From assembly GCF_015679325.1 (NCBI RefSeq), contig NZ_JADPVI010000001.1, positions 248,001-312,000 of the forward strand: a stretch of 64,000 nucleotides of DNA, given 5' to 3'. The DNA comes from Kaistella gelatinilytica (lineage in GTDB: Bacteria > Bacteroidota > Bacteroidia > Flavobacteriales > Weeksellaceae). Below, piece by piece: positions 1-64,000 of the stretch. Made by a program: the position numbers and the translations under genes. Every line of letters starts with the position of its first letter. Position 1 is the stretch's first letter. The notes beneath the pieces are model-generated. The model worked only from the letters and a program-made list of their open reading frames with translations. It was not told the DNA's origin and ran no database searches.

Positions 1-1
1 A

Positions 2-1021
2 CCAACTTTTTTCTCGCCAGATAACTTGAGAATATTACTGGAAGGTATTTTTTCAAAAGCAGAAATCGCGGACAAACCACAATTTTCTTTTGAAGGACAT
101 CCCAATAATACGACAAGAGAACATTTACAGACTTTATATGATTTAGGGTTCCGACGCGCCAGTTTTGGTGTTCAGGATTATGATCCTAAAGTTCAGAAAG
201 CCATTAACCGAATTCAGCCTTTTGAAAACGTGAAAAACGTTACGGAAATGGCGCGTGAAATTGGTTACGAAGGTGTTTCTCACGATTTAGTGTTCGGACT
301 ACCTTTCCATACGTGGGAAAAAATGGAATTTACAATTCGCAAAACGTTGGAATTAAAACCAGACCGTTTGGCTTTTTATTCTTACGCACACGTTCCCTGG
401 ATCAAAGGCGTCGGACAAAGAGGTTTCGATGAAAATGATTTGCCAAGTGGGGAAGAAAAAAGAAAGCTTTACACCAACGGAAAAAAATTACTGGAAGAGT
501 TAGGATATATCGAAGTAGGAATGGATCACTTTGCTTTGCCACACGATGATCTTTATCAATCGATGGTTTCCGGAGATATTCACCGGAATTTTATGGGATA
601 CTCTTCCAGCAAAACCAAATTAATGGTTGGTTTGGGAATGTCTGCAATTTCAGATTCCTGGTATTCTTTTGCCCAAAGCAACAAAAGCGTTGAAGAGTAT
701 CAAAAGCTTGTAGAACAAGGGATAATTCCTGTTGTTAAAGGTCATGTTTTGAATGAGGAAGACCTCATTATCAGACAGCATATTCTGAATTTGATGTGTC
801 GTTTGGAAACTTCCTGGGATCTGCAAACCAGTTTCCCGGAAATCGAAAATGCTTTAGAATCTTTAAAGGAAATGGAAGCCGATGGTTTGGTAGAAATTTC
901 TGACAACTCCATAAAGATCACCGATAAAGGTCGAGCCTTCACCAGAAATGTGGCGATGACTTTTGATTTAAGAATGATGCGAAACAAACCCGAAACCCGG
1001 ATTTTTTCGATGACGATATAA
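2..1021 (+). CDS. hemN: Oxygen-independent coproporphyrinogen III oxidase, 3-prime part
   Basis: Radical-SAM enzyme that decarboxylates coproporphyrinogen III to protoporphyrinogen IX in haem synthesis without oxygen. The reading frame is open back to base 2 and encodes PTFFSPDN before the first possible internal start, so the gene begins upstream of the window; about 339 residues of the usual 450 or so are present. Visible family blocks are FSFEGHPNNTT, RRASFGVQDYDPKVQKAINR and HDLVFGLPFHTWEKM, followed by the C-terminal HemN domain. The CxxxCxxC iron-sulfur motif must lie in the missing part. A TTG at base 26 is in frame but is internal. A strong hairpin terminator follows directly, so this is the end of its transcription unit. 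Confidence 0.95.
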   Translation, partial: PTFFSPDNLRILLEGIFSKAEIADKPQFSFEGHPNNTTREHLQTLYDLGFRRASFGVQDYDPKVQKAINRIQPFENVKNVTEMAREIGYEGVSHDLVFGLPFHTWEKMEFTIRKTLELKPDRLAFYSYAHVPWIKGVGQRGFDENDLPSGEEKRKLYTNGKKLLEELGYIEVGMDHFALPHDDLYQSMVSGDIHRNFMGYSSSKTKLMVGLGMSAISDSWYSFAQSNKSVEEYQKLVEQGIIPVVKGHVLNEEDLIIRQHILNLMCRLETSWDLQTSFPEIENALESLKEMEADGLVEISDNSIKITDKGRAFTRNVAMTFDLRMMRNKPETRIFSMTI

Positions 1022-1025
1022 AAAG

Positions 1026-1056
1026 AAAGCGGCTTGAGAAAGTCGCTTTTTTTTTT
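1026..1056 (+). terminator. Rho-independent terminator of hemN
   Basis: A 10-bp stem with one G-T pair (1026-1035 with 1040-1049), GAGA loop and a run of Ts, starting 5 bases after the hemN stop codon. Confidence 0.9.
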
Positions 1057-1149
1057 GGATGTTTTTGAAGTTCAGTAAAAGTTTGATTCAAAACTGTCGG
1101 CAGATTTGATTATCTTAGGGAAATAAAATATTGAAAAAAATTCCTTTCT

Positions 1150-1662
1150 ATGACCATTTCAAATAGTTCAATTAAAGATATTCCCGAGATATTCAGACTT
1201 TACAAACTCGCGACTGACTATCAAAAAATAAAATTTCCCGGAAATGTCTGGCCCGATTTCGATCTCGAATTTATCACCACAGAAGTTCTTGAAAATAGAC
1301 AGTTCAAAATTACCATCGATGACAAAATTGCCTGCATTTGGGCAATGACTTATAATGATTTAGCTATTTGGGAAGAGAAAGAAAACAATGATGCCATCTA
1401 CATTCATCGCATTGCGACAAACCCAGATTTTAGAGGGAATAATTTTGTCCAAATGATTGCGGATTGGTCCAAAGATTTTGCGAAAAAAGAAGATAAGAAG
1501 TTTGTCCGAATGGATACTTGTGGCCAGAACGATCGTCTAATTAATCATTATAAAAACTGTGGCTTTGAATTTTTAGGAATGAAAAGACTTCAAGCTTCTT
1601 CCGAATTACAGGCACATTATCAAGATGCAGATGTTTGTTATTTTGAGATTGAAGTGAATTAA
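1150..1662 (+). CDS. GNAT family N-acetyltransferase
   Basis: A 170-residue single-domain GNAT acetyltransferase; it should transfer the acetyl group of acetyl-CoA to an amine. The acetyl-CoA loop region reads IHRIATNPDFRGNNF (around residues 92-106) and the C-terminal motif NHYKNCGFEFLG (about residues 132-143) is typical of the fold. The substrate cannot be told from sequence; the aromatic-rich N-terminal part (KFPGNVWPDFDLEF) may shape the acceptor site. It stands alone between the hemN terminator and a secreted hypothetical gene 17 bases downstream, with which it may be co-transcribed. No signal peptide or membrane segment, so cytoplasmic. Confidence 0.85.
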   Translation: MTISNSSIKDIPEIFRLYKLATDYQKIKFPGNVWPDFDLEFITTEVLENRQFKITIDDKIACIWAMTYNDLAIWEEKENNDAIYIHRIATNPDFRGNNFVQMIADWSKDFAKKEDKKFVRMDTCGQNDRLINHYKNCGFEFLGMKRLQASSELQAHYQDADVCYFEIEVN

Positions 1663-1679
1663 ATTTTCTTTAAAACGTG

Positions 1680-2336
1680 ATGACTAAATACTTTAGCCTA
1701 ATATTACTATTCATTTTTGCGTTTTTTTTCAGTCAGAAAAAGCAGTGTTACTGCGCAGAAGATTCGGAGATGAATAACGCCACAACTTCCTGTGAAACCA
1801 AAGTTCTGCAAAATGGCGGAAAATTGTACTGGCAATATAACTGTAATAAAATTTGGCTCACTTTAGAAAATAAAAAGAAGAAAATAGAAATTGATCAAAT
1901 AGATGTTTCTGATTTCGGGCTCACTTATCGTTTAGGATTTCACTTCATCAAAGAATATAAGAATAGTCTCTTGTTCCGAACTGGTTGTGGTGCGAACGGA
2001 CCTTGTTCTTATATTTTGATCGATAAAAATTCGGGTAAAAAATTGAAAGAATTTAACCAGTTGATTTGCATTGATACCGATATTAAAACGGAGAATGCAC
2101 ATCCATACTCATTTCCGTTTGTTGTTTATTTATCGCCAGAAACTGATCATCTTATCATCTATTTCATCGACATTCAAAAAATAATTAAAGTTCCTTTCAG
2201 AGAAAAGTTGGTTTATGCCATACCGGAAAATCAATTCACAAAAATGGAAGTTAGAAATAACACATTAATCATTACTTACGATACGAGTACCGATATTTTG
2301 AAATCATTAAAAATTGACTTGAAAGACCAGTATTAA
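1680..2336 (+). CDS. Secreted protein of unknown function
   Basis: Not recognised. About 218 residues, beginning with a hydrophobic stretch (KYFSLILLFIFAFFFSQ) that fits a signal peptide, so the product is probably exported. The mature part has several cysteines (KKQCYCAED, TTSCETK, YNCNKIW, FRTGCGANGPCSYILI), which suggests disulfide bonds. It has beta-rich composition with many lysines. A GTG lies just upstream of the ATG at 1680; the ATG is preferred because it gives a normal start directly ahead of the signal peptide. It is 17 bases after the GNAT gene. There are no catalytic motifs that I can name. Confidence 0.6.
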   Translation: MTKYFSLILLFIFAFFFSQKKQCYCAEDSEMNNATTSCETKVLQNGGKLYWQYNCNKIWLTLENKKKKIEIDQIDVSDFGLTYRLGFHFIKEYKNSLLFRTGCGANGPCSYILIDKNSGKKLKEFNQLICIDTDIKTENAHPYSFPFVVYLSPETDHLIIYFIDIQKIIKVPFREKLVYAIPENQFTKMEVRNNTLIITYDTSTDILKSLKIDLKDQY

Positions 2337-2442
2337 TAATATTTTCAGCCGCTGATGAAAACAGGTATTTTTTAAATGCATATATTAGTTACCTTAAATC
2401 AGATGGTGTAAAAGCAATATTAACTCAAAATTAAAAACGAAT

Positions 2443-2625
2443 ATGACCTTAAAACAAGCCACTTTACTGGCAATCTTCGCAATTGTAATACAAGTACTTA
2501 TTTCGATTAGCTATATCTTACAACTTCAGTATTACATGGTTCTCAGCGCGTTGGGAATATTATCAAATCTCGGCTTACTGCCTTTTTTTGTATTAATTTA
2601 TCAGAAACAAAAAGATGGAAATTAA
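2443..2625 (+). CDS. Small membrane protein, unknown function
   Basis: A 60-residue ORF with two hydrophobic segments (TLLAIFAIVIQVLISISYIL and VLSALGILSNLGLLPFFVLI), so a small two-helix inner-membrane protein is likely. The family is not recognised. Its last 11 bases overlap the start of the next membrane protein gene, an arrangement that favours translational coupling and supports both as real genes. Confidence is limited because the ORF is short. Confidence 0.5.
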   Translation: MTLKQATLLAIFAIVIQVLISISYILQLQYYMVLSALGILSNLGLLPFFVLIYQKQKDGN

Positions 2626-2953
2626 CGAACTTTTCAATTTAATAGACTCGAATGATCCTGTTAATAAACTGGTGGAAGAGGAGAATGTTTTCAAACATCT
2701 TACGAAGCGGTTAGGAATTTTTTTTGGTATCCTCGCTGTTCTTTTCATTGGTGCTGCGATTATTGATGACGATTATGTCATGTTAGGAGCCGCGATAGTT
2801 AGCGCAGGTTTAACAGTAATTTTGTTGCTTTTTTTACTCATCGAAAGTTTTACTTTATTTTCTAAAAAGAAAAAGCAATTAGGTAAAGGGAATTTAATTG
2901 TTATTGCCATCGCTGTTTTTATATTCGGAGTCTTTGTTTTAAGTAATTTGTAG
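2615..2953 (+). CDS. Small integral membrane protein, unknown function
   Basis: 112 residues. An N-terminal soluble stretch of about 35 residues (INELFNLIDSNDPVNKLVEE) is followed by three hydrophobic helices: LGIFFGILAVLFIGAAII, VMLGAAIVSAGLTVILLLFL and LIVIAIAVFIFGVFVL, with a lysine-rich turn KKKKQ before the last. The gene overlaps the preceding 60-residue ORF by 11 bases and the two probably form a coupled pair. I cannot assign a function. Confidence 0.55.
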   Translation: MEINELFNLIDSNDPVNKLVEEENVFKHLTKRLGIFFGILAVLFIGAAIIDDDYVMLGAAIVSAGLTVILLLFLLIESFTLFSKKKKQLGKGNLIVIAIAVFIFGVFVLSNL

Positions 2954-3030
2954 ATGTATCTGTAATGCAGTGCGGGGAAATAGGTGAAAAATGATTTCCA
3001 GATAAAAGGATATTAAAACAAAAATTATTG

Positions 3031-3687
3031 ATGAAGAATATTTCTCTTTTTCTATTGCTGGTTTGTTCAGCACTTTTAAATGCGCAAAGATTTCAACTTC
3101 CAAAAAACTGCACCATTGTTAAAACAATCAAAGGTGATCTGGACAAAGATGGAATTGATGAAACGGTTTTGGTTTGCAATATTAATCAAACCAGCGATTT
3201 GAAAGAAAGCTTTGGGAGGAAACTTTTTATCTTAAAGCAGAACGGTAAAGATTTGATTTTATGGAAAGAAAATTCGACAATTTTACGCGATACAAAGGAT
3301 TGTGGATTTTGTTTTAATGATGGTGAAACGCCTTTAACAAATATAGAGATCAAAAATAATTCTTTGACTATTGTTCAGGAAACGTACAATAACAGTCGCA
3401 GAACAGAACGTAATAAACTCATCTTTCGATATCAGAATAACGACTGGTTTTTGATCGGGTCCACCTACAGATATTGGGATACCTGCGATTTTGATCACCG
3501 TTGTGATATTAATTTTTCTACTAATCAGGTGATCATTACAGATATTGAGGGAGATTGTGACGATGTAGAATATAAAAAGAAAGGAACCTCATTCAAAAAA
3601 TTTGATCATAGCTTTAAGAAAATCACCCTAGATTCCTACAAACCGACCGAAATTAAATTGAATAAAGATGTTTACTTTATCTATTGA
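3031..3687 (+). CDS. Secreted protein with VCBS/FG-GAP-like N-terminal motif
   Basis: About 218 residues with a signal peptide (KNISLFLLLVCSALLNAQ) of the common Flavobacteriia type ending in A-Q. The motif GDLDKDGIDETVLVC just after it resembles the calcium-binding DxDxDG loops of VCBS/FG-GAP repeats. A second cysteine-rich stretch reads DTCDFDHRCDINFS. This class of protein is usually periplasmic or surface-located; no enzyme motif is seen. A TTG one codon upstream is possible, but the ATG at 3031 is preferred. Confidence 0.6.
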   Translation: MKNISLFLLLVCSALLNAQRFQLPKNCTIVKTIKGDLDKDGIDETVLVCNINQTSDLKESFGRKLFILKQNGKDLILWKENSTILRDTKDCGFCFNDGETPLTNIEIKNNSLTIVQETYNNSRRTERNKLIFRYQNNDWFLIGSTYRYWDTCDFDHRCDINFSTNQVIITDIEGDCDDVEYKKKGTSFKKFDHSFKKITLDSYKPTEIKLNKDVYFIY

Positions 3688-3732
3688 AAGTGAACTTTCT
3701 CAAATCTAACCTTAGCAAAATTCTTAAAATAA

Positions 3733-4704
3733 ATGATCGATTTTATTGGAGATATTCACGGACATGCAGATAAACTGAAAGAATTACTTTTGAAGCTGGG
3801 TTATTCTAAGCCAGATAATTTCTACGTTCATTCAAATCCAAACCGGAAAGTTTTATTTGTTGGTGATTATATTGATCGAGGTCCAAAAATCAGAAAGACT
3901 TTGGAAATTGTAAAATCAATGGTTGATAATGGAAGTGCGATTGCATTAATGGGAAATCACGAATACAACGCGCTTTGCTTTCATTTTCAGGAAACTGCTG
4001 GTGGACATTTAAGAAAGCATTTGATTAAAAATATTATTCAGCATTACGAAACATTGAAGCAATTTCAAAACAGGCAGGAAGAATACGAAGGTTATTTGGA
4101 GTGGTTTAAAACCTTACCGCTAGTTTATGAGACAGAACAATTCAGAGCTGTTCACGCTTGTTGGGACGATAAAATAATTAATTTTTTAAAGACAAAACTT
4201 ATCAATAACCGGCTTACTGATGAATTAATATATGAATCTGTAAAAAAAGAAACTCAACTTCATGAAGCCATTGAAGAAACTTTAAAAGGAAAAGAAATTA
4301 AAATGCCTGAATGCTTGAATTTCAAAGACAAAGACGGCACGGTAAGAACTGAAATCAGAATTAAATGGTGGGAAAATCCTGCCCAAATTACTTATAAAGA
4401 CATCAGCGTTGAACCTTTGGATAATTTACCTGCAACTAAAATTGATTTGACCCTTTTAAAAAGTACAGACTTTTACAAAGAAGATGAAAAGCCCGTTTTC
4501 TTTGGACATTACTGGTTGAAAGGGAAACCGTTATTAAATAAAGAAAATGTTTGCTGTTTGGATTACAGTGTTGCAAAATGTGGATATTTAGTTGCTTACA
4601 CTTTTGATGGAGAAAGTACACTCGATCCTCAGATGTTGACTTTTGTCGAAAATTTTTGTGACGACAAGGAAACTTTAGAGGAGAAATCTTCGGTTTCAAT
4701 GTAA
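3733..4704 (+). CDS. PPP-type metallophosphoesterase
   Basis: 323-residue metallo-phosphoesterase of the serine/threonine phosphatase (PPP, ApaH-like) superfamily. The metal-binding motifs are all present at the N-terminus: DFIGDIHGHADKL, VLFVGDYIDRGPKIR and MGNHEYNALC, with further histidines AVHACWDD and FFGHYWLKG downstream, in the usual order. It is cytoplasmic, with no signal peptide. Possible substrates are phosphoproteins or dinucleoside polyphosphates; the sequence does not settle which. It is 15 bases upstream of an endonuclease/exonuclease/phosphatase-family gene, and the two may form a short phosphohydrolase operon. Confidence 0.85.
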   Translation: MIDFIGDIHGHADKLKELLLKLGYSKPDNFYVHSNPNRKVLFVGDYIDRGPKIRKTLEIVKSMVDNGSAIALMGNHEYNALCFHFQETAGGHLRKHLIKNIIQHYETLKQFQNRQEEYEGYLEWFKTLPLVYETEQFRAVHACWDDKIINFLKTKLINNRLTDELIYESVKKETQLHEAIEETLKGKEIKMPECLNFKDKDGTVRTEIRIKWWENPAQITYKDISVEPLDNLPATKIDLTLLKSTDFYKEDEKPVFFGHYWLKGKPLLNKENVCCLDYSVAKCGYLVAYTFDGESTLDPQMLTFVENFCDDKETLEEKSSVSM

Positions 4705-4719
4705 TTTTACACATTAACC

Positions 4720-5379
4720 ATGAAGATTCTCACCTGGAATTTAGAGAGACCGAAAGATGGAAATCCATTAATTCTTAACAAGCTTAAGGAAGTGAATGCA
4801 GATGTTTTAATTCTGACGGAAACGAATATTGCCATTCATCCCGGAAGTGAATATTCATGTGTTTCTACCGAAATTTTACCTCCAGATTTTGACGGAATAA
4901 AATATGCTTCAGGCGAAAATAGAACAACGGTTTGGTCGAAATATAATATTAAAGAAAAATATGAAACGTATGATGACTTTACTTCAGTAAGCGCAGCGAT
5001 TAAGGTTGAAGAAACTATTTTAAATGTCTACGGAACAATCATTGGCGTTTTCGGTGGAAAAGGGGAGCGTTTTAAAACTGATTTGGAAAGTCAATTATTA
5101 GATTTTGACAAATTTTCTTCTGGAAATTTTACTTGTATTGCCGGTGATTTCAATGTTATGTTTTCAGGTTTTGCTTATCCAAGCCACGATGCAAGAAATA
5201 AATTGAATTCGATATTTCAAAAACTTAATTTAATTAATTTGACGTCACAGATTGAAAACAATGTAGATCATATTGTGATCAGTAAAGATTTTATTGCTGG
5301 AAAAGAAATTAAAATTGAAACTTGGAATGAGGATAAAACTTTGAGCGATCACATTGGAATTTGTATAGAAATTCGATAA
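4720..5379 (+). CDS. Endonuclease/exonuclease/phosphatase (EEP) family protein
   Basis: 219 residues with the EEP fold signatures: ILTWNLERP at the start (metal-site Asn), DVLILTETN (metal-site Glu), GDFNVMFSG and the C-terminal SDHIGICIEIR holding the catalytic Asp-His pair. Such enzymes cleave DNA phosphodiesters, phosphoinositides or related substrates. It has no signal peptide, so it should act in the cytoplasm. The pairing with the upstream phosphoesterase gene (15-base gap) suggests co-transcription. Too little is visible to name a substrate. Confidence 0.8.
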   Translation: MKILTWNLERPKDGNPLILNKLKEVNADVLILTETNIAIHPGSEYSCVSTEILPPDFDGIKYASGENRTTVWSKYNIKEKYETYDDFTSVSAAIKVEETILNVYGTIIGVFGGKGERFKTDLESQLLDFDKFSSGNFTCIAGDFNVMFSGFAYPSHDARNKLNSIFQKLNLINLTSQIENNVDHIVISKDFIAGKEIKIETWNEDKTLSDHIGICIEIR

Positions 5380-5553
5380 AATTCTTCCTATAAATATCAG
5401 TTATTTAATAAATTATTCTTTCCAAATTTATTCTACCTTAGCTAAAGAAAAGCTTGCTTAAATAATGAGTGGTGAACTTTCTAAATTGCATATCGCTTCA
5501 ATGTGCTCGCTCAATCTACTTTCCGTAAAATTTAAAATTCAAAAATAAAAATA

Positions 5554-6255
5554 ATGGCAAACCTCGATACCTACCTCGATTCCCACTACATTCACCGAAG
5601 CAACTGGTTAAGAGCCGCAGTTTTGGGTGCCAATGACGGCATCATTTCAGTTTCCAGTTTAGCAATTGGTGTAACTGCTGCAAGTTCAACCACCGAACCT
5701 ATTATTTTAGCGACGGTTGCTGCGTTGGTTGCGGGAGCTTTGTCAATGGCTGCAGGAGAATATGTTTCTGTAAGTTCACAAACAGATATTGAAAAATCGG
5801 ATATCGAAAGAGAGAAATTAGAACTGGCAGAAATGCCGGAAGAAGAATTGAAAATGCTGGCGCAGATCTATGAAAAAAGAGGTCTCAAAAAAGAAACTGC
5901 GATGACCGTTGCGCTCGAATTAACGGAACATGATGTTCTGGGAGCGCATGTTCGCGATGAATTGGGCATCAATGAGATTAGTCAGGCAAATCCGATTCAG
6001 GCTGCATTGGCTTCCGGAAGTTCTTTTATTGCAGGTGGAGTTTTACCGCTTTTGGTTGTTCTTTTTGCACCACTTTCTGGAATGGAGTATTGGCTTTATG
6101 GTTTTACGATTATTTCTCTGATGATATTGGGTGCTCTAGCCGCAAAAACAGGTGGGTCAAGTGTTACGAAAGCGATTTTACGAGTAACGATCTGGGGAAC
6201 AATTGCGATGGGATTATCCGCATTTGTCGGTCATTTGTTCGGCGTGAATGTTTAA
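5554..6255 (+). CDS. VIT1/CCC1-family iron or manganese transporter
   Basis: 233-residue membrane protein of the VIT/CCC1 family, which moves Fe2+ or Mn2+ across membranes. It begins with a hydrophilic stretch containing HYIHRSNWLRAAVLGANDGI, the family hallmark, then paired hydrophobic helices (SVSSLAIGVTAASS, LVAGALSMAAGEYVSVSSQ), a charged cytoplasmic helix region of about 60 residues (EKSDIEREKLELAEMPEEE) and three C-terminal helices. The N-terminal rubrerythrin-like domain found in some relatives is absent. It lies ahead of a haem lipoprotein gene and a chromate transporter gene, so a metal or redox theme is possible. Confidence 0.88.
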   Translation: MANLDTYLDSHYIHRSNWLRAAVLGANDGIISVSSLAIGVTAASSTTEPIILATVAALVAGALSMAAGEYVSVSSQTDIEKSDIEREKLELAEMPEEELKMLAQIYEKRGLKKETAMTVALELTEHDVLGAHVRDELGINEISQANPIQAALASGSSFIAGGVLPLLVVLFAPLSGMEYWLYGFTIISLMILGALAAKTGGSSVTKAILRVTIWGTIAMGLSAFVGHLFGVNV

Positions 6256-6360
6256 TGTTTTGAATGGTTAAGGTAAAACCCGGTGGATTTTTTAGTCTTT
6301 AAAAAATTAGGTATTTACTAAAAGTTTCGGTACGATTTTCTTTCATTAAAAACTCAGATC

Positions 6361-6855
6361 ATGAAACAGATTTTTCCAGTTCTACTTGCTTTCGGACTCA
6401 TTTCCTGCAACCAGAAAGCAGATGAAACTCAGGCTTTACAAAAGCGTGTTGACATTTTGGAACATAAAGTTGCAGATACTTACAAACCCGGTTTCGGTGA
6501 ATTTATGAGCAGCATTCAGGTTCATCATAATAAATTGTGGTTTGCAGGTCAAAATCAAAACTGGAAACTGGCTGATTTTGAAATTCACGAAATCATGGAA
6601 GCGATTGATAATATTAAAAAATATCAAAAAGAAAGAAAGGAAAGCGAAGTGATCGATATGATTGATTCCGCCATTGACAGCATGAATATTGCCATTAAAC
6701 TCAAAAATCCAGCGCTTTTTAAACACAGTTATATTTCATTGACGAATACGTGCAATCAATGTCATCGTGATGTTAATTTTGAATTTAATGTCGTGAAAAT
6801 TCCCGATCAACCGCCATTTAGCAATCAGGATTTTAAACATCAACTGGAAAAATAA
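6361..6855 (+). CDS. Putative monohaem c-type lipoprotein
   Basis: 164 residues. The N-terminus is a lipoprotein signal with lipobox LISC (Cys at about residue 16), so the product should be lipid-anchored on the outer face of the inner or outer membrane. A coiled-coil-like heptad stretch (ETQALQKRVDILEHKVADTY) follows, then a helical bundle region, and a single CxxCH haem-binding motif in TCNQCHRDVNF near the C-terminus (about residues 131-135). Layout and length resemble small cytochrome c-like lipoproteins in Bacteroidota, but the family is not identified. The chromate transporter starts 27 bases after its stop and is likely co-transcribed. Confidence 0.7.
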   Translation: MKQIFPVLLAFGLISCNQKADETQALQKRVDILEHKVADTYKPGFGEFMSSIQVHHNKLWFAGQNQNWKLADFEIHEIMEAIDNIKKYQKERKESEVIDMIDSAIDSMNIAIKLKNPALFKHSYISLTNTCNQCHRDVNFEFNVVKIPDQPPFSNQDFKHQLEK

Positions 6856-6882
6856 TTAGGACAAAAACTGAATTTTTATCAA

Positions 6883-8013
6883 ATGAAAGTTGAGGGAAAC
6901 TTAAAAGAAATTGCAAAACTTTTTTTGAAACTCGGGATTATCGGTTTCGGTGGTCCGGCTGCGCATATTGCCATGATGCAGGACGAAGTCGTTGTGAAAA
7001 GAAAGTGGTTAACCGAACAGCATTTCCTCGATTTAATCGGGGCTACTAATTTAATTCCCGGTCCGAATAGTACCGAAATGGCCATTCATATCGGTCACGA
7101 AAAAGGCGGCTGGAAAGGTTTGATCATCGCCGGACTGTGTTTTATTTTGCCTGCCGTTTTCATCACTGGAATTTTTGCCTGGCTTTACAAAAAGTTCGGA
7201 CAACTTCCGGAAGTTCAACCTTTTATTTATGGAATAAAACCTGCTATTATCGCGATAATTTTAAGTGCGGTTTATCCCTTAGCAAAAAGATCTTTAAAAT
7301 CAGTTGAATTAGGAATAATAGGACTCGTAGTTTTAATCGGTTCCCTATTTAATTTTTATGAAATTTATCTCATGTTCGGCGCCGGATTTCTGGCTTTGAT
7401 TTTAGCCTACTTTAGAAATAATAAGTTAAAAAGCACGCACAGTTTTCTTCCAATTACCTTTTTAGAAATTGTCAACACTGGTTTTCTGTCGGCTACCAAT
7501 TCAAAACTCTTCTGGATTTTTCTGAAGATTGGCGCCATTCTTTACGGCAGCGGTTATGTGCTTTTTGCGTTCATCGATACCGAAATGGTTTCAACCGGAA
7601 TTATTACAAGGCAACAACTCATCGATGCCATCGCAGTAGGACAGTTTACTCCGGGTCCGGTTTTTTCTTCCGTAACATTTATCGGTTATCAGATCAACGG
7701 AATATCTGGAGCCGTAATTTCTACGATCGCAATTTTTCTGCCTTCCTTTATTTTTGTGGCTTTCCTGAATCCATTAGTTAAAAAAATGCGAAGCTCAATA
7801 TTGTTTTCAGCTTTTCTTGATGCCGTAAATATTGCTTCAGTTGCCATTATTATTTCAGTCTGTTTTTCAATGGGCAAAGATTCTGTGACCGACTGGCGCA
7901 CGATTTTGATTGCAGTTTTAAGTATTGCGATTACCTTTAAGTATAGAAAAATAAACAGTGCTTTCATTGTTTTAGGTGGTTCAGTCATTGGTTATTTACT
8001 GACTTTAATATAA
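6883..8013 (+). CDS. chrA: Chromate efflux transporter (CHR family)
   Basis: 376-residue CHR-family transporter with two homologous halves, the long-chain form. The first half carries GIIGFGGPAAHIAMMQDEVV and NLIPGPNSTEMAIHIG; the second carries YGSGYVLFAFIDTEMV and VGQFTPGPVFSSVTFIGYQ, the paired family signatures. About ten hydrophobic helices. In characterised members it exports chromate and gives resistance; many chromosomal homologues have unknown physiological substrates, so the substrate here is inferred. It is preceded by the haem lipoprotein gene and followed by 265 bases without a gene. Confidence 0.9.
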   Translation: MKVEGNLKEIAKLFLKLGIIGFGGPAAHIAMMQDEVVVKRKWLTEQHFLDLIGATNLIPGPNSTEMAIHIGHEKGGWKGLIIAGLCFILPAVFITGIFAWLYKKFGQLPEVQPFIYGIKPAIIAIILSAVYPLAKRSLKSVELGIIGLVVLIGSLFNFYEIYLMFGAGFLALILAYFRNNKLKSTHSFLPITFLEIVNTGFLSATNSKLFWIFLKIGAILYGSGYVLFAFIDTEMVSTGIITRQQLIDAIAVGQFTPGPVFSSVTFIGYQINGISGAVISTIAIFLPSFIFVAFLNPLVKKMRSSILFSAFLDAVNIASVAIIISVCFSMGKDSVTDWRTILIAVLSIAITFKYRKINSAFIVLGGSVIGYLLTLI

Positions 8014-8236
8014 AAAATTAAAGCTTAAATTGTTTAGAAAAAACCGAAGTTGCAAGAAAAATCATGCTTCAAATTCTAGGAAAGATGACTTGTAAAATTT
8101 CGATTTCTTCATGAAATTTAGAGATAATGCATCGATTTATCTCAGTTTTTGATAAAACATAAATGCTTTCCGCAACACGACTGAATTAAATTTTAAAATC
8201 AATTGTTAAATAATTCTTAATTGTAGTGAAAATCAT

Positions 8237-8244
8237 TATATTTG
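8237..8244 (+). promoter_or_regulatory. Minus-7 promoter box for secDF
   Basis: TATATTTG fits the Bacteroidota TAnnTTTG box and lies 34 bases ahead of the secDF start. No good TTTG minus-33 element is seen at the expected distance. Confidence 0.5.
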
Positions 8245-8278
8245 CCGACTATAATTTTAATGTTGTAAACTATTAACA

Positions 8279-11203
8279 ATGCAAGGAAAAGGACTTATTA
8301 CGCTGGTTGCGGTTATTCTGGGACTTATTTGTCTTAACGAATTGTTACCAACTTGGTACGCTAGTAAAATTGAAAAACAAGCCACCGAGTTTGCTGGGAA
8401 CAATCCCGAAAAGTATAAAAAAGAATTGGCAAGACTTTCTAAAGACACTCTGAATCTAGGTTTTACAAAATTGTATTATTCCAGAGCGAAAGAGAGAGAA
8501 ATGAAGTTGGGTCTGGATTTGAAAGGCGGTATCAACGTTCTTTTGGAAATCAACCACAGAGATTTGGTTAATGATTTGACCAACTATTCTACCAATCCAA
8601 TACTGCTCGAAACGCTGGACAGAACTGATAAAGATCAGAAAAATTCAACCAAAGCTTACATCGAGAATTTCTTCACAGAATTCGAGGCCGTAAATGCGGA
8701 AAAGAAAACTAACCTTAAACTGGCAGATCCGGAAATTTTCGGAAACACCAACCTTAGCGAAATAAAATATAATACGACTGATGCAGAGGTAAAAAATATC
8801 ATCCGTAGAAAAATTGATGCTTCTGAAGGCGCTGCATATGAAGTGATCAGAACCCGTATCGATAAAATGGGGGTTACTCAACCAAACGTGCAAAAAGTAC
8901 CGGGAACAGGAAGAATTTCTGTAGAAATGCCGGGAAGTAAAGATATTGACCGCGTAAAGAAAATGCTTCAGACTTCTGCTAAATTACAATTCTGGGAAGT
9001 TCAGCAACCACAGGAAATTTTGCCTTATTTCGAGCAGTTAAATGCTCTGATCTCTGCGAAAGGAGATTCTATAGGTGTTCCAAAAACTACCAATTTGGTA
9101 AGTTTGATGCAGTTGAATACTTTAAGAGCAAATGGAGTAGGAAACATTAAACTTTCTGATACGGCTATTGTAAATAAAGTTTTAAACTCCGATCTGGCTA
9201 AAAAACTTCGTCCGACCAACATTAAATATTCACAATTTGTTTGGGGTTACAAACCTGAAGCGAATGACGAAAATAATTTAGTTCTATACGCACTTCGTGG
9301 AAATATCAATCAGAAAGCTCCGGTTGACGGTGCTGTAGAATCTGCGAGAGTGAATTACGACGAAATGGGAAGAGTAGTTGTTGACATGCAGATGGATTCT
9401 AAAGGTTCCAAAGACTGGAAAACCATGACGGCGAAAAATGTGAACAAACCTGTTGCTGTAACTTTAGATAATATCGTTTACACCGCACCAAATGTTGTTA
9501 ATGAAATTCCAAACGGAAGAACGCAGATCTCCGGAAATTTCTCTCAGCAGGAAGCACAGGATCTTGTAGATGTTTTAGGAGCTGGTAAACTTCCGGCGAG
9601 TGCTAAAATTGTTCAGGCAGATGTTGTAGGACCTTCATTGGGAGCCGAATCAATTAATGCAGGGATGCTTTCATTTATGATCGCATTCTTAGTAATTGTT
9701 GCATATATTATTTTCTACTACGGTGGAGCTGGTGTTTTTGCAGTAATTGCAATGGTCATCAACTTGTTCTACATTTTCGGAATTATGGATTCCGTTGATG
9801 CGACTTTAACTTTACCTGGAATCGCAGGTATCGTACTCTCGATGGCGATGGCGGTCGATACGAACGTTATCATCTATGAAAGAACCAAAGAAGAACTCTT
9901 CGCCGGTAAAAATATTCTCGAAGCCTACAAAGACGGTTTCAAACACGCACTTTCGGCGATTATCGATGGTCACTCGACTACGATTCTAACCGCATTGGTA
10001 TTGTACATTTTCGGAACAGGACCAATTAAAGGATTTGCCGTAACCTTGATCATCGGTATCTTAATGACATTCTTTACTTCTGTATTATTATCCAGAGTAA
10101 TGATTTTTGCAAGATTAAATAAAGGAAAAGGACTTTCAGTTTGGACGCCTTTAACCAAAAATCTTTTCAGAAATGTTTGGATCGATTTTATTGGAAAAAG
10201 AAAATATGCATACATCATTTCAGCAGTTCTTACGATTGCGAGTTTGATCTCAATGAAAGTAAACGGTTTCAAATACGGGATCGATTTTACTGGAGGTCGT
10301 AATTACGTAGTGAGATTTGATAAGCCTGTAGATGCAGATAATATTGAAAAATCCTTGATCAAACAATTCCAGACCGCAGATGGTAAAAACTCTGCTGTAG
10401 AAGCAAAAACTTTTGGAAGTGGAAATCAGTTAAAAATTTCTACCGATTATTTAATTGATGATGAATCGTTGAAAGCCGATCAAACCATTGAACAGAAATT
10501 ATTTGATGGACTGAAACAAAATCTTCCAGGAAACTTAACCTTAGCAGAATTCAAATCTGCAGATGTTAATCATGCGGGAATCGTTTCTTCTACGAAAGTA
10601 GGACCAACCGTTGCCGATGATATCAAAACCGGTGGAATGTATGCTGTAATTGCAGCTTTAGCAGGGATTTTCCTTTATATTTTGATAAGATTTAGAAAAT
10701 GGCAGTTCTCTTTAGGAGCCGTTGCAGGTCTTGCTCACGATGCGATCATCATTTTGGGAGCTTATTCATTGCTTCATAAGTACATGCCGTTCAACATGGA
10801 GATTAATCAGGATTTCATTGCGGCAATTCTAACCGTTTTGGGTTATTCAATTAATGATACTGTAATCGTATTCGATAGGATCCGGGAGTATTTGAGAGAG
10901 AAAAAATCCCTTACATTGGCAGGATTGTTCGATGATTCAATTTCCAGTACATTGGGTAGAACGTTCAATACTTCATTTACCACGATTTTGGTTATTTTGG
11001 CCATCTTCATTTTCGGTGGAGATAACTTGAGAGGATTTATGTTCGCCTTACTTTTGGGTATTGCGTTTGGAACCTACTCTTCGATCTTCGTCTCTTCAGC
11101 GATCGCTTATGATTTCTTGAAAGGAAAAGGAGGAAAAGAAGAAAAATTGCATGGCAGAACAACAGAAGATGTTGAGATCATTGACAAAAGAACGAAGAAA
11201 TAA
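8279..11203 (+). CDS. secDF: Protein translocase subunit SecDF (fused)
   Basis: 974-residue fusion of SecD and SecF, the RND-type partner of SecYEG that uses the proton gradient to help pull proteins across the inner membrane. The SecD half has the first helix, the motif GLDLKGGINVLLEI (about residues 78-91), a large periplasmic domain, VVGPSLGAESINAG and the helix-4 region SMAMAVDTNVIIYERTKEEL. The SecF half has GIDFTGGRNYVVRFD and TVLGYSINDTVIVFDRIRE. The conserved Asp and Arg residues used in proton coupling are present. Fusion is the normal state in Flavobacteriia. A terminator follows the stop, and a TAnnTTTG box precedes the start, so it seems to be a single-gene unit. Confidence 0.97.
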   Translation: MQGKGLITLVAVILGLICLNELLPTWYASKIEKQATEFAGNNPEKYKKELARLSKDTLNLGFTKLYYSRAKEREMKLGLDLKGGINVLLEINHRDLVNDLTNYSTNPILLETLDRTDKDQKNSTKAYIENFFTEFEAVNAEKKTNLKLADPEIFGNTNLSEIKYNTTDAEVKNIIRRKIDASEGAAYEVIRTRIDKMGVTQPNVQKVPGTGRISVEMPGSKDIDRVKKMLQTSAKLQFWEVQQPQEILPYFEQLNALISAKGDSIGVPKTTNLVSLMQLNTLRANGVGNIKLSDTAIVNKVLNSDLAKKLRPTNIKYSQFVWGYKPEANDENNLVLYALRGNINQKAPVDGAVESARVNYDEMGRVVVDMQMDSKGSKDWKTMTAKNVNKPVAVTLDNIVYTAPNVVNEIPNGRTQISGNFSQQEAQDLVDVLGAGKLPASAKIVQADVVGPSLGAESINAGMLSFMIAFLVIVAYIIFYYGGAGVFAVIAMVINLFYIFGIMDSVDATLTLPGIAGIVLSMAMAVDTNVIIYERTKEELFAGKNILEAYKDGFKHALSAIIDGHSTTILTALVLYIFGTGPIKGFAVTLIIGILMTFFTSVLLSRVMIFARLNKGKGLSVWTPLTKNLFRNVWIDFIGKRKYAYIISAVLTIASLISMKVNGFKYGIDFTGGRNYVVRFDKPVDADNIEKSLIKQFQTADGKNSAVEAKTFGSGNQLKISTDYLIDDESLKADQTIEQKLFDGLKQNLPGNLTLAEFKSADVNHAGIVSSTKVGPTVADDIKTGGMYAVIAALAGIFLYILIRFRKWQFSLGAVAGLAHDAIIILGAYSLLHKYMPFNMEINQDFIAAILTVLGYSINDTVIVFDRIREYLREKKSLTLAGLFDDSISSTLGRTFNTSFTTILVILAIFIFGGDNLRGFMFALLLGIAFGTYSSIFVSSAIAYDFLKGKGGKEEKLHGRTTEDVEIIDKRTKK

Positions 11204-11220
11204 TTTTCTTTAATAAATAC

Positions 11221-11252
11221 AAATAGTCCTTCGAAAGAGGGACTATTTTTTT
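11221..11252 (+). terminator. Rho-independent terminator of secDF
   Basis: A 9-bp perfect stem (11221-11229 with 11240-11248), 10-base loop and T-run, 18 bases after the secDF stop. Confidence 0.85.
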
Positions 11253-11273
11253 GTGCAATATTTTTTATTTGGG

Positions 11274-11294
11274 TCTCGTCATTCAATGACGAGA
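11274..11294. repeat. Short perfect hairpin
   Basis: A 10-bp perfect inverted repeat around one base (arms 11274-11283 and 11285-11294) that directly abuts the dispersed repeat starting at 11295. No T-run follows, so it is not an ordinary terminator. Confidence 0.6.
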
Positions 11295-11362
11295 TCTTCC
11301 GTTCCCGCTTTTTTCCTTCACTTCGTTCCGCAAAAAGAGCTCCACTCAAGCCGGGTCGCAGA
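11295..11362 (-). repeat. Dispersed intergenic repeat, copy 1
   Basis: Same ends as the element at 36309-36383. Read on the minus strand it starts ACCCGGCTTGAGTGGAGCTC, runs through a T-rich then A-rich central part and ends AGCGGGAACGGAAGA. The two ends are conserved between the copies while the centre differs. Elements of this appearance are, from memory, frequent between genes in Chryseobacterium relatives; their function is unknown to me. Confidence 0.75.
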
Positions 11363-11403
11363 TTTCGCTTCTTAAATAAAAACCTATCAACTCATAAAAT
11401 TCT

Positions 11404-11694
11404 GAATTTAAAACCGGCATCGGAAGCGTAGGCGTTAAGAAAAATTGATAGAAAACCGTTAAAAAATTTCTTTGTCCGACGCGCGCAATAATTTTAATAC
11501 TCATGAAAAAATCTTCTGTCGCGCTAGTTCAGAAATTTTAGGTTTTCTATCAATTTTTTAGCCGCAGTTTCCAAGCCTTGAATTTTTGGTTATTTTGTTT
11601 CAAGACAAAAGAATACGAAAAAAAATAATTATAACATTCTTCCTTCTGCAAAATTAAAAAAATGAAAAGGCTAGATATGAAATCATTAAAATCC
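11404..11694. repeat. 0.3-kb tandem repeat, unit 1
   Basis: First of three consecutive near-identical units of about 291-301 bases. Its core is a long inverted repeat: an 18-base arm at 11440-11457 is perfectly complementary to 11541-11558, with an inner AAAATTTCT/AGAAATTTT pair (11463-11471 with 11531-11539) and a GCGCG/CGCGC pair further in. A second hairpin with stem TTTTGT/ACAAAA (11593-11598 with 11605-11610) follows. The last 80 bases are AT-rich and less conserved between units. No coding frame persists across units. Confidence 0.9.
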
Positions 11695-11995
11695 GAATCT
11701 AAAACCGGCATCGGAAGCGTAGGCGTTAAGAAAAATTGATAGAAAACCGTTAAAAAATTCCTTTGTCCGACGCGCGCAATAATTTTAATACTCATGAAAA
11801 AATCTTCTATCGCGCTAGTTCAGAAATTTTAGGTTTTGTATCAATTTTTTGGCCGCAGGTTCCAAGCCTTGAATTTTTGGTTATTTTGTTTCAAGACAAA
11901 AGAACATAGAAAAAACGCGAATAAATAATTAAAAGACTATTCCCTCCACAAAATTACACAACTGAAAAAGGATAGATTTGAAATCATTTAAATCG
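11695..11995. repeat. 0.3-kb tandem repeat, unit 2
   Basis: Second unit. The inverted-repeat arms are 11731-11748 and 11832-11849, with one mismatch caused by a C-to-G change in the right arm. The terminal TTTTGT/ACAAAA hairpin is kept. Most differences from unit 1 are single-base changes in the core and larger changes in the AT-rich tail. Confidence 0.9.
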
Positions 11996-12275
11996 GAATT
12001 TAAAACCAGCATCGGAAGCGAAGGCGTTAAGAAAAATTGATAGAAAACCGTTAAAAAATTTCTTTGTCCGACGCGCGCAATAATTTTAATACTCATGAAA
12101 TAATTTTCTATCGCGCTAGTTCAGAAATTTTAGGTTTTCTATCAATTTTTTAGCCGCAGTTTCCAAGCCTTGAATTTTTGGTTATTTTGTTTCAAGCCAA
12201 AAGAACAAAAAAAAAAGGAAATAAATAACTGAAAAATTCTTCGGTCGTCAGAATTACAAAAGAATATTTTTAAAA
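11996..12275. repeat. 0.3-kb tandem repeat, unit 3
   Basis: Third unit. Arms 12032-12049 and 12133-12150 are perfectly complementary. The terminal hairpin has one changed base (CCAAAA instead of ACAAAA). The end of the unit is hard to place because similarity fades in the AT-rich tail before the MFS gene. Confidence 0.85.
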
Positions 12276-12336
12276 CTCTTCCAAATACGACTCATAAAAA
12301 ACAAATATAAATTTTCAAAAAAAATCCAAAAAAAAC

Positions 12337-12344
12337 TATCTTTA
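12337..12344 (+). promoter_or_regulatory. Possible minus-7 box for the MFS gene
   Basis: TATCTTTA differs from TAnnTTTG at the last base and ends 9 bases before the ATG. If used, the mRNA leader would be only a few bases. Confidence 0.35.
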
Positions 12345-12353
12345 CACCCGCAA

Positions 12354-13577
12354 ATGAAAAAAAATCCAAAATCCGCCGCTGTAGGTTTTATCTTCATCAC
12401 TTTACTCATCGATATTACCGGTTGGGGAATTGTAATACCCGTCGTTCCGAAATTAATTCAGGAACTTACGCACAACGCAGATTTAAGCATTGCCTCGCAA
12501 TACGGAGGATGGCTCAGTTTCGCTTATGCCGGAATGCAATTTATTTTCGCTTCCGTTTTAGGTGGATTAAGCGATAAATTCGGCAGAAGACCGATCATTC
12601 TTTTTTCTTTGTTAGGATTCTCAGTCAACTTTTTTATTCAGGCAATTGCACCTTCTATATTTTGGCTTTTTGTCGGTAGAATACTCTCCGGAGTTACAGG
12701 CGCTAGTATTACCACCGCAAGTGCCTATATCGCAGATGTTTCTACAGAAGAAAATCGGGCAAAGAATTTCGGAATGATCGGTGCCGCTTTTGGGGTCGGT
12801 TTTATTATTGGACCGGTAATTGGTGGTTTGCTCGGACAATACGGAGCCCGAGTTCCCTTCTACGCCGCTGCGGGTTTATGTCTGGTTAATTTTCTATACG
12901 GATTATTTGTTCTGCCGGAAAGTTTAGACAAAGAACACCGCCGAGATTTCAACTGGAGGCGTGCAAATCCCGTTGGTTCATTGTTGCAGCTTCGAAAATA
13001 TCCTCAAATTCTCGGCCTAATTGCCGCTTTAATATTTGTCTATATTGCAGGTCATGCTGTGCAAACCAACTGGACATTCTTCACCATGTACAAATTCAGC
13101 TGGTCCGAAAAAATGGTCGGACTTTCTCTCGGAGTTGCTGGTTTAATGGCAGCTTTGGTGCAAGGATATTTGATCCGTTTTATTCAGCCCAGATTAGGCA
13201 ATGAAAGAAGTATTTTCTATGGCTTACTTTTATATGCATTGGGAATGATTTTATTCGCTTTTGCCACCGAAAGCTGGATGATGTTTGCATTTCTGATTCC
13301 GTATGGTTTGGGTGGAATTGCAGGTCCGGCTTTGCAATCCGTGATTTCTGCTCAGGTTCCAAAGAATCAACAGGGTGAATTGCAAGGAGCTTTGGCGAGT
13401 TTAGTAAGCTTAACTGCGATTGTTGGTCCGCCTTTAATGACCAATACATTCTTTTATTTTACCCATGATAACGCACCGTTTAAATTTGCAGGAGCACCAT
13501 TTTTTCTCGGATTTATATTAATGATGATCAGTGCGGTTATTGTATTTTTTGTTTATAAAAAGAAACCAATTTCTTAG
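12354..13577 (+). CDS. TetA-like MFS drug exporter
   Basis: 407-residue major facilitator with 12 predicted helices, most like the tetracycline-resistance TetA/TCR branch (drug:H+ antiporter, 12 helices). Signatures are [13 protein letters not shown] in helix 1, the loop 2-3 motif [20 protein letters not shown], and motif C-like [20 protein letters not shown] in helix 5. Chromosomal members in Flavobacteriia are often plain housekeeping exporters, so drug resistance is not implied. The gene follows the triple repeat array, and its ATG is close to a TATCTTTA box. It is separated by 166 bases from tatA and is probably transcribed alone. Confidence 0.88.
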
Positions 13578-13664
13578 ATTTATCGTATAGTTTAGAATCA
13601 AATTTATTTTTTAAATAATCGGTGTTGATATTGTCTAATTTGCCTTAAATGAAAGAAAATATAG

Positions 13665-13672
13665 TAATTTCG
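13665..13672 (+). promoter_or_regulatory. Possible minus-7 box upstream of tatA
   Basis: TAATTTCG is one base off TAnnTTTG; a TTTG lies at 13639-13642, 22 bases upstream, close to the usual minus-33 spacing. Confidence 0.4.
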
Positions 13673-13743
13673 CATTGTATTTTGTGATTAATTTAACTCG
13701 AATCAATGAAAATCGATACCATAAACTTTTGTAATTTTACCCC

Positions 13744-14067
13744 ATGGAATTAAGCATAGGAGAAATGATGTTAATCGCCGTCGCAATCGTAGTGTTGTTC
13801 GGTCCCGATAAGTTACCCAAAATCGCACGCGACTTAGGTCAGGGAGTGCGAAAAATGCGCAGTGCAATGGAAGATGTAAAATCTGAAATTTTAAAGGAAA
13901 CCGATAATCCGGTTTCTGAAATTAAAAAAGAAATTGAAAAAGTAAAGCAAGCTGCGCAAGATTACAATCCCATGAGTAATTTAGAAAAAGAAGCAATTGC
14001 AGAAAGAGAGATTCCCAAAGTAAATCTTGCGGAAAACGACCAGCACGAAGGACCTGTAAGCCGTTAA
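13744..14067 (+). CDS. tatA: Sec-independent protein translocase TatA/TatB-like subunit
   Basis: 107 residues: a short N-terminal membrane helix (IGEMMLIAVAIVVLFGP), the hinge and start of the amphipathic helix DKLPKIARDLGQGVRKMRSA, then a charged, largely helical tail. It forms or helps form the channel that exports folded twin-arginine proteins. TatA and TatB are hard to separate in this phylum; the FGPDKLP motif and the length leave both open. tatC is not in the window. The PAP2 gene starts one base after the stop codon, so the two are probably translated from one mRNA. Confidence 0.85.
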   Translation: MELSIGEMMLIAVAIVVLFGPDKLPKIARDLGQGVRKMRSAMEDVKSEILKETDNPVSEIKKEIEKVKQAAQDYNPMSNLEKEAIAEREIPKVNLAENDQHEGPVSR

Positions 14068-14068
14068 T

Positions 14069-14647
14069 ATGTACGAAATTATTCAGGAAGACCGGCATCT
14101 TTTTCTTTTCCTAAATAATTTAGGGAGTCAGCCTTTCGACCAGTTTTGGATTCTTATTTCCGAAACCTGGATCTGGGTCCCGCTCTACGGCATTTTTCTT
14201 TATTTACTCTACAAAACTTTCAAACTTAAAAGTTTGGTTTTCATTTTAATATTTATCGCTTTAGGCGTTACCGTTTCCGATCAGCTTGCCGGCATTTTTA
14301 AAACTGGGATTGCACGATTAAGACCTTGTCACGATCCAACTTTAAATAATTTGATGCGAAGTGTAAAATGTGGCGGTCGTCTCGGATTTTATTCCAGTCA
14401 CGCTTCCAATACTTTTTTTATTGTTACATATTTGAGTATGCTTCTTTACAGGAAGTATAAATTCTTACCTTATTTTATGTTCGTTTGGGCGATCGTCGTT
14501 TCTTACAGCCGAATTTATTTGGGCGTTCATTTTCCTATGGATGTTTTAATGGGTTCAGCAATGGGATTTTTACTGGGCGGACTTTTTGCCACCATTTCAT
14601 TGAATGTAATTCAAAAACAAAAGAGGAACGCGGTTTCAAACCATTAA
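14069..14647 (+). CDS. PAP2-family membrane phosphatase
   Basis: 192-residue integral membrane phosphatase. All three phosphatase motifs are visible: KTGIARLRPCHD (KX6RP), FYSSHASNTFF (the SGH-type motif, here SSH) and SRIYLGVHFPMD (SRX5HX3D) with the catalytic histidines. Members hydrolyse undecaprenyl diphosphate, phosphatidic acid or phosphatidylglycerol phosphate at the outer face of the inner membrane; undecaprenyl diphosphate recycling is a reasonable guess. Five to six hydrophobic helices. It directly follows tatA with a one-base gap. No clear terminator follows before polA. Confidence 0.88.
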   Translation: MYEIIQEDRHLFLFLNNLGSQPFDQFWILISETWIWVPLYGIFLYLLYKTFKLKSLVFILIFIALGVTVSDQLAGIFKTGIARLRPCHDPTLNNLMRSVKCGGRLGFYSSHASNTFFIVTYLSMLLYRKYKFLPYFMFVWAIVVSYSRIYLGVHFPMDVLMGSAMGFLLGGLFATISLNVIQKQKRNAVSNH

Positions 14648-14811
14648 TTTGCTCCATCAAATTTTAAATTTGATCATAAAAAATTTAAAATAAATTCCTG
14701 AATTTGAAGGGAAAAAAAATATTTACTTTGATTATTGCGTGAAAATTTTAGTTCTTCAGATCCTTTTTCCAAAACTTCCTTCAACCATCTTTTTTCTACG
14801 GTCAAAAATAT

Positions 14812-14819
14812 TATCTTTG
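14812..14819 (+). promoter_or_regulatory. Minus-7 promoter box for polA
   Basis: A perfect TATCTTTG whose last base is 5 bases before the polA ATG. It argues against the longer reading frame that begins at 14735, and implies a very short or absent mRNA leader. Confidence 0.6.
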
Positions 14820-14824
14820 CTTCT

Positions 14825-17656
14825 ATGTCAGAAAACAACGATAAACGCCTTTTCCTCATCGATGCTTATGCGATGATTTTCCGTGGATATTATGCACTCA
14901 TCAGAAGTCCCAGAATTACAAGTACCGGAATCGATACTTCGGCAATTTTTGGTTTTACGAATTCCTTAATTGAACTCATTCGCAGAGAAAGACCAACGCA
15001 TTTAGCCGTCGTTTTTGATGTGGGTCAGGCAAGTGTAAGAACTGCAGATTATGCAGAGTACAAAGCCAACAGAAGCGAAACACCGGAAGCAATAAAACTC
15101 GCCATACCTTATATTCACCGGATTTTGAAAGCCATGCATGTTCCTATTTTAGGACTGGAAGGTTACGAAGCGGATGATCTTATCGGAACCATCGCCTGCA
15201 AAGCCGAAAAAGAAGGTTATACCGTTTTTATGGTGACGCCCGATAAAGATTTTGCACAACTAGTCACTCCAAATATTAAAATGTATAAACCCGGCTTGAA
15301 AGGAGCTGAGTTTGAGATTTTAGGCGTTGAAGAAGTCAAAGCGAAATACGAAATTGAAGATCCAAAACAGGTAATCGATTTCCTCGCAATGATGGGCGAC
15401 GCGGTTGATAATATTCCAGGTTTGGAAGGAGTTGGAGAGAAAACGGCGAAGAAATTTCTGAAAGAATATGGCAGCATCGAAAAGTTGTTAGAAAATACTG
15501 CCGATCTTAAAGGAAAACTCAAAGAAAAAGTAGAGAATTCTGCGGAACGTGGAATTTTATCGAAGAAGTTAGCAACAATTATTTGTGATGCTCCGATTGA
15601 ATTTCATCAGGAACAATACGATTTAGATGATCCCGACTTCGAAAAGGTAAAAGAAGTTTTCGACGAAATCGAATTCAGACGATTGTATGAAAATTTGTAT
15701 CGTGCTTTTGCTCCTTCTGCCACAGTTGCTACAATTCCTAATAAAAATGCTGCGGAAGAAAAAGTTCAAAAACCAGTTATTGTCAATCAAACGATGCAGC
15801 TTGATCTGTTCGCCAATTTTGAAGATTTAGATCAGGCAACGACAACGAAAGAAACTGTTTCAGACAGCGATCATTTATACCAATTTATCGATTCTCCAAA
15901 AGCACAGAAAGTTTTAGTTCATAACCTTCTGCAGCAAAAGGCAGTGAGTTTCGATACCGAAATTACGTCATTAGATGAAATGGAAGCTGATCTGATCGGA
16001 ATGAGTTTCAGCTATAAAAAAGGTTTGGCGTACTATATTCCTTTTTCTGAAAAGAAAGAAGAAGTTTTGGAAACACTGGAAATTTTCCGTCCGTTTTTTG
16101 AGAAAAAAGAGATTATAAAAATTGCTCATAATCTAAAAGCAGATTATAAAATTTTAAAACAATACGGAATCGAAGTTGAAGGTGCGATTTTCGATACCAT
16201 GATCGCGCATTACCTTTTGAATCCAGATGGTCGTCATGCGATGGAATATCTTTCTGAAATGTATCTGGGTTACAAACCTGTCGCTATCGAATCGTTAATT
16301 GGAAAAGGAAAAAATCAGATCAGTTTCAAGGAATTGTCTGTGGAAGAACAAACGAAATTTGCCGCTGAAGATGCTGATATTTCCTGGAGATTGTACGAAG
16401 TTTTTGCACCACAATTGAAAATAGAAAACCTTGAAGACCTGTTTTATAATGTAGAAATGCCTTTAATGAAAGTTCTGGCAAAAATGGAACTCGAAGGAAT
16501 TTCCCTTGATAAAAAATGGCTCGAACAGGAAAGTAAAGATCTTGAAAACGATCTGCGTCAACTGGAGAAAACGATTTTTGAATTGTCAGGCGAAGAATTT
16601 AATATGAATTCTCCGAAACAATTGGGCGAAGTTTTATTTGAAAAAATGCAGCTTGATCCGAAAGCTAAAAAGACAAAATCCGGTCAGTACGCAACTTCTG
16701 AGGATATTTTGCAGAAATTATCTTCCAAGCATGAAATCATTAAACATATTTTAGAATACAGAACCTATCAGAAATTAAAATCAACGTACGTCGATGCTTT
16801 GCCTTTGCAAATTGATAAAGATGACAATCGCGTCCATACCAATTTCTCTCAAACTACTGCTGCGACTGGACGATTAGCAAGTGTAAATCCGAATTTACAG
16901 AATATCCCGATCCGTACTTTGCGCGGTCAACAAATCCGTGGTGCTTTTGTGGCAAATGCCGGAAATAAATTGATTGCAGCGGATTATTCTCAAATTGAAT
17001 TGCGCTTAATTGCAGCCATTTCTGAGGAAGATAATATGATCAAAGCTTTTCAGGATGGCGAAGATATTCACGCTTCTACGGCTTCAAAATTATTTAATAT
17101 TCCTTTGGAAGAAGTTACGAAAACGCAGCGTTCACAGGCAAAAACCGTCAACTTTGGAATCCTTTACGGACAAGGTGCTTTTGGTTTGGCGGAACAAACC
17201 GGGCTTTCCAGAAAAGAAGCGAAGGAAATGATCGAGTCTTACTTCGAAACTTATCCAAAGTTGAAAAAATATATGGCAGATCAGGTTATCAAAGCGCAGG
17301 AAATGGGATATGTGGAAACTATTTTGAAAAGAAAAAGACATTTAAAAGATATCAATTCAGCCAACTTCGTAGTTAAAGCTCACGCGGAAAGAAATGCGGT
17401 GAATGCACCAATTCAGGGAAGTGCAGCCGATGTCATTAAATTGGCAATGATCAAAATTGATGAACAATTCACCGAACAAAATTTAAAAACAAAAATGCTT
17501 TTGCAGGTTCATGATGAACTTGTTTTTGAGGCGCCGGAAGAAGAACTGGAAACCGTAACAGCTTTAATTAAAAAAGAAATGGAATCTGCATATAAAACAA
17601 CCGTTCCTTTGCTGGTCGAAGTTGGAGTAGGAGATAACTGGTTGGAGGCGCATTAA
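14825..17656 (+). CDS. polA: DNA polymerase I
   Basis: 943-residue DNA polymerase I for gap filling, Okazaki-fragment processing and repair. The N-terminal 5-prime-to-3-prime exonuclease/FEN domain carries RLFLIDAYAMIFRGYYAL, YEADDLIGTIA and GDAVDNIPGLEGVGEKTAKK. The 3-prime-to-5-prime proofreading domain seems active: FDTEIT with the DxE pair and AHNLKADYKILK are present. The polymerase domain has YSQIELRLIAAIS (motif A), RSQAKTVNFGILYGQ (motif B/O-helix) and QVHDELVFE (motif C). The frame is open to 14735, but the ATG at 14825 is chosen because the conserved N-terminus begins there and a TATCTTTG box lies just upstream. Confidence 0.97.
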   Translation: MSENNDKRLFLIDAYAMIFRGYYALIRSPRITSTGIDTSAIFGFTNSLIELIRRERPTHLAVVFDVGQASVRTADYAEYKANRSETPEAIKLAIPYIHRILKAMHVPILGLEGYEADDLIGTIACKAEKEGYTVFMVTPDKDFAQLVTPNIKMYKPGLKGAEFEILGVEEVKAKYEIEDPKQVIDFLAMMGDAVDNIPGLEGVGEKTAKKFLKEYGSIEKLLENTADLKGKLKEKVENSAERGILSKKLATIICDAPIEFHQEQYDLDDPDFEKVKEVFDEIEFRRLYENLYRAFAPSATVATIPNKNAAEEKVQKPVIVNQTMQLDLFANFEDLDQATTTKETVSDSDHLYQFIDSPKAQKVLVHNLLQQKAVSFDTEITSLDEMEADLIGMSFSYKKGLAYYIPFSEKKEEVLETLEIFRPFFEKKEIIKIAHNLKADYKILKQYGIEVEGAIFDTMIAHYLLNPDGRHAMEYLSEMYLGYKPVAIESLIGKGKNQISFKELSVEEQTKFAAEDADISWRLYEVFAPQLKIENLEDLFYNVEMPLMKVLAKMELEGISLDKKWLEQESKDLENDLRQLEKTIFELSGEEFNMNSPKQLGEVLFEKMQLDPKAKKTKSGQYATSEDILQKLSSKHEIIKHILEYRTYQKLKSTYVDALPLQIDKDDNRVHTNFSQTTAATGRLASVNPNLQNIPIRTLRGQQIRGAFVANAGNKLIAADYSQIELRLIAAISEEDNMIKAFQDGEDIHASTASKLFNIPLEEVTKTQRSQAKTVNFGILYGQGAFGLAEQTGLSRKEAKEMIESYFETYPKLKKYMADQVIKAQEMGYVETILKRKRHLKDINSANFVVKAHAERNAVNAPIQGSAADVIKLAMIKIDEQFTEQNLKTKMLLQVHDELVFEAPEEELETVTALIKKEMESAYKTTVPLLVEVGVGDNWLEAH

Positions 17657-17719
17657 ATTTAATGAAGAGGAAATCAAAAGAATGTCTTGATATTATAAAG
17701 TTGCTATTTTGTTTTAAAT

Positions 17720-18404
17720 AAACTCCAGAGGAGTTTAATCTCTGTAGAAAATATGAAATGAAAATATCCAGCGTTCCGTAGGAACGCCATCTAAAAAACT
17801 AGAATAAATGTAAAATCTTGTTTATTAAATCCATATCGTAAAATCAAATTTTTTAGAAAAATGGCGAATACCTACACACAAATTTATATTCAACTTATTT
17901 TTGCAGTAAAATTTAGGGAAAATAAAATTTCAGAAGAAATTAGAGATGACGTAGAAAAATATATTTGTGGAATTTTCAATCATAAAAAACAGCGTGTTTT
18001 AGCCATTTATGCAAATCCGGACCATATTCATATTTTCTTTTGTTATAGAAATCTTCAAATTTCAATACCAGATTTAGTAAAAGTGGTTAAGGTTGAATCA
18101 ACTAATTTTGTAAATGAAAAGAAATATTTATCCAATCATTTTTCTTGGCAAGAAGGATATGGTGCTTTTTCTTATTCGAAAAGCCAGAAAGAAAACGTCA
18201 TTAATTATGTTTTAAATCAAAAAGAGCATCATGAAAAACAGAGTTTTAAAAATGAATATATCGATTTTTTGAAGAAGTTTGAAATAGAATTTAAAAATGA
18301 ATATTTATTTGATTTTTTTGAATAATCACGAGATAGCGTTCCTGCGGAACGCACCTTTAAACTTGTAAATTATTAACTACAGAGATAAGATTCCTCTGGA
18401 ATCT
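17720..18404 (+). mobile_element. REP-flanked IS200-like transposon unit
   Basis: Unit formed by a Y1 transposase gene and two short hairpins on each side, arranged in mirror order. Left: 17720-17736 (AAACTCC-AGA-GGAGTTT) and 17771-17787 (GCGTTCC-GTA-GGAACGC). Right: 18336-18352 (GCGTTCC-TGC-GGAACGC) and 18388-18404 (AGATTCC-TCT-GGAATCT). A perfect 10-base inverted repeat also links the sides: ATCTCTGTAG at 17738-17747 and its complement at 18377-18386. HUH transposases of this type recognise hairpins at element ends, so these are likely the ends or associated REP sequences. Exact element borders cannot be proved from one copy. Confidence 0.75.
17861..18325 (+). CDS. tnpA: IS200/IS605-like Y1 transposase (REP-associated)
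   Basis: 154-residue single-domain HUH transposase of the Y1 class, near the normal length of IS200/IS605 TnpA. The HUH motif is NPDHIHIFF (about residues 51-59) and the candidate catalytic tyrosine is in ENVINYVLNQKEHH, matching the YIxNQ helix of the family. It should cut and join single-stranded DNA at hairpin ends. The gene appears intact. It begins with ANTYTQIYIQLIFAVK, the usual start for the Bacteroidota group. Four small hairpins in mirror arrangement flank it, and there is no tnpB. It lies between polA and a glycosyltransferase gene. Confidence 0.88.
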   Translation: MANTYTQIYIQLIFAVKFRENKISEEIRDDVEKYICGIFNHKKQRVLAIYANPDHIHIFFCYRNLQISIPDLVKVVKVESTNFVNEKKYLSNHFSWQEGYGAFSYSKSQKENVINYVLNQKEHHEKQSFKNEYIDFLKKFEIEFKNEYLFDFFE

Positions 18405-18421
18405 GTCGTAACAAATATTTA

Positions 18422-19303
18422 ATGAAATTCCTACTCATCATTCCGACGCACAACGAAGAGAAAAATATTCTTTTTACGCTTAAATCTCTGTATGAACAGA
18501 CGTTTAAAGATTTTTTCTGTGTTATTGTTAATGATGGTTCTAAGGACAACACGCAAAAAGTAGTAGAAGAATTTATTGGAGATCATAAAAAATTTAAAAT
18601 GTTAAATTTAGAAGCTTCAACGCATGAACCCGGCGCAAAAGTCGTGCGCACTTTTAATAAAGGTTTAGAATCTGTAGATTTAAAAGATTTTGATATCATT
18701 TGTAAATTCGATGCAGATATTATTTTCCCGCCGAATTACCTGGCGAAAATCAATCAAGTTTATGAATCTAATTCAAAAGCAGGAATGGTTTCAGGGATTG
18801 TTAAAATACAAAAATCTATTTTTGAGAAATCATTGGCGCTTGATTTTAAAGATGAAAAACACCAGTGGCAATTTGAAAATTTGTCCTCAAAAAATCATGT
18901 TCGTGGACCGATAAAATCCTATCGTAGAGAATGTTTTTTAGATATGAATGGTTTACGAGCGGTTTTAGGCTGGGATAATATTGATGTGATGTTGGCGAAG
19001 AAAAATGACTGGGAAGTTATAACCATTAAAGATTTGTGGGTGAAACATTTACGTCCAACTGCGTTTCAATATAAAAATCAAAAAGCTGAGAAACTGGGAG
19101 AATATTTTTATAATATTGGTCTCAATCTACCATTGACAATCATTTCGTCGGGAAAATCTGCCTTCAAGAATAAATCATTTGCAGAATTTTATACAACAAT
19201 GAAATCTTTTTTAAAACAAAAAGGAGAGAAGTCATTGTCAAAAGAGGAGATCAAGTTCATCAGAAAATTAAGGTGGTCAGAGATGCGAAAAAATTGGATG
19301 TAG
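18422..19303 (+). CDS. Family 2 glycosyltransferase
   Basis: 293 residues with the GT-A fold of GT2 enzymes: LLIIPTHNEEKNILFTLKSL at the N-terminus (nucleotide-sugar binding), VIVNDGSKDNTQKVVEE, and the metal-binding acidic motif CKFDADIIFPPNYL (DxD) at about residues 95-108. The C-terminal half includes RGPIKSYRRECFLDMNG, typical of acceptor-site loops. It should add a sugar from an activated donor to a lipid-linked or surface glycan at the cytoplasmic face; no membrane anchor is obvious. It starts 17 bases after the right hairpin of the upstream transposon unit, and a REP palindrome touches its stop codon. Confidence 0.88.
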   Translation: MKFLLIIPTHNEEKNILFTLKSLYEQTFKDFFCVIVNDGSKDNTQKVVEEFIGDHKKFKMLNLEASTHEPGAKVVRTFNKGLESVDLKDFDIICKFDADIIFPPNYLAKINQVYESNSKAGMVSGIVKIQKSIFEKSLALDFKDEKHQWQFENLSSKNHVRGPIKSYRRECFLDMNGLRAVLGWDNIDVMLAKKNDWEVITIKDLWVKHLRPTAFQYKNQKAEKLGEYFYNIGLNLPLTIISSGKSAFKNKSFAEFYTTMKSFLKQKGEKSLSKEEIKFIRKLRWSEMRKNWM

Positions 19304-19340
19304 GGACAGGTCGCGACCTGTCCAAAATCCGAAGGATTTT
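19304..19340 (-). repeat. REP palindrome plus small hairpin after the GT2 gene
   Basis: A perfect 20-base palindrome (19304-19323) directly after the GT2 stop, then a 7-bp hairpin AAAATCC-GAA-GGATTTT (19324-19340). Its flanks match the copy at 19982-20001 when read in the opposite direction, so this copy is inverted relative to that one. Confidence 0.85.
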
Positions 19341-19417
19341 AAATTGCCGCCCATCAATTTTTATTTTTATTAATTCGTTAATTACCCTAAATTTAAAGTT
19401 TTTCAAAACGTAAAAAG

Positions 19418-19954
19418 ATGGAAGGAAGAAAAAGAAATAGAAAGCAAGACTTTGATTATTCAAATGATGCGGTCTATTTCATAACCATCTGCACGAAAGA
19501 TAAACTACATCATTTTGGGAAAATTCAAAATGGAAAAATAAATTTAAGCGAAATGGGAAAAATTGCTGAGAATCAAATCTTCTGGTTGAAAAAGCAATAT
19601 CCTTATTTTGAATTGCATAATTTTGTGGTGATGCCGAATCATGTTCACTTTTTGTTTGGAATTAATCGGGATTTTTCTACTAAGGATTTTGTTGAAATTC
19701 CTGTGGGATTTCGGACAAGTCACGACTTGTCCCTACGGAATGATGAACAGATTAAAATAAAATCTGTCTCTTCTCTAATGGGTGCTTATAAAACTACTGT
19801 TTCGAAACAAATTCATCAAACAGGTCATTCAGATTTCCTTTGGCAGCGGTCATTTCATGATCACATTGTGAGAAATAAAGAACGTTACGATTAAATAAAT
19901 AATTATATTACAACAAATCCTGAAAATTGGAATAAAGATAAATTTTATGAATAA
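19418..19954 (+). pseudogene. REP-associated Y1 transposase, broken by in-frame stop
   Basis: The reading frame encodes a RAYT-type Y1 transposase: EGRKRNRKQDFDYSNDAVYF at the start, HUH motif VMPNHVHFLF (about residues 70-79), and WQRSFHDHIVRNKERYD near the end. A TAA at 19892-19894 stops it at 158 residues, but the same frame continues to 19952-19954 as INNYITTNPENWNKDKFYE, which is the expected family C-terminus with the YIxxNP segment that carries the candidate catalytic tyrosine. So one nonsense change removes the active-site helix. In addition a 20-base REP palindrome (19713-19732) sits in frame within the gene and encodes an extra stretch around FRTSHDLSLRND. Confidence 0.8.
19713..19732 (+). 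repeat. REP palindrome inside the RAYT gene
   Basis: GGACAAGTC-AC-GACTTGTCC: two 9-base perfect arms. It shares the following bases CCTACG with the copy at 19982-20001. It lies inside the transposase frame without shifting it. Confidence 0.9.
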
Positions 19955-21611
19955 TTACGCTATTATAAATCTTCGATTTTTGGACAAGTCGCGACTTGTC
20001 CCTACGATTATAATGATACTTTTTTTCGGGATGTTTAGTGCGCAAAAAAACGCCGATCTCATCATCACTAATGCGAAAATCTATACCGTCAATCAAAGTT
20101 TTGATACCGCCGAATCAATGGCAGTTTTGAACGGAAAAATTATTGGTGTGGGAAAAACTGCGGATATTCTCAAAAACTTTAAATCTAAAAATATCCAGAA
20201 TTTGGAGGGAAAAACAGTTTTTCCAGGTTTGATCGATGCCCATTGTCACTTCACCGGTTTTGCAACAGATAAATGGAAATGTCAACTTTGGGGAACAAAA
20301 TCCTGGGACGAAATCATTGCAAGAATTTCAGATTATGCGAAAACAGCTCCGAAAGAATGGATTTACGGCCGTGGTTGGGATCAAAACGATTGGGCAATTA
20401 AAGAATTTCCAAACAAAGAAAAACTGGATCAATTATTTCCAAACCGTCCTGTTTACTTAAAAAGAATTGATGGTCACGCCGCAGTTGCCAATCAGAAAGC
20501 TTTAGACATCGCCGGAATTACAAAAGATTCTAAAATTTTAGGAGGTGAAATTGAATTGAAGGATGGAAAATTAACTGGAATGTTAGTCGACAACGCCATG
20601 ACTTTGGTGGAAAAATATATTCCGGATATTGAAGATAAAATGGCGATCCAATATTTTTCGGAATTGCAGAAAGAATGTTTTTCATACGGCTTGACTTCCC
20701 TTCATGATTGCGGTATTACGGAAAAAACTTTAGGACTTTTAGAAAAAGCACAGGCCCAGAATTCTTTACAGATGAAGATCTTTGCTTTGATGGAAGACAA
20801 TCCGGCTTATTATGACCGTTGGATCAAAAAAGGAAGATACACCAATAAAAACATTACAGTCGGAGGATTCAAGGTGTATTCAGATGGAGCTTTAGGTTCG
20901 AGAGGTGCTTGTTTAAATCACGATTATTCCGACAAAAAAGGTTGGAGAGGTTTTCTTTTGAGCGATAGAAAACATTTCGAAAATTTAGCAAAAAGATTAA
21001 AAAACAGCGATTTGCAAATGGCGACGCACGCCATCGGAGATTCTGCAAACCGAACGATTCTTCAGATTTATGACGAAGTTTTATGCGGAAAAAATGACAG
21101 AAGATGGAGAATCGAACACGCTCAGATTATTGATAAAAATGATTTTGATCTGTTTGGAAAATATTCGATTATTCCTTCTGTACAACCGACTCATGCGACT
21201 TCAGATATGTATTGGGCGGAAGATCGATTAGGAAAAGATCGCTTGAAATATGCGTACGCGTACGAAGATTTATTGAAACAAAACGGTTGGCTTCCGTTGG
21301 GAACAGATTTTCCAGTGGAAGAAATAAGTCCTTTGAAAACTTTTTATTCGGCAGTTGCGAGAAAAGATTCCAAACATTTTCCTGCGAATGGATTTCAAAA
21401 AGAAAATGCTTTAACCAGAGAACAGGCAATTCGCGGAATGACGATTTGGGCAGCGAAAGCAGCGTTTCAGGAAAAAGAAATTGGCAGTTTGGAGCCTGGG
21501 AAATCAGCAGATTTTATTATTGTTGATCAGGATTTAATGACGGTTTCAGAAGATCAAATTTTAGACACCAAAGTTTTGGAAACATTCAGCAATGGAAAAA
21601 AAGTTTTTTAA
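19947..21611 (+). CDS. Secreted amidohydrolase (YtcJ-like, Amidohydro_3)
   Basis: 554 residues from the first ATG. Metal-dependent hydrolase of the amidohydrolase superfamily, YtcJ-like group: KTVFPGLIDAHCHFTGF (metal-site HxH), YSDGALGSRGACL, MATHAIGDSANRTIL, WRIEHAQIID and PLGTDFPVEE are the expected blocks in order. Substrate unknown. The start is a problem. ATG 19947 overlaps the tail of the broken RAYT and reads through a REP palindrome; TTG 19980 starts inside the REP flank; ATG 20013 would leave the very short leader MILFFGMFSAQ. The two upstream starts give a plausible signal peptide (DKSR then a hydrophobic run to SAQ), so export is likely and the leader seems partly REP-derived. Confidence 0.85.
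   Translation: MNNYAIINLRFLDKSRLVPTIIMILFFGMFSAQKNADLIITNAKIYTVNQSFDTAESMAVLNGKIIGVGKTADILKNFKSKNIQNLEGKTVFPGLIDAHCHFTGFATDKWKCQLWGTKSWDEIIARISDYAKTAPKEWIYGRGWDQNDWAIKEFPNKEKLDQLFPNRPVYLKRIDGHAAVANQKALDIAGITKDSKILGGEIELKDGKLTGMLVDNAMTLVEKYIPDIEDKMAIQYFSELQKECFSYGLTSLHDCGITEKTLGLLEKAQAQNSLQMKIFALMEDNPAYYDRWIKKGRYTNKNITVGGFKVYSDGALGSRGACLNHDYSDKKGWRGFLLSDRKHFENLAKRLKNSDLQMATHAIGDSANRTILQIYDEVLCGKNDRRWRIEHAQIIDKNDFDLFGKYSIIPSVQPTHATSDMYWAEDRLGKDRLKYAYAYEDLLKQNGWLPLGTDFPVEEISPLKTFYSAVARKDSKHFPANGFQKENALTREQAIRGMTIWAAKAAFQEKEIGSLEPGKSADFIIVDQDLMTVSEDQILDTKVLETFSNGKKVF
19982..20001 (+). repeat. REP palindrome in the amidohydrolase 5-prime region
   Basis: A perfect 20-base palindrome, GGACAAGTCG and its complement, 11 bases before the internal ATG at 20013. 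In the amidohydrolase frame it encodes DKSRLV. Confidence 0.9.
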
Positions 21612-21630
21612 TTAAATTTTAACTGATCCC

Positions 21631-22683
21631 TTGAAACAGATTGCTTACATAGAACTCGATACCCACGCAGAAATTGCGCGTAATTTTATGGAATTAATGA
21701 AAGATTCCAAAGAGTTTGTGATCGATTACTATTTTTCTGACAAAATATTCAAACAGATCAAGAAAAATGAATCCAATGTTTTTTTAAGTGAAAATACGGA
21801 GATTTTAAATCAATTGAGTCAAAAGAAATATGATGTAGTGATCATTGGAACAGTGCATCGTTATTTTAATTTATTCAAGGAAATCACTCAGGAATATAAT
21901 ACTGCGGTGATTGTTCACAATCTTAATTTTACGAATATTTCCCGGTTTCAATTGTTTAAAAATATTTTTAAAAAGGACTTCGTTTACCGTTTAAAATTGT
22001 GGTTAAAAGAAGATCTACTCGCTGCCCCCGATGTTTTTAAAGGAGCGAGAAATATTTTGGTGTTAGACAAAAGCTTAGTTGCTGGGAAACTCAAGTATTT
22101 ACCGGTTTTCTTTAATGAGTTTCAGGAAAAGATTGATTCTAAAGTTTTTACGATTGTAATTCCAGGTGCAGTTTCGCAAGCAAGAAGAGATTACAAAAAG
22201 GTGATCGGTCAGTTGAGTGATTTGAAAATTAAAACTTTTGAGAAACCACTTGAAATCGTTTTTCTTGGTAAAGCTCATGGAAAAGAACTAGATTGGATCC
22301 GGGATTTTGACAAAAAGAAACCGGAGAACATTTCGATTAAATATTTTGACAAAAAAGTTCCACAAACTACTTTTAATGAGTGGATGAACAAAGCCGATTT
22401 CCTTTGGTGTCCGATTCAAAGTGAAACAGAATTCTTTAGTAACAAAGAAATTTATGGAGAAACAAAAATGAGCGGTAATATTGGAGATGCAATTAAATTC
22501 GGAAAAATTGCTATTTTTCCGACAGATTACCAATCAAATTTTGATTTTATTATTAACGAAAAAATAGACTCAACTGAGGAGATTTTTAATTTTAAATCTG
22601 AGAATTCTTACGATTTCCAAAAGGAATTCAGCAAGAAGAAAATATCTTCTGAACTTGAAAAAACGTTACAGTCAATACTTTAA
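21631..22683 (+). CDS. Glycosyltransferase-like protein
   Basis: 350 residues, starting with TTG; no ATG is available near the conserved-looking beginning KQIAYIELDTHAEIARNFME. The protein shows two Rossmann-like halves: an N-terminal part (YDVVIIGTVHRYFNLF, AVIVHNLNF) and a C-terminal part (LEIVFLGKAHGKELDWIRDF, ADFLWCPIQSETEFF, MSGNIGDAIKFGKIAIFPTD), an arrangement like GT-B glycosyltransferases. The family is not certain. The genes around it (GT2, flippase, FkbM methyltransferase) suggest a role in surface polysaccharide or glycolipid assembly. Its 3-prime end faces the flippase gene with only four bases between them. Confidence 0.6.
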   Translation: MKQIAYIELDTHAEIARNFMELMKDSKEFVIDYYFSDKIFKQIKKNESNVFLSENTEILNQLSQKKYDVVIIGTVHRYFNLFKEITQEYNTAVIVHNLNFTNISRFQLFKNIFKKDFVYRLKLWLKEDLLAAPDVFKGARNILVLDKSLVAGKLKYLPVFFNEFQEKIDSKVFTIVIPGAVSQARRDYKKVIGQLSDLKIKTFEKPLEIVFLGKAHGKELDWIRDFDKKKPENISIKYFDKKVPQTTFNEWMNKADFLWCPIQSETEFFSNKEIYGETKMSGNIGDAIKFGKIAIFPTDYQSNFDFIINEKIDSTEEIFNFKSENSYDFQKEFSKKKISSELEKTLQSIL

Positions 22684-22687
22684 ATCA

Positions 22688-24166
22688 TTAAAATTTAAAA
22701 ATACTTTTAAAGAATTTTTTGTTCACATAATCTTCAATCGGGAAGATTTTCATAAAATGATTTGCTCCGAAAATTACGATCAAAACAAAAGCTGGTTTAT
22801 AAAAAAGGTTTAGAAGATTGCTTTTGGTTTCGGGAAACATAATTGCTAAAGTAATTGCCAACGTACAGATAATCGCCACGTACATCATTTCGATGGTCAA
22901 TGGGAACACCTTGAATTTCACATAATTAAAATAAATTTTGATGATGTTGAACAAAGTAAGTGAGATCGCGGTTGCCATTGCAATTCCAATAATTCCCAGC
23001 TCAGTTTTCGTAAGAAAAAGATAGTTGAGGACAACGGTTGTAACGGCTAAAAATAGCATGATCACTATATTAAACCGATAGTGTTTGGAGAGGGAAATAA
23101 TGTGTCCGTTAAATCCGGTCGCTAAGTCAAACAGCATCGCAAATCCTAAAATCCACACGACAGGTTCCGCTTGTCGAAGCTGGTCGCCATTTTTAATAAA
23201 GTTGGTCAGGTAAGGAAATCCCACCAGAATTGACGAAAATAATACCGCACCTAAAAAGAATAAAGTAAGCGAGGTTTTTTTGTGAAACCGGTCAAGTTCT
23301 TCGAATTCATTTTCTGCAATCGTTTTGTTAATGATAGGTGCAGAAATATTAAACAATCCCATTTGCGGAATCAGGATGAAGGAAAGTATGGATAAAATAA
23401 TACTGTAAACTCCATTTTCCTCAAAATTTAAAAACTCTCCGATCATGAAATTATCTACTCTGAATGCAATGTAATTACCGATATTTCCTAAGAAACCGTA
23501 AAAACTATAATTGAGGATTTCTTTCCAGAGACCATCTTTCCGAACATAGTCGGTACTGAAATCAGGGGTGATCTTTTCAAGTTTATTGGCGTAAAAATAG
23601 TAGCCTAAAAAAGAAAGAACAAACATTCCTAAGAAAAATCCGTATGAACCTTTTTCAGAAACTCCAAGGAAGAAGAAAAGACAAAAAGCACCGATGTTCG
23701 CAATCTTTGGAAAGATATTTTCGAAAATATTCGGAACAACGATCCGCTTAAAATTGGAGATGTATTTTGTGAAAACAGCTGATAGAGCGAGAATAAGAAT
23801 CAGCGGCAGGATCAGCCGCTTCATTTTCCAAAGTTCTAAACTTTTATATTGTGGAAATAATTGAAAGAACGCAAAAAATAGGATGCAAAAAATCAGAAAA
23901 TTGACGAGAATCCCTACCAAAGAAAGCGATAATATATTTTGATTTTTACCGTCTTTTTGCGTTTGATGGAAAAACTTAACATTAGAAAAGGAAAGTCCGA
24001 AAACTACGATAGGCAAAAGCATTTCTGCAGTCGGCATGATGTAACGCAATTTTCCATAAAATTCCATATCGTACGGAAATATAAAAATTGCAGAAAAAGT
24101 TCCGAGTAAAAAACCGAAATAACCAATTAAGGAATATTTAAAACCCTGTCTTGCAATTACACTCAT
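22688..24166 (-). CDS. Polysaccharide flippase (Wzx-like, MOP superfamily)
   Basis: 492-residue membrane protein with about 14 hydrophobic helices, resembling Wzx/RfbX O-antigen flippases of the MOP superfamily, which move lipid-linked glycan units across the inner membrane. It starts MSVIARQGFKYSLIGYFGFLLG and has the characteristic helix pattern with VRKDGLWKEILNYSFYGFLGNIG in the middle. The first bases overlap the stop of the upstream FkbM gene by four bases (ATGA), so the two are translationally coupled. There is no sequence motif that identifies the transported glycan. Confidence 0.85.
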   Translation of the reverse strand: MSVIARQGFKYSLIGYFGFLLGTFSAIFIFPYDMEFYGKLRYIMPTAEMLLPIVVFGLSFSNVKFFHQTQKDGKNQNILSLSLVGILVNFLIFCILFFAFFQLFPQYKSLELWKMKRLILPLILILALSAVFTKYISNFKRIVVPNIFENIFPKIANIGAFCLFFFLGVSEKGSYGFFLGMFVLSFLGYYFYANKLEKITPDFSTDYVRKDGLWKEILNYSFYGFLGNIGNYIAFRVDNFMIGEFLNFEENGVYSIILSILSFILIPQMGLFNISAPIINKTIAENEFEELDRFHKKTSLTLFFLGAVLFSSILVGFPYLTNFIKNGDQLRQAEPVVWILGFAMLFDLATGFNGHIISLSKHYRFNIVIMLFLAVTTVVLNYLFLTKTELGIIGIAMATAISLTLFNIIKIYFNYVKFKVFPLTIEMMYVAIICTLAITLAIMFPETKSNLLNLFYKPAFVLIVIFGANHFMKIFPIEDYVNKKFFKSIFKF

Positions 24167-24975
24167 TTCTGCGAAGTTTTCAGGTGATTTGGAACGAAAA
24201 TTATATTATTGATATATTCTTTTTTATTGATTAACGTATTATTTTCCTGATCACTAATTAAATCTGAAGTTAATTTGTCCAGCTGAAAATTTTGTCGGTT
24301 CAGATAGTAGGAAGTGAAGTTCCAGTTTTCGATCTCTTTAATTAAATCCCAGATCGGCTCAGAATGATGGCGTTGTTCCATTTCGATCATTAATATTGGC
24401 ATATATTTTCTAATGATCTTTTCGGCGCCTTTCAGTGTTCGCATTTCATTTCCTTCTACGTCAATTTTAATGAAGTCAATTCTGGTGAGCTTTTCCGTCT
24501 CTTTCCAGTCATCAAGTTTAATGATTTTTACGTTTTGCAGAACGTGCTTTTCTTCATCTTCTTCTCTGTAATTGACTTTCAATGTTCCGCGGGAATCAAA
24601 TGTTTTTCCTTTAATAACAGGTATTTTGAATGATGCACTTCCATTTTCATCAGAGAGCGCAAACGGGAAAATCTGAACATCTGGAAATATTCTTTTTAAG
24701 CGTTCAAACAATTTATGATTAGGTTCAAAAGCGTAGATGTTTTTTGGTAAAAGTTTCTTTTCAAGCAGATAAATAAAACTTCCGTTATTGGCGCCAATGT
24801 CGATCATCACCGACTCTGCGCTTAACAAATCTTTAAGCCAAATTAATTCAGGTTCAATGTTTTTTTGACTGTAATTTTCTTTGGTAAGATGTTTTAAATT
24901 TCTGAAAAACCGCTCTTTATAAAATCGTGGAGTTACGAACTGGAGTTGATTGGCGATGATATGGTAAAGAGACAT
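24163..24975 (-). CDS. FkbM family methyltransferase
   Basis: 270-residue SAM-dependent methyltransferase of the FkbM family, which O-methylates sugars or polyketides. Motifs are SVMIDIGANNGSFIYLLEKK (SAM-binding motif I), NIYAFEPNHKLFERL and IDFIKIDVEGNEMRTLKGAE, all standard for FkbM. The frame opens seven codons upstream with a TTG, but that TTG is part of a TATCTTTG promoter box, so the ATG at 24975 is taken. It is the first gene of a two-gene unit with the flippase (4-base overlap), so it may methylate a glycan that the flippase exports. Confidence 0.88.
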   Translation of the reverse strand: MSLYHIIANQLQFVTPRFYKERFFRNLKHLTKENYSQKNIEPELIWLKDLLSAESVMIDIGANNGSFIYLLEKKLLPKNIYAFEPNHKLFERLKRIFPDVQIFPFALSDENGSASFKIPVIKGKTFDSRGTLKVNYREEDEEKHVLQNVKIIKLDDWKETEKLTRIDFIKIDVEGNEMRTLKGAEKIIRKYMPILMIEMEQRHHSEPIWDLIKEIENWNFTSYYLNRQNFQLDKLTSDLISDQENNTLINKKEYINNIIFVPNHLKTSQK

Positions 24976-24993
24976 ACTTTTATGTTGAAAAAA

Positions 24994-25001
24994 CAAAGAT
25001 A
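24994..25001 (-). promoter_or_regulatory. Minus-7 promoter box for FkbM-flippase
   Basis: TATCTTTG on the minus strand, 18 bases ahead of the chosen ATG. It decides the start of the methyltransferase gene. Confidence 0.6.
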
Positions 25002-25097
25002 GAAAAATATGTTAAATAATGTTAAAATATGATTTATCAATTGATTCTTTTTCTTTCAATCTTGCTTTTAGATTACCTTTAACACTCAAAATTGACT

Positions 25098-26723
25098 ATG
25101 AAAAAAATATTATTTTTCCTCGGATCCTTATTGATCACTTCCTGTGTTTCGCAGCAAACTTCAAAAAAGCAAGCATTTAACTGGGAAGGTGCAAATATGT
25201 ACTTATTATTAACGGATCGTTTTCAGAATGGCGATAAATCCAATGATGTTAATTTTGGCAGAACAGAAAAAACCGGAGTTTTACGCGGTTTTGAAGGGGG
25301 AGATCTAAGAGGAATCATCCAGAAACTGGATGATAATTATTTTTCAGATTTGGGGATCAATGCGATCTGGATGACGCCGTTGGTAGAACAAATTCATGGG
25401 GCAACCAATGAAGGAACCGGAAATACGTACGCTTTTCATGGTTACTGGGCAAAAGACTGGACGGCGCTTGATCCTAATTTCGGTACGAAGGCAGAATTAA
25501 AAGAACTCGTTGAAAAAGCCCACGCGAAAGGGATTCGCATAGTTTTAGATGCCGTTATCAATCATACTGGTCCGGTTACGCCGATCGATCCCGTTTATCC
25601 GAACACCTGGGTGCGAACTTCGCCACAATGCAAATACAATAATTACGAAAACACCACTGCTTGTACTCTGGTCGCAAATCTCCCGGATATTTTAACAGAA
25701 TCAAATGAACCGGCTGAACTTCCAAAAATGCTCGTTGAAAAGTGGAAAAAAGAAGGAAGATATGAATCAGAAGTAAAATCGCTCGATGAATTTTTCGCCA
25801 GAACAGGTTATCCACGAGCGCCGAAATATTATATTATGAAATGGCTCGCTGACTACGTTCAGGATCTGGGAGTCGATGGTTATCGAATTGATACGGTGAA
25901 ACACACTAATGAAGATGTTTGGAAAGATTTTCAAAAAGTTTGTCAGCAAGCATTTGCTATTTATAAAACAAATAATCCTCAAAAAGTTCTTGACAATCAA
26001 TTGTTTTTCACGGTTGGCGAAGTTTACGGTTACGGAATTTCACAGAAACAACTCTATGATTTCGGTGACAAAAAAGTAAATTATTACCAGAACGGCTTTA
26101 AATCGCTCATTAATTTTGACTTTAAAGGCGACGCCAATAAACCTTATGAAGAATTATTTTCGAATTATTCAAAATTATTGCACTCCGATTTAAATGGTAA
26201 AACGGTCATGAATTATCTTACCTCGCATGACGACGGTTCGCCTTTCGATAAAGACCGAAAAAGAACGTTTGAAGCTGGAACAAAACTGCTGTTAGCTCCC
26301 GGAATTTCGCAGGTTTATTATGGAGATGAAACCGCCAGAACTTTAACCGTTCCCGGCGCAGAAGGTGATGCGAATTTACGTTCGGATATGAACTGGAGCG
26401 ATGTGAAATATAATTCAGGAACGCAAAAGTTATTAGCGCATTACCAAAAATTAGGGAAATTCAGAGCGAATCATCCTGCCGTTGGAGCCGGCGTTCATCA
26501 GATGGTTTCTTCTTTCCCTTATTGGTTTACAAGAACTTTGAATAATGATAAAGTTTTAATTGGTCTTGATTTAGCGTCAGGGTTGAAAGAAGTTTCTGTT
26601 CAGGGGATTTTTGAAAATGGCACGAAATTGCATGATGCATATTCTGGTAAAATTGTAAAAGTAGAAAACGGAAAAGTTTCCATCAACTCTGAATTTTATA
26701 TCGTTTTGCTGGAAGAAATTTAA
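25098..26723 (+). CDS. Alpha-amylase family (GH13) lipoprotein
   Basis: About 541 residues. The leader KKILFFLGSLLITSC is a lipoprotein signal with the anchor Cys in ITSC, so the enzyme should be membrane-anchored in the envelope or on the surface. GH13 regions are clear: IVLDAVINHTG (region I), GYRIDTVKH (region II with the nucleophile Asp), FTVGEVYGYG (region III, acid/base Glu) and NYLTSHDDGSPF (region IV). It should hydrolyse alpha-glucans. A TTG two codons upstream also opens the frame; ATG 25098 is preferred. It stands apart from any susCD pair and is followed after 10 bases by a thioredoxin-like gene. Confidence 0.92.
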   Translation: MKKILFFLGSLLITSCVSQQTSKKQAFNWEGANMYLLLTDRFQNGDKSNDVNFGRTEKTGVLRGFEGGDLRGIIQKLDDNYFSDLGINAIWMTPLVEQIHGATNEGTGNTYAFHGYWAKDWTALDPNFGTKAELKELVEKAHAKGIRIVLDAVINHTGPVTPIDPVYPNTWVRTSPQCKYNNYENTTACTLVANLPDILTESNEPAELPKMLVEKWKKEGRYESEVKSLDEFFARTGYPRAPKYYIMKWLADYVQDLGVDGYRIDTVKHTNEDVWKDFQKVCQQAFAIYKTNNPQKVLDNQLFFTVGEVYGYGISQKQLYDFGDKKVNYYQNGFKSLINFDFKGDANKPYEELFSNYSKLLHSDLNGKTVMNYLTSHDDGSPFDKDRKRTFEAGTKLLLAPGISQVYYGDETARTLTVPGAEGDANLRSDMNWSDVKYNSGTQKLLAHYQKLGKFRANHPAVGAGVHQMVSSFPYWFTRTLNNDKVLIGLDLASGLKEVSVQGIFENGTKLHDAYSGKIVKVENGKVSINSEFYIVLLEEI

Positions 26724-26733
26724 AAATAAATTA

Positions 26734-27258
26734 ATGAAAAGTATTGTCAGTCTTGGTTTAGTATTAATTTCTTTCGGCGTTTTCGCTCAGAAAGTTCCCG
26801 CAATTAGCAAGACAGAATTTTCAAAAGAAGCAGTTGCTCAGAAAATCACTTCGTTGCAGGGTAAAAAAATGGTCATTTCAGAAATTATAAATAACCATAA
26901 AGGCCGGATTTTAATTATCGATTTCTGGGCAAGCTGGTGTCCGGATTGTATCAAAGCACTTCCTTCAACTAAAATTTTAAAGGAGCAAAATCCCCAACTT
27001 GATTTTGTTTATTTCTCTTTGGATCGCTCTTATGACCAATGGAAACGAGGTCTGGATAAATACGATCTAACATCGCAGGAAAATTTCTGGTTCGATGAAG
27101 GCTGGAAAAACAACTTCAATAATTACATCGATCTTAACTGGGTTCCAAGATTTTTAGTTGTAGATCAAAGCGGAAAAATTGCAAAATATTATTCAATTTC
27201 ACCGACCGATCCAGATATTCAGAAAACAATTGATGAATTGAAAGCGAAAATGTTTTAG
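26734..27258 (+). CDS. Secreted TlpA-like thioredoxin-fold protein
   Basis: 174 residues with a signal peptide (KSIVSLGLVLISFGVFAQ). The thioredoxin fold is shown by ILIIDFWASWCPDCIKALPS with the redox motif WCPDC at about residues 69-73, and by LNWVPRFLVVDQSG containing the cis-proline. Such proteins reduce or exchange disulfides in the periplasm, for instance in cytochrome c maturation. It follows the amylase gene by 10 bases and is probably in the same operon. Its last four bases overlap the end of the convergent DUF2461 gene. Confidence 0.88.
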   Translation: MKSIVSLGLVLISFGVFAQKVPAISKTEFSKEAVAQKITSLQGKKMVISEIINNHKGRILIIDFWASWCPDCIKALPSTKILKEQNPQLDFVYFSLDRSYDQWKRGLDKYDLTSQENFWFDEGWKNNFNNYIDLNWVPRFLVVDQSGKIAKYYSISPTDPDIQKTIDELKAKMF

Positions 27259-27908
27259 AGAAAAGGCCTTTCAATAAAATCATTTAAAGGTTTGATGCTT
27301 TTAAAAATTTGAGCAAATTCCTGAGCAGCATTTTCTTTCAGTAATGACTCATCTGAAATCGGATAATTGACGATGAAGTTTTTTAGTTTCAGAAATTCAG
27401 CCATTGGATCATCTTTTTCAAAACCATTCGGAACTCTTTGTAATTTGCTTTCTACACTCAATCCACGGAAATTATTTCTAAAATCATCTTCCTTCAGGAT
27501 TTGCATAAATTCTTGAGGATATATTGAAATTTCTTTTCTGATCTCTTTCAAAATCGGTGATTCAGGTTGAAAAACACCACCTGCTAAAAATGATTTTCCA
27601 GGTTCGATGTGCAAATAATAACCGGACGTTTTACCATTTTTCCCAAAACCCAAACCTGCGCCAAAATGGGTTTTGTAGGGGATTTTTAATTTTGAAAAAC
27701 GAATGTCCTTATAAATTCTGAAGAGCGCTTTTTTCGGATCGATCTTTAAAATCTCCTCATCAAATTTCGCCATTTCCTCAATAAGATTCTCCAGAAACGA
27801 AAGAACATCCTGTTGAGCCTCTAAATAAAGATTTTTGTGTTCGTTGAACCATTCGCGATTATTGTTTTTTTCTAAAGTTTTCAGGAATTTTAAAGTGGAT
27901 GATTTCAT
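27255..27908 (-). CDS. DUF2461 domain protein
   Basis: 217 residues that fit the DUF2461 (TIGR02453) family along the whole length: LKFLKTLEKNNNREWFNEHK at the start, FRIYKDIRFSKLKIPYKTHFG, and GYYLHIEPGKSFLAGGVFQP in the middle. The biochemical role of the family is not known to me. Cytoplasmic, without signal peptide or membrane helices. It is convergent with, and overlaps by four bases, the thioredoxin-like gene, and is divergent from the HTH regulator about 185 bases away. Confidence 0.85.
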   Translation of the reverse strand: MKSSTLKFLKTLEKNNNREWFNEHKNLYLEAQQDVLSFLENLIEEMAKFDEEILKIDPKKALFRIYKDIRFSKLKIPYKTHFGAGLGFGKNGKTSGYYLHIEPGKSFLAGGVFQPESPILKEIRKEISIYPQEFMQILKEDDFRNNFRGLSVESKLQRVPNGFEKDDPMAEFLKLKNFIVNYPISDESLLKENAAQEFAQIFKSIKPLNDFIERPFL

Positions 27909-28066
27909 AGATTAATTTTAGATAGACAAATTTAGGATTTATAATAAAGGGAAAGCAGGAGTTTTTTCTAATTTTACTTTTTCCAAGGTTTTTCCATACC
28001 TTTTTATCAGAGAAATTTCAGCAAAATAAGTTTAATAATGATTTTTAAAATTTTCATTAGAATAGC

Positions 28067-28074
28067 TAAATTTG
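28067..28074 (+). promoter_or_regulatory. Minus-7 promoter box for the HTH gene
   Basis: TAAATTTG fits TAnnTTTG and ends 19 bases before the ATG at 28094. Confidence 0.5.
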
Positions 28075-28093
28075 TACTCACTTAATTCAATGA

Positions 28094-28681
28094 ATGTCGG
28101 AATTAAAAAAAATTAGAGAACACCAAAATCTAACTCAGGAAGAGTTGGCGCAAAAGTCTGGACTTTCTGTCAGAACCATTCAAAGAATTGAATCGGGAAT
28201 GAAGCCGAAAGGATTTACTTTAAAAGCATTGGCTGCAAGTCTCGAGGTTCCGGAAAATGATTTACTCGTTTCAGCTGTTTCTGAAAAAATAAATGAGTTA
28301 GATGAAGTTTCAATTGTAGAGACTGCTTCACCGGTTGAGAAAGGGGAAATTTTAAATGTGAAATTGATAAAAATTATTAATCTCTCCTCGCTTCCTTTTT
28401 CCTGGTTTCCTATTGCGAATTTCCTGCCTCCAATACTTTTGATGTTGATTATGAAACAAACATCTGAAATCATTAAGCAGATCATTTCCCTGCAGATTTT
28501 TCTGGCAATTATTTTTCCCATCCTTTTTATGATCCTTATTTTTTTAAAGTTAGGAAAAGAATCAGTGATCATCGGAATTATTGTGCTCACGCTCGCCAAT
28601 ATTTATATCATTTTGAGAAATGCGTATGAAATTGATAAAAGACAAAAACTTTTTTATAAATTGAATTTCAGTCTGTTATGA
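28094..28681 (+). CDS. XRE-type HTH regulator with C-terminal membrane helices
   Basis: 195 residues. An N-terminal XRE/Cro-type helix-turn-helix (IREHQNLTQEELAQKSGLSV followed by RTIQRIESG) covers roughly residues 6-60. After a linker of about 45 residues come three hydrophobic helices (FPIANFLPPILLMLIM, IFLAIIFPILFMILIFL, VIIGIIVLTLANIYIIL). A DNA-binding domain tethered to the inner membrane suggests it senses a membrane or envelope state; the target is unknown. It is preceded by its own TAAATTTG box. The next gene, a serine hydrolase, starts 86 bases downstream and is a possible target. Confidence 0.8.
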   Translation: MSELKKIREHQNLTQEELAQKSGLSVRTIQRIESGMKPKGFTLKALAASLEVPENDLLVSAVSEKINELDEVSIVETASPVEKGEILNVKLIKIINLSSLPFSWFPIANFLPPILLMLIMKQTSEIIKQIISLQIFLAIIFPILFMILIFLKLGKESVIIGIIVLTLANIYIILRNAYEIDKRQKLFYKLNFSLL

Positions 28682-28767
28682 AGTTGTCGCAAGATTGTCG
28701 GGTTTTTGTCGGGTAGATTTTCTCCTTCAAATTCGGTTTATTCTCAATCTTTGTCAAAATTATTTTT

Positions 28768-30231
28768 ATGACAAAGCACTTTGGAATTATTATCACTTTC
28801 TTCTTTTTATTCGGAAATTTTAAGGCACAAATTGCTAAAAATTCTCCTCTCTTTCTTGAACTTAAAAAAGAAGACAGTCTTTTCTTTGAGCGCGGATTTA
28901 ATCAGTGTGATCTAACTTACATGGAAAAATCGGTAGATGAAAATTTAAAATTTTATCATGATAAAGGTGGTTTTCAGGATAAAAAATTATTCATCCAAAG
29001 AACCAGAGATAACATCTGTTCCAACCCAGATCAAAAACCTATTCGTAAATTGATAGAAGGCAGTCTGGAAGTTTATCCTTTGTATAATAATGGAAATCTA
29101 TATGGAGCAATTCAATCCGGGAATCATCAATTTTTTATCAGAGAGAAAAATAAAGCAGATGTTTTGGGTGGTGAAGCGAAATTTACGACCGTTTGGCTGA
29201 AAAAAAATGAAAAATGGGTCATGAGTGATATTCTTAGTTATGATCATCAGGGAAAAGAATCTGAACAATTTACTGATGATTTACAACAATTACTGAAAGA
29301 TAAACATATTCCAACTTTAGGTTTAGGCATCATTAAAGATGGAAAATTAACGCAGATAAATGTTTATGGAGATCTTAATGATAAAATAACCGCACCTTAT
29401 AATAGTCTCTTCAATGTGGCGTCTTTAACGAAACCTGTTACTGCAATGTTGGTTTTAAGGTTGGTCAGTCTTGGGAAATGGAATCTTGATGAACCGCTAG
29501 ACAAATATTTTATAGATCCAGATATCGCAAAAGATGATAGACATAAAAAGTTGACTACAAGACTGGTTTTAAGTCATCAAACCGGATTTAAAAACTGGAG
29601 ATTCTTAAATAAAGATCATAAACTTAGTTTTGATTTTGATCCCGGTACTAAATATCAGTATTCCGGGGAAGGATTTGAATATCTGAGAAAAGCAATTGAG
29701 AAAAAATTCAAAAAAAATCTGGAAGAATTAGCACAGGAGTATGTATTCAAACCACTTGCGATGAATGATACCAGTTACATTTGGGACGAAAAAAAAGATG
29801 CAGGAAGAATAGCAATTGGATATAATAAGGAAGGAAAGCCGTATGAAATCATTAAAAATAAAACGGCAAACGCCGCAGATGATCTGACAACCAGCGTGGA
29901 GGATTACGGGAAATTTTTAGTTGGAATATTAGATAATAAATTGCTGTCACCCGCTGTTTTTGAATCTTTGAAAAGCAAACAGGTCGAAACCAAAAAGAAT
30001 AAATATTTTGGACTTGGCTTTGAAATTTATGATTTGGGAAATGATGAAATTGCGCTTTCACACGGCGGTAGTGACGAAGGTGTAAATACGATTTTCTTTA
30101 TTTTACCAAAAACAAAAGAAGGTCTGATCATTTTTACCAATGTAGATGATGGTCAGAAGATCTATGAAACGCTCATTGAGAAATATCTGGGAGAAAGAGG
30201 CAAAAAAATTGTTAAAATTGAGATGCAGTAA
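28768..30231 (+). CDS. Secreted serine hydrolase (beta-lactamase/PBP-like) with N-terminal NTF2-like domain
   Basis: 487 residues with signal peptide (GIIITFFFLFGNFKAQ). Residues of about 25-155 resemble a DUF4440/SnoaL-like domain (FFERGFNQCDLTYMEKSVDE, KWVMSDILSYDHQG). The rest is a class C beta-lactamase-related serine hydrolase: VASLTKPVTAMLVLR with the SxxK nucleophile motif, a tyrosine motif in YQYSGEGFEYLRKA, and HGGSDEGVNTIFF as the third motif. It should be an esterase or peptidase in the periplasm; beta-lactamase activity is not implied. It sits alone downstream of the membrane HTH regulator. Confidence 0.88.
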   Translation: MTKHFGIIITFFFLFGNFKAQIAKNSPLFLELKKEDSLFFERGFNQCDLTYMEKSVDENLKFYHDKGGFQDKKLFIQRTRDNICSNPDQKPIRKLIEGSLEVYPLYNNGNLYGAIQSGNHQFFIREKNKADVLGGEAKFTTVWLKKNEKWVMSDILSYDHQGKESEQFTDDLQQLLKDKHIPTLGLGIIKDGKLTQINVYGDLNDKITAPYNSLFNVASLTKPVTAMLVLRLVSLGKWNLDEPLDKYFIDPDIAKDDRHKKLTTRLVLSHQTGFKNWRFLNKDHKLSFDFDPGTKYQYSGEGFEYLRKAIEKKFKKNLEELAQEYVFKPLAMNDTSYIWDEKKDAGRIAIGYNKEGKPYEIIKNKTANAADDLTTSVEDYGKFLVGILDNKLLSPAVFESLKSKQVETKKNKYFGLGFEIYDLGNDEIALSHGGSDEGVNTIFFILPKTKEGLIIFTNVDDGQKIYETLIEKYLGERGKKIVKIEMQ

Positions 30232-30401
30232 AAGTGGTTTACAGCGATTTGCCAGATAATTAAAAATTTAAAAGTAGAGGATTTAATAAGTTTTTGAAAT
30301 AATATATGAGAATTTCAGTGACGAAACAAGCTGGAAACTGCTCTTCGGACAATTAACATAAATTTAATAAATGCCCCCTTTTATTATCGAAAACAAAATT
30401 G

Positions 30402-30409
30402 TATCTTTG
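30402..30409 (+). promoter_or_regulatory. Minus-7 promoter box for the DEAD-box gene
   Basis: A perfect TATCTTTG 26 bases ahead of the helicase ATG. Confidence 0.55.
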
Positions 30410-30435
30410 CACCCAATTTATAGACGATCTTTTAC

Positions 30436-32217
30436 ATGAATTTATTTACGGAGACCAATCTAAGTCCGGCAATCTTGCAGGCAATTGGCGAAATGGGCTT
30501 TGAAAGCCCAACAGAAATCCAAAAACAGACTATTCCTTTTATCTCTACAGATATACGCGATCTAATCGCACTTGCGCAGACAGGAACAGGCAAAACAGCG
30601 GCGTTTTCGCTACCGATTTTGGATATGATTGACGACGGGAGTCGCAAAATCCAATTTTTGGTGCTTTGTCCAACCAGAGAACTTTGTTTGCAGATTACCA
30701 AAGACATTAAAAATTATTCGAAATACATGCCCAACATCAAGACTACAGCAGTTTATGGTGGAAGCAGTATTACCGACCAAATCCGCTCTCTACGAGACAA
30801 ACCACAGATTATTGTGGGAACTCCGGGACGTGTGATCGACCTTATTAACAGAAAAGCACTTGATTTTTCTGAAATTCAGTGGCTCGTTCTTGACGAAGCT
30901 GATGAAATGTTATCGATGGGTTTCAAAGATGATTTGGAAACAATTCTACGTGAAACTCCTGATACGAAACACAATTATTTATTCTCGGCGACGATGAATA
31001 AAGAGGTGGAGCGTATTTCTAAAAGTTATTTAACGAGTCCACACCGTATTGTTGTTGGCTCATTAAATGAAGTGAAGAAAAACATCAAACACGAATTTTA
31101 TGTGGTTGGTTACCGTTTCAAAAAAGAAGCTTTGAAGAGATTGATCGATGCAAATCCAAATCAATATTCAATTCTATTCTGCAGAACGCGTATGGAAACT
31201 CAGGAAGTTGCAGATTTCTTGATGCAGAATGGTTACGCAGCAGATGCGCTTCACGGTGATTTGTCTCAAGCGCAACGTGATACAGTAATGAAGAAATTCA
31301 GACTGAAAAATATCGATATCTTAGTGGCGACCGATGTTGCGGCGAGAGGTTTAGATGTTGATTCATTGACGCACGTTATTCATTATTCTTTACCGGATGA
31401 TCCTGAAGTTTTCGTTCACAGAAGTGGAAGAACAGGTCGTGCAGGAAAAGATGGAATTTCAATGTCATTGATCAAGCCTGAAGAATCAAGAAAATTAAAG
31501 CAGATCAAACAATCAACTAAGATTGATATCGTTGAGAAGAAAATTCCTACCGGAAAACAAGTGATCGAAGCTCAGGTTGGCGGTGTTTTCACCAAATTAT
31601 TGACAGAACACGAAAACTTATTTGAATTCGATGCATCTTTAATTCCAGACTTATCTGCGTTTACCAAAGAAGAATTGGTTCACCAGATGTTGCAGTTGCA
31701 GTTGAGAGATATGGCGCTTTATTATTTAGATAAAAATGATTTAGCTGACCAGAAATTCAATGCTGATGACGGAAGAGGCGACAGAGGTGGAAGAGACAGA
31801 GGAAGGGGCGATCGAAGAGACGGCGGCAGAGACCGTGACAGAGGTGGCGATAGAAGAGACGGCGGATCTAGAAATTCCAGAGATGGAGGAAGCAGAGACG
31901 GCGGAAGCAGAGATTTCGGAAATCGTGAAGGCGGTGACAGAGAATTCAGAGAAAGAAAGCCAAGAAAAAATAATGGCGATATGGTGCGATTTTTCTTTAA
32001 CTTAGGAAAACGTGACAATCTGAAAAAAATTGATATGTTGGAGATCATCAACAAATCAACTGAGAAATCCAGAAAAAGACCAGATATTGGTGAAATCGAA
32101 ATTTTAGAGAAATTCTCTTTCTTTGAAGTAGAGAAATCATTCAAAGACGAAGTTTTGAAAGGATTACAAACTCAGAAATTTAAAGGCAAAGACATGAGAG
32201 CTGAAGAATCAAAATAA
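30436..32217 (+). CDS. DEAD-box RNA helicase with RGG-rich linker and DbpA-like RNA-binding domain
   Basis: 593 residues, related to DeaD/CsdA. The RecA-like core has the Q motif (MGFESPTEIQKQTIPFI), AQTGTGKTAAF (Walker A), VLDEADEMLSMGF (DEAD box), SATM, ATDVAARGLDVD and HRSGRTGRAG. After about residue 440 comes a low-complexity Arg/Gly/Asp-rich stretch (GGRDRGRGDRRDGGRDRDRG and similar blocks), then a C-terminal domain from DMVRFFFNLGKRDNLKK that matches the DbpA/CsdA RNA-binding fold. Likely roles are ribosome assembly and unwinding of mRNA at low temperature. It has its own promoter box and terminator, so it is a single-gene unit. Confidence 0.93.
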   Translation: MNLFTETNLSPAILQAIGEMGFESPTEIQKQTIPFISTDIRDLIALAQTGTGKTAAFSLPILDMIDDGSRKIQFLVLCPTRELCLQITKDIKNYSKYMPNIKTTAVYGGSSITDQIRSLRDKPQIIVGTPGRVIDLINRKALDFSEIQWLVLDEADEMLSMGFKDDLETILRETPDTKHNYLFSATMNKEVERISKSYLTSPHRIVVGSLNEVKKNIKHEFYVVGYRFKKEALKRLIDANPNQYSILFCRTRMETQEVADFLMQNGYAADALHGDLSQAQRDTVMKKFRLKNIDILVATDVAARGLDVDSLTHVIHYSLPDDPEVFVHRSGRTGRAGKDGISMSLIKPEESRKLKQIKQSTKIDIVEKKIPTGKQVIEAQVGGVFTKLLTEHENLFEFDASLIPDLSAFTKEELVHQMLQLQLRDMALYYLDKNDLADQKFNADDGRGDRGGRDRGRGDRRDGGRDRDRGGDRRDGGSRNSRDGGSRDGGSRDFGNREGGDREFRERKPRKNNGDMVRFFFNLGKRDNLKKIDMLEIINKSTEKSRKRPDIGEIEILEKFSFFEVEKSFKDEVLKGLQTQKFKGKDMRAEESK

Positions 32218-32241
32218 TTTTTCAATCTTATTACAATATTT

Positions 32242-32276
32242 TCAGTCTCATTATTCGTAATGGGACTGATTTTTTT
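32242..32276 (+). terminator. Rho-independent terminator of the DEAD-box gene
   Basis: A 12-bp stem with one T-G pair (32242-32253 with 32258-32269), TTCG loop and T-run. Confidence 0.9.
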
Positions 32277-32379
32277 GGTGGAGAACTAATTTCGCAATGT
32301 TAATAAAACTTAATATAAAATCGGCTAAGTTGGTTGAGTTTTTCGGAAATTTGCAGCACTAATTAATAAATGAATAATT

Positions 32380-33018
32380 ATGGGAATTGGTAATATTTTT
32401 AAAATGTTCCAGCCGAAAGACAAAGTGTTTTTTGTACTGTTTGAGAAAGTTGCAGAAGAACTTGTAGCGATGTCAAAAGAGTTTCACGAGAGTCTGCTTG
32501 ATTTCGATATCAATGATGATACGATGTTACAGCACATGAGTGATTACGAACACAGAATGGATGATTTAACCCACGAAATTTTTGTTCAGTTAGGAGAAAA
32601 CTTTATTACCCCGTTTGATCGCGAAGATATTAGTCATTTAGCCAGTCGGTTAGATGATATTGCTGATTTCATGTATGCTTCGGCGAAATATATTTATTTG
32701 TACAAAGCACCGCTGGATCCTGCTTACACTGAATTTACACTTTTGATTTACAAATCTTGTATTGAAATTGAGATCGCCATCAAAAATCTGAATGATTTCA
32801 AAGATCCAAAAGCAGTGAAAGAATCTTGTATTAAGATCAATTCCTTTGAAAATATTGCAGATGATGTTTTGAGTCAGGCAATTGTAAAGTTGTTTGAAAC
32901 GAATGATGCCATTAAAATTATGAAAGTGAAATCGGTTCTGGAATATCTGGAAACAGTGACTGACAAAGCAGAAGACGTAGCCAACACGATCGACAGTATT
33001 TTGATTAAATACGCTTAA
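32380..33018 (+). CDS. DUF47/PhoU-like phosphate transport accessory protein
   Basis: 212-residue helical protein of the DUF47 (PhoU_div) family, which accompanies PiT transporters and is thought to control their activity. It starts GIGNIFKMFQPKDKVFFVLF, then shows the paired acidic helices typical of PhoU folds (YEHRMDDLTHEIFVQL, LASRLDDIADFMYASA, AEDVANTIDSILIKYA), which in relatives bind metal clusters. Cytoplasmic. The PiT gene begins 31 bases after its stop, so the pair is an operon for inorganic phosphate uptake. Confidence 0.92.
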   Translation: MGIGNIFKMFQPKDKVFFVLFEKVAEELVAMSKEFHESLLDFDINDDTMLQHMSDYEHRMDDLTHEIFVQLGENFITPFDREDISHLASRLDDIADFMYASAKYIYLYKAPLDPAYTEFTLLIYKSCIEIEIAIKNLNDFKDPKAVKESCIKINSFENIADDVLSQAIVKLFETNDAIKIMKVKSVLEYLETVTDKAEDVANTIDSILIKYA

Positions 33019-33049
33019 TCTATTCCTTAATTTATTATATAAAAATAGA

Positions 33050-34192
33050 ATGGATTTACCAATTCTTCTTATTATAATCATTGTTTTAGCCTTAATATTT
33101 GACTACATCAATGGTTTTCACGATGCCGCTAACTCCATTGCGACCATTGTTTCAACTAAAGTTTTAACCCCTTTTCAAGCCGTTCTTTGGGCTGCAATGT
33201 GGAATTTTGCCGCATTTTTTCTCGCTGCTTATGTCATCGGAGAATTCAAAATTGGAAATACGATTGCAAAGTCGGTGAATGAAAATTTCATCAATCTCGA
33301 AGTAATATTTTCTGGATTGATAGCCGCGATCGCCTGGAATTTACTGACTTGGTGGTTTGGGATTCCATCCTCCTCTTCGCACACTTTAATTGGTGGTTTT
33401 TTAGGAGCTGCTTTAATGTTTGCCTTGGTTTCGGATTATCATGTAATTGCAGTCGCACAGCCAAACTTAGGAATTTCTGATAAACTGATACTCGCCTTTA
33501 AGCAACTATTTACCCAAGATGTGGTGCGTTATGATAAAGTGATTCCGATCTTTTTATTCATTTTCCTGGCACCTGTAATTGGTGGAGTGATTTCAGTGAT
33601 TATCACTTTATTTATTGTTAATGTTTCCAAGAGAACGAGCCCGAGAAAAGCCGATAATGTTTTCAAAAAATTACAGTTGGTTTCTTCCGCACTTTTCAGT
33701 TTAGGTCACGGTACGAATGATGCACAGAAAGTAATGGGAATTATTGGAGCAGCCGTTATTTATCATCACACCCAAACTTTGCACGATCCCGTTTATCTCG
33801 CTTTAGACAGCACACACCAATTCAACTATTTTGTAGAACATTATTTCTGGGTACCTTTTACCTCATTCTTAATGATTGCTTTAGGAACCATGAGTGGTGG
33901 CTGGAAAATTGTAAAAACAATGGGTACAAGAATCACAAAAGTAACACCACTGGAAGGAGTTGCAGCTGAAACGGCAGGAGCAATCACGCTTTTCATTTCA
34001 GAACATTTTGGAATTCCAGTTTCTACGACGCATACCATTACTGGTGCGATCATCGGAGTCGGAGTAACAAAAAGAGTTTCCGCAGTTCGTTGGGGAATCA
34101 CGGTAAGTTTATTGTGGGCCTGGATTTTAACCATACCGATTTCTGCGATGGTGGCGGGGATAACTTATTTATTGGTCGTATTTTTTAGATAA
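33050..34192 (+). CDS. pit: PiT-family inorganic phosphate transporter
   Basis: 380-residue low-affinity phosphate:cation symporter. Both signature repeats are visible: DYINGFHDAANSIATIVSTK near the N-terminus and SLGHGTNDAQKVMGIIGAAV in the second half, together with WNLLTWWFGIPSSSSHTLIG and HFGIPVSTTHTITGAIIGVG. About ten hydrophobic helices in the inner membrane. It is the second gene of the DUF47-PiT operon and is followed by a strong terminator. The central hydrophilic part is short, as expected for bacterial members. Confidence 0.94.
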   Translation: MDLPILLIIIIVLALIFDYINGFHDAANSIATIVSTKVLTPFQAVLWAAMWNFAAFFLAAYVIGEFKIGNTIAKSVNENFINLEVIFSGLIAAIAWNLLTWWFGIPSSSSHTLIGGFLGAALMFALVSDYHVIAVAQPNLGISDKLILAFKQLFTQDVVRYDKVIPIFLFIFLAPVIGGVISVIITLFIVNVSKRTSPRKADNVFKKLQLVSSALFSLGHGTNDAQKVMGIIGAAVIYHHTQTLHDPVYLALDSTHQFNYFVEHYFWVPFTSFLMIALGTMSGGWKIVKTMGTRITKVTPLEGVAAETAGAITLFISEHFGIPVSTTHTITGAIIGVGVTKRVSAVRWGITVSLLWAWILTIPISAMVAGITYLLVVFFR

Positions 34193-34211
34193 AGGTTACT
34201 TCATATATATA

Positions 34212-34240
34212 AAACCATTTCGAAAGAAATGGTTTTTTTT
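34212..34240 (+). terminator. Rho-independent terminator of the DUF47-PiT operon
   Basis: A perfect 10-bp stem (34212-34221 with 34226-34235), GAAA loop and T-run, 20 bases after the PiT stop. Confidence 0.92.
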
Positions 34241-34276
34241 GTGTCATTTTAAATCGGTAAAAACTTTTATAAATCG

Positions 34277-34284
34277 TATTTTTG
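34277..34284 (+). promoter_or_regulatory. Minus-7 promoter box for the polyprenyl synthase gene
   Basis: TATTTTTG, 17 bases ahead of ATG 34302. It lies inside the longer open frame from 34239 and so supports the downstream start. Confidence 0.55.
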
Positions 34285-34301
34285 CACAAATAAGAAATTT
34301 T

Positions 34302-35273
34302 ATGCAGTTTTTAGACGAATATCAGGAGACCGTTGCAAGTGCAATTACCAAATACATCTTTAAAGATAAGCCCGAGGAACTTTATGGTCCGATGAATTAT
34401 ATTATTTCACATGGTGGCAAAAGACTTCGTCCTATGATGGTTTTAATGGCTTGTGAAATGTTTGACGGTGATTTGAAAAAAGCCCTTAAACCCGCGTTAG
34501 CCATTGAGTTTTTCCATAATTTTACTTTGATCCATGATGATATTATGGATGAAGCGCCTCTTCGCAGAAACATGCCGACTATTCATACCATACACGGTAT
34601 TAATACAGGAATTCTTTCCGGAGATGCCTTAATGTTTAAAGCCCTTAAGTTTTTTGAAAATCTTGAACCTGAATTGTACAAAGCTTGTATGAGAGTCTTT
34701 ATCCACACGGGATTATTGCTGTGTGAAGGTCAGCAATACGATATCAATTTTGAAACGCAGGAAGAGGTGACTTTCAATGATTATATTAGAATGATCTCCT
34801 ATAAAACCGGCATTTTAAGTGCTTCTTCTTTTGAAATCGGTGCATTGATCGCAGGTGCAGATTTCAAAGATGCAAAAGCCATATTTAACTTCGGTAAACA
34901 CGTAGGAATTGCTTTCCAGATCATGGATGATTATTTAGATGTATTCGGAAATCAGGAACAGATCGGTAAAAAACATGCCGGAGATATTTACGAAAATAAA
35001 AAAACGGTGCTTTATCTTTTAGCCAAAGAACATGCAACCGACGAAGAGAGGAAAGAACTGGAGTTTTGGTACTCTAAAAAAACCGATAATGTGGATAAAG
35101 TGTATAGCGTAGAAAAGATCTTCCGCCGTACCAAAGTTGATGAAAAATCGTTACTGTTAATTCAGGAACACAACGAACTTGCGCAGAAATATTTAAATAA
35201 GATCAGCGTGTCTGATGCAAAGAAAAAACCATTCATCGAACTTGCTAATTATCTGTTACGTCGCGAATCTTAA
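34302..35273 (+). CDS. Polyprenyl diphosphate synthase
   Basis: 323-residue all-trans prenyl diphosphate synthase that extends FPP or similar with IPP, probably to supply the menaquinone side chain. It has the first Asp-rich motif in LIHDDIMDEAPLRRNMPTIH, preceded by GGKRLRPMMVLMAC, and the second in FQIMDDYLDVFGN. The frame is open to 34239, but that part overlaps the preceding terminator and contains the promoter box, so ATG 34302 is chosen. Chain length cannot be told reliably by eye. A GSCFA gene follows after 61 bases. Confidence 0.93.
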   Translation: MQFLDEYQETVASAITKYIFKDKPEELYGPMNYIISHGGKRLRPMMVLMACEMFDGDLKKALKPALAIEFFHNFTLIHDDIMDEAPLRRNMPTIHTIHGINTGILSGDALMFKALKFFENLEPELYKACMRVFIHTGLLLCEGQQYDINFETQEEVTFNDYIRMISYKTGILSASSFEIGALIAGADFKDAKAIFNFGKHVGIAFQIMDDYLDVFGNQEQIGKKHAGDIYENKKTVLYLLAKEHATDEERKELEFWYSKKTDNVDKVYSVEKIFRRTKVDEKSLLLIQEHNELAQKYLNKISVSDAKKKPFIELANYLLRRES

Positions 35274-35334
35274 CATTAATAAATTTACAAAGTGCTAATT
35301 CCCCTTAATTAAAATTGGAGTAGTTTAAAATAAT

Positions 35335-36285
35335 ATGAAATTTAGAACAGAAGTAGAAATTCCAAATTCTAAGATCAAAATAGGAGTTGAAGACCGTGTT
35401 TTTTCAATCGGTTCCTGCTTTTCTACGGAGATGACCAACCTTTTAAAAGCAGGTCAGATCCAAACTTTAAATAATCCTTTTGGGACACTTTTTAATCCGT
35501 TCTCTATCAATAACGCCGTAAATAGAATACACGGTGCTGGATTTTATGCGGAAGAAGACCTTGTTAGTTTTAATGAAGAAGTTATTTCGTTGGACCACCA
35601 TTCCTCCTTCAATTCGCAATTTGCACACCAGACTTTAGAAAAAATTAATACTCAAATTGAGAACGGAAATCAGTTTTTACAAAAGACTAACTGGATTATA
35701 ATTACGTACGGGACTTCTTTTATTTATGAATTTCTACCGAAGAAAAAACTCGTTGCAAACTGCCATAAAATTCCAGCGAAATATTTCGAAAAAAGACTGT
35801 TGACCCATTTAGAGTTAACAGATTCTATTTATGAAACGGTGGAGAATCTGAAAGATATTGCGAAAGAAAATGTTCAGATCTTGTTTACCGTTTCGCCCGT
35901 TCGTCACACTAAAGACGGCATGGTTGAAAACAATTTAAGCAAATCAAAGCTTATCACCGCTATTCACGAAATTTTACCACAATTTGAAAATTGCCATTAT
36001 CTGCCGGTTTACGAGATTTTGATGGATGATTTGCGGGACTACCGATTTTACAAAGAAGATTTAATTCATCCCAACAATCAGGCGATTAATTATATCTGGG
36101 AGAAATTTGGAAATGCTTTTTTTTCTAATGATACCATGGATTTCATTGAAGAAAATTTGAAAATAGGGAAATCATTGAGTCACAAATCTTTCGATGAAAA
36201 GAATCAAAAACATCAGGAATTTTTAGAAAAGTTAAAGCAAAGAATTTCTTCACAACAGGCAAAAGTGAAGCATAAAATATTTTAA
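35335..36285 (+). CDS. GSCFA family protein
   Basis: 316 residues of the GSCFA family, which belongs near the SGNH/GDSL hydrolases. The name-giving motif is in VFSIGSCFSTEMTNLL, followed by NPFGTLFNPFSI, TYGTSFIYEF and FTVSPVRHTKDG, and a C-terminal block ends in FYKEDLIHPNNQAINYIWEK, where the Asp/His pair of a hydrolase could lie. Substrate unknown; the family is common in Bacteroidota. No signal peptide, so probably cytoplasmic. A dispersed repeat starts 24 bases after the stop codon. Confidence 0.9.
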   Translation: MKFRTEVEIPNSKIKIGVEDRVFSIGSCFSTEMTNLLKAGQIQTLNNPFGTLFNPFSINNAVNRIHGAGFYAEEDLVSFNEEVISLDHHSSFNSQFAHQTLEKINTQIENGNQFLQKTNWIIITYGTSFIYEFLPKKKLVANCHKIPAKYFEKRLLTHLELTDSIYETVENLKDIAKENVQILFTVSPVRHTKDGMVENNLSKSKLITAIHEILPQFENCHYLPVYEILMDDLRDYRFYKEDLIHPNNQAINYIWEKFGNAFFSNDTMDFIEENLKIGKSLSHKSFDEKNQKHQEFLEKLKQRISSQQAKVKHKIF

Positions 36286-36308
36286 AATTATTTGGGCAGC
36301 TTTTTCCA

Positions 36309-36383
36309 TCTTCCGTTCCCGCTATTTTTTGCCAAGGCTTTCCCCAACGTAAAAAAATGAGCTCCACTCAAGCAGGGCTGCAA
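36309..36383 (-). repeat. Dispersed intergenic repeat, copy 2
   Basis: Second copy of the element seen at 11295-11362. Read on the minus strand it begins TTGCAGCCCTGCTTGAGTGG, continues AGCTCATTTTTT, and ends AATAGCGGGAACGGAAGA. Ends match copy 1 almost perfectly while the central part differs in length and sequence but keeps a T-run and an A-run that can pair. Confidence 0.75.
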
Positions 36384-36433
36384 TAAGGTGTACTAAAATA
36401 GATTTTTAATTTCACTATCAACAATCAACTAAA

Positions 36434-37198
36434 ATGATCGATACGCACACTCATTTATATTCCGAAGAATTCGATAATGACCGAAAAGAAATGATCGAAA
36501 GAGCCATTAATAAAGGTGTTTCTAAATTTTATCTTCCCGCAATCAATTCGGAAACGCACGAAAAAATGCTCAGTTTGGAAAGCGAATATCCTGAACAAAT
36601 TTTTTCGATGATGGGACTTCATCCATGTTATGTAAAACCGGAAACTTGGGAAGAAGAATTAAAATTGGTCGAAAATTATTTGAATGAAAAGTCATTTCCC
36701 GCAATTGGTGAGATCGGAATTGATTTATATTGGGATAAAACCACTTTAGATATTCAGATCAAAGCTTTCGAACAACAGATTGATTGGGCGATAGAAAAAG
36801 ATTTGCCGATCGTGATTCATACGAGAAGTAGTTTTGATGAGGTTTTTGAAGTTTTAGATCGAAAAAAACATCCAAAATTACGTGGCATTTTTCATTGTTT
36901 TTCCGGAGATTTAGACCAGGCAAAAAGAGCCATCGATTTAAATTTCATCTTAGGAATCGGTGGAGTAGTTACATTCAAAAATGGTAAGATCGATCAGTTT
37001 TTACACGAAATTCCTTTCGATAAGATCGTTCTAGAAACCGATTCACCTTATCTCGCGCCAGTTCCGCATCGAGGAAAACGAAATGAAAGTTCTTATCTGG
37101 ATTTGGTTGTCGGAAAACTCGTCGATATTTACGGGAAAGATTTTGCAGAAATAGATCGTATCACCACCGAAAATGCGGAGCGAATGTTTGGTAAATAA
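36434..37198 (+). CDS. tatD: TatD family metal-dependent deoxyribonuclease
   Basis: 254 residues, the normal TatD length. Metal ligands and family blocks are all present: MIDTHTHLYSEEFD, AIGEIGIDLYWD, LPIVIHTRSSFDEV, GIFHCFSGDLDQAK and VLETDSPYLAPVPHRGK. TatD enzymes are 3-prime-to-5-prime DNases that act in DNA repair and turnover, in the cytoplasm; despite the name they do not take part in Tat export. It is convergent with the RhlE-like helicase gene. Confidence 0.95.
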   Translation: MIDTHTHLYSEEFDNDRKEMIERAINKGVSKFYLPAINSETHEKMLSLESEYPEQIFSMMGLHPCYVKPETWEEELKLVENYLNEKSFPAIGEIGIDLYWDKTTLDIQIKAFEQQIDWAIEKDLPIVIHTRSSFDEVFEVLDRKKHPKLRGIFHCFSGDLDQAKRAIDLNFILGIGGVVTFKNGKIDQFLHEIPFDKIVLETDSPYLAPVPHRGKRNESSYLDLVVGKLVDIYGKDFAEIDRITTENAERMFGK

Positions 37199-37281
37199 TT
37201 TTCATTCCGTTTTTGAGACGAGGAAAATATTTTCCATGAATTTTATTGCTATTTCTACTTAATTTGAAATTATTTAAAAAA

Positions 37282-37312
37282 TAAAAAAACCGCAATAAAT
37301 AAATATTGCGGT
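37282..37312 (-). terminator. Rho-independent terminator of the RhlE-like gene
   Basis: A 9-bp perfect stem (37289-37297 with 37304-37312) with a T-run on the minus strand, about 50 bases past the helicase stop. Confidence 0.85.
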
Positions 37313-37359
37313 CCTCCATTTCCTTCGCTTCTTTGCGTGACCAATTTGGCGTCGTAAAT

Positions 37360-38613
37360 TTATCTGTTTCTCGTGAAATTACTTTTGTTGTTAGGCTTTT
37401 TACTGCCCGTTGTTTCTCTCGACTGTACTCTTGGTCTTGGCGTAAAAGATTTATTATTCGAATCTCTTTTCTGCGCAACTAAATTGTCCGTGTGAAAAGG
37501 ATGATCTTTTTCTACCGGTATTTTTTTACCGATCAACTTCTCCGTGCTTTTTAAATTTGCCAGGTCTAAACCATCAACAAAAGAGATGGAACTTCCTTCT
37601 GCGCCTGCTCTTCCTGTTCTTCCAATACGGTGAACGTACGTTTCAGAAACGTCAGATAATTCGAAATTCAGAACGTATTTTAATTCGTCGATATCAATTC
37701 CTCTCGCTGCAATATCAGTCGCCACCAAAATTCTGGTTTTCCCTGATTTAAAGTTGCTCAAAGCATTTTGTCTTTGATTCTGAGATTTATTTCCGTGAAT
37801 CGCTTCGGCAGAAATTTTATGACTTTGTAATTTTCTTGCGATTTTATCGGCACCATGTTTCGTTCTGGAAAATACCAAAACCGATTCTTTGATGTCGTTT
37901 TGTAGAATATGCGTCAACAATTCAAGTTTATCATCTTTGTCAACGAAATATACTTTCTGATTGATGGTGTCTGCAGTTGCAGAAACTGGCGCTACTTCAA
38001 CTTTAACAGGATTAGAAAGCATGGAGTTTGCCAGCTTGCTGATCTCATCGGGGAATGTTGCAGAGAAGAAAAGTGTCTGTCTTTTCGGAGGTAATAATTT
38101 GATGATCCGTTTTACGTCGTGAACAAAACCCATATCGAGCATTCTGTCGGCTTCGTCTAAAACGAAAACTTCTAAGTTTTGAAGAGAAACAATTCGCTGC
38201 GAAATGAAATCTAATAATCTTCCTGGAGTTGCCACCAAGATGTCAACGCCTCTTCTTAAAGCTTTTTCCTGTGCAGCTTGTTTTACTCCACCAAAAACTA
38301 CGAGGTTTCTAAGGTTTAAATTTCTTCCGTATGCATTGAAGCTTTCTTCAATCTGAATCGCTAATTCACGGGTTGGTGTTAAAACCAAAACTTTGATATT
38401 ATTGTTGCGGCTGTTTTTTTCTGCCAGATTTTGTAAAATCGGGATCGCAAAAGCAGCTGTTTTACCGGTTCCGGTTTGTGCTGTTCCGAGTAGATCTCTA
38501 CCTTGTAAAATGCTTGGGATCGCCTTTTCCTGAATAGGAGTTGGTTGCGTGTAACCTTCTGTTATAAGCGCATCGAGGATGGGCTTAATTAATTTTAAGT
38601 CTGTAAATAACAA
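37360..38613 (-). CDS. rhlE: RhlE-like DEAD-box RNA helicase
   Basis: About 417 residues. DEAD-box core: YTQPTPIQEKAIPSILQGRD (Q motif), TAQTGTGKTAAFAIPILQ (Walker A), VFVLDEADRMLDMGF, FFSATFP, VATDIAARGIDIDEL and YVHRIGRTGRAG, followed by a basic tail rich in Arg, Lys and Asn (RPRVQSRETTGSKKPNNKSN). It should remodel RNA during ribosome assembly or decay. Start choice: the frame is open to 38682, but family members begin at LFTDLKLI, and a TTG codon at 38613 precedes that block; no ATG is available. A TATCTTTG box at 38761-38768 would give a leader of about 140 bases. Confidence 0.9.
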   Translation of the reverse strand: MLFTDLKLIKPILDALITEGYTQPTPIQEKAIPSILQGRDLLGTAQTGTGKTAAFAIPILQNLAEKNSRNNNIKVLVLTPTRELAIQIEESFNAYGRNLNLRNLVVFGGVKQAAQEKALRRGVDILVATPGRLLDFISQRIVSLQNLEVFVLDEADRMLDMGFVHDVKRIIKLLPPKRQTLFFSATFPDEISKLANSMLSNPVKVEVAPVSATADTINQKVYFVDKDDKLELLTHILQNDIKESVLVFSRTKHGADKIARKLQSHKISAEAIHGNKSQNQRQNALSNFKSGKTRILVATDIAARGIDIDELKYVLNFELSDVSETYVHRIGRTGRAGAEGSSISFVDGLDLANLKSTEKLIGKKIPVEKDHPFHTDNLVAQKRDSNNKSFTPRPRVQSRETTGSKKPNNKSNFTRNR

Positions 38614-38760
38614 TATTTTCTGTATTAAAAAATGATTGCGGATGAAGTGTTTTACTTCTACATTTTTGGCTTGAAAACGCAAAACTTGTAGAAGTGATGA
38701 TTTTCTATTTGAGTAAAAATGAATTACTGAAATGGCTTAAGAATGCCGCTGAATATTTTG

Positions 38761-38768
38761 CAAAGATA
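38761..38768 (-). promoter_or_regulatory. Minus-7 promoter box for the RhlE-like gene
   Basis: A perfect TATCTTTG on the minus strand between the antiporter and helicase genes, about 150 bases from the helicase start. Confidence 0.5.
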
Positions 38769-38827
38769 GTTTATTTCTCCGTAAAAATGAAAAACTGACT
38801 TAAAACTGGTCTGATGAAAACTAAAAT

Positions 38828-40066
38828 TTACTTTTTCAGAATTTTCTTCGAAATTGCTCCGATCGTTGTACCCTGAATTAAAATACTGAATGCCACACAA
38901 ATATAAGTCACGATCATCAAAATATCTTTGAATTCTGAAGCTGGAAGCGACATCACCAAAGCTAAAGATAATCCGCCCCGAAGTCCGCCCAAAATAATAA
39001 TTTGAGAAGTAGGTTTGTCAACTTTTAAGATGCTTATCGAAGTTTTTCGGGGAATATTAACGGTGAAAAACCTTGAAACCAATAAAATTAAAATACTCAA
39101 AACACCCAGAACGATATATTTCAAATTGAATTCGAGAACGACCAAAACCAATGCGATCATCATGAAGAGTAAAGCATTTAAAATGATCTCCAGTAACTCC
39201 CAAAATTTCGCGACATACTCTTCCGTTTCTGTACTCATGGCTTCCTCTTTCCTGAAGTTGCCCACCATTAAACCCATAATAACCATTGCTAAAGCGCCTG
39301 AAATGTGTATTTGTGCGGAAACAAAATAACCCAGCATGACGTAAGCTAAAGTCAGTAAAACTTCGGTTTCATAATGATCAATTGTTTTGAGAAGGTAATG
39401 TAAAATATAACCGAGAACGAGGCCGAAAATTATTCCGCCACCTGCTTCCTGTAAGAAAAGCCATCCAAAATGGGGAAAATCGAATTCTGTAGCACCAGAC
39501 GTCAACATCTGCGTTAATGCGATAAAAATAACAACGCCAACGCCGTCATTAAACAAAGATTCACCAACAAGCGTGACTTCTATTTTCTCCGGAACCTTCG
39601 CTTCTTTTAAAATACTCAAAACTGCAATGGGATCGGTGGGGGAAATCAGTGCTCCAAATATTAAACAGTATAAAAAAGGAATTTCCAAACCTAACCAATG
39701 CGAAACGTAGAAGAAAGAACCTGCAACAAAAATGGTTGAAAAAATGACACCTCCTAAAGACAAAACCGTAATGTCTTTCAAGTAATTTCTCATGCTGAAC
39801 CAATTGGTATGCATGGAACCTGCAAAAAGAAGAAAACCGAGGAAAATATTGAGTACAGAAGTACTGATGTCTGTATTAATAACAAGTTCTCTGATTTGAT
39901 CAAATGGCAAACTGTAGTAAGATTTGATGACCAGTGCAAATAGCGAAAGCAGGCTGGAAAGAAAAAATAAACCAATAACAAAAGGCAATTTGATGAACCG
40001 CTGATTGATGTAAGCAAAAGATGCCGCCAACGAAATAAGAATGATGATGTAGTAATAAGATGACAT
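38828..40066 (-). CDS. Cation:proton antiporter (CPA1, NhaP-type)
   Basis: 412-residue membrane protein of the CPA1 Na+/H+ exchanger family, with about 12 helices. The family core is recognisable in FLYCLIFGALISPTDPIAVL (unwound helix region with the TDP motif) and EVTLVGESLFNDGVGVVIFI, which holds the ion-binding Asp (ND motif), plus GGLRGGLSLALVMSLP near the C-terminus. It should exchange Na+ or K+ for protons to control pH and salt. It is the last gene of a tight minus-strand run: only three bases separate it from the DUF389 gene. Confidence 0.92.
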   Translation of the reverse strand: MSSYYYIIILISLAASFAYINQRFIKLPFVIGLFFLSSLLSLFALVIKSYYSLPFDQIRELVINTDISTSVLNIFLGFLLFAGSMHTNWFSMRNYLKDITVLSLGGVIFSTIFVAGSFFYVSHWLGLEIPFLYCLIFGALISPTDPIAVLSILKEAKVPEKIEVTLVGESLFNDGVGVVIFIALTQMLTSGATEFDFPHFGWLFLQEAGGGIIFGLVLGYILHYLLKTIDHYETEVLLTLAYVMLGYFVSAQIHISGALAMVIMGLMVGNFRKEEAMSTETEEYVAKFWELLEIILNALLFMMIALVLVVLEFNLKYIVLGVLSILILLVSRFFTVNIPRKTSISILKVDKPTSQIIILGGLRGGLSLALVMSLPASEFKDILMIVTYICVAFSILIQGTTIGAISKKILKK

Positions 40067-40069
40067 TTT

Positions 40070-41353
40070 TTAGTTTCTCTTGTAAATTTCGATGGTATCG
40101 ATCTTCAGTTTGACTTTGAGCCAGTTTCTGAGGGTTGTTTGCTGAGCCGTGGAAAGATTTTTTTCCGCTTGATAGAAAGCCACAGGAATAATTTTAGTCG
40201 AATCGCTTTTATTAAAAATTTCCTGTTTTGCGATGGAAATACTTGTGATTTCGGGAATGATCGAATTCGCTTCCGGGAAAATATTATCTGGTTTAAAAGT
40301 GTATTTATTAACCTGATTTTTTAAGTCAGAGATAATAGCATTAGACTGATCTGTGATTTCATTCGTTTCTGCATTTTTAGTGGTCGCGTTGGCCAAAAAA
40401 GCACTGTCTTGGCGGATAATTACCTGCGTGTTGGTAATCTTGTACTTTTTCAGACTTTCGTTGACTTCTTTTATTTGAGCGGCTGAAAATTTACGGGAGA
40501 GAAAAGCGAGCTCTATTTTTTTCGGAATAGAGGAGTAGGTGGTTTTTTTGTAAACAATGGTGTTTCCTTTTTCTTCAAATTCTTTTGTTAGAAAGTTCTT
40601 AACTTTAACCTCATAGTTCTGCTGATCGATAAATCGATAGGCGAAAAAAACGCTGGGAATAATCATTAATGCAGTAATTATAGAAATCCACAACCTGATT
40701 TTATCCGATTTTTTCTTATCTACAAATTCTACTGCCGGATAATTTAGAAATTTTACGATAATGTAGGTTGCAATACAAATGAATACACAATTGATCGTGT
40801 AAAGAAAAAGCGCTCCGCCAAAATAAGCGAGATTTCCAGTCGCTAAACCATAACCGGCCGTACAAAGTGGCGGCATCAAAGCCGTCGCGATCGCAACTCC
40901 CGGGATCGGATTTCCTTTTTCAACGCGCGTTACTGCAATAACTCCAACCAAACCACCGAAAAATGCGATCAACACATCATAAATATTAGGTGCAGTTCGG
41001 GCAATAATTTCTGAATGTGCTTCTTTGTAAGGACTTAAATAAAAGTAGAGAAAAGAAACAACCAGACCAACGATGGTCGAAAGGAGAAGATTTTTTAATG
41101 ATTTTCTTAAGAGATGAAAGTCAAACATTCCCAAGGCGAAACCTGCGCCAACAATTGGTCCCATCAAAGGGGATATTAACATCGCACCAATGACAACCGC
41201 AGTTGAATTCACATTTAAACCAACCGACGCAACCATAATTGCACAAGCCAAAATCCAAAGGTTAGAACCGCTGAAAGAAATATTGCTTTTTACGTTGGCT
41301 AAAACTTTCTGCTTGTCTTCTTCGCCATTGTGAAGATTGAAAATATTATTCAT
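40070..41353 (-). CDS. DUF389 membrane protein
   Basis: About 427 residues. The N-terminal half is a DUF389 domain with about six helices: IMVASVGLNVNSTAVVIGAM, ISPLMGPIVGAGFALG, FFGGLVGVIAVTRVEKGNPI and GVAIATALMPPLCTAGYGLA are hallmark blocks. The C-terminal half (from about residue 245) is soluble and beta/alpha-like, ending in an OmpA-like-looking EKNLSTAQQTTLRNWLKVKL. The molecular function of DUF389 is not established to my knowledge. A TTG precedes the ATG by one codon; the ATG is used. Its position between mechanosensitive channels and an antiporter suggests a role in ion or osmotic stress. Confidence 0.85.
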   Translation of the reverse strand: MNNIFNLHNGEEDKQKVLANVKSNISFSGSNLWILACAIMVASVGLNVNSTAVVIGAMLISPLMGPIVGAGFALGMFDFHLLRKSLKNLLLSTIVGLVVSFLYFYLSPYKEAHSEIIARTAPNIYDVLIAFFGGLVGVIAVTRVEKGNPIPGVAIATALMPPLCTAGYGLATGNLAYFGGALFLYTINCVFICIATYIIVKFLNYPAVEFVDKKKSDKIRLWISIITALMIIPSVFFAYRFIDQQNYEVKVKNFLTKEFEEKGNTIVYKKTTYSSIPKKIELAFLSRKFSAAQIKEVNESLKKYKITNTQVIIRQDSAFLANATTKNAETNEITDQSNAIISDLKNQVNKYTFKPDNIFPEANSIIPEITSISIAKQEIFNKSDSTKIIPVAFYQAEKNLSTAQQTTLRNWLKVKLKIDTIEIYKRN

Positions 41354-41416
41354 CAAAAAAAATTAGAGAAACCAAATCTACTAAAAAGACCGCCGAAATC
41401 TAGGGGAATTTTTACT

Positions 41417-42262
41417 TTATTCCTTGTACCATTTAATTTCCTGAATATTTGCTGGCAAGGATATTTTATTGTCCAGTAGTTTGCTTTTTACTTTTTGAAT
41501 GACTTCACTTTTGATCTTTAGGGCATCTTTGCGATAATCATCTGAACTGATCCAAAAATAAACGCGAATATTTACGGAGTTTACGCCCAAATCTTCCACA
41601 GCAGTAAATGCTTCCTTATCGGGATCTTTCAATATATTTTGGTTTTGAAGAACTGTTTCCAAAATCATCGCTTCTGCTTCAGAGATATCATTTTCGTAAG
41701 CAATTCCGACCAGGAAATCCATGCGGAAAAATCCATCTTCAGTGAAATTGAAAACTGGTTTTTTCATTACATCACTGTTTGGAATGTAGACATCTTTCCC
41801 ATCAAAGGTTTTAATTTTCGTGTAGCGAAACTCCATGGTTTTTACTTTACCAAAAATATCTCCAATACTCACGGTGTCATTGACGTTGAAAGGTCTGTTG
41901 AAGGACAGAATAATCCCGGAAATAAAATTTTCCCCAATGTCTTTGAAGGCGAAACCTAATATCAGTGCGGATGCTCCAGCTGCAGTGAATAATGCAGAAG
42001 CAATCCCTTGTAAACCGGCTGCTTTTAATCCTAACATCAAAACAACTGCGCCGATAATTAACTGAATAGTTTTTCCTAAGAAATTACTCATCAAAGGATC
42101 GGAAGTTCTTCTCTTAATTACTTTCTTGGATAGATCTGAAATCTTGGACGCTAAAAATAAACCAATGGCTATGATGAGAATTGCTAAAACAATACCTGGA
42201 ATTTTGGTCAGTAATACGTCCCAATCTTCTTGAAGTGCTAAAATTATTTTATTTAAATCCAT
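41417..42262 (-). CDS. MscS-family mechanosensitive channel (1)
   Basis: 281 residues, the size of classical MscS. Three N-terminal helices are followed by the pore-lining helix 3 region AAGASALILGFAFKDIGENF (Ala/Gly-rich) and the beta domain with FNRPFNVNDTVSIGDIFGKV and TFDGKDVYIPNSDVMKKPVF. It opens on membrane tension to release solutes after osmotic downshock. It lies six bases downstream of the second MscS gene and 63 bases ahead of DUF389, all on the same strand. Confidence 0.93.
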   Translation of the reverse strand: MDLNKIILALQEDWDVLLTKIPGIVLAILIIAIGLFLASKISDLSKKVIKRRTSDPLMSNFLGKTIQLIIGAVVLMLGLKAAGLQGIASALFTAAGASALILGFAFKDIGENFISGIILSFNRPFNVNDTVSIGDIFGKVKTMEFRYTKIKTFDGKDVYIPNSDVMKKPVFNFTEDGFFRMDFLVGIAYENDISEAEAMILETVLQNQNILKDPDKEAFTAVEDLGVNSVNIRVYFWISSDDYRKDALKIKSEVIQKVKSKLLDNKISLPANIQEIKWYKE

Positions 42263-42268
42263 TTTGTT

Positions 42269-43093
42269 TTATTCCTGATTAAAATGCAAAACCCTTTGTG
42301 GAAAAGGAATATCGATGTTGTTTTTTTTGAATTCCTCGAAAATTTTGATGCGAAGATCACTTTTAAGATTTTCTACGCGAAAAACATCTTCTGCCCAAAA
42401 GTAGAGATTAAAAATCAGCGAAGAATCTGCATAATCATTAAGTCGAACAAACGCAGGCGGCGCGAGGGAAATCTTTTCATTCTGCTTTGCGGTATCAATT
42501 AAGATTTTCATGACCTGGTGAATATCTGCGGAATAAGAAACGCCAACCTGAATGTCGAAACGTGAATTGGGATTCGTGTGAGTCCAGTTGAGGACGCTGT
42601 TTTTTGTAAGTATCGTATTGGGAAGAATGATGTATTTGTCGTCCCGTGTTAAAACGGTCGTCGTTCTTAGATTAATTTCTTTGACCTGACAAACGAGTTT
42701 ATCGGTCTCAATAATATCGCCAACTTTGATACTGGAATCAAGCAGAAGAACGATACCAGAAACAAAATCACTGAAAATATTTTGTAATCCTAAACCAACA
42801 CCGACCAAAAGAGCTGCGGAAGCTCCTAAAAGTACAGAAACATTAATGCCGATCATGTTCATCCCCATGATAAATCCTACCACGTAAAAAACATATTTGA
42901 TCAAACTGAAAATGGTGAACTTTTTCGAATCGTCCAGCTTTGATGTGCTGTAAATTATTTTACGTAAAATTCGAAGCGTAAAGGAGATCGCGACGATAAA
43001 AAGAATCAGGAAAAGGACCGAAGAAAGTTCTATACTATCTTTTCCGACGCTGAATAGTTTATATTCTAAAATTTTTTTGAGGTCAAAATCCAT
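42269..43093 (-). CDS. MscS-family mechanosensitive channel (2)
   Basis: 274 residues. Helix 3 region LLGASAALLVGVGLGLQNIF and the beta-domain block SDFVSGIVLLLDSSIKVGDI followed by TRDDKYIILPNTILTKNSVL identify the MscS family. The pore helix has fewer Ala/Gly pairs than its neighbour, and overall the two proteins are clearly diverged, so they are not a recent duplication and may open at different tensions. The gene is seven bases after the APC permease gene and six bases before the other MscS gene. Confidence 0.92.
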   Translation of the reverse strand: MDFDLKKILEYKLFSVGKDSIELSSVLFLILFIVAISFTLRILRKIIYSTSKLDDSKKFTIFSLIKYVFYVVGFIMGMNMIGINVSVLLGASAALLVGVGLGLQNIFSDFVSGIVLLLDSSIKVGDIIETDKLVCQVKEINLRTTTVLTRDDKYIILPNTILTKNSVLNWTHTNPNSRFDIQVGVSYSADIHQVMKILIDTAKQNEKISLAPPAFVRLNDYADSSLIFNLYFWAEDVFRVENLKSDLRIKIFEEFKKNNIDIPFPQRVLHFNQE

Positions 43094-43100
43094 GGTGTGG

Positions 43101-44858
43101 TTACATTATTAAGCGAACTCCGCCCAGATCTGCAACACGATAACTGAATCGGTCGCTTGGTGAAGCGATGAACATAAAGTTTTTTGGAATATTCCATTTT
43201 TTTGAAAGTTCCTCGATCAAATCTGGAGTAAATTCCCCAATGATTTCTATAAATTCAATATCGATATCGGGATAAGCGCGATCTAAAACCCGAAGATCTA
43301 CCTTTAGTTCTTCATTATTTTCGCCTTCCCGCATGACGTTCACGATCTTTAATTTTCGCGTGGTTTCATTATCCTCAACATATTGCATGACTTTATTCAA
43401 GATGGCAACGTTATCTTTCTTAGTAAAAAATACGAATTCCTGTGCATTAATTCTCCGGTGAAGTCGGTGAAGTTTTTTATTGCTGCTGATGACAAAGCCG
43501 CGAAAAGGATTATAGATATTTTCCAGCATTTGAATGATCGCTTTGATGATCTTAATTCTGTTTAACATGATCATCACGACTAATAAGGCGGGAAAGAGAT
43601 ATTTTAGAAAAGTAAAGAATGCATCACTATTGAGAACAATATTTCCGTAAAAAGCAATCGCGATAAAAGAAACTGCGACTAATACAGAAGGTATTGAGGC
43701 GCGAATTGGTCGTGGAAGTTTTTTTCTTTTAAATTTCAAAAGTAAATTTCCAATCCCGAAAAGTGCCATTACTGATAAGAAAGAAAAGGTATAAACCCCG
43801 GCTAAAGACGTCAAATTTCCCATCGTTACGAATAACACAGAAATACACAGAATAAAAAATCCGACTGCAATTCTATAATGCGATCCTTTTTTGTTTTGCT
43901 GTAAAAAATAATTGGGTAAAATTCTATCTAAAGTCATTCTGTTAACCAATCCCGAAACTCCAACAAAGGATGTCAAGACGGCTCCACAAAGAACCAGCAC
44001 CGCATCGATCGCAATAATATAAGCGAGCCATTTTCCACCTGCGATTTCGCCGACATACGCTAACAAAGCAGTTTGATGTTCACCGACTGTTGCAAGTGGC
44101 AAAACGAAAATAATGATCAGAGCCAGGAGCGGATTAAAGAAACTCACGATTGCCCACATATTGCGAAGCGTTTTGCTAAAAACGCCGGCTTCCTGCTCTT
44201 CTACAAAGTTTGCGGAACTTTCAAAACCGGAGATTCCAAGCATCGCGGCAGAAAATCCCAGAAAAAGGGCTGTAATTATTCCACCGGACTTTAATGGAGT
44301 ATTCCAGTTAAGATGAAATGTATCAAAACTGTGGGTTGATATAAACCAAATTCCCGCGATAACAAGCAATGAAAGCGAAACCAGATGGATCAAGAAAATA
44401 ACGACTGCGACATTTGCAGATTCGCCAATTCCCGAAATCGTAAGCATCGTGAAAATAAACAGAACCAAAACCGTCGCAATAATGACGTTGATCCAGGGCA
44501 AAAGATTGTGAAGATAATGCATCGCTTCACTTGCAGAAATTACTGCGGTTGCCATGTAAGACAAAACAGTTAAGGTTGCAGCCACCGAAGCAGTGCGTTT
44601 CGAGGCGGTATTTAATAAAACATTATAAGCACCTCCATTAAGAGGTAACGCTCCAACAACTTCTACGTAAATTTTCCGAAAAATAAAAAGAACTGCCGCA
44701 ACAATTAGCAAAGAAAGCCAGGCGTATTGTCCGGCATACATAATGGTAAGCGCAGAAACGTATAAACAGGAAGAACTGATATCATTGCCCGAAATCGCCG
44801 TAGATTGTAGTTCATTGAGCTTTTTATGAACTGTTTTTTCCAAATTTAAAGGTTTCAT
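43101..44858 (-). CDS. APC-family amino acid/polyamine permease with C-terminal soluble domain
   Basis: 585 residues. About 12 helices of the APC superfamily occupy residues 25-440 (SSCLYVSALTIMYAGQYAWL, VGALPLNGGAYNVLLNTASK, GFSAAMLGISGFESSANFVE). The remaining 140 or so residues form a soluble cytoplasmic domain (EFVFFTKKDNVAILNKVMQY, LRVLDRAYPDIDIEFIEIIG), which may sense ligands or regulate transport. It is the first gene of a five-gene minus-strand run with two MscS channels, DUF389 and an antiporter, so an osmolyte or amino acid linked to osmotic balance is a likely substrate. That link is inference. Confidence 0.88.
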   Translation of the reverse strand: MKPLNLEKTVHKKLNELQSTAISGNDISSSCLYVSALTIMYAGQYAWLSLLIVAAVLFIFRKIYVEVVGALPLNGGAYNVLLNTASKRTASVAATLTVLSYMATAVISASEAMHYLHNLLPWINVIIATVLVLFIFTMLTISGIGESANVAVVIFLIHLVSLSLLVIAGIWFISTHSFDTFHLNWNTPLKSGGIITALFLGFSAAMLGISGFESSANFVEEQEAGVFSKTLRNMWAIVSFFNPLLALIIIFVLPLATVGEHQTALLAYVGEIAGGKWLAYIIAIDAVLVLCGAVLTSFVGVSGLVNRMTLDRILPNYFLQQNKKGSHYRIAVGFFILCISVLFVTMGNLTSLAGVYTFSFLSVMALFGIGNLLLKFKRKKLPRPIRASIPSVLVAVSFIAIAFYGNIVLNSDAFFTFLKYLFPALLVVMIMLNRIKIIKAIIQMLENIYNPFRGFVISSNKKLHRLHRRINAQEFVFFTKKDNVAILNKVMQYVEDNETTRKLKIVNVMREGENNEELKVDLRVLDRAYPDIDIEFIEIIGEFTPDLIEELSKKWNIPKNFMFIASPSDRFSYRVADLGGVRLIM

Positions 44859-44986
44859 TTAATTTTTTTTTCGTTGACGTTTCAGCGATTTCTCTTACAT
44901 AAAAAAAATTCAGGGAATCAATTAGAATGTAAATGTAAAAGAAAATTTTTTGGGATAGAATAAAATGTTATGGCTGAATTTGATTC

Positions 44987-45472
44987 TTAATCAATTTTTT
45001 TCCAGGTTTGATCAAGACGTAAGTTTTCCATAATCTCATAAATTTCCTTCAATTTCGGTGTGCCATTTTTCCCGTAATCTTCAATGTTTTTCGAAGTTCC
45101 ATCTGTAAAATTAATTCTGAGATAAGAAGTTGGCAGATCGGAAACATTTCTGTTTTTGTAATGATCTTTTAGGGATCGTAGATCAGCGCTGTTCAAAAGG
45201 TTGATCATTTTATTGTAATCAGCTTGTTTGATGGTTGCTGTAAAAGTTCCTTCCTTTTGCTCCGAAAATTCGCCCTTCGAATGGTTTTTAGTAAAGGTAA
45301 AATGCTCCGCTTCAATCACCGCAGTTCTGTCGGGATTGATCGTCATTTTAAAAATAGGACAAAATCCAAAACAGGCGCCGGCTTCATATTGTATTTTAGA
45401 ATATTTTGTGGGATTCTGGGTCGTGCAAGAGAGCAAAAAAACCGATAAGAATAATGTTAAATAGTATTTCAT
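44987..45472 (-). CDS. DUF6438-type lipoprotein
   Basis: 161 residues with a lipoprotein signal (YYLTLFLSVFLLSC, anchor Cys at about residue 16). The segment YEAGACFGFCPIFKMTINPD has the CFGxCPxF motif that marks the DUF6438 family, and the rest is a small alpha/beta domain (YLRINFTDGTSKNIEDYG). The two cysteines may form a disulfide in the periplasm. Function unknown. It lies 41 bases downstream of the beta-barrel protein gene, on the same strand, so the two may be co-transcribed. Confidence 0.8.
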   Translation of the reverse strand: MKYYLTLFLSVFLLSCTTQNPTKYSKIQYEAGACFGFCPIFKMTINPDRTAVIEAEHFTFTKNHSKGEFSEQKEGTFTATIKQADYNKMINLLNSADLRSLKDHYKNRNVSDLPTSYLRINFTDGTSKNIEDYGKNGTPKLKEIYEIMENLRLDQTWKKID

Positions 45473-45513
45473 TAAATTAATTCAAAAAAATACTTCAACT
45501 ATTACGCCAAAAA

Positions 45514-46146
45514 TTATTTAAATCGATAACCGAAACCTGCTTGTAAGAAACCTATTTTTGTAATTGGTGCGTCTTGAACAGCAGCATTAAAAAAGTTAAA
45601 ATGATACCTTGCATCTGCGAAAAAATGCTCGTTGAATTTATATTCAGTCCCGAGGAAAGGGAAAATATTTAAGGTCTTAAACAAATCGGTTTTCCCACTC
45701 GGTGTTTGATCAGAATTAAAGGTGTTCTCGACTTTAGATGAAATGTTGAAACCAAAATTCATTCCTGCTGATAAAGAAAAATTTGGAACGACATAATACT
45801 TTGCAGCGATCGGAACCTGAATTTGTGAAGTCGTAAAAGTGGTTGCGTTCGTACCAATTACGAGCACTTCATTTCCAACAACAGTTGTAAGCTCTTCTGC
45901 AGGACTTTGTCCACCTAATTCGGTGTAAAGTAATTCTGCCTGGATTGAAAATTTATCGGTTAAATGATGTTCAGCTAGCCCACCAACATAGAAATATGAT
46001 TTGGAACTGAATTTGAAATCATCGAAACCGGAAACCTCCCATTTCATATTTGAAAGGTTGTAACCTGCTTTGACCCCAAATTCAGTTTGAGCATTTATAT
46101 TTCCAGAAAGAACGAAAGTAATGAGTAGTAGATAGATTTTTTTCAT
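45514..46146 (-). CDS. Outer-membrane beta-barrel protein (porin-family, PF13568-like)
   Basis: 210 residues with a signal peptide (KKIYLLLITFVLSGNINAQ). The opening TEFGVKAGYNLSNMKWE, alternating aromatic strands such as SFQAELLYTELGGQ-like and AKYYVVPNFSLSAGMNFGF, and the C-terminal FLQAGFGYRFK ending in an aromatic-Arg-Phe-Lys strand are typical of small eight-stranded outer-membrane barrels of Bacteroidota. Probably structural or adhesin-like; no substrate can be named. Located between obg and the DUF6438 lipoprotein gene. Confidence 0.85.
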   Translation of the reverse strand: MKKIYLLLITFVLSGNINAQTEFGVKAGYNLSNMKWEVSGFDDFKFSSKSYFYVGGLAEHHLTDKFSIQAELLYTELGGQSPAEELTTVVGNEVLVIGTNATTFTTSQIQVPIAAKYYVVPNFSLSAGMNFGFNISSKVENTFNSDQTPSGKTDLFKTLNIFPFLGTEYKFNEHFFADARYHFNFFNAAVQDAPITKIGFLQAGFGYRFK

Positions 46147-46169
46147 GCCTCTAAACTACTGAAAATTAT

Positions 46170-47168
46170 TTAGAGATTTTCCCCTTCACCGTGCAATCTT
46201 TTCCAGATCGCATCTTTCAGTTCCATAATTCCTTCCTGCGTTACGCCTGAAAAGAAAATTGGTTTTCGATTTTCAGGAAACTCTTTTAATATTTCTTCTT
46301 TCAACTCATCATCCAAAAGATCAGATTTTGAGATTGAAATTAAAAAATCTTTGTCCATCAATTCAGGATTATATTCTTTCAGCTCATTTTCCAAAATTTT
46401 AAATTCCTGAAAATGACTTTCAGAATCAGCCGGAATCATGAATAAAAGAATTGAATTTCTTTCAATATGTCGTAAGAATCGGTGACCAAGACCTTTTCCT
46501 TCTGCTGCACCTTCGATAATTCCCGGAATATCTGCCATTACAAAAGATTTGTAATTTCGGTAATCTACAATTCCAAGATTCGGAGTTAAAGTGGTAAAAG
46601 CGTAGTTTGCAATCTTTGGTTTAGCAGCAGAAACAGCTGCCAAAAGCGTAGATTTTCCTGCATTCGGAAAACCAACAAGACCAACATCTGCCAAAAGTTT
46701 CAGCTCAAAAATGACAAAACCTTCTTCACCATCCATTCCAGGTTGTGCAAAACGTGGAGTTTGGTTGGTAGAAGTTTTAAAGTGTTCGTTTCCCTTTCCA
46801 CCTTTTCCTCCATGTTTGATGATGATTTCCTGGCCGTCTTCTAAAATTTCAGCAATGATCTCACCTTCTTCATTTCTGGCAATTGTTCCCAATGGAACTT
46901 CAATATACACGTCTTCACCATAAGCACCGGTCAACTGATTTTTCATCCCGTTGTGACCTTTTTCCGCTTTGATGTGTCGCGTGTAACGAAGTGGTAAAAG
47001 CGTCCATTCATGGGCGTTTCCTTTCATAATTACATGACCGCCTCGTCCGCCGTCGCCACCATCAGGACCACCTTTTGGAATATATTTTTCACGACGAAGG
47101 TGCGAAGAACCTGCACCACCGTGACCTGATTTACAATGAATTTTAACGTAATCTACGAAATTGGACAT
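46170..47168 (-). CDS. obg: Obg GTPase
   Basis: 332-residue Obg/CgtA GTPase involved in large ribosomal subunit assembly and stress signalling. The glycine-rich N-terminal Obg fold is clear ([40 protein letters not shown]). The G domain has [15 protein letters not shown] (G1), [10 protein letters not shown] (G2), [20 protein letters not shown] (G3) and ISKSDLLDD (G4). The third, variable C-terminal domain of some homologues is absent, as usual in this group. It follows adk by 66 bases and forms the adk-obg block known across Flavobacteriia. Confidence 0.97.
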
Positions 47169-47233
47169 AATTTTTAATTTTTAGGACTGGAGTAAAAGGT
47201 GGTTCTGCTAGAACAAAAACCTTTTATTTCGAC

Positions 47234-47812
47234 CTATTTTATTTTTTCTACTTCTGCAAAAAGTTTTTCAGATATTTCATCAATTGCTCCGACTCCGTTT
47301 ACCTCGACATATTTGCCTTGTTTTTTGTAGAGTTCAGCAACTTCTGCAGTTTTTGCGTAATATTCTTTAATTCTATTTCTAATAATCTCTTCGTTGGAAT
47401 CATCTATTCTTCCACTCGTTTTACCTCTGTTCAAGAGTCTTTGCACTAATATTTCATCATCAACAACCAAAGAAATACAGATTGAAATTTTATCATTCAA
47501 AACTTCTTTTACAATTTTCTCAAGTTCCTCAGTTTGGTTGGTCGTTCTCGGATAACCATCGAAGATGAAACCTTTTGTAGCAGATGGTTTTTTAACTTCA
47601 TCGGTCAACATATCGGTCGTAACTTGATCAGGAACCAGTTCGCCTTTATCGATAAAAGATTTCGCAAGTTTGCCAAGTTCAGTATCATTTTTCATGTTGT
47701 AACGGAACAGATCACCGGTAGAAATTTGTTTCAGATTAAATTTTTCAATTAAATTCTGAGCCTGTGTACCTTTTCCGCTTCCTGGAGGACCAAATAGAAC
47801 GATGTTAATCAT
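47234..47812 (-). CDS. adk: Adenylate kinase
   Basis: 192 residues, the short form without a long LID domain. It interconverts ATP + AMP and 2 ADP. Motifs: INIVLFGPPGSGKGTQAQ (P-loop), ISTGDLFRYNMK (AMP site), FDGYPRTTNQTEELE and LNRGKTSGRIDD (LID arginines). Cytoplasmic. It is followed by obg and preceded by hpt, a purine-metabolism grouping together with the divergent purA. Confidence 0.97.
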   Translation of the reverse strand: MINIVLFGPPGSGKGTQAQNLIEKFNLKQISTGDLFRYNMKNDTELGKLAKSFIDKGELVPDQVTTDMLTDEVKKPSATKGFIFDGYPRTTNQTEELEKIVKEVLNDKISICISLVVDDEILVQRLLNRGKTSGRIDDSNEEIIRNRIKEYYAKTAEVAELYKKQGKYVEVNGVGAIDEISEKLFAEVEKIK

Positions 47813-47870
47813 TTTTTACTGTTTGAATATTTTGAAATTTACTTCTTACTATTTCTTTCAAAAAGTCGCC

Positions 47871-48425
47871 TTATTCATTGATACGACCTTCTTCTAACTG
47901 ATATAAATCTTTTAGATTTCTTCCCAACTCATCATAATCTAAACCGTATCCCAAAACAAATTTGTTCGGAATTTCTTTGCCAACATAATCTAATTTGAAA
48001 TCTTTCTTGTAAACATCGGGCTTTAAAAGGAAAGTCGCTAATTTAACTGATTTTGGTCTTTGGGTTTCTTTAAAATATTGAAAAAGACTTTCTACGGTGT
48101 TTCCCGTGTCGACAATATCTTCGACCAGAATAATATGACGGTCTTTAATATCTTTCGTCAGTTCCATTTTTTGATAAACAATTCCTGTTGATTGCGTTCC
48201 TGCATAAGAACTCATTTGCAAAAATGCAATTTCGCATTTCCCCGGATAATGTTTCAAAAGGTCAGAGAAAAAAAGAATTACACCGTTTAAAACTCCAATA
48301 AAAACAGGTGTTTCATCCTTGTAATCTTCGTAAATTTTGAGTGCAGTAGCTTTTACAATTTCCTGAATTTCCGCATCTTTCAGATAAGGAACGAATGTTT
48401 TGTCGTGAATTTGTACAGTTTCCAT
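47871..48425 (-). CDS. hpt: Hypoxanthine phosphoribosyltransferase
   Basis: 184-residue type I phosphoribosyltransferase that salvages hypoxanthine (and perhaps guanine) with PRPP. The PRPP-binding loop is HIILVEDIVDTGNTVESLF; FIGVLNGVILFFSDLL and ISKVRLATFL-like VKLATFLLKPDVYK complete the fold. It is the first gene of the hpt-adk-obg run and is divergent from purA, with a TAAATTTG box in the shared upstream region. Confidence 0.94.
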   Translation of the reverse strand: METVQIHDKTFVPYLKDAEIQEIVKATALKIYEDYKDETPVFIGVLNGVILFFSDLLKHYPGKCEIAFLQMSSYAGTQSTGIVYQKMELTKDIKDRHIILVEDIVDTGNTVESLFQYFKETQRPKSVKLATFLLKPDVYKKDFKLDYVGKEIPNKFVLGYGLDYDELGRNLKDLYQLEEGRINE

Positions 48426-48442
48426 AGATTATTTTCAAAGTG

Positions 48443-48450
48443 CAAATTTA
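48443..48450 (-). promoter_or_regulatory. Minus-7 promoter box for hpt-adk-obg
   Basis: TAAATTTG on the minus strand, 17 bases ahead of the hpt ATG. Confidence 0.5.
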
Positions 48451-48541
48451 AGGTTTTTTAAGGGATTTTTTTGTATTTAAATTTTTGTCCTTCTTAAATG
48501 AAAGTTTACCGGTAAAAAAGATGATTATTTATTCCGAAATT

Positions 48542-48573
48542 TTTGCCCAAAACTTTTAATAAATCTATTTTTG
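48542..48573 (+). promoter_or_regulatory. Full Bacteroidota-type promoter for purA
   Basis: TTTG at 48542-48545, a 20-base spacer, then TATTTTTG at 48566-48573, 25 bases before the purA ATG. This is the best match in the window to the two-part TTTG/TAnnTTTG promoter. Confidence 0.7.
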
Positions 48574-48598
48574 TAGAAATCTATAAAAAAAGTAAAAT

Positions 48599-49885
48599 AT
48601 GGCGACTTATGTGGTTGTTGGTCTTCAATATGGGGATGAAGGAAAAGGCAAGATAACAGACGTTTTATCGGCAAAATCTGATTACGTTGTACGTTTTCAG
48701 GGAGGCGATAATGCGGGACATACTGTTTACGCAGGTGAAGAAAAATTTGTTTTACACTTGCTTCCATCCGGAGTTTTGCAGTGCAAGGGAAAATGTATCA
48801 TCGCGAATGGAGTCGTGGTAAATCCTAAAGCTTTCTTAAAAGAAATTGGCCAGCTTGAAGCGAAAGGAATGCGTACTGATCACGTTTTTATCAGCAGAAG
48901 AGCGCACGTAATTATGCCGTATCATATTTTACTCGACACTTATCGCGAGGAAGAAGAAGAAGGAACTCACATTGGAACGACCAAAAAAGGAATCGGTCCT
49001 TGTTATGAAGATAAGATCGCAAGAGTTGGGATCAGAATGGTTGATCTTTTAAATCCTGAAGTTCTTGCAGAAAAAGTAAGAAAGAATCTAAAAATAAAAA
49101 ATTCTCTTTTTGAAAAATATTTTGAAAAACCAACTTTAGAATATGACGAAATTTATAATGAATTTTTAGAATTAGGGCAAAAATTAAAGGATCGCATTGT
49201 TGATACCGAAGTTGAATTGAACCAGGCGATTCACGATGGAAAAAATATTCTGTTTGAAGGTGCGCAAGCTGCAATGTTAGATATTGATTTTGGAACGTAT
49301 CCTTATGTAACATCATCTTCACCAACAACGGGTGGAGTTTGTTCCGGAGCTGGAGTACCGCCAACAAGTCTTCAAAATTTAATTGGGGTTGCAAAAGCGT
49401 ACACCACAAGAGTTGGAGAAGGACCATTCCCAACAGAATTGGACAATGAATTGGGCGAAAAAATCAGACAGATCGGTTTCGAATTCGGGGCTACTACAGG
49501 AAGACCGCGAAGAACAGGTTGGCTCGATCTGGTTTCATTGAAACACGCAACAATGATCAACGGAATCAATAATTTAGTGATCACAAAACTGGATGTATTA
49601 TCAGGAATCTCTCCAATCAAAATAGCGACAAAGTACAAAACTGAGGACGGAAAGATCATCGATTACTTCACATCATCAACTACCAAATTATACAAGTACG
49701 AACCGATGTACGAAGAACTGGAAGGTTGGGATGAAGATCTTACCAAAGTAAGAAGTTACGATGAACTCCCGGAAAATGCGAAGAAATATATCGAGTTTAT
49801 CGAAAAGTATTTGGGAATTAATGTTTACCTCGTTTCGGTAGGTCCGGAAAGAAGTCAGAATATCATCCGAAAGGAATTATTTTAA
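48599..49885 (+). CDS. purA: Adenylosuccinate synthetase
   Basis: 428 residues; forms adenylosuccinate from IMP and aspartate with GTP in AMP synthesis. The N-terminal block VGLQYGDEGKGKITDVLSAK and FQGGDNAGHTVYAG hold the GTP and IMP sites, KKGIGPCYEDKIARVGIR and FEGAQAAMLDIDFGTYPYVT follow, and TTGRPRRTGWLDLVSL closes the active site. It runs opposite to hpt-adk-obg from a shared control region, and ends at a strong two-way terminator. Confidence 0.97.
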   Translation: MATYVVVGLQYGDEGKGKITDVLSAKSDYVVRFQGGDNAGHTVYAGEEKFVLHLLPSGVLQCKGKCIIANGVVVNPKAFLKEIGQLEAKGMRTDHVFISRRAHVIMPYHILLDTYREEEEEGTHIGTTKKGIGPCYEDKIARVGIRMVDLLNPEVLAEKVRKNLKIKNSLFEKYFEKPTLEYDEIYNEFLELGQKLKDRIVDTEVELNQAIHDGKNILFEGAQAAMLDIDFGTYPYVTSSSPTTGGVCSGAGVPPTSLQNLIGVAKAYTTRVGEGPFPTELDNELGEKIRQIGFEFGATTGRPRRTGWLDLVSLKHATMINGINNLVITKLDVLSGISPIKIATKYKTEDGKIIDYFTSSTTKLYKYEPMYEELEGWDEDLTKVRSYDELPENAKKYIEFIEKYLGINVYLVSVGPERSQNIIRKELF

Positions 49886-49891
49886 AAATAG

Positions 49892-49925
49892 AAAAGCTGA
49901 GAAAAACGTTTTCTCAGCTTTTTTT
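49892..49925. terminator. Bidirectional terminator between purA and muramidase
   Basis: A 14-bp perfect stem (49892-49905 with 49909-49922) with ACG loop, T-run on the plus side and A-run on the other, placed between two convergent genes. Confidence 0.92.
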
Positions 49926-49936
49926 ATAAATTATAT

Positions 49937-50758
49937 TTAGGAGTATTTCTCGTAAGCCTTTTCCAGTTTCTGGTCGTATTTATTCAACTTATAACTTTCG
50001 CCATTATATTTCTGTGCCACTTTTTCCCAGTTTCTATTTCGGAGATCGGTCATAATATTATTGACTTCCAGAAATTTACCGAACGCTTTTAAATGTTCTC
50101 TTTCATGAAGGTACATTTTATCTACAAAATCCTGTACCGAAGCATAACCCAAACTCACTGCATGATAACCCATGATCTGAAAACTTCCCCAGGATGCTGA
50201 AGCTAAAGCGGCTTCCTTTACTCTGGAGTCTGAACTGATCGCGATGGCTTCGTTGAGTCGATCATATTCTTTAACGCCTCCCTGGTAAAATGCTTTTGTC
50301 CATTTTGGATAAAGCACATTTTTATTTTCAGATGTTAAAATATGTTCCGGATTGATGCCTCTGTGTAATAGTTGCTGCCAAAAAACATGACCTTCAAACA
50401 ATATTTTAGGTTTGCCATTGATCAGAAAACCTTTTCCGGAGCTTTCTACCTCATTGATTGCTTTTACAGCAGCCAACTCGAGATTGTGCGCCTGCGAAAA
50501 ATCGATAAGATCTGCTTCTGACAGAAAGAGACCGTTACTTGAGAAGATCTTTGAGCTTTTATCGAATAAGACCTGCCATGTTTTTATGCCAACATTTCCA
50601 TCGCTTACAAGCGAGTTTTTTTCCTGAAAATCTTTAACTGCTTCATCTACTTCAAGAGTAAACGAATCAGAAATTTTTATTTCATATCCTAATTTGTGCA
50701 GCATTTCGCAGAGGGTATAAACTTCCAGTGCTTTTGCGCGGTATTTTAAAGCGATCAT
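49937..50758 (-). CDS. N-acetylmuramidase-family protein with peptidoglycan-binding domain
   Basis: 273 residues. An N-terminal peptidoglycan-binding domain (LCEMLHKLGYEIKISDSFTL, VKDFQEKNSLVSDGNVGIKTW) is followed by an N-acetylmuramidase domain (PF11860-like) from AAVKAINEVESSGKGFLING through ILFEGHVFWQQL to FGKFLEVNNIMTDLRNRNWE; the Glu of NEVESSG is the likely catalytic residue. Such enzymes cut the glycan strand of peptidoglycan and are often phage endolysins. No signal peptide is present, which is endolysin-like, but no other phage genes surround it. Confidence 0.85.
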   Translation of the reverse strand: MIALKYRAKALEVYTLCEMLHKLGYEIKISDSFTLEVDEAVKDFQEKNSLVSDGNVGIKTWQVLFDKSSKIFSSNGLFLSEADLIDFSQAHNLELAAVKAINEVESSGKGFLINGKPKILFEGHVFWQQLLHRGINPEHILTSENKNVLYPKWTKAFYQGGVKEYDRLNEAIAISSDSRVKEAALASASWGSFQIMGYHAVSLGYASVQDFVDKMYLHEREHLKAFGKFLEVNNIMTDLRNRNWEKVAQKYNGESYKLNKYDQKLEKAYEKYS

Positions 50759-51275
50759 AATTGGTAGTTTTTTGGTTTAAGTTATGCTCAAATATTATCA
50801 GGACTATTAGAACAAAAAGCGCAGAGGTAAGATCAATACTTTTTAGAAACGATATTTTTTACTTCTTCTGCACTAGTAAAAAATAATTTTCCTAAACGTT
50901 TTTTTTATTGATTTTCTTTTAACACTATGTTTTTCATTTGCAAATTTACGTGAATTGCATGCTGAATCTCACGGTGTATTCCCCGTAAATGAAGCGTGTT
51001 TTATCTGTTTTTTTAAGGGGTAAAACACCTGTTAAATTAAATCTGATAAAATCGAGCGCTTCTCTTCTTATGTTTGTCCTAAAAATGTAAAATATTGCCT
51101 GAATAAAGATAAGATTCAAAATTGTTTATCTAAATTCTCATTTTGTTATGAATTGAATAATATCTATTGATATTTGTCAAAGATTTGGTTTATTATTTGA
51201 TATGTTTTTAATGTTATTGAAATTAACATATCAAAATAACAATTACCTGTTTTTTAACTCTTTAATATTTACAAA
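50759..51275. other. 517-base intergenic region ahead of the tonB-like gene
   Basis: No convincing gene. It holds a TAAATTTG box on the minus strand at 50941-50948, which may serve the muramidase, and an 11-bp inverted repeat at 51196-51235. The remainder is AT-rich with no repeat shared with other parts of the window. Confidence 0.5.
51196..51235. promoter_or_regulatory. 11-bp inverted repeat upstream of the tonB-like gene
   Basis: TTTGATATGTT (51196-51206) and its exact complement AACATATCAAA (51225-51235) with an 18-base centre, ending 40 bases before the ATG. It could be an operator for a dimeric regulator or an mRNA leader hairpin. No T-run follows, so it is not a terminator. Confidence 0.45.
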
Positions 51276-52088
51276 ATGAAAAATTTTTTAAACTCAGGAA
51301 AAGAATATCGCTTCAATGAAATTCTTTTCGAAAACCGCAACAAGAATTACGGTGCTTATGTAATGCGCAATGATGAAGCTTATAACCTTACCAAAGCATT
51401 GTTTATTGGCGTAGCATTTTTTGCTACATTGGCAATTGCGCCTTTAATCATCAATTCTTTCCAAACTCCGGATGTGATTGATTCTGATTCTGGCGGATTT
51501 ATAATTACGCCGGTACAATTGCCTCCTGATGAAATTCCTGTTGTCGTAACACCAGTCGTTCCTCCAAGAGTTATTGAAAGTACAGTGAAACTGGAAATTC
51601 CGACACCGGCAAGAAATCCAGTAATAGAAACTCCTGCAACACCATTAAGTGCAACTAATGATGCGAGAATTGGTACAGACAATGTGATCGGAACTCCACC
51701 AGTTACTATTTCTGCACCGGTTATTGTGGAACATGTCATTATACCTTCACCCGCGGTTCCTAAACCCGTTAATAATGATATAATTGATAAAGTGGATACT
51801 GAAGCAATTTTCAATGGTGGAATTAATGCATTCAGAAGTAAAGTGATACAAAATTTTAATGCAGGGAGTTTTGACGGAACTGGCGATCTGCTAAAAACTA
51901 CAGTCACGTTTATTGTTGAAAAAGACGGATCGATTTCAAGTATTACGGCTAAAGGACCCGATTCAAAATTTAATAAAGAAGCAGAAAATACCGTTAAAAA
52001 TATAAAAGGAAAATGGATGCCTGCAAAATTAAATGGGCAGAATGTAAGAAGTTATTTTAATTTTCCAATTTCTATGCAATTTGAGTAA
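51276..52088 (+). CDS. TonB-like energy transducer
   Basis: 270 residues. A short cytoplasmic N-terminus (EYRFNEILFENRNKNYGAYV, a block shared by many Bacteroidota TonB proteins) is followed by one membrane helix (ALFIGVAFFATLAIAPLII), a proline/valine-rich periplasmic linker (PPDEIPVVVTPVVPP) and a C-terminal TonB domain (LLKTTVTFIVEKDGSISSIT, NIKGKWMPAKLNGQNVRSYF). It should pass energy from an ExbBD complex to outer-membrane transporters. exbB/exbD are not nearby. A strong hairpin terminator follows. Confidence 0.9.
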   Translation: MKNFLNSGKEYRFNEILFENRNKNYGAYVMRNDEAYNLTKALFIGVAFFATLAIAPLIINSFQTPDVIDSDSGGFIITPVQLPPDEIPVVVTPVVPPRVIESTVKLEIPTPARNPVIETPATPLSATNDARIGTDNVIGTPPVTISAPVIVEHVIIPSPAVPKPVNNDIIDKVDTEAIFNGGINAFRSKVIQNFNAGSFDGTGDLLKTTVTFIVEKDGSISSITAKGPDSKFNKEAENTVKNIKGKWMPAKLNGQNVRSYFNFPISMQFE

Positions 52089-52117
52089 AGTCATTGATCT
52101 CTATTTCATATTCTTAC

Positions 52118-52155
52118 TTATCCACAAAAGATTCGCTTTTGTGGATAATTTTTTT
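52118..52155 (+). terminator. Terminator of the tonB-like gene, made of two DnaA-box sequences
   Basis: A 13-bp perfect stem (52118-52130 with 52136-52148), ATTCG loop and T-run. The outer 9 bases of each arm are TTATCCACA, a perfect match to the standard DnaA box, in opposite directions. Confidence 0.88.
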
Positions 52156-52232
52156 ATTGATTAAACTCTTAATTAACAATACTTTAACGTAAAGTGAAGG
52201 TTTATGAATCCTCTGAAAATCAGAAAAAAGTG

Positions 52233-52240
52233 TATTTTTG
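52233..52240 (+). promoter_or_regulatory. Minus-7 promoter box for parA
   Basis: TATTTTTG, 19 bases ahead of the parA ATG. Confidence 0.5.
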
Positions 52241-52259
52241 GTGATTAAAATCGTACAGA

Positions 52260-53033
52260 ATGGCTAAAATTATAGGTGTTGCAAATCAAAAAGGTGGTGT
52301 TGGTAAAACGACAACTGCCATTAATTTAGCCGCCGCATTGGGAGTTTTGGAAAAGAAAATATTGCTGATCGACGCTGATCCACAAGCGAATGCGACTTCA
52401 GGTTTAGGAATTGAGCAGTCTAATTTTTCCACCTACAATCTATTGGAACACAGCGAAAACGCTAAGAAATGCATCCAAAAAACAACTTCTCCAAACCTTG
52501 ATATTATTCCGTCTCACATCGATCTGGTCGCAGCTGAGATTGAACTGGTAGATCGGGAAAATCGAGAATACATGCTAAAGGAAGCGCTCAAAACAATCAG
52601 AGATGATTACGATTATATTATTATCGACTGCGCGCCAAGTTTAGGTTTGATCACCATCAATGCGTTAACTGCGGCTGACTCTGTAATTATTCCTATTCAA
52701 TGTGAATATTTTGCATTGGAAGGTTTGGGTAAACTTTTGAATACCATCAAAAATGTGCAGAAAATTCATAACAAGGATTTAGATATTGAAGGTTTGCTTT
52801 TAACGATGTATGATTCCCGTCTGAGACTTTCAAATCAAGTTGTTGAAGAGGTGAATTCACATTTTCCTGAAATGGTTTTCGAAACAATTATCAGTAGAAA
52901 TGTCCGTTTAAGTGAAGCGCCGAGTTTTGGGGAAAGCATATTAAATTACGATGCAGAAAGCAAAGGTGCAATTCAGTATCTTCAGTTAGCAGAAGAAGTT
53001 TTGCTAAAAAACGAAAATTTAGTTCAAAATTAA
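52260..53033 (+). CDS. parA: Chromosome partition ATPase ParA/Soj
   Basis: 257-residue Walker-type ATPase for origin segregation. The deviant Walker A box is in IGVANQKGGVGKTTTAINLA with the signature lysine, Walker B is DYIIIDCAPSLGLITINAL, and LIDADPQANATSGLG is the A-prime motif. It binds nucleoid DNA in its ATP form and is stimulated by ParB. Length and motifs match chromosomal Soj proteins. parB follows after 61 bases. Confidence 0.96.
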   Translation: MAKIIGVANQKGGVGKTTTAINLAAALGVLEKKILLIDADPQANATSGLGIEQSNFSTYNLLEHSENAKKCIQKTTSPNLDIIPSHIDLVAAEIELVDRENREYMLKEALKTIRDDYDYIIIDCAPSLGLITINALTAADSVIIPIQCEYFALEGLGKLLNTIKNVQKIHNKDLDIEGLLLTMYDSRLRLSNQVVEEVNSHFPEMVFETIISRNVRLSEAPSFGESILNYDAESKGAIQYLQLAEEVLLKNENLVQN

Positions 53034-53094
53034 AATAAATATTTTTTGATTTAAATACTTTTAATCATCAGATATTAATCATCATTTATATAGA

Positions 53095-53982
53095 ATGAAA
53101 GACAAAAAAAGAGCAATGGGACGTGGTTTGGGCGCAATTTTAAGTGCAGAATCCAAAGCATCTGTCAATTCTGCAACGGACGAAGGTGCAGATAAATTTG
53201 TAGGAAATATTGTAGAAGTAGCGCTGGAAGATATTTATCCAAATGCTTCTCAACCGCGAACTTATTTTGATGAAAAAGCGCTTGCTGATTTAGCGCAATC
53301 CATCAAAAATCTGGGCGTCATTCAGCCCATTACTTTAAGAAAAGACGGCGACAAATTCGAGATCATTTCGGGAGAAAGACGTTTCCGTGCGAGTAAGATC
53401 GCTGGTTTAGAAACACTTCCTGCTTATATTCGTTTGGTTAATGATCAGGAATTGCTGGAAATGGCTTTGGTTGAAAACATCCAGAGAGAAGATCTGGACG
53501 CTATTGAAATCGCTCTGACTTATCAAAGATTGCTGGAAGAGATCGGCATGACCCAGGAAAATTTGAGTCAGCGAATTGGCAAGGAAAGAAGTACAATTAC
53601 CAATTCTATCCGATTGTTGAGGTTAAATCCTGATATGCAAAATGCCATCAGAAGTGGGGAGATTTCGGCAGGTCATGGTAGAGCAATCCTAAGCTTAGAG
53701 GAAAAAGAAACTCAAGATGAGCTTTTCCAAAAAATTGTAAAAAATAACTGGAGCGTAAGACAGGCGGAAGAAGAATCGAACCTTCTGAAAAATCCTAAAG
53801 AAACGGCAAAGAAAACAAAAGCAGCGATTCCAAACCATTTTAAAAAAGCAGAAAAAAATCTTGCTGATCTGTTAGAAGTGAAGGTTGAGATCAAAACTGC
53901 CGCAAATGGCAAAAAAGGTAAAATAGTCCTCGATTTCAAAAATGAAGAAGAACTTGAAAATATTCTTTCACACTTTAAATAG
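53095..53982 (+). CDS. parB: Chromosome partition protein ParB/Spo0J
   Basis: 295 residues. The N-terminal CTPase/ParB domain has YPNASQPRTYFDEKALADLA, IQPITLRKDG and the key box SGERRFRASKIAGL with ALVENIQREDLDAIE. A helix-turn-helix region (TQENLSQRIGKERSTITNSI) follows, then a C-terminal dimer domain. It binds parS sites near the origin and loads SMC. No parS-like 16-base palindrome was found by eye nearby. The DUF5683 gene begins directly after its stop codon, indicating one mRNA. Confidence 0.96.
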   Translation: MKDKKRAMGRGLGAILSAESKASVNSATDEGADKFVGNIVEVALEDIYPNASQPRTYFDEKALADLAQSIKNLGVIQPITLRKDGDKFEIISGERRFRASKIAGLETLPAYIRLVNDQELLEMALVENIQREDLDAIEIALTYQRLLEEIGMTQENLSQRIGKERSTITNSIRLLRLNPDMQNAIRSGEISAGHGRAILSLEEKETQDELFQKIVKNNWSVRQAEEESNLLKNPKETAKKTKAAIPNHFKKAEKNLADLLEVKVEIKTAANGKKGKIVLDFKNEEELENILSHFK

Positions 53983-54612
53983 ATGAAGAAACTTACGCTG
54001 ATTTTCCTTCTTTTATTTTCCCTGAATTCTTTCGCTCAGGTCAACCGGAACGATACAATTCGGGTTGAAAATTATCCTACAGATTCAATTTCTACGAAGA
54101 AGCCAAAAGCAGAAATGGAAGTTTTGACTGATATTAAAGAAGCGAACGCTCCAGTAAAAGCAATGAAATTTAATCCTACGAAAGCTGGATTATATTCCGC
54201 AGTTTTACCAGGACTTGGACAATATTACAATAAGAAATACTGGAAAATTCCCATCGTTTGGGGTGGGATTGGAACAGGGATCGGTATCACGCTTTATAAT
54301 CAAAAACAATATACGAGGTACCGAAATGCATTTATTGCACAGCTCAACGGGCAACCGCATGAGTTTTCAGAGATTCCCGGAATTACCGCGGAAGCTTTGG
54401 GCAGAACTCAGGACCGTGCACAAAGACAGCGCGATTATGCGATCGCAGTTACGGCACTGGTTTATGTTTTAAATATTGTTGATGCGGTCGTAGATGCACA
54501 CTTGTATGAAGGAAGAAAAGATCCTGATTTGGCATTGAAACCAACGGTGATCTTCGATGAGTTTTCCCAGCAAAATTCAAAAGCCGGTTTAAGTTTAAGT
54601 TATAATTTTTAA
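53983..54612 (+). CDS. DUF5683 membrane protein
   Basis: 209 residues with a signal peptide (KKLTLIFLLLFSLNSFAQ). The central block KAGLYSAVLPGLGQYYNKKY followed by WKIPIVWGGIGTGIGITLYN identifies the DUF5683 family, with hydrophobic helices there and near AVTALVYVLNIVDAVVDAHL. Function unknown. In Bacteroidota it typically sits in the parA-parB-DUF5683-dapB-lepB order seen here. The ATG directly follows the parB stop codon with no gap. Confidence 0.88.
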   Translation: MKKLTLIFLLLFSLNSFAQVNRNDTIRVENYPTDSISTKKPKAEMEVLTDIKEANAPVKAMKFNPTKAGLYSAVLPGLGQYYNKKYWKIPIVWGGIGTGIGITLYNQKQYTRYRNAFIAQLNGQPHEFSEIPGITAEALGRTQDRAQRQRDYAIAVTALVYVLNIVDAVVDAHLYEGRKDPDLALKPTVIFDEFSQQNSKAGLSLSYNF

Positions 54613-54639
54613 TTAAAAGCAAACGTTTTTACGTTCAAA

Positions 54640-55347
54640 ATGATGAAAATAGCATTAGTTGGTTACGGAAAAATGGGCAAGATAATTGGAGAGATTGCCA
54701 CCAAAAGAGGCCACGAAATTGTTGCGCAGTTGAACGAAACTCCAACTTTGGAAAACTTAAATAATCCAGATGTTGCCATCGAATTTTCGAATCCGGAAGT
54801 AGCTTTTGATAATATCAAATTCTGTCTGGAAAATCAAATTCCTGTCATTTGCGGGACAACAGGCTGGCTCGATCAAAAACCGGAAATTGAGAAAATTGCA
54901 ATCGAAAATAATACCGCTTTTTTATACGGTTCTAATTTCAGTTTGGGGGTGAATTTATTTTTCGCCTTAAATGAAAAGCTGGCAGATCTGATGAAGAATT
55001 TCAGCGAATACCAGGTTCAGTTAGAAGAAATTCATCACACCCAGAAAAAAGATGCGCCAAGCGGAACAGCCATTACTTTAGCGGAAGGAATAATCAATAA
55101 TGATACAAGATTTGATGCCTGGAAACAGGACGAAACAAAAGACAGTCAGTTAGGAATATTTTCGGTGCGGGAAGATGAAGTTCCAGGAACGCACAGCGTT
55201 TTCTACAAAAGTGAAGTCGATGAAATTGAAATTAAACACACCGCATTCAACAGAAACGGTTTTGCAGTCGGAGCAGTGATCGCTGCCGAATGGATTCAGG
55301 ATAAAAAAGGAAATTTCTCCATGAAAGACGTCCTCTTTCATAAGTAA
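54640..55347 (+). CDS. dapB: 4-hydroxy-tetrahydrodipicolinate reductase
   Basis: 235 residues; NAD(P)H-dependent reductase of the diaminopimelate/lysine pathway, which also feeds peptidoglycan. N-terminal dinucleotide motif KIALVGYGKMGKIIGEIA, VICGTTGWLDQKP, and the DapB signature EIHHTQKKDAPSGTAITLAE with its catalytic His and Lys are present. Two adjacent ATGs (54640 and 54643) are possible starts. It is somewhat shorter than the enterobacterial enzyme, as usual for this phylum. Confidence 0.95.
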   Translation: MMKIALVGYGKMGKIIGEIATKRGHEIVAQLNETPTLENLNNPDVAIEFSNPEVAFDNIKFCLENQIPVICGTTGWLDQKPEIEKIAIENNTAFLYGSNFSLGVNLFFALNEKLADLMKNFSEYQVQLEEIHHTQKKDAPSGTAITLAEGIINNDTRFDAWKQDETKDSQLGIFSVREDEVPGTHSVFYKSEVDEIEIKHTAFNRNGFAVGAVIAAEWIQDKKGNFSMKDVLFHK

Positions 55348-55406
55348 TAAACAATGAATAATAAGTAATAAACATAACGCAATTACTCATTACCAATTAC
55401 TTATTG
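55341..55406. repeat. AT-rich imperfect inverted repeat between dapB and lepB
   Basis: Repeated TAAGTAATAA/AATAATAAGTAATAA words on the left (55341-55371) face ATTACTCATTACCAATTACTTATT-type words on the right (55381-55405), so the region can fold on itself. The left part includes the end of dapB. It looks like a small intergenic repeat rather than a terminator. Confidence 0.45.
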
Positions 55407-55471
55407 CTCCTGTATTTGTAACAAAAGCGCTTTAAAACAAACTAATAATTTAAATATTACCAAATAGAAAT

Positions 55472-57124
55472 ATGAACTACTTTCTAACTTACGCGGTTTA
55501 CGTGATCATTCTTTCAGTATTGATGGGAATTTCTACGTGGAAACTCTTTAAAAAAATGGGTTACAATCCGCTTTTTGCTTTTGTGCCTTTTTATAATTAT
55601 TATATTATTCAGAAAGAAACAGATCACTCCAAGTGGTGGGTCATTTTAGCCTACGTTCCAATTGTTGGACCGATCATGATGACGGTTTTCCATTTGTTTT
55701 TAATGAAACATTTCGGTAAAACGAGTTTCGTTCAAAAATTATTGACGGTAATTCTTCCTTTTATTTACATGGCATTCGTCAATTATTCGAAAGATTCTGA
55801 ATTGCATGTCGAAGATGATTTATATTTAACTGAAGAAGAAAAAGCAGAAGGTAAAAAAGAATCATTTGTTGGATCAATTACTTTTGCCGTTGTTTTCGCT
55901 ACAATTGTCCACGTTTTCTTTACGCAACCTTTCGGAATTCCGACTGGATCAATGGAAAGAACGCTTTTGGTAGGAGATTTTCTTTTTGTAAATAAATGGA
56001 GCTACGGTTTCAGAATGCCGATGCGACCGCTTGCAATTCCGTTTTTGCAGGGAACAATCATGGATACTGGCGAGAAAAATAACCCAAAAGATGATCCGAA
56101 ATCTTATGTTGATGCCGTAAAATTACCTTACGCAAGGATTTTGCAATTCAACAAACCACAGAAAAATGACATCGTGGTTTTCAATTATCCACAGGATTCC
56201 GTTCATACCGCGACCGACAGAAAAGATCCTTACGTAAAACGCTGCGTCGCTGTTGCAGGTGATATCATGGAATTCCGGGCAGGAAGACTTTTCATCAACG
56301 GTAAACCCGAAAGTATTTTAGGCGATCAGAAAAAACAGCATAAATATATTGCAACGACCGGAAGTCAACTCGATGTTCCTTCGTTATACAAAAAATACGG
56401 ATTTCTTCCCGTGCAGGAAGTTCAAACCCAAACCGGTTATCTGTACGATTTCCAAGGTTTGACTGATGAAACAGCAAAAGAAATCAAGATGTTGCCACAA
56501 GTGATCGATTTGAAGGAACATATTTGGCCCAAAGATTCCGGTGCAGTTTCTTTCAAACTAAATGCAATGCACGATGCCTACACGAAACATGTTGATACAA
56601 CCCAATCAATTTTCCCCATCAATAAAAAATGGAATCAGGATTGGTACGGCCCTTTAAAAATTCCAAAAAAAGGTGATGTTGTCACTTTAAATCATGAAAC
56701 TTTACCCGAATATCGCTGGATTATTTCAGAATACGAACACAACAAACTCGAAAATAAAGACGGTAAGATCTTTGTCAACGGCCAAGAGGCTACGCAATAC
56801 ACCATCAAGCAGGATTATTACATGATGATCGGTGACAACCGCGATGCTTCCTTAGATGCGAGATTTTTCGGTTTCGTTCCGGAAGAAAATATTGTCGGTT
56901 CGCCAATGTTTACGTGGTTAAGTGTCGAAGGTCTTTTCCCGGACAAAAGTTCCTCTTATCAACCCGATGGTAAAAAAATCCGTTGGGACCGTATGTTCAA
57001 AGCAACAAACACCGGTGAAGCCAACAAAACCTCTTATTGGTGGGTTGCAGCGATTATTTTACTCTTGTTTTTTGGGTGGGATTATATTGCAAGATTATTC
57101 AAGAAAAAAGAATCAGAAGAGTAG
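55472..57124 (+). CDS. lepB: Signal peptidase I, long Bacteroidota form
   Basis: 550 residues, about twice the usual length. It removes signal peptides at the outer face of the inner membrane. Three N-terminal helices (residues 1-110) precede the catalytic domain. The serine box is QPFGIPTGSMERTLLVGDFL and the lysine box is RKDPYVKRCVAVAGDIMEFR; VMIGDNRDASLDARFFGFVP-like YMMIGDNRDASLDARFFGFV is box E. Between the lysine box and box E lies an insertion of about 200 residues. One more hydrophobic helix is near the C-terminus (SYWWVAAIILLLFFGW). Genes around it match the conserved dapB-lepB-WbqC order. Confidence 0.94.
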   Translation: MNYFLTYAVYVIILSVLMGISTWKLFKKMGYNPLFAFVPFYNYYIIQKETDHSKWWVILAYVPIVGPIMMTVFHLFLMKHFGKTSFVQKLLTVILPFIYMAFVNYSKDSELHVEDDLYLTEEEKAEGKKESFVGSITFAVVFATIVHVFFTQPFGIPTGSMERTLLVGDFLFVNKWSYGFRMPMRPLAIPFLQGTIMDTGEKNNPKDDPKSYVDAVKLPYARILQFNKPQKNDIVVFNYPQDSVHTATDRKDPYVKRCVAVAGDIMEFRAGRLFINGKPESILGDQKKQHKYIATTGSQLDVPSLYKKYGFLPVQEVQTQTGYLYDFQGLTDETAKEIKMLPQVIDLKEHIWPKDSGAVSFKLNAMHDAYTKHVDTTQSIFPINKKWNQDWYGPLKIPKKGDVVTLNHETLPEYRWIISEYEHNKLENKDGKIFVNGQEATQYTIKQDYYMMIGDNRDASLDARFFGFVPEENIVGSPMFTWLSVEGLFPDKSSSYQPDGKKIRWDRMFKATNTGEANKTSYWWVAAIILLLFFGWDYIARLFKKKESEE

Positions 57125-57173
57125 GATTAGAAGCTGTTGGACGATGTGGAATCGTAATTTATTATTTTTTATT

Positions 57174-57251
57174 AGGAGCTATTTCCCGCTCTCCACTATA
57201 TCTTTTATTCCGCTGAAGCTTCATAAAAGGATGCCGTTTCGATCGGGGCTA
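57174..57251. repeat. Intergenic structured repeat of Flavobacteriia type
   Basis: Starts AGGAGCTATTTCCCGCTCTC and ends GATGCCGTTTCGATCGGGGC, with a central stem CTTTTAT/ATAAAAGG around GAAGCTTC. From memory, sequences with these ends and a variable central hairpin are common between genes in Flavobacteriia. The centre varies in such elements while the ends stay fixed. Only this one copy is in the window; part of the pattern (CCCGCT near one end, paired T- and A-runs in the centre) recalls the repeats at 11295 and 36309. Confidence 0.6.
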
Positions 57252-57315
57252 AAAAAGATTATTTTTAGTATCGACGATTCGTTTTTTATTAATTTTATCG
57301 ACAGGTTTTTTAAGT

Positions 57316-57927
57316 ATGAAAATTTTATTACCACTCTTTTATTTACCGCCCATTTCGTGGTTTTCGGTTTTTCTGAAAGAAGATTCTGAAATTGTTTTCG
57401 AACAGTTCGAGAGTTTTCCCAAACAGACTTACAGAAACAGAACCGCAGTTTATGGCGCAAATGGAAGGTTGCTGTTAATCATTCCTGTAAAACACGACGG
57501 TACAAGAACCATCAATGAAATTGAAGTTTCTCACCGCGATCCCTGGGAAAAAATCCACTGGAAATCGATTAAAACTGCTTATCAAAGATCGCCGTATTTT
57601 GAATATTACGAAGATCAGCTCGAACAGATTTTTAATTTCAAAACGAATTCTCTCTTTGCCTTCAATTTGAATACTTTAAAAATTATTCAGAAACTTTTGA
57701 AAACAAATAAAGCCTATTCTTTAAGCGAAGAGTATTTCAGAAATCCAACTGAAGAAAATTACAGAGAAAAATTCTCTCCCAAAAAAGAACAGGAATTTGT
57801 TCTCGCAGAATACTATCAAACCTTTACTGAGAAATTTGGTTTTCAGGAAGACCTTTCAATTATTGATCTGCTTTGTAACAAAGGACCGGAATCTTTGACT
57901 TATATTAGAAATATTCAAAACAAATAA
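57316..57927 (+). CDS. WbqC family protein
   Basis: 203 residues of the WbqC family, whose members occur in polysaccharide clusters and in this conserved lepB neighbourhood. Opening KILLPLFYLPPISWFSVFLK, then TYRNRTAVYGANGRLLLIIP, VSHRDPWEKIHWKSIKTAYQ and RSPYFEYYEDQLEQIF are family blocks. Probably an acyl- or amino-transferring enzyme acting on sugar nucleotides, but this is not proved. Cytoplasmic. The subtilase gene starts 10 bases after its stop. Confidence 0.88.
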   Translation: MKILLPLFYLPPISWFSVFLKEDSEIVFEQFESFPKQTYRNRTAVYGANGRLLLIIPVKHDGTRTINEIEVSHRDPWEKIHWKSIKTAYQRSPYFEYYEDQLEQIFNFKTNSLFAFNLNTLKIIQKLLKTNKAYSLSEEYFRNPTEENYREKFSPKKEQEFVLAEYYQTFTEKFGFQEDLSIIDLLCNKGPESLTYIRNIQNK

Positions 57928-57937
57928 ATAGTTCCTT

Positions 57938-59650
57938 ATGAAAAAAATATTCATTGCAGCTTGTTTTATGACAGGTTTTGCTTCTTTTGCACAAACTGCA
58001 GTTGCACCTTTGGATCCGATGCAGGACAAGGATTTGATGACTTGGTATCACAAAGATTTCGCTTCAACCAATGTATATGGTGTAAATACGCAGAATGCTT
58101 ATAAATATTTAGAATCCAAAGGTTTGAAACCAACTCCAGTAATTGTGGGCGTTTTAGACAGCGGAGTTCAAGTAGATCACCCAGGTTTGATCAAAAATAT
58201 GTGGACGAACGTAAATGAAATTCCAAATAACGGAATCGATGACGACGGAAACGGTTACATCGATGATATCCACGGCTGGAATTTTCTAGGTGGTAAAAAT
58301 GGAGATGTTTACGATGATAATTTAGAAGTTACCCGAGTTGTAAAAAAATACCAACCAATTTTTGAAGGTCCAGATTCAACTGCAAACAAAGCAAATCAGG
58401 CGAAAATGCCAGAAGATTTCGCAATGTACATGAAGTCGAAAGAAATTTATACGAAGAAAGGCGTTGAAGCAAAGCAAGGCTACGAAACGTATAAGAAAAT
58501 CCAGGACATGATTCCGACAATGATTTCAATGTTAAATGGACAGAATTTGACTCCTGAAGTGATTGCAGCAATCAAACCAGCGAATCAAGATCAGGCAATG
58601 GCAGCTTCTGTTTTAGGCCAGGTTGCACAAGATCCTGCAGTGAAAGGAAAATCTCCAGCAGAAGTTCAAAAATTCTTGAATGATCAAATGAAACAGGCAG
58701 TTGATTATTATGAAGTTCAGGCGACAAAACAATATAATTTAGATTTTGATCCTCGTGCGGAAATCGTCGGTGATAATTATGATGATTATTCTCAAAAAAG
58801 TTATGGTAACAATCATTACGCAGATCCAAAAGGAGAACATGGAACTCACGTTGCTGGAATTATTGCCGGTCTTCCACAAGGAAAAGAAGTACAATACGGT
58901 GTTGGTTATAAAATTGCCAAAATAATGGCAGTGAGAGCTGTTCCAAATGGTGATGAAAGAGATAAAGATGTTGCTAATGCGGTAAGATATGCAGTTGACA
59001 ACGGCGCGAAAATTTTAAATATGAGCTTTGGTAAACCGGTTTCTCCAGGGAAAAATGTTGTTTGGGATGCCTTCAAATATGCACAGGATAAAGGAGTTCT
59101 TTTGGTAAAAGCTGCTGGAAATGACAATGAAAATGTCGCTGAAAACGTGTATTATCCAACTAACTTTAAAAATGTTGACGACGCGAAACCGTTCATTAAT
59201 AATATGATTGTTGTAGGAGCTTCTACGAATAACAATGAATTTTTGAGAGCCGACTTCTCTAATTATAACCAGAAGATGGTAAATGTTTTTGCTCCAGGTG
59301 AGAAAATTTATTCTACTGTTCCAGGGGGGAAATATGAGTATCTTCAAGGAACTTCTATGGCTTCACCAGTTGTTGCAGGAGCTGCAGCAGTACTTTTAGC
59401 CTATATGCCAAATCTAACTCCAGCTCAAATAATAGAATCTTTGGTTAAAACCGCAAATAAATCAACGGTAAATGCGATGATCAGTTCAAACACGAACAAC
59501 AGATTTGATCTCATTTCTGAGGCAGGTGGCGTTATCAATTTGAAAAAAGCCGCAGAATATGCTTATACTAATTTTTACAAAGCCGGTGCTTCTGCTCCCA
59601 CCGTAAAAGTAAAAGCGGTAAATAAAAGAAAAGGTAAGAAAGTAAAATAG
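57938..59650 (+). CDS. Secreted subtilisin-like serine protease (S8)
   Basis: 570 residues with signal peptide (KKIFIAACFMTGFASFAQ). The catalytic triad is visible: Asp in VIVGVLDSGVQVDHPGLIKN, His in GEHGTHVAGIIAGLPQGKEV, Ser in QGTSMASPVVAGAAAVLLAY. Between the Asp and His regions is an insertion of about 190 residues rich in Gln and Lys (DQAMAASVLGQVAQDPAVKG), as in other Bacteroidota S8 peptidases. The C-terminus is basic (KVKAVNKRKGKKVK) and lacks an obvious type IX secretion tail. A terminator follows. Confidence 0.94.
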   Translation: MKKIFIAACFMTGFASFAQTAVAPLDPMQDKDLMTWYHKDFASTNVYGVNTQNAYKYLESKGLKPTPVIVGVLDSGVQVDHPGLIKNMWTNVNEIPNNGIDDDGNGYIDDIHGWNFLGGKNGDVYDDNLEVTRVVKKYQPIFEGPDSTANKANQAKMPEDFAMYMKSKEIYTKKGVEAKQGYETYKKIQDMIPTMISMLNGQNLTPEVIAAIKPANQDQAMAASVLGQVAQDPAVKGKSPAEVQKFLNDQMKQAVDYYEVQATKQYNLDFDPRAEIVGDNYDDYSQKSYGNNHYADPKGEHGTHVAGIIAGLPQGKEVQYGVGYKIAKIMAVRAVPNGDERDKDVANAVRYAVDNGAKILNMSFGKPVSPGKNVVWDAFKYAQDKGVLLVKAAGNDNENVAENVYYPTNFKNVDDAKPFINNMIVVGASTNNNEFLRADFSNYNQKMVNVFAPGEKIYSTVPGGKYEYLQGTSMASPVVAGAAAVLLAYMPNLTPAQIIESLVKTANKSTVNAMISSNTNNRFDLISEAGGVINLKKAAEYAYTNFYKAGASAPTVKVKAVNKRKGKKVK

Positions 59651-59674
59651 ATAGTTTTCTCTTAAATTACTCAT

Positions 59675-59702
59675 AAAGTCCGTTTTTAACGGACTTTTTT
59701 TT
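59675..59702 (+). terminator. Rho-independent terminator of the subtilase gene
   Basis: A 10-bp perfect stem (59675-59684 with 59688-59697), TTT loop and T-run. Confidence 0.92.
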
Positions 59703-59760
59703 ATGCAATTATAATATTGGCACGGTTTTTTGTAACTTGTACTTAAATAATTAAATCACT

Positions 59761-60249
59761 ATGAAAAATTTATTACTAGTAGGAATTTTAGGAGTTGCAA
59801 TGAGCGTTTCTTGTTCCACCGTGAAAACCGCAAAGACGGCACAAACCGACCGCGTAGAGTTTCTTAAATTAAAAGGAGATTGGGAAGTTACAAGCATTGA
59901 TTATGACAAAAATTTCAAAGTAAAACCTTTTGATGAAGGAGCTGATGCAAAATGTTTCGTTGGAAGTCACTGGAGATTGATCCCGAATAATTACAGCGGA
60001 TCTTATACTTTAAGTGGTGGCGGAGCTTGTCCAAGTGTTATTCAGCCTATTAAATTTGAAGTAGTAAATGGTACTGAATTTAAATTTAAGAAATTGCTGG
60101 AAGGATCCAAAGCGAAAGCGGTGACTGAGGGATATTCTTTAAATCTGATCAGTCAAACAACAGATTCTTTTTCTTTAGAACAAAATGTTCCTTCAGGGAG
60201 CGATAATGTAAAAATAGTTTACAATTTCGCCAGAACAGGAATGAAATAA
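59761..60249 (+). CDS. Lipocalin-like lipoprotein
   Basis: 162 residues. Lipoprotein signal with the anchor Cys in AMSVSCSTVK (about residue 19). The mature part begins LKGDWEVTSIDYDKNF, matching the GxW start of lipocalin-like folds, and ends in beta strands (NVKIVYNFARTG). It likely binds a small hydrophobic molecule or acts as a structural envelope protein. It is followed after 19 bases by an OmpA-family gene, and the two should share an mRNA ending at the UUCG-loop terminator. Confidence 0.82.
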   Translation: MKNLLLVGILGVAMSVSCSTVKTAKTAQTDRVEFLKLKGDWEVTSIDYDKNFKVKPFDEGADAKCFVGSHWRLIPNNYSGSYTLSGGGACPSVIQPIKFEVVNGTEFKFKKLLEGSKAKAVTEGYSLNLISQTTDSFSLEQNVPSGSDNVKIVYNFARTGMK

Positions 60250-60268
60250 TAATATTAAAATTTAAATT

Positions 60269-60961
60269 ATGAAAATTTTTAACAAAACAAACATCGCAGC
60301 ACTTTTCATTTCTTCTTCACTAATAATGACAAGTTGTGAAGCAGTGAAAAATTCAAATAATCAACAAAGAGGTACTGTTATTGGTGCAACAGGAGGAGCC
60401 GTTCTTGGTGGAATCCTGGGGAATAACATCGGAAAAGGTGGTAATTCAGCATTAGGAGCAGTTCTTGGTGGTATCGTAGGTGGAGTTGCCGGGAACGTGA
60501 TCGGTAATAAAATGGATAAACAAGCGAAGGAGATCAAAGATACTTTGCCTGGAGCTGAAGTAGAAAGAGTTGGTGAAGGAATTAAGATTACTTTGAAAGA
60601 GAACATGGTTAATTTCGCGTTTGATTCTTCTAACTTAACAACACTTGGCAAAACGAATCTAGATAAGTTAGCGACTGTTTTATCTAATAATCCAGATACC
60701 AACATTAATATTTACGGTTATACTGACAGCAAAGGTGCAGATGCTTACAATCTTTCCCTTTCTGACAGAAGAGCGGCAGCTGTAAAAAGTTACCTGTCTT
60801 CCAAAGGAGTTTCTTCAATGAGAATGAATACAATGGGAATGGGTAAAGCAGATCCAGTTGCAAGTAATGATACCGATGCAGGTAGAGCTCAGAATAGAAG
60901 AGTAGAATTTGCGATCACAGCAAACGAAAATATGATCAAAGACGCGAAAACAGCGCAATAA
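60269..60961 (+). CDS. OmpA-family lipoprotein with glycine-zipper domain
   Basis: 230 residues. Lipoprotein signal with the anchor Cys in IMTSCEAVKN. A glycine-zipper region follows (GATGGAVLGGILGNNIGKGG, VLGGIVGGVAGNVIGNKM), then an OmpA/MotB C-terminal domain (VNFAFDSSNLTTLGKTNLDK, NIYGYTDSKGADAYNLSLSD, RRAAAVKSYL, AGRAQNRRVEFAI) that binds diaminopimelate-type peptidoglycan. It tethers the outer membrane to the cell wall. Second gene of a two-gene lipoprotein operon. Confidence 0.93.
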   Translation: MKIFNKTNIAALFISSSLIMTSCEAVKNSNNQQRGTVIGATGGAVLGGILGNNIGKGGNSALGAVLGGIVGGVAGNVIGNKMDKQAKEIKDTLPGAEVERVGEGIKITLKENMVNFAFDSSNLTTLGKTNLDKLATVLSNNPDTNINIYGYTDSKGADAYNLSLSDRRAAAVKSYLSSKGVSSMRMNTMGMGKADPVASNDTDAGRAQNRRVEFAITANENMIKDAKTAQ

Positions 60962-60984
60962 TCATTTGATCATCTTATAATTAT

Positions 60985-61008
60985 AAATCCGCTTCGGCGG
61001 ATTTTTTT
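60985..61008 (+). terminator. Rho-independent terminator with UUCG loop
   Basis: An 8-bp perfect stem (60985-60992 with 60997-61004) closing a C(TTCG)G tetraloop, followed by Ts. Confidence 0.92.
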
Positions 61009-61021
61009 ATTTTAAAATCAC

Positions 61022-61029
61022 TAATTTCG
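61022..61029 (+). promoter_or_regulatory. Possible minus-7 box for the DPA-type operon
   Basis: TAATTTCG, one base off TAnnTTTG, 19 bases before the first ATG. Confidence 0.4.
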
Positions 61030-61048
61030 CATTTGATTTTTTACACGG

Positions 61049-61936
61049 ATGATTAAATATTTAAAACTGCTTCGCGTAGAACAATGGATAAAAAACCTTT
61101 TCGTGTTTGTTCCTTTGTTTTTCTCCGGCAATATTACCAATTTCGATTTACTGGCCAAAAGCATTTTTGCTTTCATCATTTTTTCTCTGGCTGCAAGTTC
61201 TATTTATATTATTAATGATTATTCTGATATCGAGTCAGATCGGAAACATCCGGAAAAAAGAAGACGTCCTCTTGCAAGTGGTGTAATTTCAAAAGAAACG
61301 GCGCTCCTTATTCTGGCCGCTCTCATCATTTTGTGTATCATCCTGGTATTCTGCGGTGCCCAATATTTCCATCATAACTTCTGGAAATTCGCCACGATCA
61401 TTGGCTTTTATTTTGTCATGAATTTGGCTTATACTTTCAAACTTAAACATGTTGCGATCATCGACGTTAGTATCATTTCACTTGGTTTTGTCTTAAGAGT
61501 TTTGGCAGGTGGTTATGCGACGGGAATTTTTATTTCTCAATGGGCGATCCTGCTCACTTTTATTCTGGCACTCGTTCTTGCGATCGGAAAGAGAAGAGGG
61601 GAATTGATCAATGCGCAGATTTCCGGCAAAACCAGAAAGTCATTAGACGGTTACAATGTTCAGTTCGCAGACATCGCACTTTCTATAAGTTGTACTTTAG
61701 CAATTGTATGTTATTTAATGTTTACACTATCTCCTGAAGTTCAGCACCGTTTCCATCCAAGAGTTTTTTACACTGTGATCTTTGTTGTCTTCGCTATTTT
61801 AAGATATTTACAGCAAACTTTGGTTTACAACAAAACCGAATCTCCAACCAAAATTATTTATAGAGACCGCTACATTCAGATTACTTTGGTGCTTTGGGTT
61901 GCTGCATTTTTACTTCAAATTTATTACAAAAAATGA
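61049..61936 (+). CDS. Decaprenyl-phosphate phosphoribosyltransferase-like UbiA enzyme
   Basis: 295-residue UbiA-superfamily prenyltransferase with about eight helices. The opening LKLLRVEQWIKNLFVFVPLF and the first Asp-rich motif INDYSDIESDRKHPEKRRRP match the branch that moves 5-phosphoribose from PRPP to decaprenyl phosphate (Rv3806c type), rather than quinone-forming UbiA. KRRGELINAQ and the downstream YNVQFAD form the second conserved loop. Its stop overlaps the next gene's ATG (ATGA), and the next two genes resemble DprE1 and DprE2, which supports the assignment. Confidence 0.85.
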   Translation: MIKYLKLLRVEQWIKNLFVFVPLFFSGNITNFDLLAKSIFAFIIFSLAASSIYIINDYSDIESDRKHPEKRRRPLASGVISKETALLILAALIILCIILVFCGAQYFHHNFWKFATIIGFYFVMNLAYTFKLKHVAIIDVSIISLGFVLRVLAGGYATGIFISQWAILLTFILALVLAIGKRRGELINAQISGKTRKSLDGYNVQFADIALSISCTLAIVCYLMFTLSPEVQHRFHPRVFYTVIFVVFAILRYLQQTLVYNKTESPTKIIYRDRYIQITLVLWVAAFLLQIYYKK

Positions 61937-63249
61937 AGAAGAATTTCACACAGAAAGTTGCGAACTGGGGTAATTACCCCGTCGTAGAAAAAGAAATAAA
62001 GTCCGAAGACACGCTTCAGAAAATTAAAGACTACGTAAAAAACAATAACGAAATTATTGCACGCGGAAATGGCAGATGTTACGGCGATGCAGCTCTTTCA
62101 GAACATATTTTCTCAACGAAAAGATTAAATAAACTCATCAGTTTTGACCGCCTTAATGGAATTCTCGAATGTGAATCAGGACTTTTGCTTTCGGAAATTT
62201 TAGAAGTCATCGTTCCTCAAGGTTATTTTCTTTACGTAACGCCCGGAACCAAATTTATTACGGTTGGCGGTGCGATCGCATCCGATGTTCATGGTAAAAA
62301 TCATCATGCTGAAGGGTGTTTCTCTGAGTATGTCTTGTCTTTTTCTCTATTGAATGAAAATGGAGAGGTTTTAAATTGTTCTAAAACCGAAAACGCTGAA
62401 AAATTTTGGTCAACCATAGGTGGAATGGGATTAACAGGAATTATACTTTCTGCAAAATTCAAATTAAAAAATATCGAAACTGGTTACATTCGTCAGGAAA
62501 GCATCAAAGCAGAAAATCTAGACGAGATATTCAAACTATTTGATGAAAGCGAAAACTGGACTTACAATGTCGCCTGGATCGACTGTTTACAAACCGGTAA
62601 TAATATCGGTCGTAGTATTTTGATGAGAGGTGAACATGCTTTTAAACATCAGTTGCCGAAAAATTTAGAGGAAAATCCATTACGATTAAAGAAAAAGTTT
62701 AATCCAACAGTTCCTTTTTATTTTCCGAATTTTTTGCTGAGTAATTTCACCGTTAAGCTGTTCAATCTTCTTTACTTTAATAAGCAGCGCAATAAAGAAG
62801 TCAAAAGCTATATCGATTATGAAACCTTTTTCTACCCTTTGGATGTCGTAAACGATTGGAATAAAATTTACGGTAAAAGTGGTTTTATACAGTATCAAAT
62901 GGTGATTCCGAAAGAGAAAGGCAAGGAAGGAATGCGAAAAATCCTCGAAACTATCGCCAAGAGTGGAAACGGATCTTTCCTCGCAGTTTTGAAACTTTTT
63001 GGAAAAAATAATCCGGAAGCTTACAATTCATTTCCTCTGGAAGGATATACTTTGGCTTTAGATTTTAAGGTTAATTCAAAATTGAAAAATTTAGTTGAAA
63101 AATTAGATAAAATTGTTGAAGAGTATGGCGGCAGAATTTATCTGACGAAAGACAGCATGAGCAAGTCTTCTTTGACCAATTATCTTCAAAATGTGCAGAA
63201 TCCCAAGTTTGTTTCGATGCAGCACAAAAGGATCATCAATAATAATTAA
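61933..63249 (+). CDS. DprE1-like FAD-dependent oxidoreductase
   Basis: 438 residues. Oxidises decaprenylphosphoryl-ribose to the 2-keto form in the DPA pathway. FAD-binding (VAO-type) blocks: NNNEIIARGNGRCYGDAALS, LYVTPGTKFITVGGAIASDV, HGKNHHAEGCFSEYVLSFSL, WSTIGGMGLTGIILSAKFKL. The C-terminal substrate domain includes FLAVLKLFGKNN and LEGYTLALDFKV. By eye the position of Mycobacterium Cys387 is Ala here. The frame is open 13 codons upstream, but the ATG at 61933 overlaps the UbiA stop and fits the family start (KVANWGNYP). Confidence 0.88.
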   Translation: MKKNFTQKVANWGNYPVVEKEIKSEDTLQKIKDYVKNNNEIIARGNGRCYGDAALSEHIFSTKRLNKLISFDRLNGILECESGLLLSEILEVIVPQGYFLYVTPGTKFITVGGAIASDVHGKNHHAEGCFSEYVLSFSLLNENGEVLNCSKTENAEKFWSTIGGMGLTGIILSAKFKLKNIETGYIRQESIKAENLDEIFKLFDESENWTYNVAWIDCLQTGNNIGRSILMRGEHAFKHQLPKNLEENPLRLKKKFNPTVPFYFPNFLLSNFTVKLFNLLYFNKQRNKEVKSYIDYETFFYPLDVVNDWNKIYGKSGFIQYQMVIPKEKGKEGMRKILETIAKSGNGSFLAVLKLFGKNNPEAYNSFPLEGYTLALDFKVNSKLKNLVEKLDKIVEEYGGRIYLTKDSMSKSSLTNYLQNVQNPKFVSMQHKRIINNN

Positions 63250-63269
63250 TTTTCCATCACCTATCAAAT

Positions 63270-63995
63270 ATGATCATTCTCGGCAGCAATTCGGAAATTT
63301 CTCAGGCTTTTGTTGAAAAAGCGCTGGAAGCTCATGAAAAATATTCAACCATTTATCTTTTTACCTCTAATAAAGAAACTACGGAGAAATTCGCAAAACA
63401 TATCGATGTGAAATTTTTGCAGCAAACAGAAGTGATCGAACTGGATTTGAGAAAGGAAATTGATTATACCAAATTCGATCATATCAACTCTGATCTGCTT
63501 TTCTGTGCAACAGGTTATTTAGGAGAAGGAACAGAAGAAAGTCTTTATGATCAGAAGAACACCGAATTAATCATTGACATCAATTACGCAAAATTAGTTC
63601 CAGTTCTCAATTTTTTTGCTTCAAAGATGGAAAGACAACGTGCTGGAACGATGATCGTACTTTCCTCCGTTGCAGGCGAACGCGGAAGACAGAGTAATTT
63701 TATTTATGGAAGCGCAAAAGCCGGTTTGACAGCTTATCTAAGTGGTCTAAGAAATTATTTGTTCGAAAAAAAAGTACATGTTCTCACCGTGAAACCGGGT
63801 TTTATGGATACCAAAATGACGGAAGGTTTACCATTGAATCCCAAATTAACTGCGACACCGAAAGAGGCTGCAGAAGGAATTTACAAAGCGTATAAAAGTG
63901 GGAAAAATGTCGCTTATGTTCTACCAGTTTGGAGTGTAATCATGTTGATCATCAGAAATATTCCGGAGTTTATTTTTAAAAAATTAAAACTTTAA
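63270..63995 (+). CDS. DprE2-like short-chain dehydrogenase
   Basis: 241 residues. SDR fold with the nucleotide-binding start IILGSNSEISQAFVEKALEA, the DLLFCATGYLG segment, and the catalytic Ser-Tyr-Lys set in MIVLSSVAGERGRQSNFIYG with SAKAGLTAYL. In the DPA pathway DprE2 reduces the 2-keto intermediate made by DprE1 to the arabinose form. It starts 20 bases after the DprE1-like gene. The stop codon is complete, five bases before the window edge. Confidence 0.85.
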   Translation: MIILGSNSEISQAFVEKALEAHEKYSTIYLFTSNKETTEKFAKHIDVKFLQQTEVIELDLRKEIDYTKFDHINSDLLFCATGYLGEGTEESLYDQKNTELIIDINYAKLVPVLNFFASKMERQRAGTMIVLSSVAGERGRQSNFIYGSAKAGLTAYLSGLRNYLFEKKVHVLTVKPGFMDTKMTEGLPLNPKLTATPKEAAEGIYKAYKSGKNVAYVLPVWSVIMLIIRNIPEFIFKKLKL

Positions 63996-64000
63996 TTACG

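Follow-up and report, generated by a model that had tools for sequence, protein, structure and literature searches.

The gap of approximately 1.1 kb that lies between secDF (8279-11203) and an MFS transporter gene (12354-13577) in Kaistella gelatinilytica holds three head-to-tail copies of a 211-base unit (positions are those of the window, that is, the whole stretch of 64,000 nucleotides that was analysed). The interpretation preferred here, to which we assign a probability of roughly 0.55, is that this array arose locally, by tandem amplification of a single member of a large family of structured repeats dispersed between genes, and that its unit is a transcribed, non-autonomous element of the ERIC/Correia kind.

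The three copies lie on the plus strand at 11411..11621, 11702..11912 and 12003..12213, and they score 191.5, 189.3 and 185.5 bits in a cmsearch with R1, a covariance model built from 29 diverse copies whose training set includes copy 2, to which copies 1 and 3 are nearly identical. A repeat finder recovers the same three copies (spacings of 291 and 301), and TRF reports a single array at 11385-12215 (period 301, 2.8 copies, score 1351), so the three near-identical tandem units described in the first-pass annotation are borne out. The same is true of its contrast between conserved cores and divergent AT-rich tails, since the cores are approximately 96% identical (95.2-96.1% in pairwise comparisons over 207 nt) and the spacers 62-81%. 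The AT-rich, unstranded spacers between copies 1 and 2 (11622..11701) and between copies 2 and 3 (11913..12002) share 81% identity with each other and 62-66% with the sequence that follows copy 3. One 21-mer taken from the core is found at three places in the window and in none of 100 shuffles, even when 3 mismatches are allowed. As the annotation had also stated, no coding frame is common to all units: the ORF list of the array contains none that recurs in the three, and the lone ORF of at least 60 aa is an 81-aa frame on the minus strand that spans copies 1 and 2.

Two other features of the window deserve mention. A second palindromic repeat (GGGcagc...CGGGctgcaa), unrelated to the element, is found at about 11269-11375, right after the secDF terminator and immediately before copy 1; at least seven other Kaistella genomes have related forms in this position, and this palindrome is therefore older there than the array. 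The sole Rfam family above threshold in the window is the Flavo-1 RNA (RF01705), at 57178-57254 on the minus strand (65.5 bits).

Across the family, the unit measures about 210 nt (range 209-245 nt) and starts with YGRC-YtAGGA. Its body is a long, imperfect hairpin in which a GTTAA bulge is conserved, with an apical internal loop (GTTTGAG/CGAGTT) and a closing TCC-A-GYC. The unit ends in a second, short hairpin, and the 6 bases of the loop of this hairpin are complementary to the CTTGAN motif located just upstream. In copy 1 the long hairpin (foot GGC/GCC, GTTAA bulges, apical internal loop) spans 11416..11577 on the plus strand, as indicated by a single fold and by covariation among the 29 copies, and it is repeated in copy 2 at +291 and in copy 3 at +592. 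The tail hairpin of copy 1, backed by tail covariation throughout the phylum, occupies 11588..11613 (plus strand), and its loop TTCAAG (11599-11604) is complementary to CTTGAA (11577-11582). Folding of copy 1 gives a z-score of -3.9 on either strand.

The strongest evidence that this fold matters comes from covariation. In alignment A1, the long and tail hairpins comprise 62 pairs and 90% of the cells pair; 31 of these pairs are altered on both sides, in 202 cells, compared to 76 cells in shuffles, none of 500 of which reaches the observed value. Such two-sided counts are inflated by the kinship of the rows and by the derivation of the structure from the same alignment, yet controls in which the partners are slid by one to three columns remain far lower, with at most 57 two-sided cells. 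The tail shows the same tendency: of 59 distinct tails, 58 have a standard loop-closing pair in the hairpin (27 expected) and 53 a standard CTTGAN/NTCAAG pair (39 expected), the latter overlapping with the hairpin pairing. As judged from these sequence comparisons, the folded shape of the element is maintained by selection. With pairs found from both strands, GT exceeds AC by about 3:1 among the non-Watson-Crick cells, which speaks for a plus strand selected in single-stranded form rather than for a palindrome of double-stranded DNA. Taken together with the co-orientation with genes described below, this excess suggests that the selected form is the folded plus strand, most likely as RNA.

The position of the copies relative to genes is consistent with this proposal. 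In 62 clusters, all 79 pairs of adjacent copies lie on the same strand and none on opposite strands. Where a cluster occupies a gap between co-directional genes, 35 run with transcription and 2 against it (13 and 2 after merging loci with a common neighbour family), and the bias is less marked outside Kaistella, where 19 run with transcription and 12 against it; all of these orientation counts use simple ORF calls of at least 120 aa. One genome (G041) carries both orientations within 80 kb, each along its own genes, and it is thus unlikely that the direction of replication is the cause. The copies are probably transcribed, and two signals were sought around them: no U run that would form an intrinsic terminator follows either hairpin in the window sequence, and a promoter motif of their own (TTTG/TAnnTTTG) is not enriched upstream of the copies. 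The clusters are frequent at polysaccharide loci, with a Wzz-like gene and genes that we take, from our own reading of their sequences, to encode a UDP-sugar dehydrogenase and an epimerase, as well as beside DUF6266, DUF5675 and RteC genes. At five loci from several species (L085, L088, L091, L033 and L092), arrays flank capsule or exopolysaccharide genes and DUF6266/DUF5675 genes, and these places may be hot spots of gene exchange.

The family extends well beyond the window. The first-pass annotation had proposed a covariance-model search of the core against Flavobacteriia genomes. A search with R1 finds the element in 31 of the 36 genus genomes analysed, the number of copies per genome being 0-29 (five have none; copy counts are lower bounds), and in 44 of 148 genomes of the order, belonging to 24 of 62 genera; at the level of the order at most 16 candidates were scored per genome, and these counts are minima. 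A loose pattern based only on the tail has matches in 66 of the 296 Bacteroidota genomes scanned. The loci matched include some in distant bacterial families where the element follows the same plan (a GGCC...AGCC foot, GTTTGAG...GCGAGTT near the apex and a CTTGA tail); in certain families foot and tail are kept and the apex is different, and part of the matches are due to chance and have none of these features. Rfam contains no family for the element at gathering or relaxed thresholds, where only sub-threshold chance matches appear, and blastn searches of phage and plasmid collections gave no match to it. Among viral contigs the loose tail pattern matches mostly by chance, with near-full-length element-like sequences in 2 of 120 among the matches listed. 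No description of this repeat family was found in the open-licence literature, including a search with the tail DNA. Many copies are interrupted, often in the tail hairpin, by a separate repeat of about 55 nt that has a palindromic start followed by TTCGCYGATTC...GATGAAGCAAA (for example at L097:4836-5063, L104:4417-4688 and L096:12459-12661, among others).

The array itself has a much narrower distribution. DNA of the window matches 21 of 40 searched genomes (the source genome counted). The secDF-MFS array was seen only in the source genome (G000) and, by a pattern scan, in K. jeonii DSM 17048 (G023, contig NZ_JSYL01000026.1), whose secDF is 91.5% identical. In seven other genomes (G012, G005, G007, G013, G014, G024 and G049) the gap between secDF and the MFS gene is about 100 bp, and no copy of the element was found in the longer gaps of other relatives. 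A base-exact empty site was sought at secDF, dinB and yicC, where the Kaistella flanks are too diverged to place the junction. The comparison of these gaps indicates that the secDF array is a lineage-specific insertion that took place after the split from most relatives.

The two known versions of the array differ in the order of their spacers, which is permuted: the spacer between copies 2 and 3 is 96.6% identical to K. jeonii spacer 1, and the spacer between copies 1 and 2 agrees in its 3' half with the 3' half of K. jeonii spacer 2. This permutation between two species implies that unequal recombination has added, removed or exchanged units since the two diverged, and it points to unequal crossing-over as the process. 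For the same reason, the high identity of the cores within the array is partly the result of recent recombinational turnover rather than of selection for three copies. Arrays at other loci contain four copies (G006), seven consecutive copies (G040), four or five (G002) and three (G000). In K. jeonii (L040:3761-5115), a copy is split within its tail hairpin by DNA that contains an IS110-family transposase gene (PF01548/PF02371), and in G049 the tail loop of one copy (L182) has likewise been interrupted.

These results bear directly on the proposal that the array is a local and functionless tandem duplication with no wider meaning, the explanation that the annotation would have favoured had the unit been present only in this strain, with no transcripts and no copies elsewhere. 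That situation is excluded by the members of the family in other genomes and by the tandem arrays at other loci. The limitation of the array to two species and its origin by tandem duplication do agree with the proposal, but the unit that was duplicated is a member of a family found in many genera and strongly covarying, and as a general explanation the proposal is improbable. It is refuted for the unit, and for the copy number of three it likely remains valid.

How the element reaches new sites is a separate matter. Within single genomes, near-identical cores with precise ends are found in unrelated flanks. Some conserved gene pairs have copies in certain lineages only; the yicC-gmk pair, for example, contains the element in 3 of 30 species. 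Neither terminal inverted repeats nor a clear target duplication is evident in the Kaistella flanks of the element. One genome (G067, L233-L245) contains a MITE of approximately 470-480 bp with the inverted ends CTGACTATCCGC/GCGGATACTCAG that carries a diverged core of the family; identical 8-9 bp words flank about half of its copies, and at least one core copy in that genome is without the carrier. The presence of a diverged core inside this MITE implies that the core can travel as a passenger. The element thus resembles the MITEs of DDE insertion sequences in being non-autonomous and dispersed, and differs from them in that inverted ends and a clear target duplication are both lacking in the Kaistella form and present only in the larger G067 carrier. 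Reverse transcriptase was rejected as a mobiliser, given that no RVT_1 match exists in seven genomes with 10-29 copies (G004, G016, G042, G043, G044, G045 and G049). Nine near-identical reverse transcriptase ORFs of 443 aa, probably group II introns, are present in G008 (C1 264034-2158828 and C2:9187), a Kaistella relative with zero copies of the element.

The idea that the element is of the REP/REPIN type, moved as single-stranded DNA by an HUH (Y1/RAYT) transposase, has several observations in its favour. Like REPs associated with RAYT (TnpA_REP, including the Bacteroidetes subclass 2.6), it consists of hairpins dispersed between genes and folds as a single strand, without terminal inverted repeats; Y1 genes are present in 30 of the 36 genomes and RAYT-type genes in 19, and the element might correspond to the "atypical secondary structures" described next to subclass 2.6 genes, which have been reported to have copies elsewhere in the genome (PMC6006769). 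However, REPs are defined as palindromes of 20-40 nt with a GTAG or CGTC tag (PMC3733652), whereas this element is about ten times longer (209-245 nt), starts with YGRC, and is abundant in genomes without RAYT genes, with no linkage to them. Neither Y1 nor RAYT has a match in G004 (29 copies), G049 (16) or G014 (5); RAYT is absent from G004, G040, G049, G002, G047 and G000, and among 29 RAYT-like matches, counting remnants, a single one lies within 1.5 kb of a copy of the element. The window does encode a Y1 (IS200-like) transposase (17861-18325, plus strand, 154 aa; one of four in the genome), but no copy lies beside it, and its motifs DHIH and NQKEHH fit subclass 1.2, described as generally without terminal structures (PMC6006769). 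A RAYT/Y1 transposase was consequently rejected as the mobiliser, being absent from copy-rich genomes and not adjacent to copies (an adjacency in G005 stood alone); the REP/REPIN explanation is largely refuted with respect to the maintenance of the element, and overall we regard it as quite unlikely. Even more doubtful is a recombination site for gene cassettes, attC-like or served by another recombinase. Same-strand copies do flank capsule and DUF6266/DUF5675 genes, and in G021 copies abut genes on both sides, but tandem duplication also gives a same-strand order, and no linked integrase was seen among the inspected neighbours. An attC site was rejected because the ends do not match: the paired RYYYAAC/GTTRRRY boxes are absent from them, the ends are GRC...GYC, and GTTAA is an unpaired bulge.

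Another proposal, which we consider clearly less likely than the transcribed repeat but more likely than the other alternatives, is that of a structured RNA that is functional in Bacteroidota. According to this proposal, the element would be an undescribed class of RNA with a role in the cell (a cis element of UTRs or a trans-acting sRNA), kept in up to dozens of copies and multiplied in arrays, so that tandem duplication raises the dose, and with a tail that would form a kissing interaction or pseudoknot or act as a two-state switch. It would account for the strong two-sided covariation in all helices, the tail pairings conserved across the phylum, the conserved unpaired motifs, the co-orientation with genes and the better conservation of cores than of spacers. 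Covariation of structure is also what curated non-coding RNAs in Rfam display, where, as mentioned, no family matches. On the other hand, copy number varies from 0 to 29 within one genus, with five genomes lacking the element; the sites are mostly unconserved, as at yicC-gmk; no promoter-like motif is enriched upstream; and the arrays turn over. The first-pass annotation had offered an amplifying element and a kept structured RNA as alternatives. The element is both dispersed and amplifying, and a structure under selection, and either of the two may explain its existence.

ERIC and Correia (CREE/NEMIS) elements are intergenic imperfect palindromes of 100-200 bp, non-coding and present in many copies. 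CREE have been reported to bind RNase III and to affect adjacent genes (PMC2649163). The element described here is likewise a dispersed, non-coding, imperfect palindrome found between genes in many copies. It differs from them in its phylum and sequence, in lacking terminal inverted repeats and clear target duplication in Kaistella, and in having an extra tail hairpin with loop complementarity and tandem arrays on the same strand. If it is a transcribed repeat of this kind, selection would keep the plus-strand fold, most likely in RNA made by read-through from adjacent genes. The most economical mechanism would be a non-autonomous repeat with a plus-strand fold that something recognises. New sites may be reached via some trans-acting machinery, through recombination, or as a passenger of other mobile DNA, and after its arrival the element would multiply in place through unequal crossing-over. 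A transcript containing it would gain a long, imperfectly paired arm, which could be a substrate for an RNase specific for double strands. Several observations argue against the transcribed repeat: the conservation of the loops and tail across the phylum exceeds what a parasite strictly needs, no mobiliser and no base-exact empty site were found in Kaistella, and the orientation bias weakens outside this genus.

By itself, the array next to secDF has little interest; its value is that it leads to a large family of structured repeats, spread over many genera and absent from Rfam. If the element is an RNA with a function, a whole phylum carries an RNA that has not been studied. If instead it is a repeat, it is the counterpart of ERIC and Correia in Bacteroidota, and it clusters at variable loci, those for capsule among them, where the turnover of genes can be driven by direct repeats.
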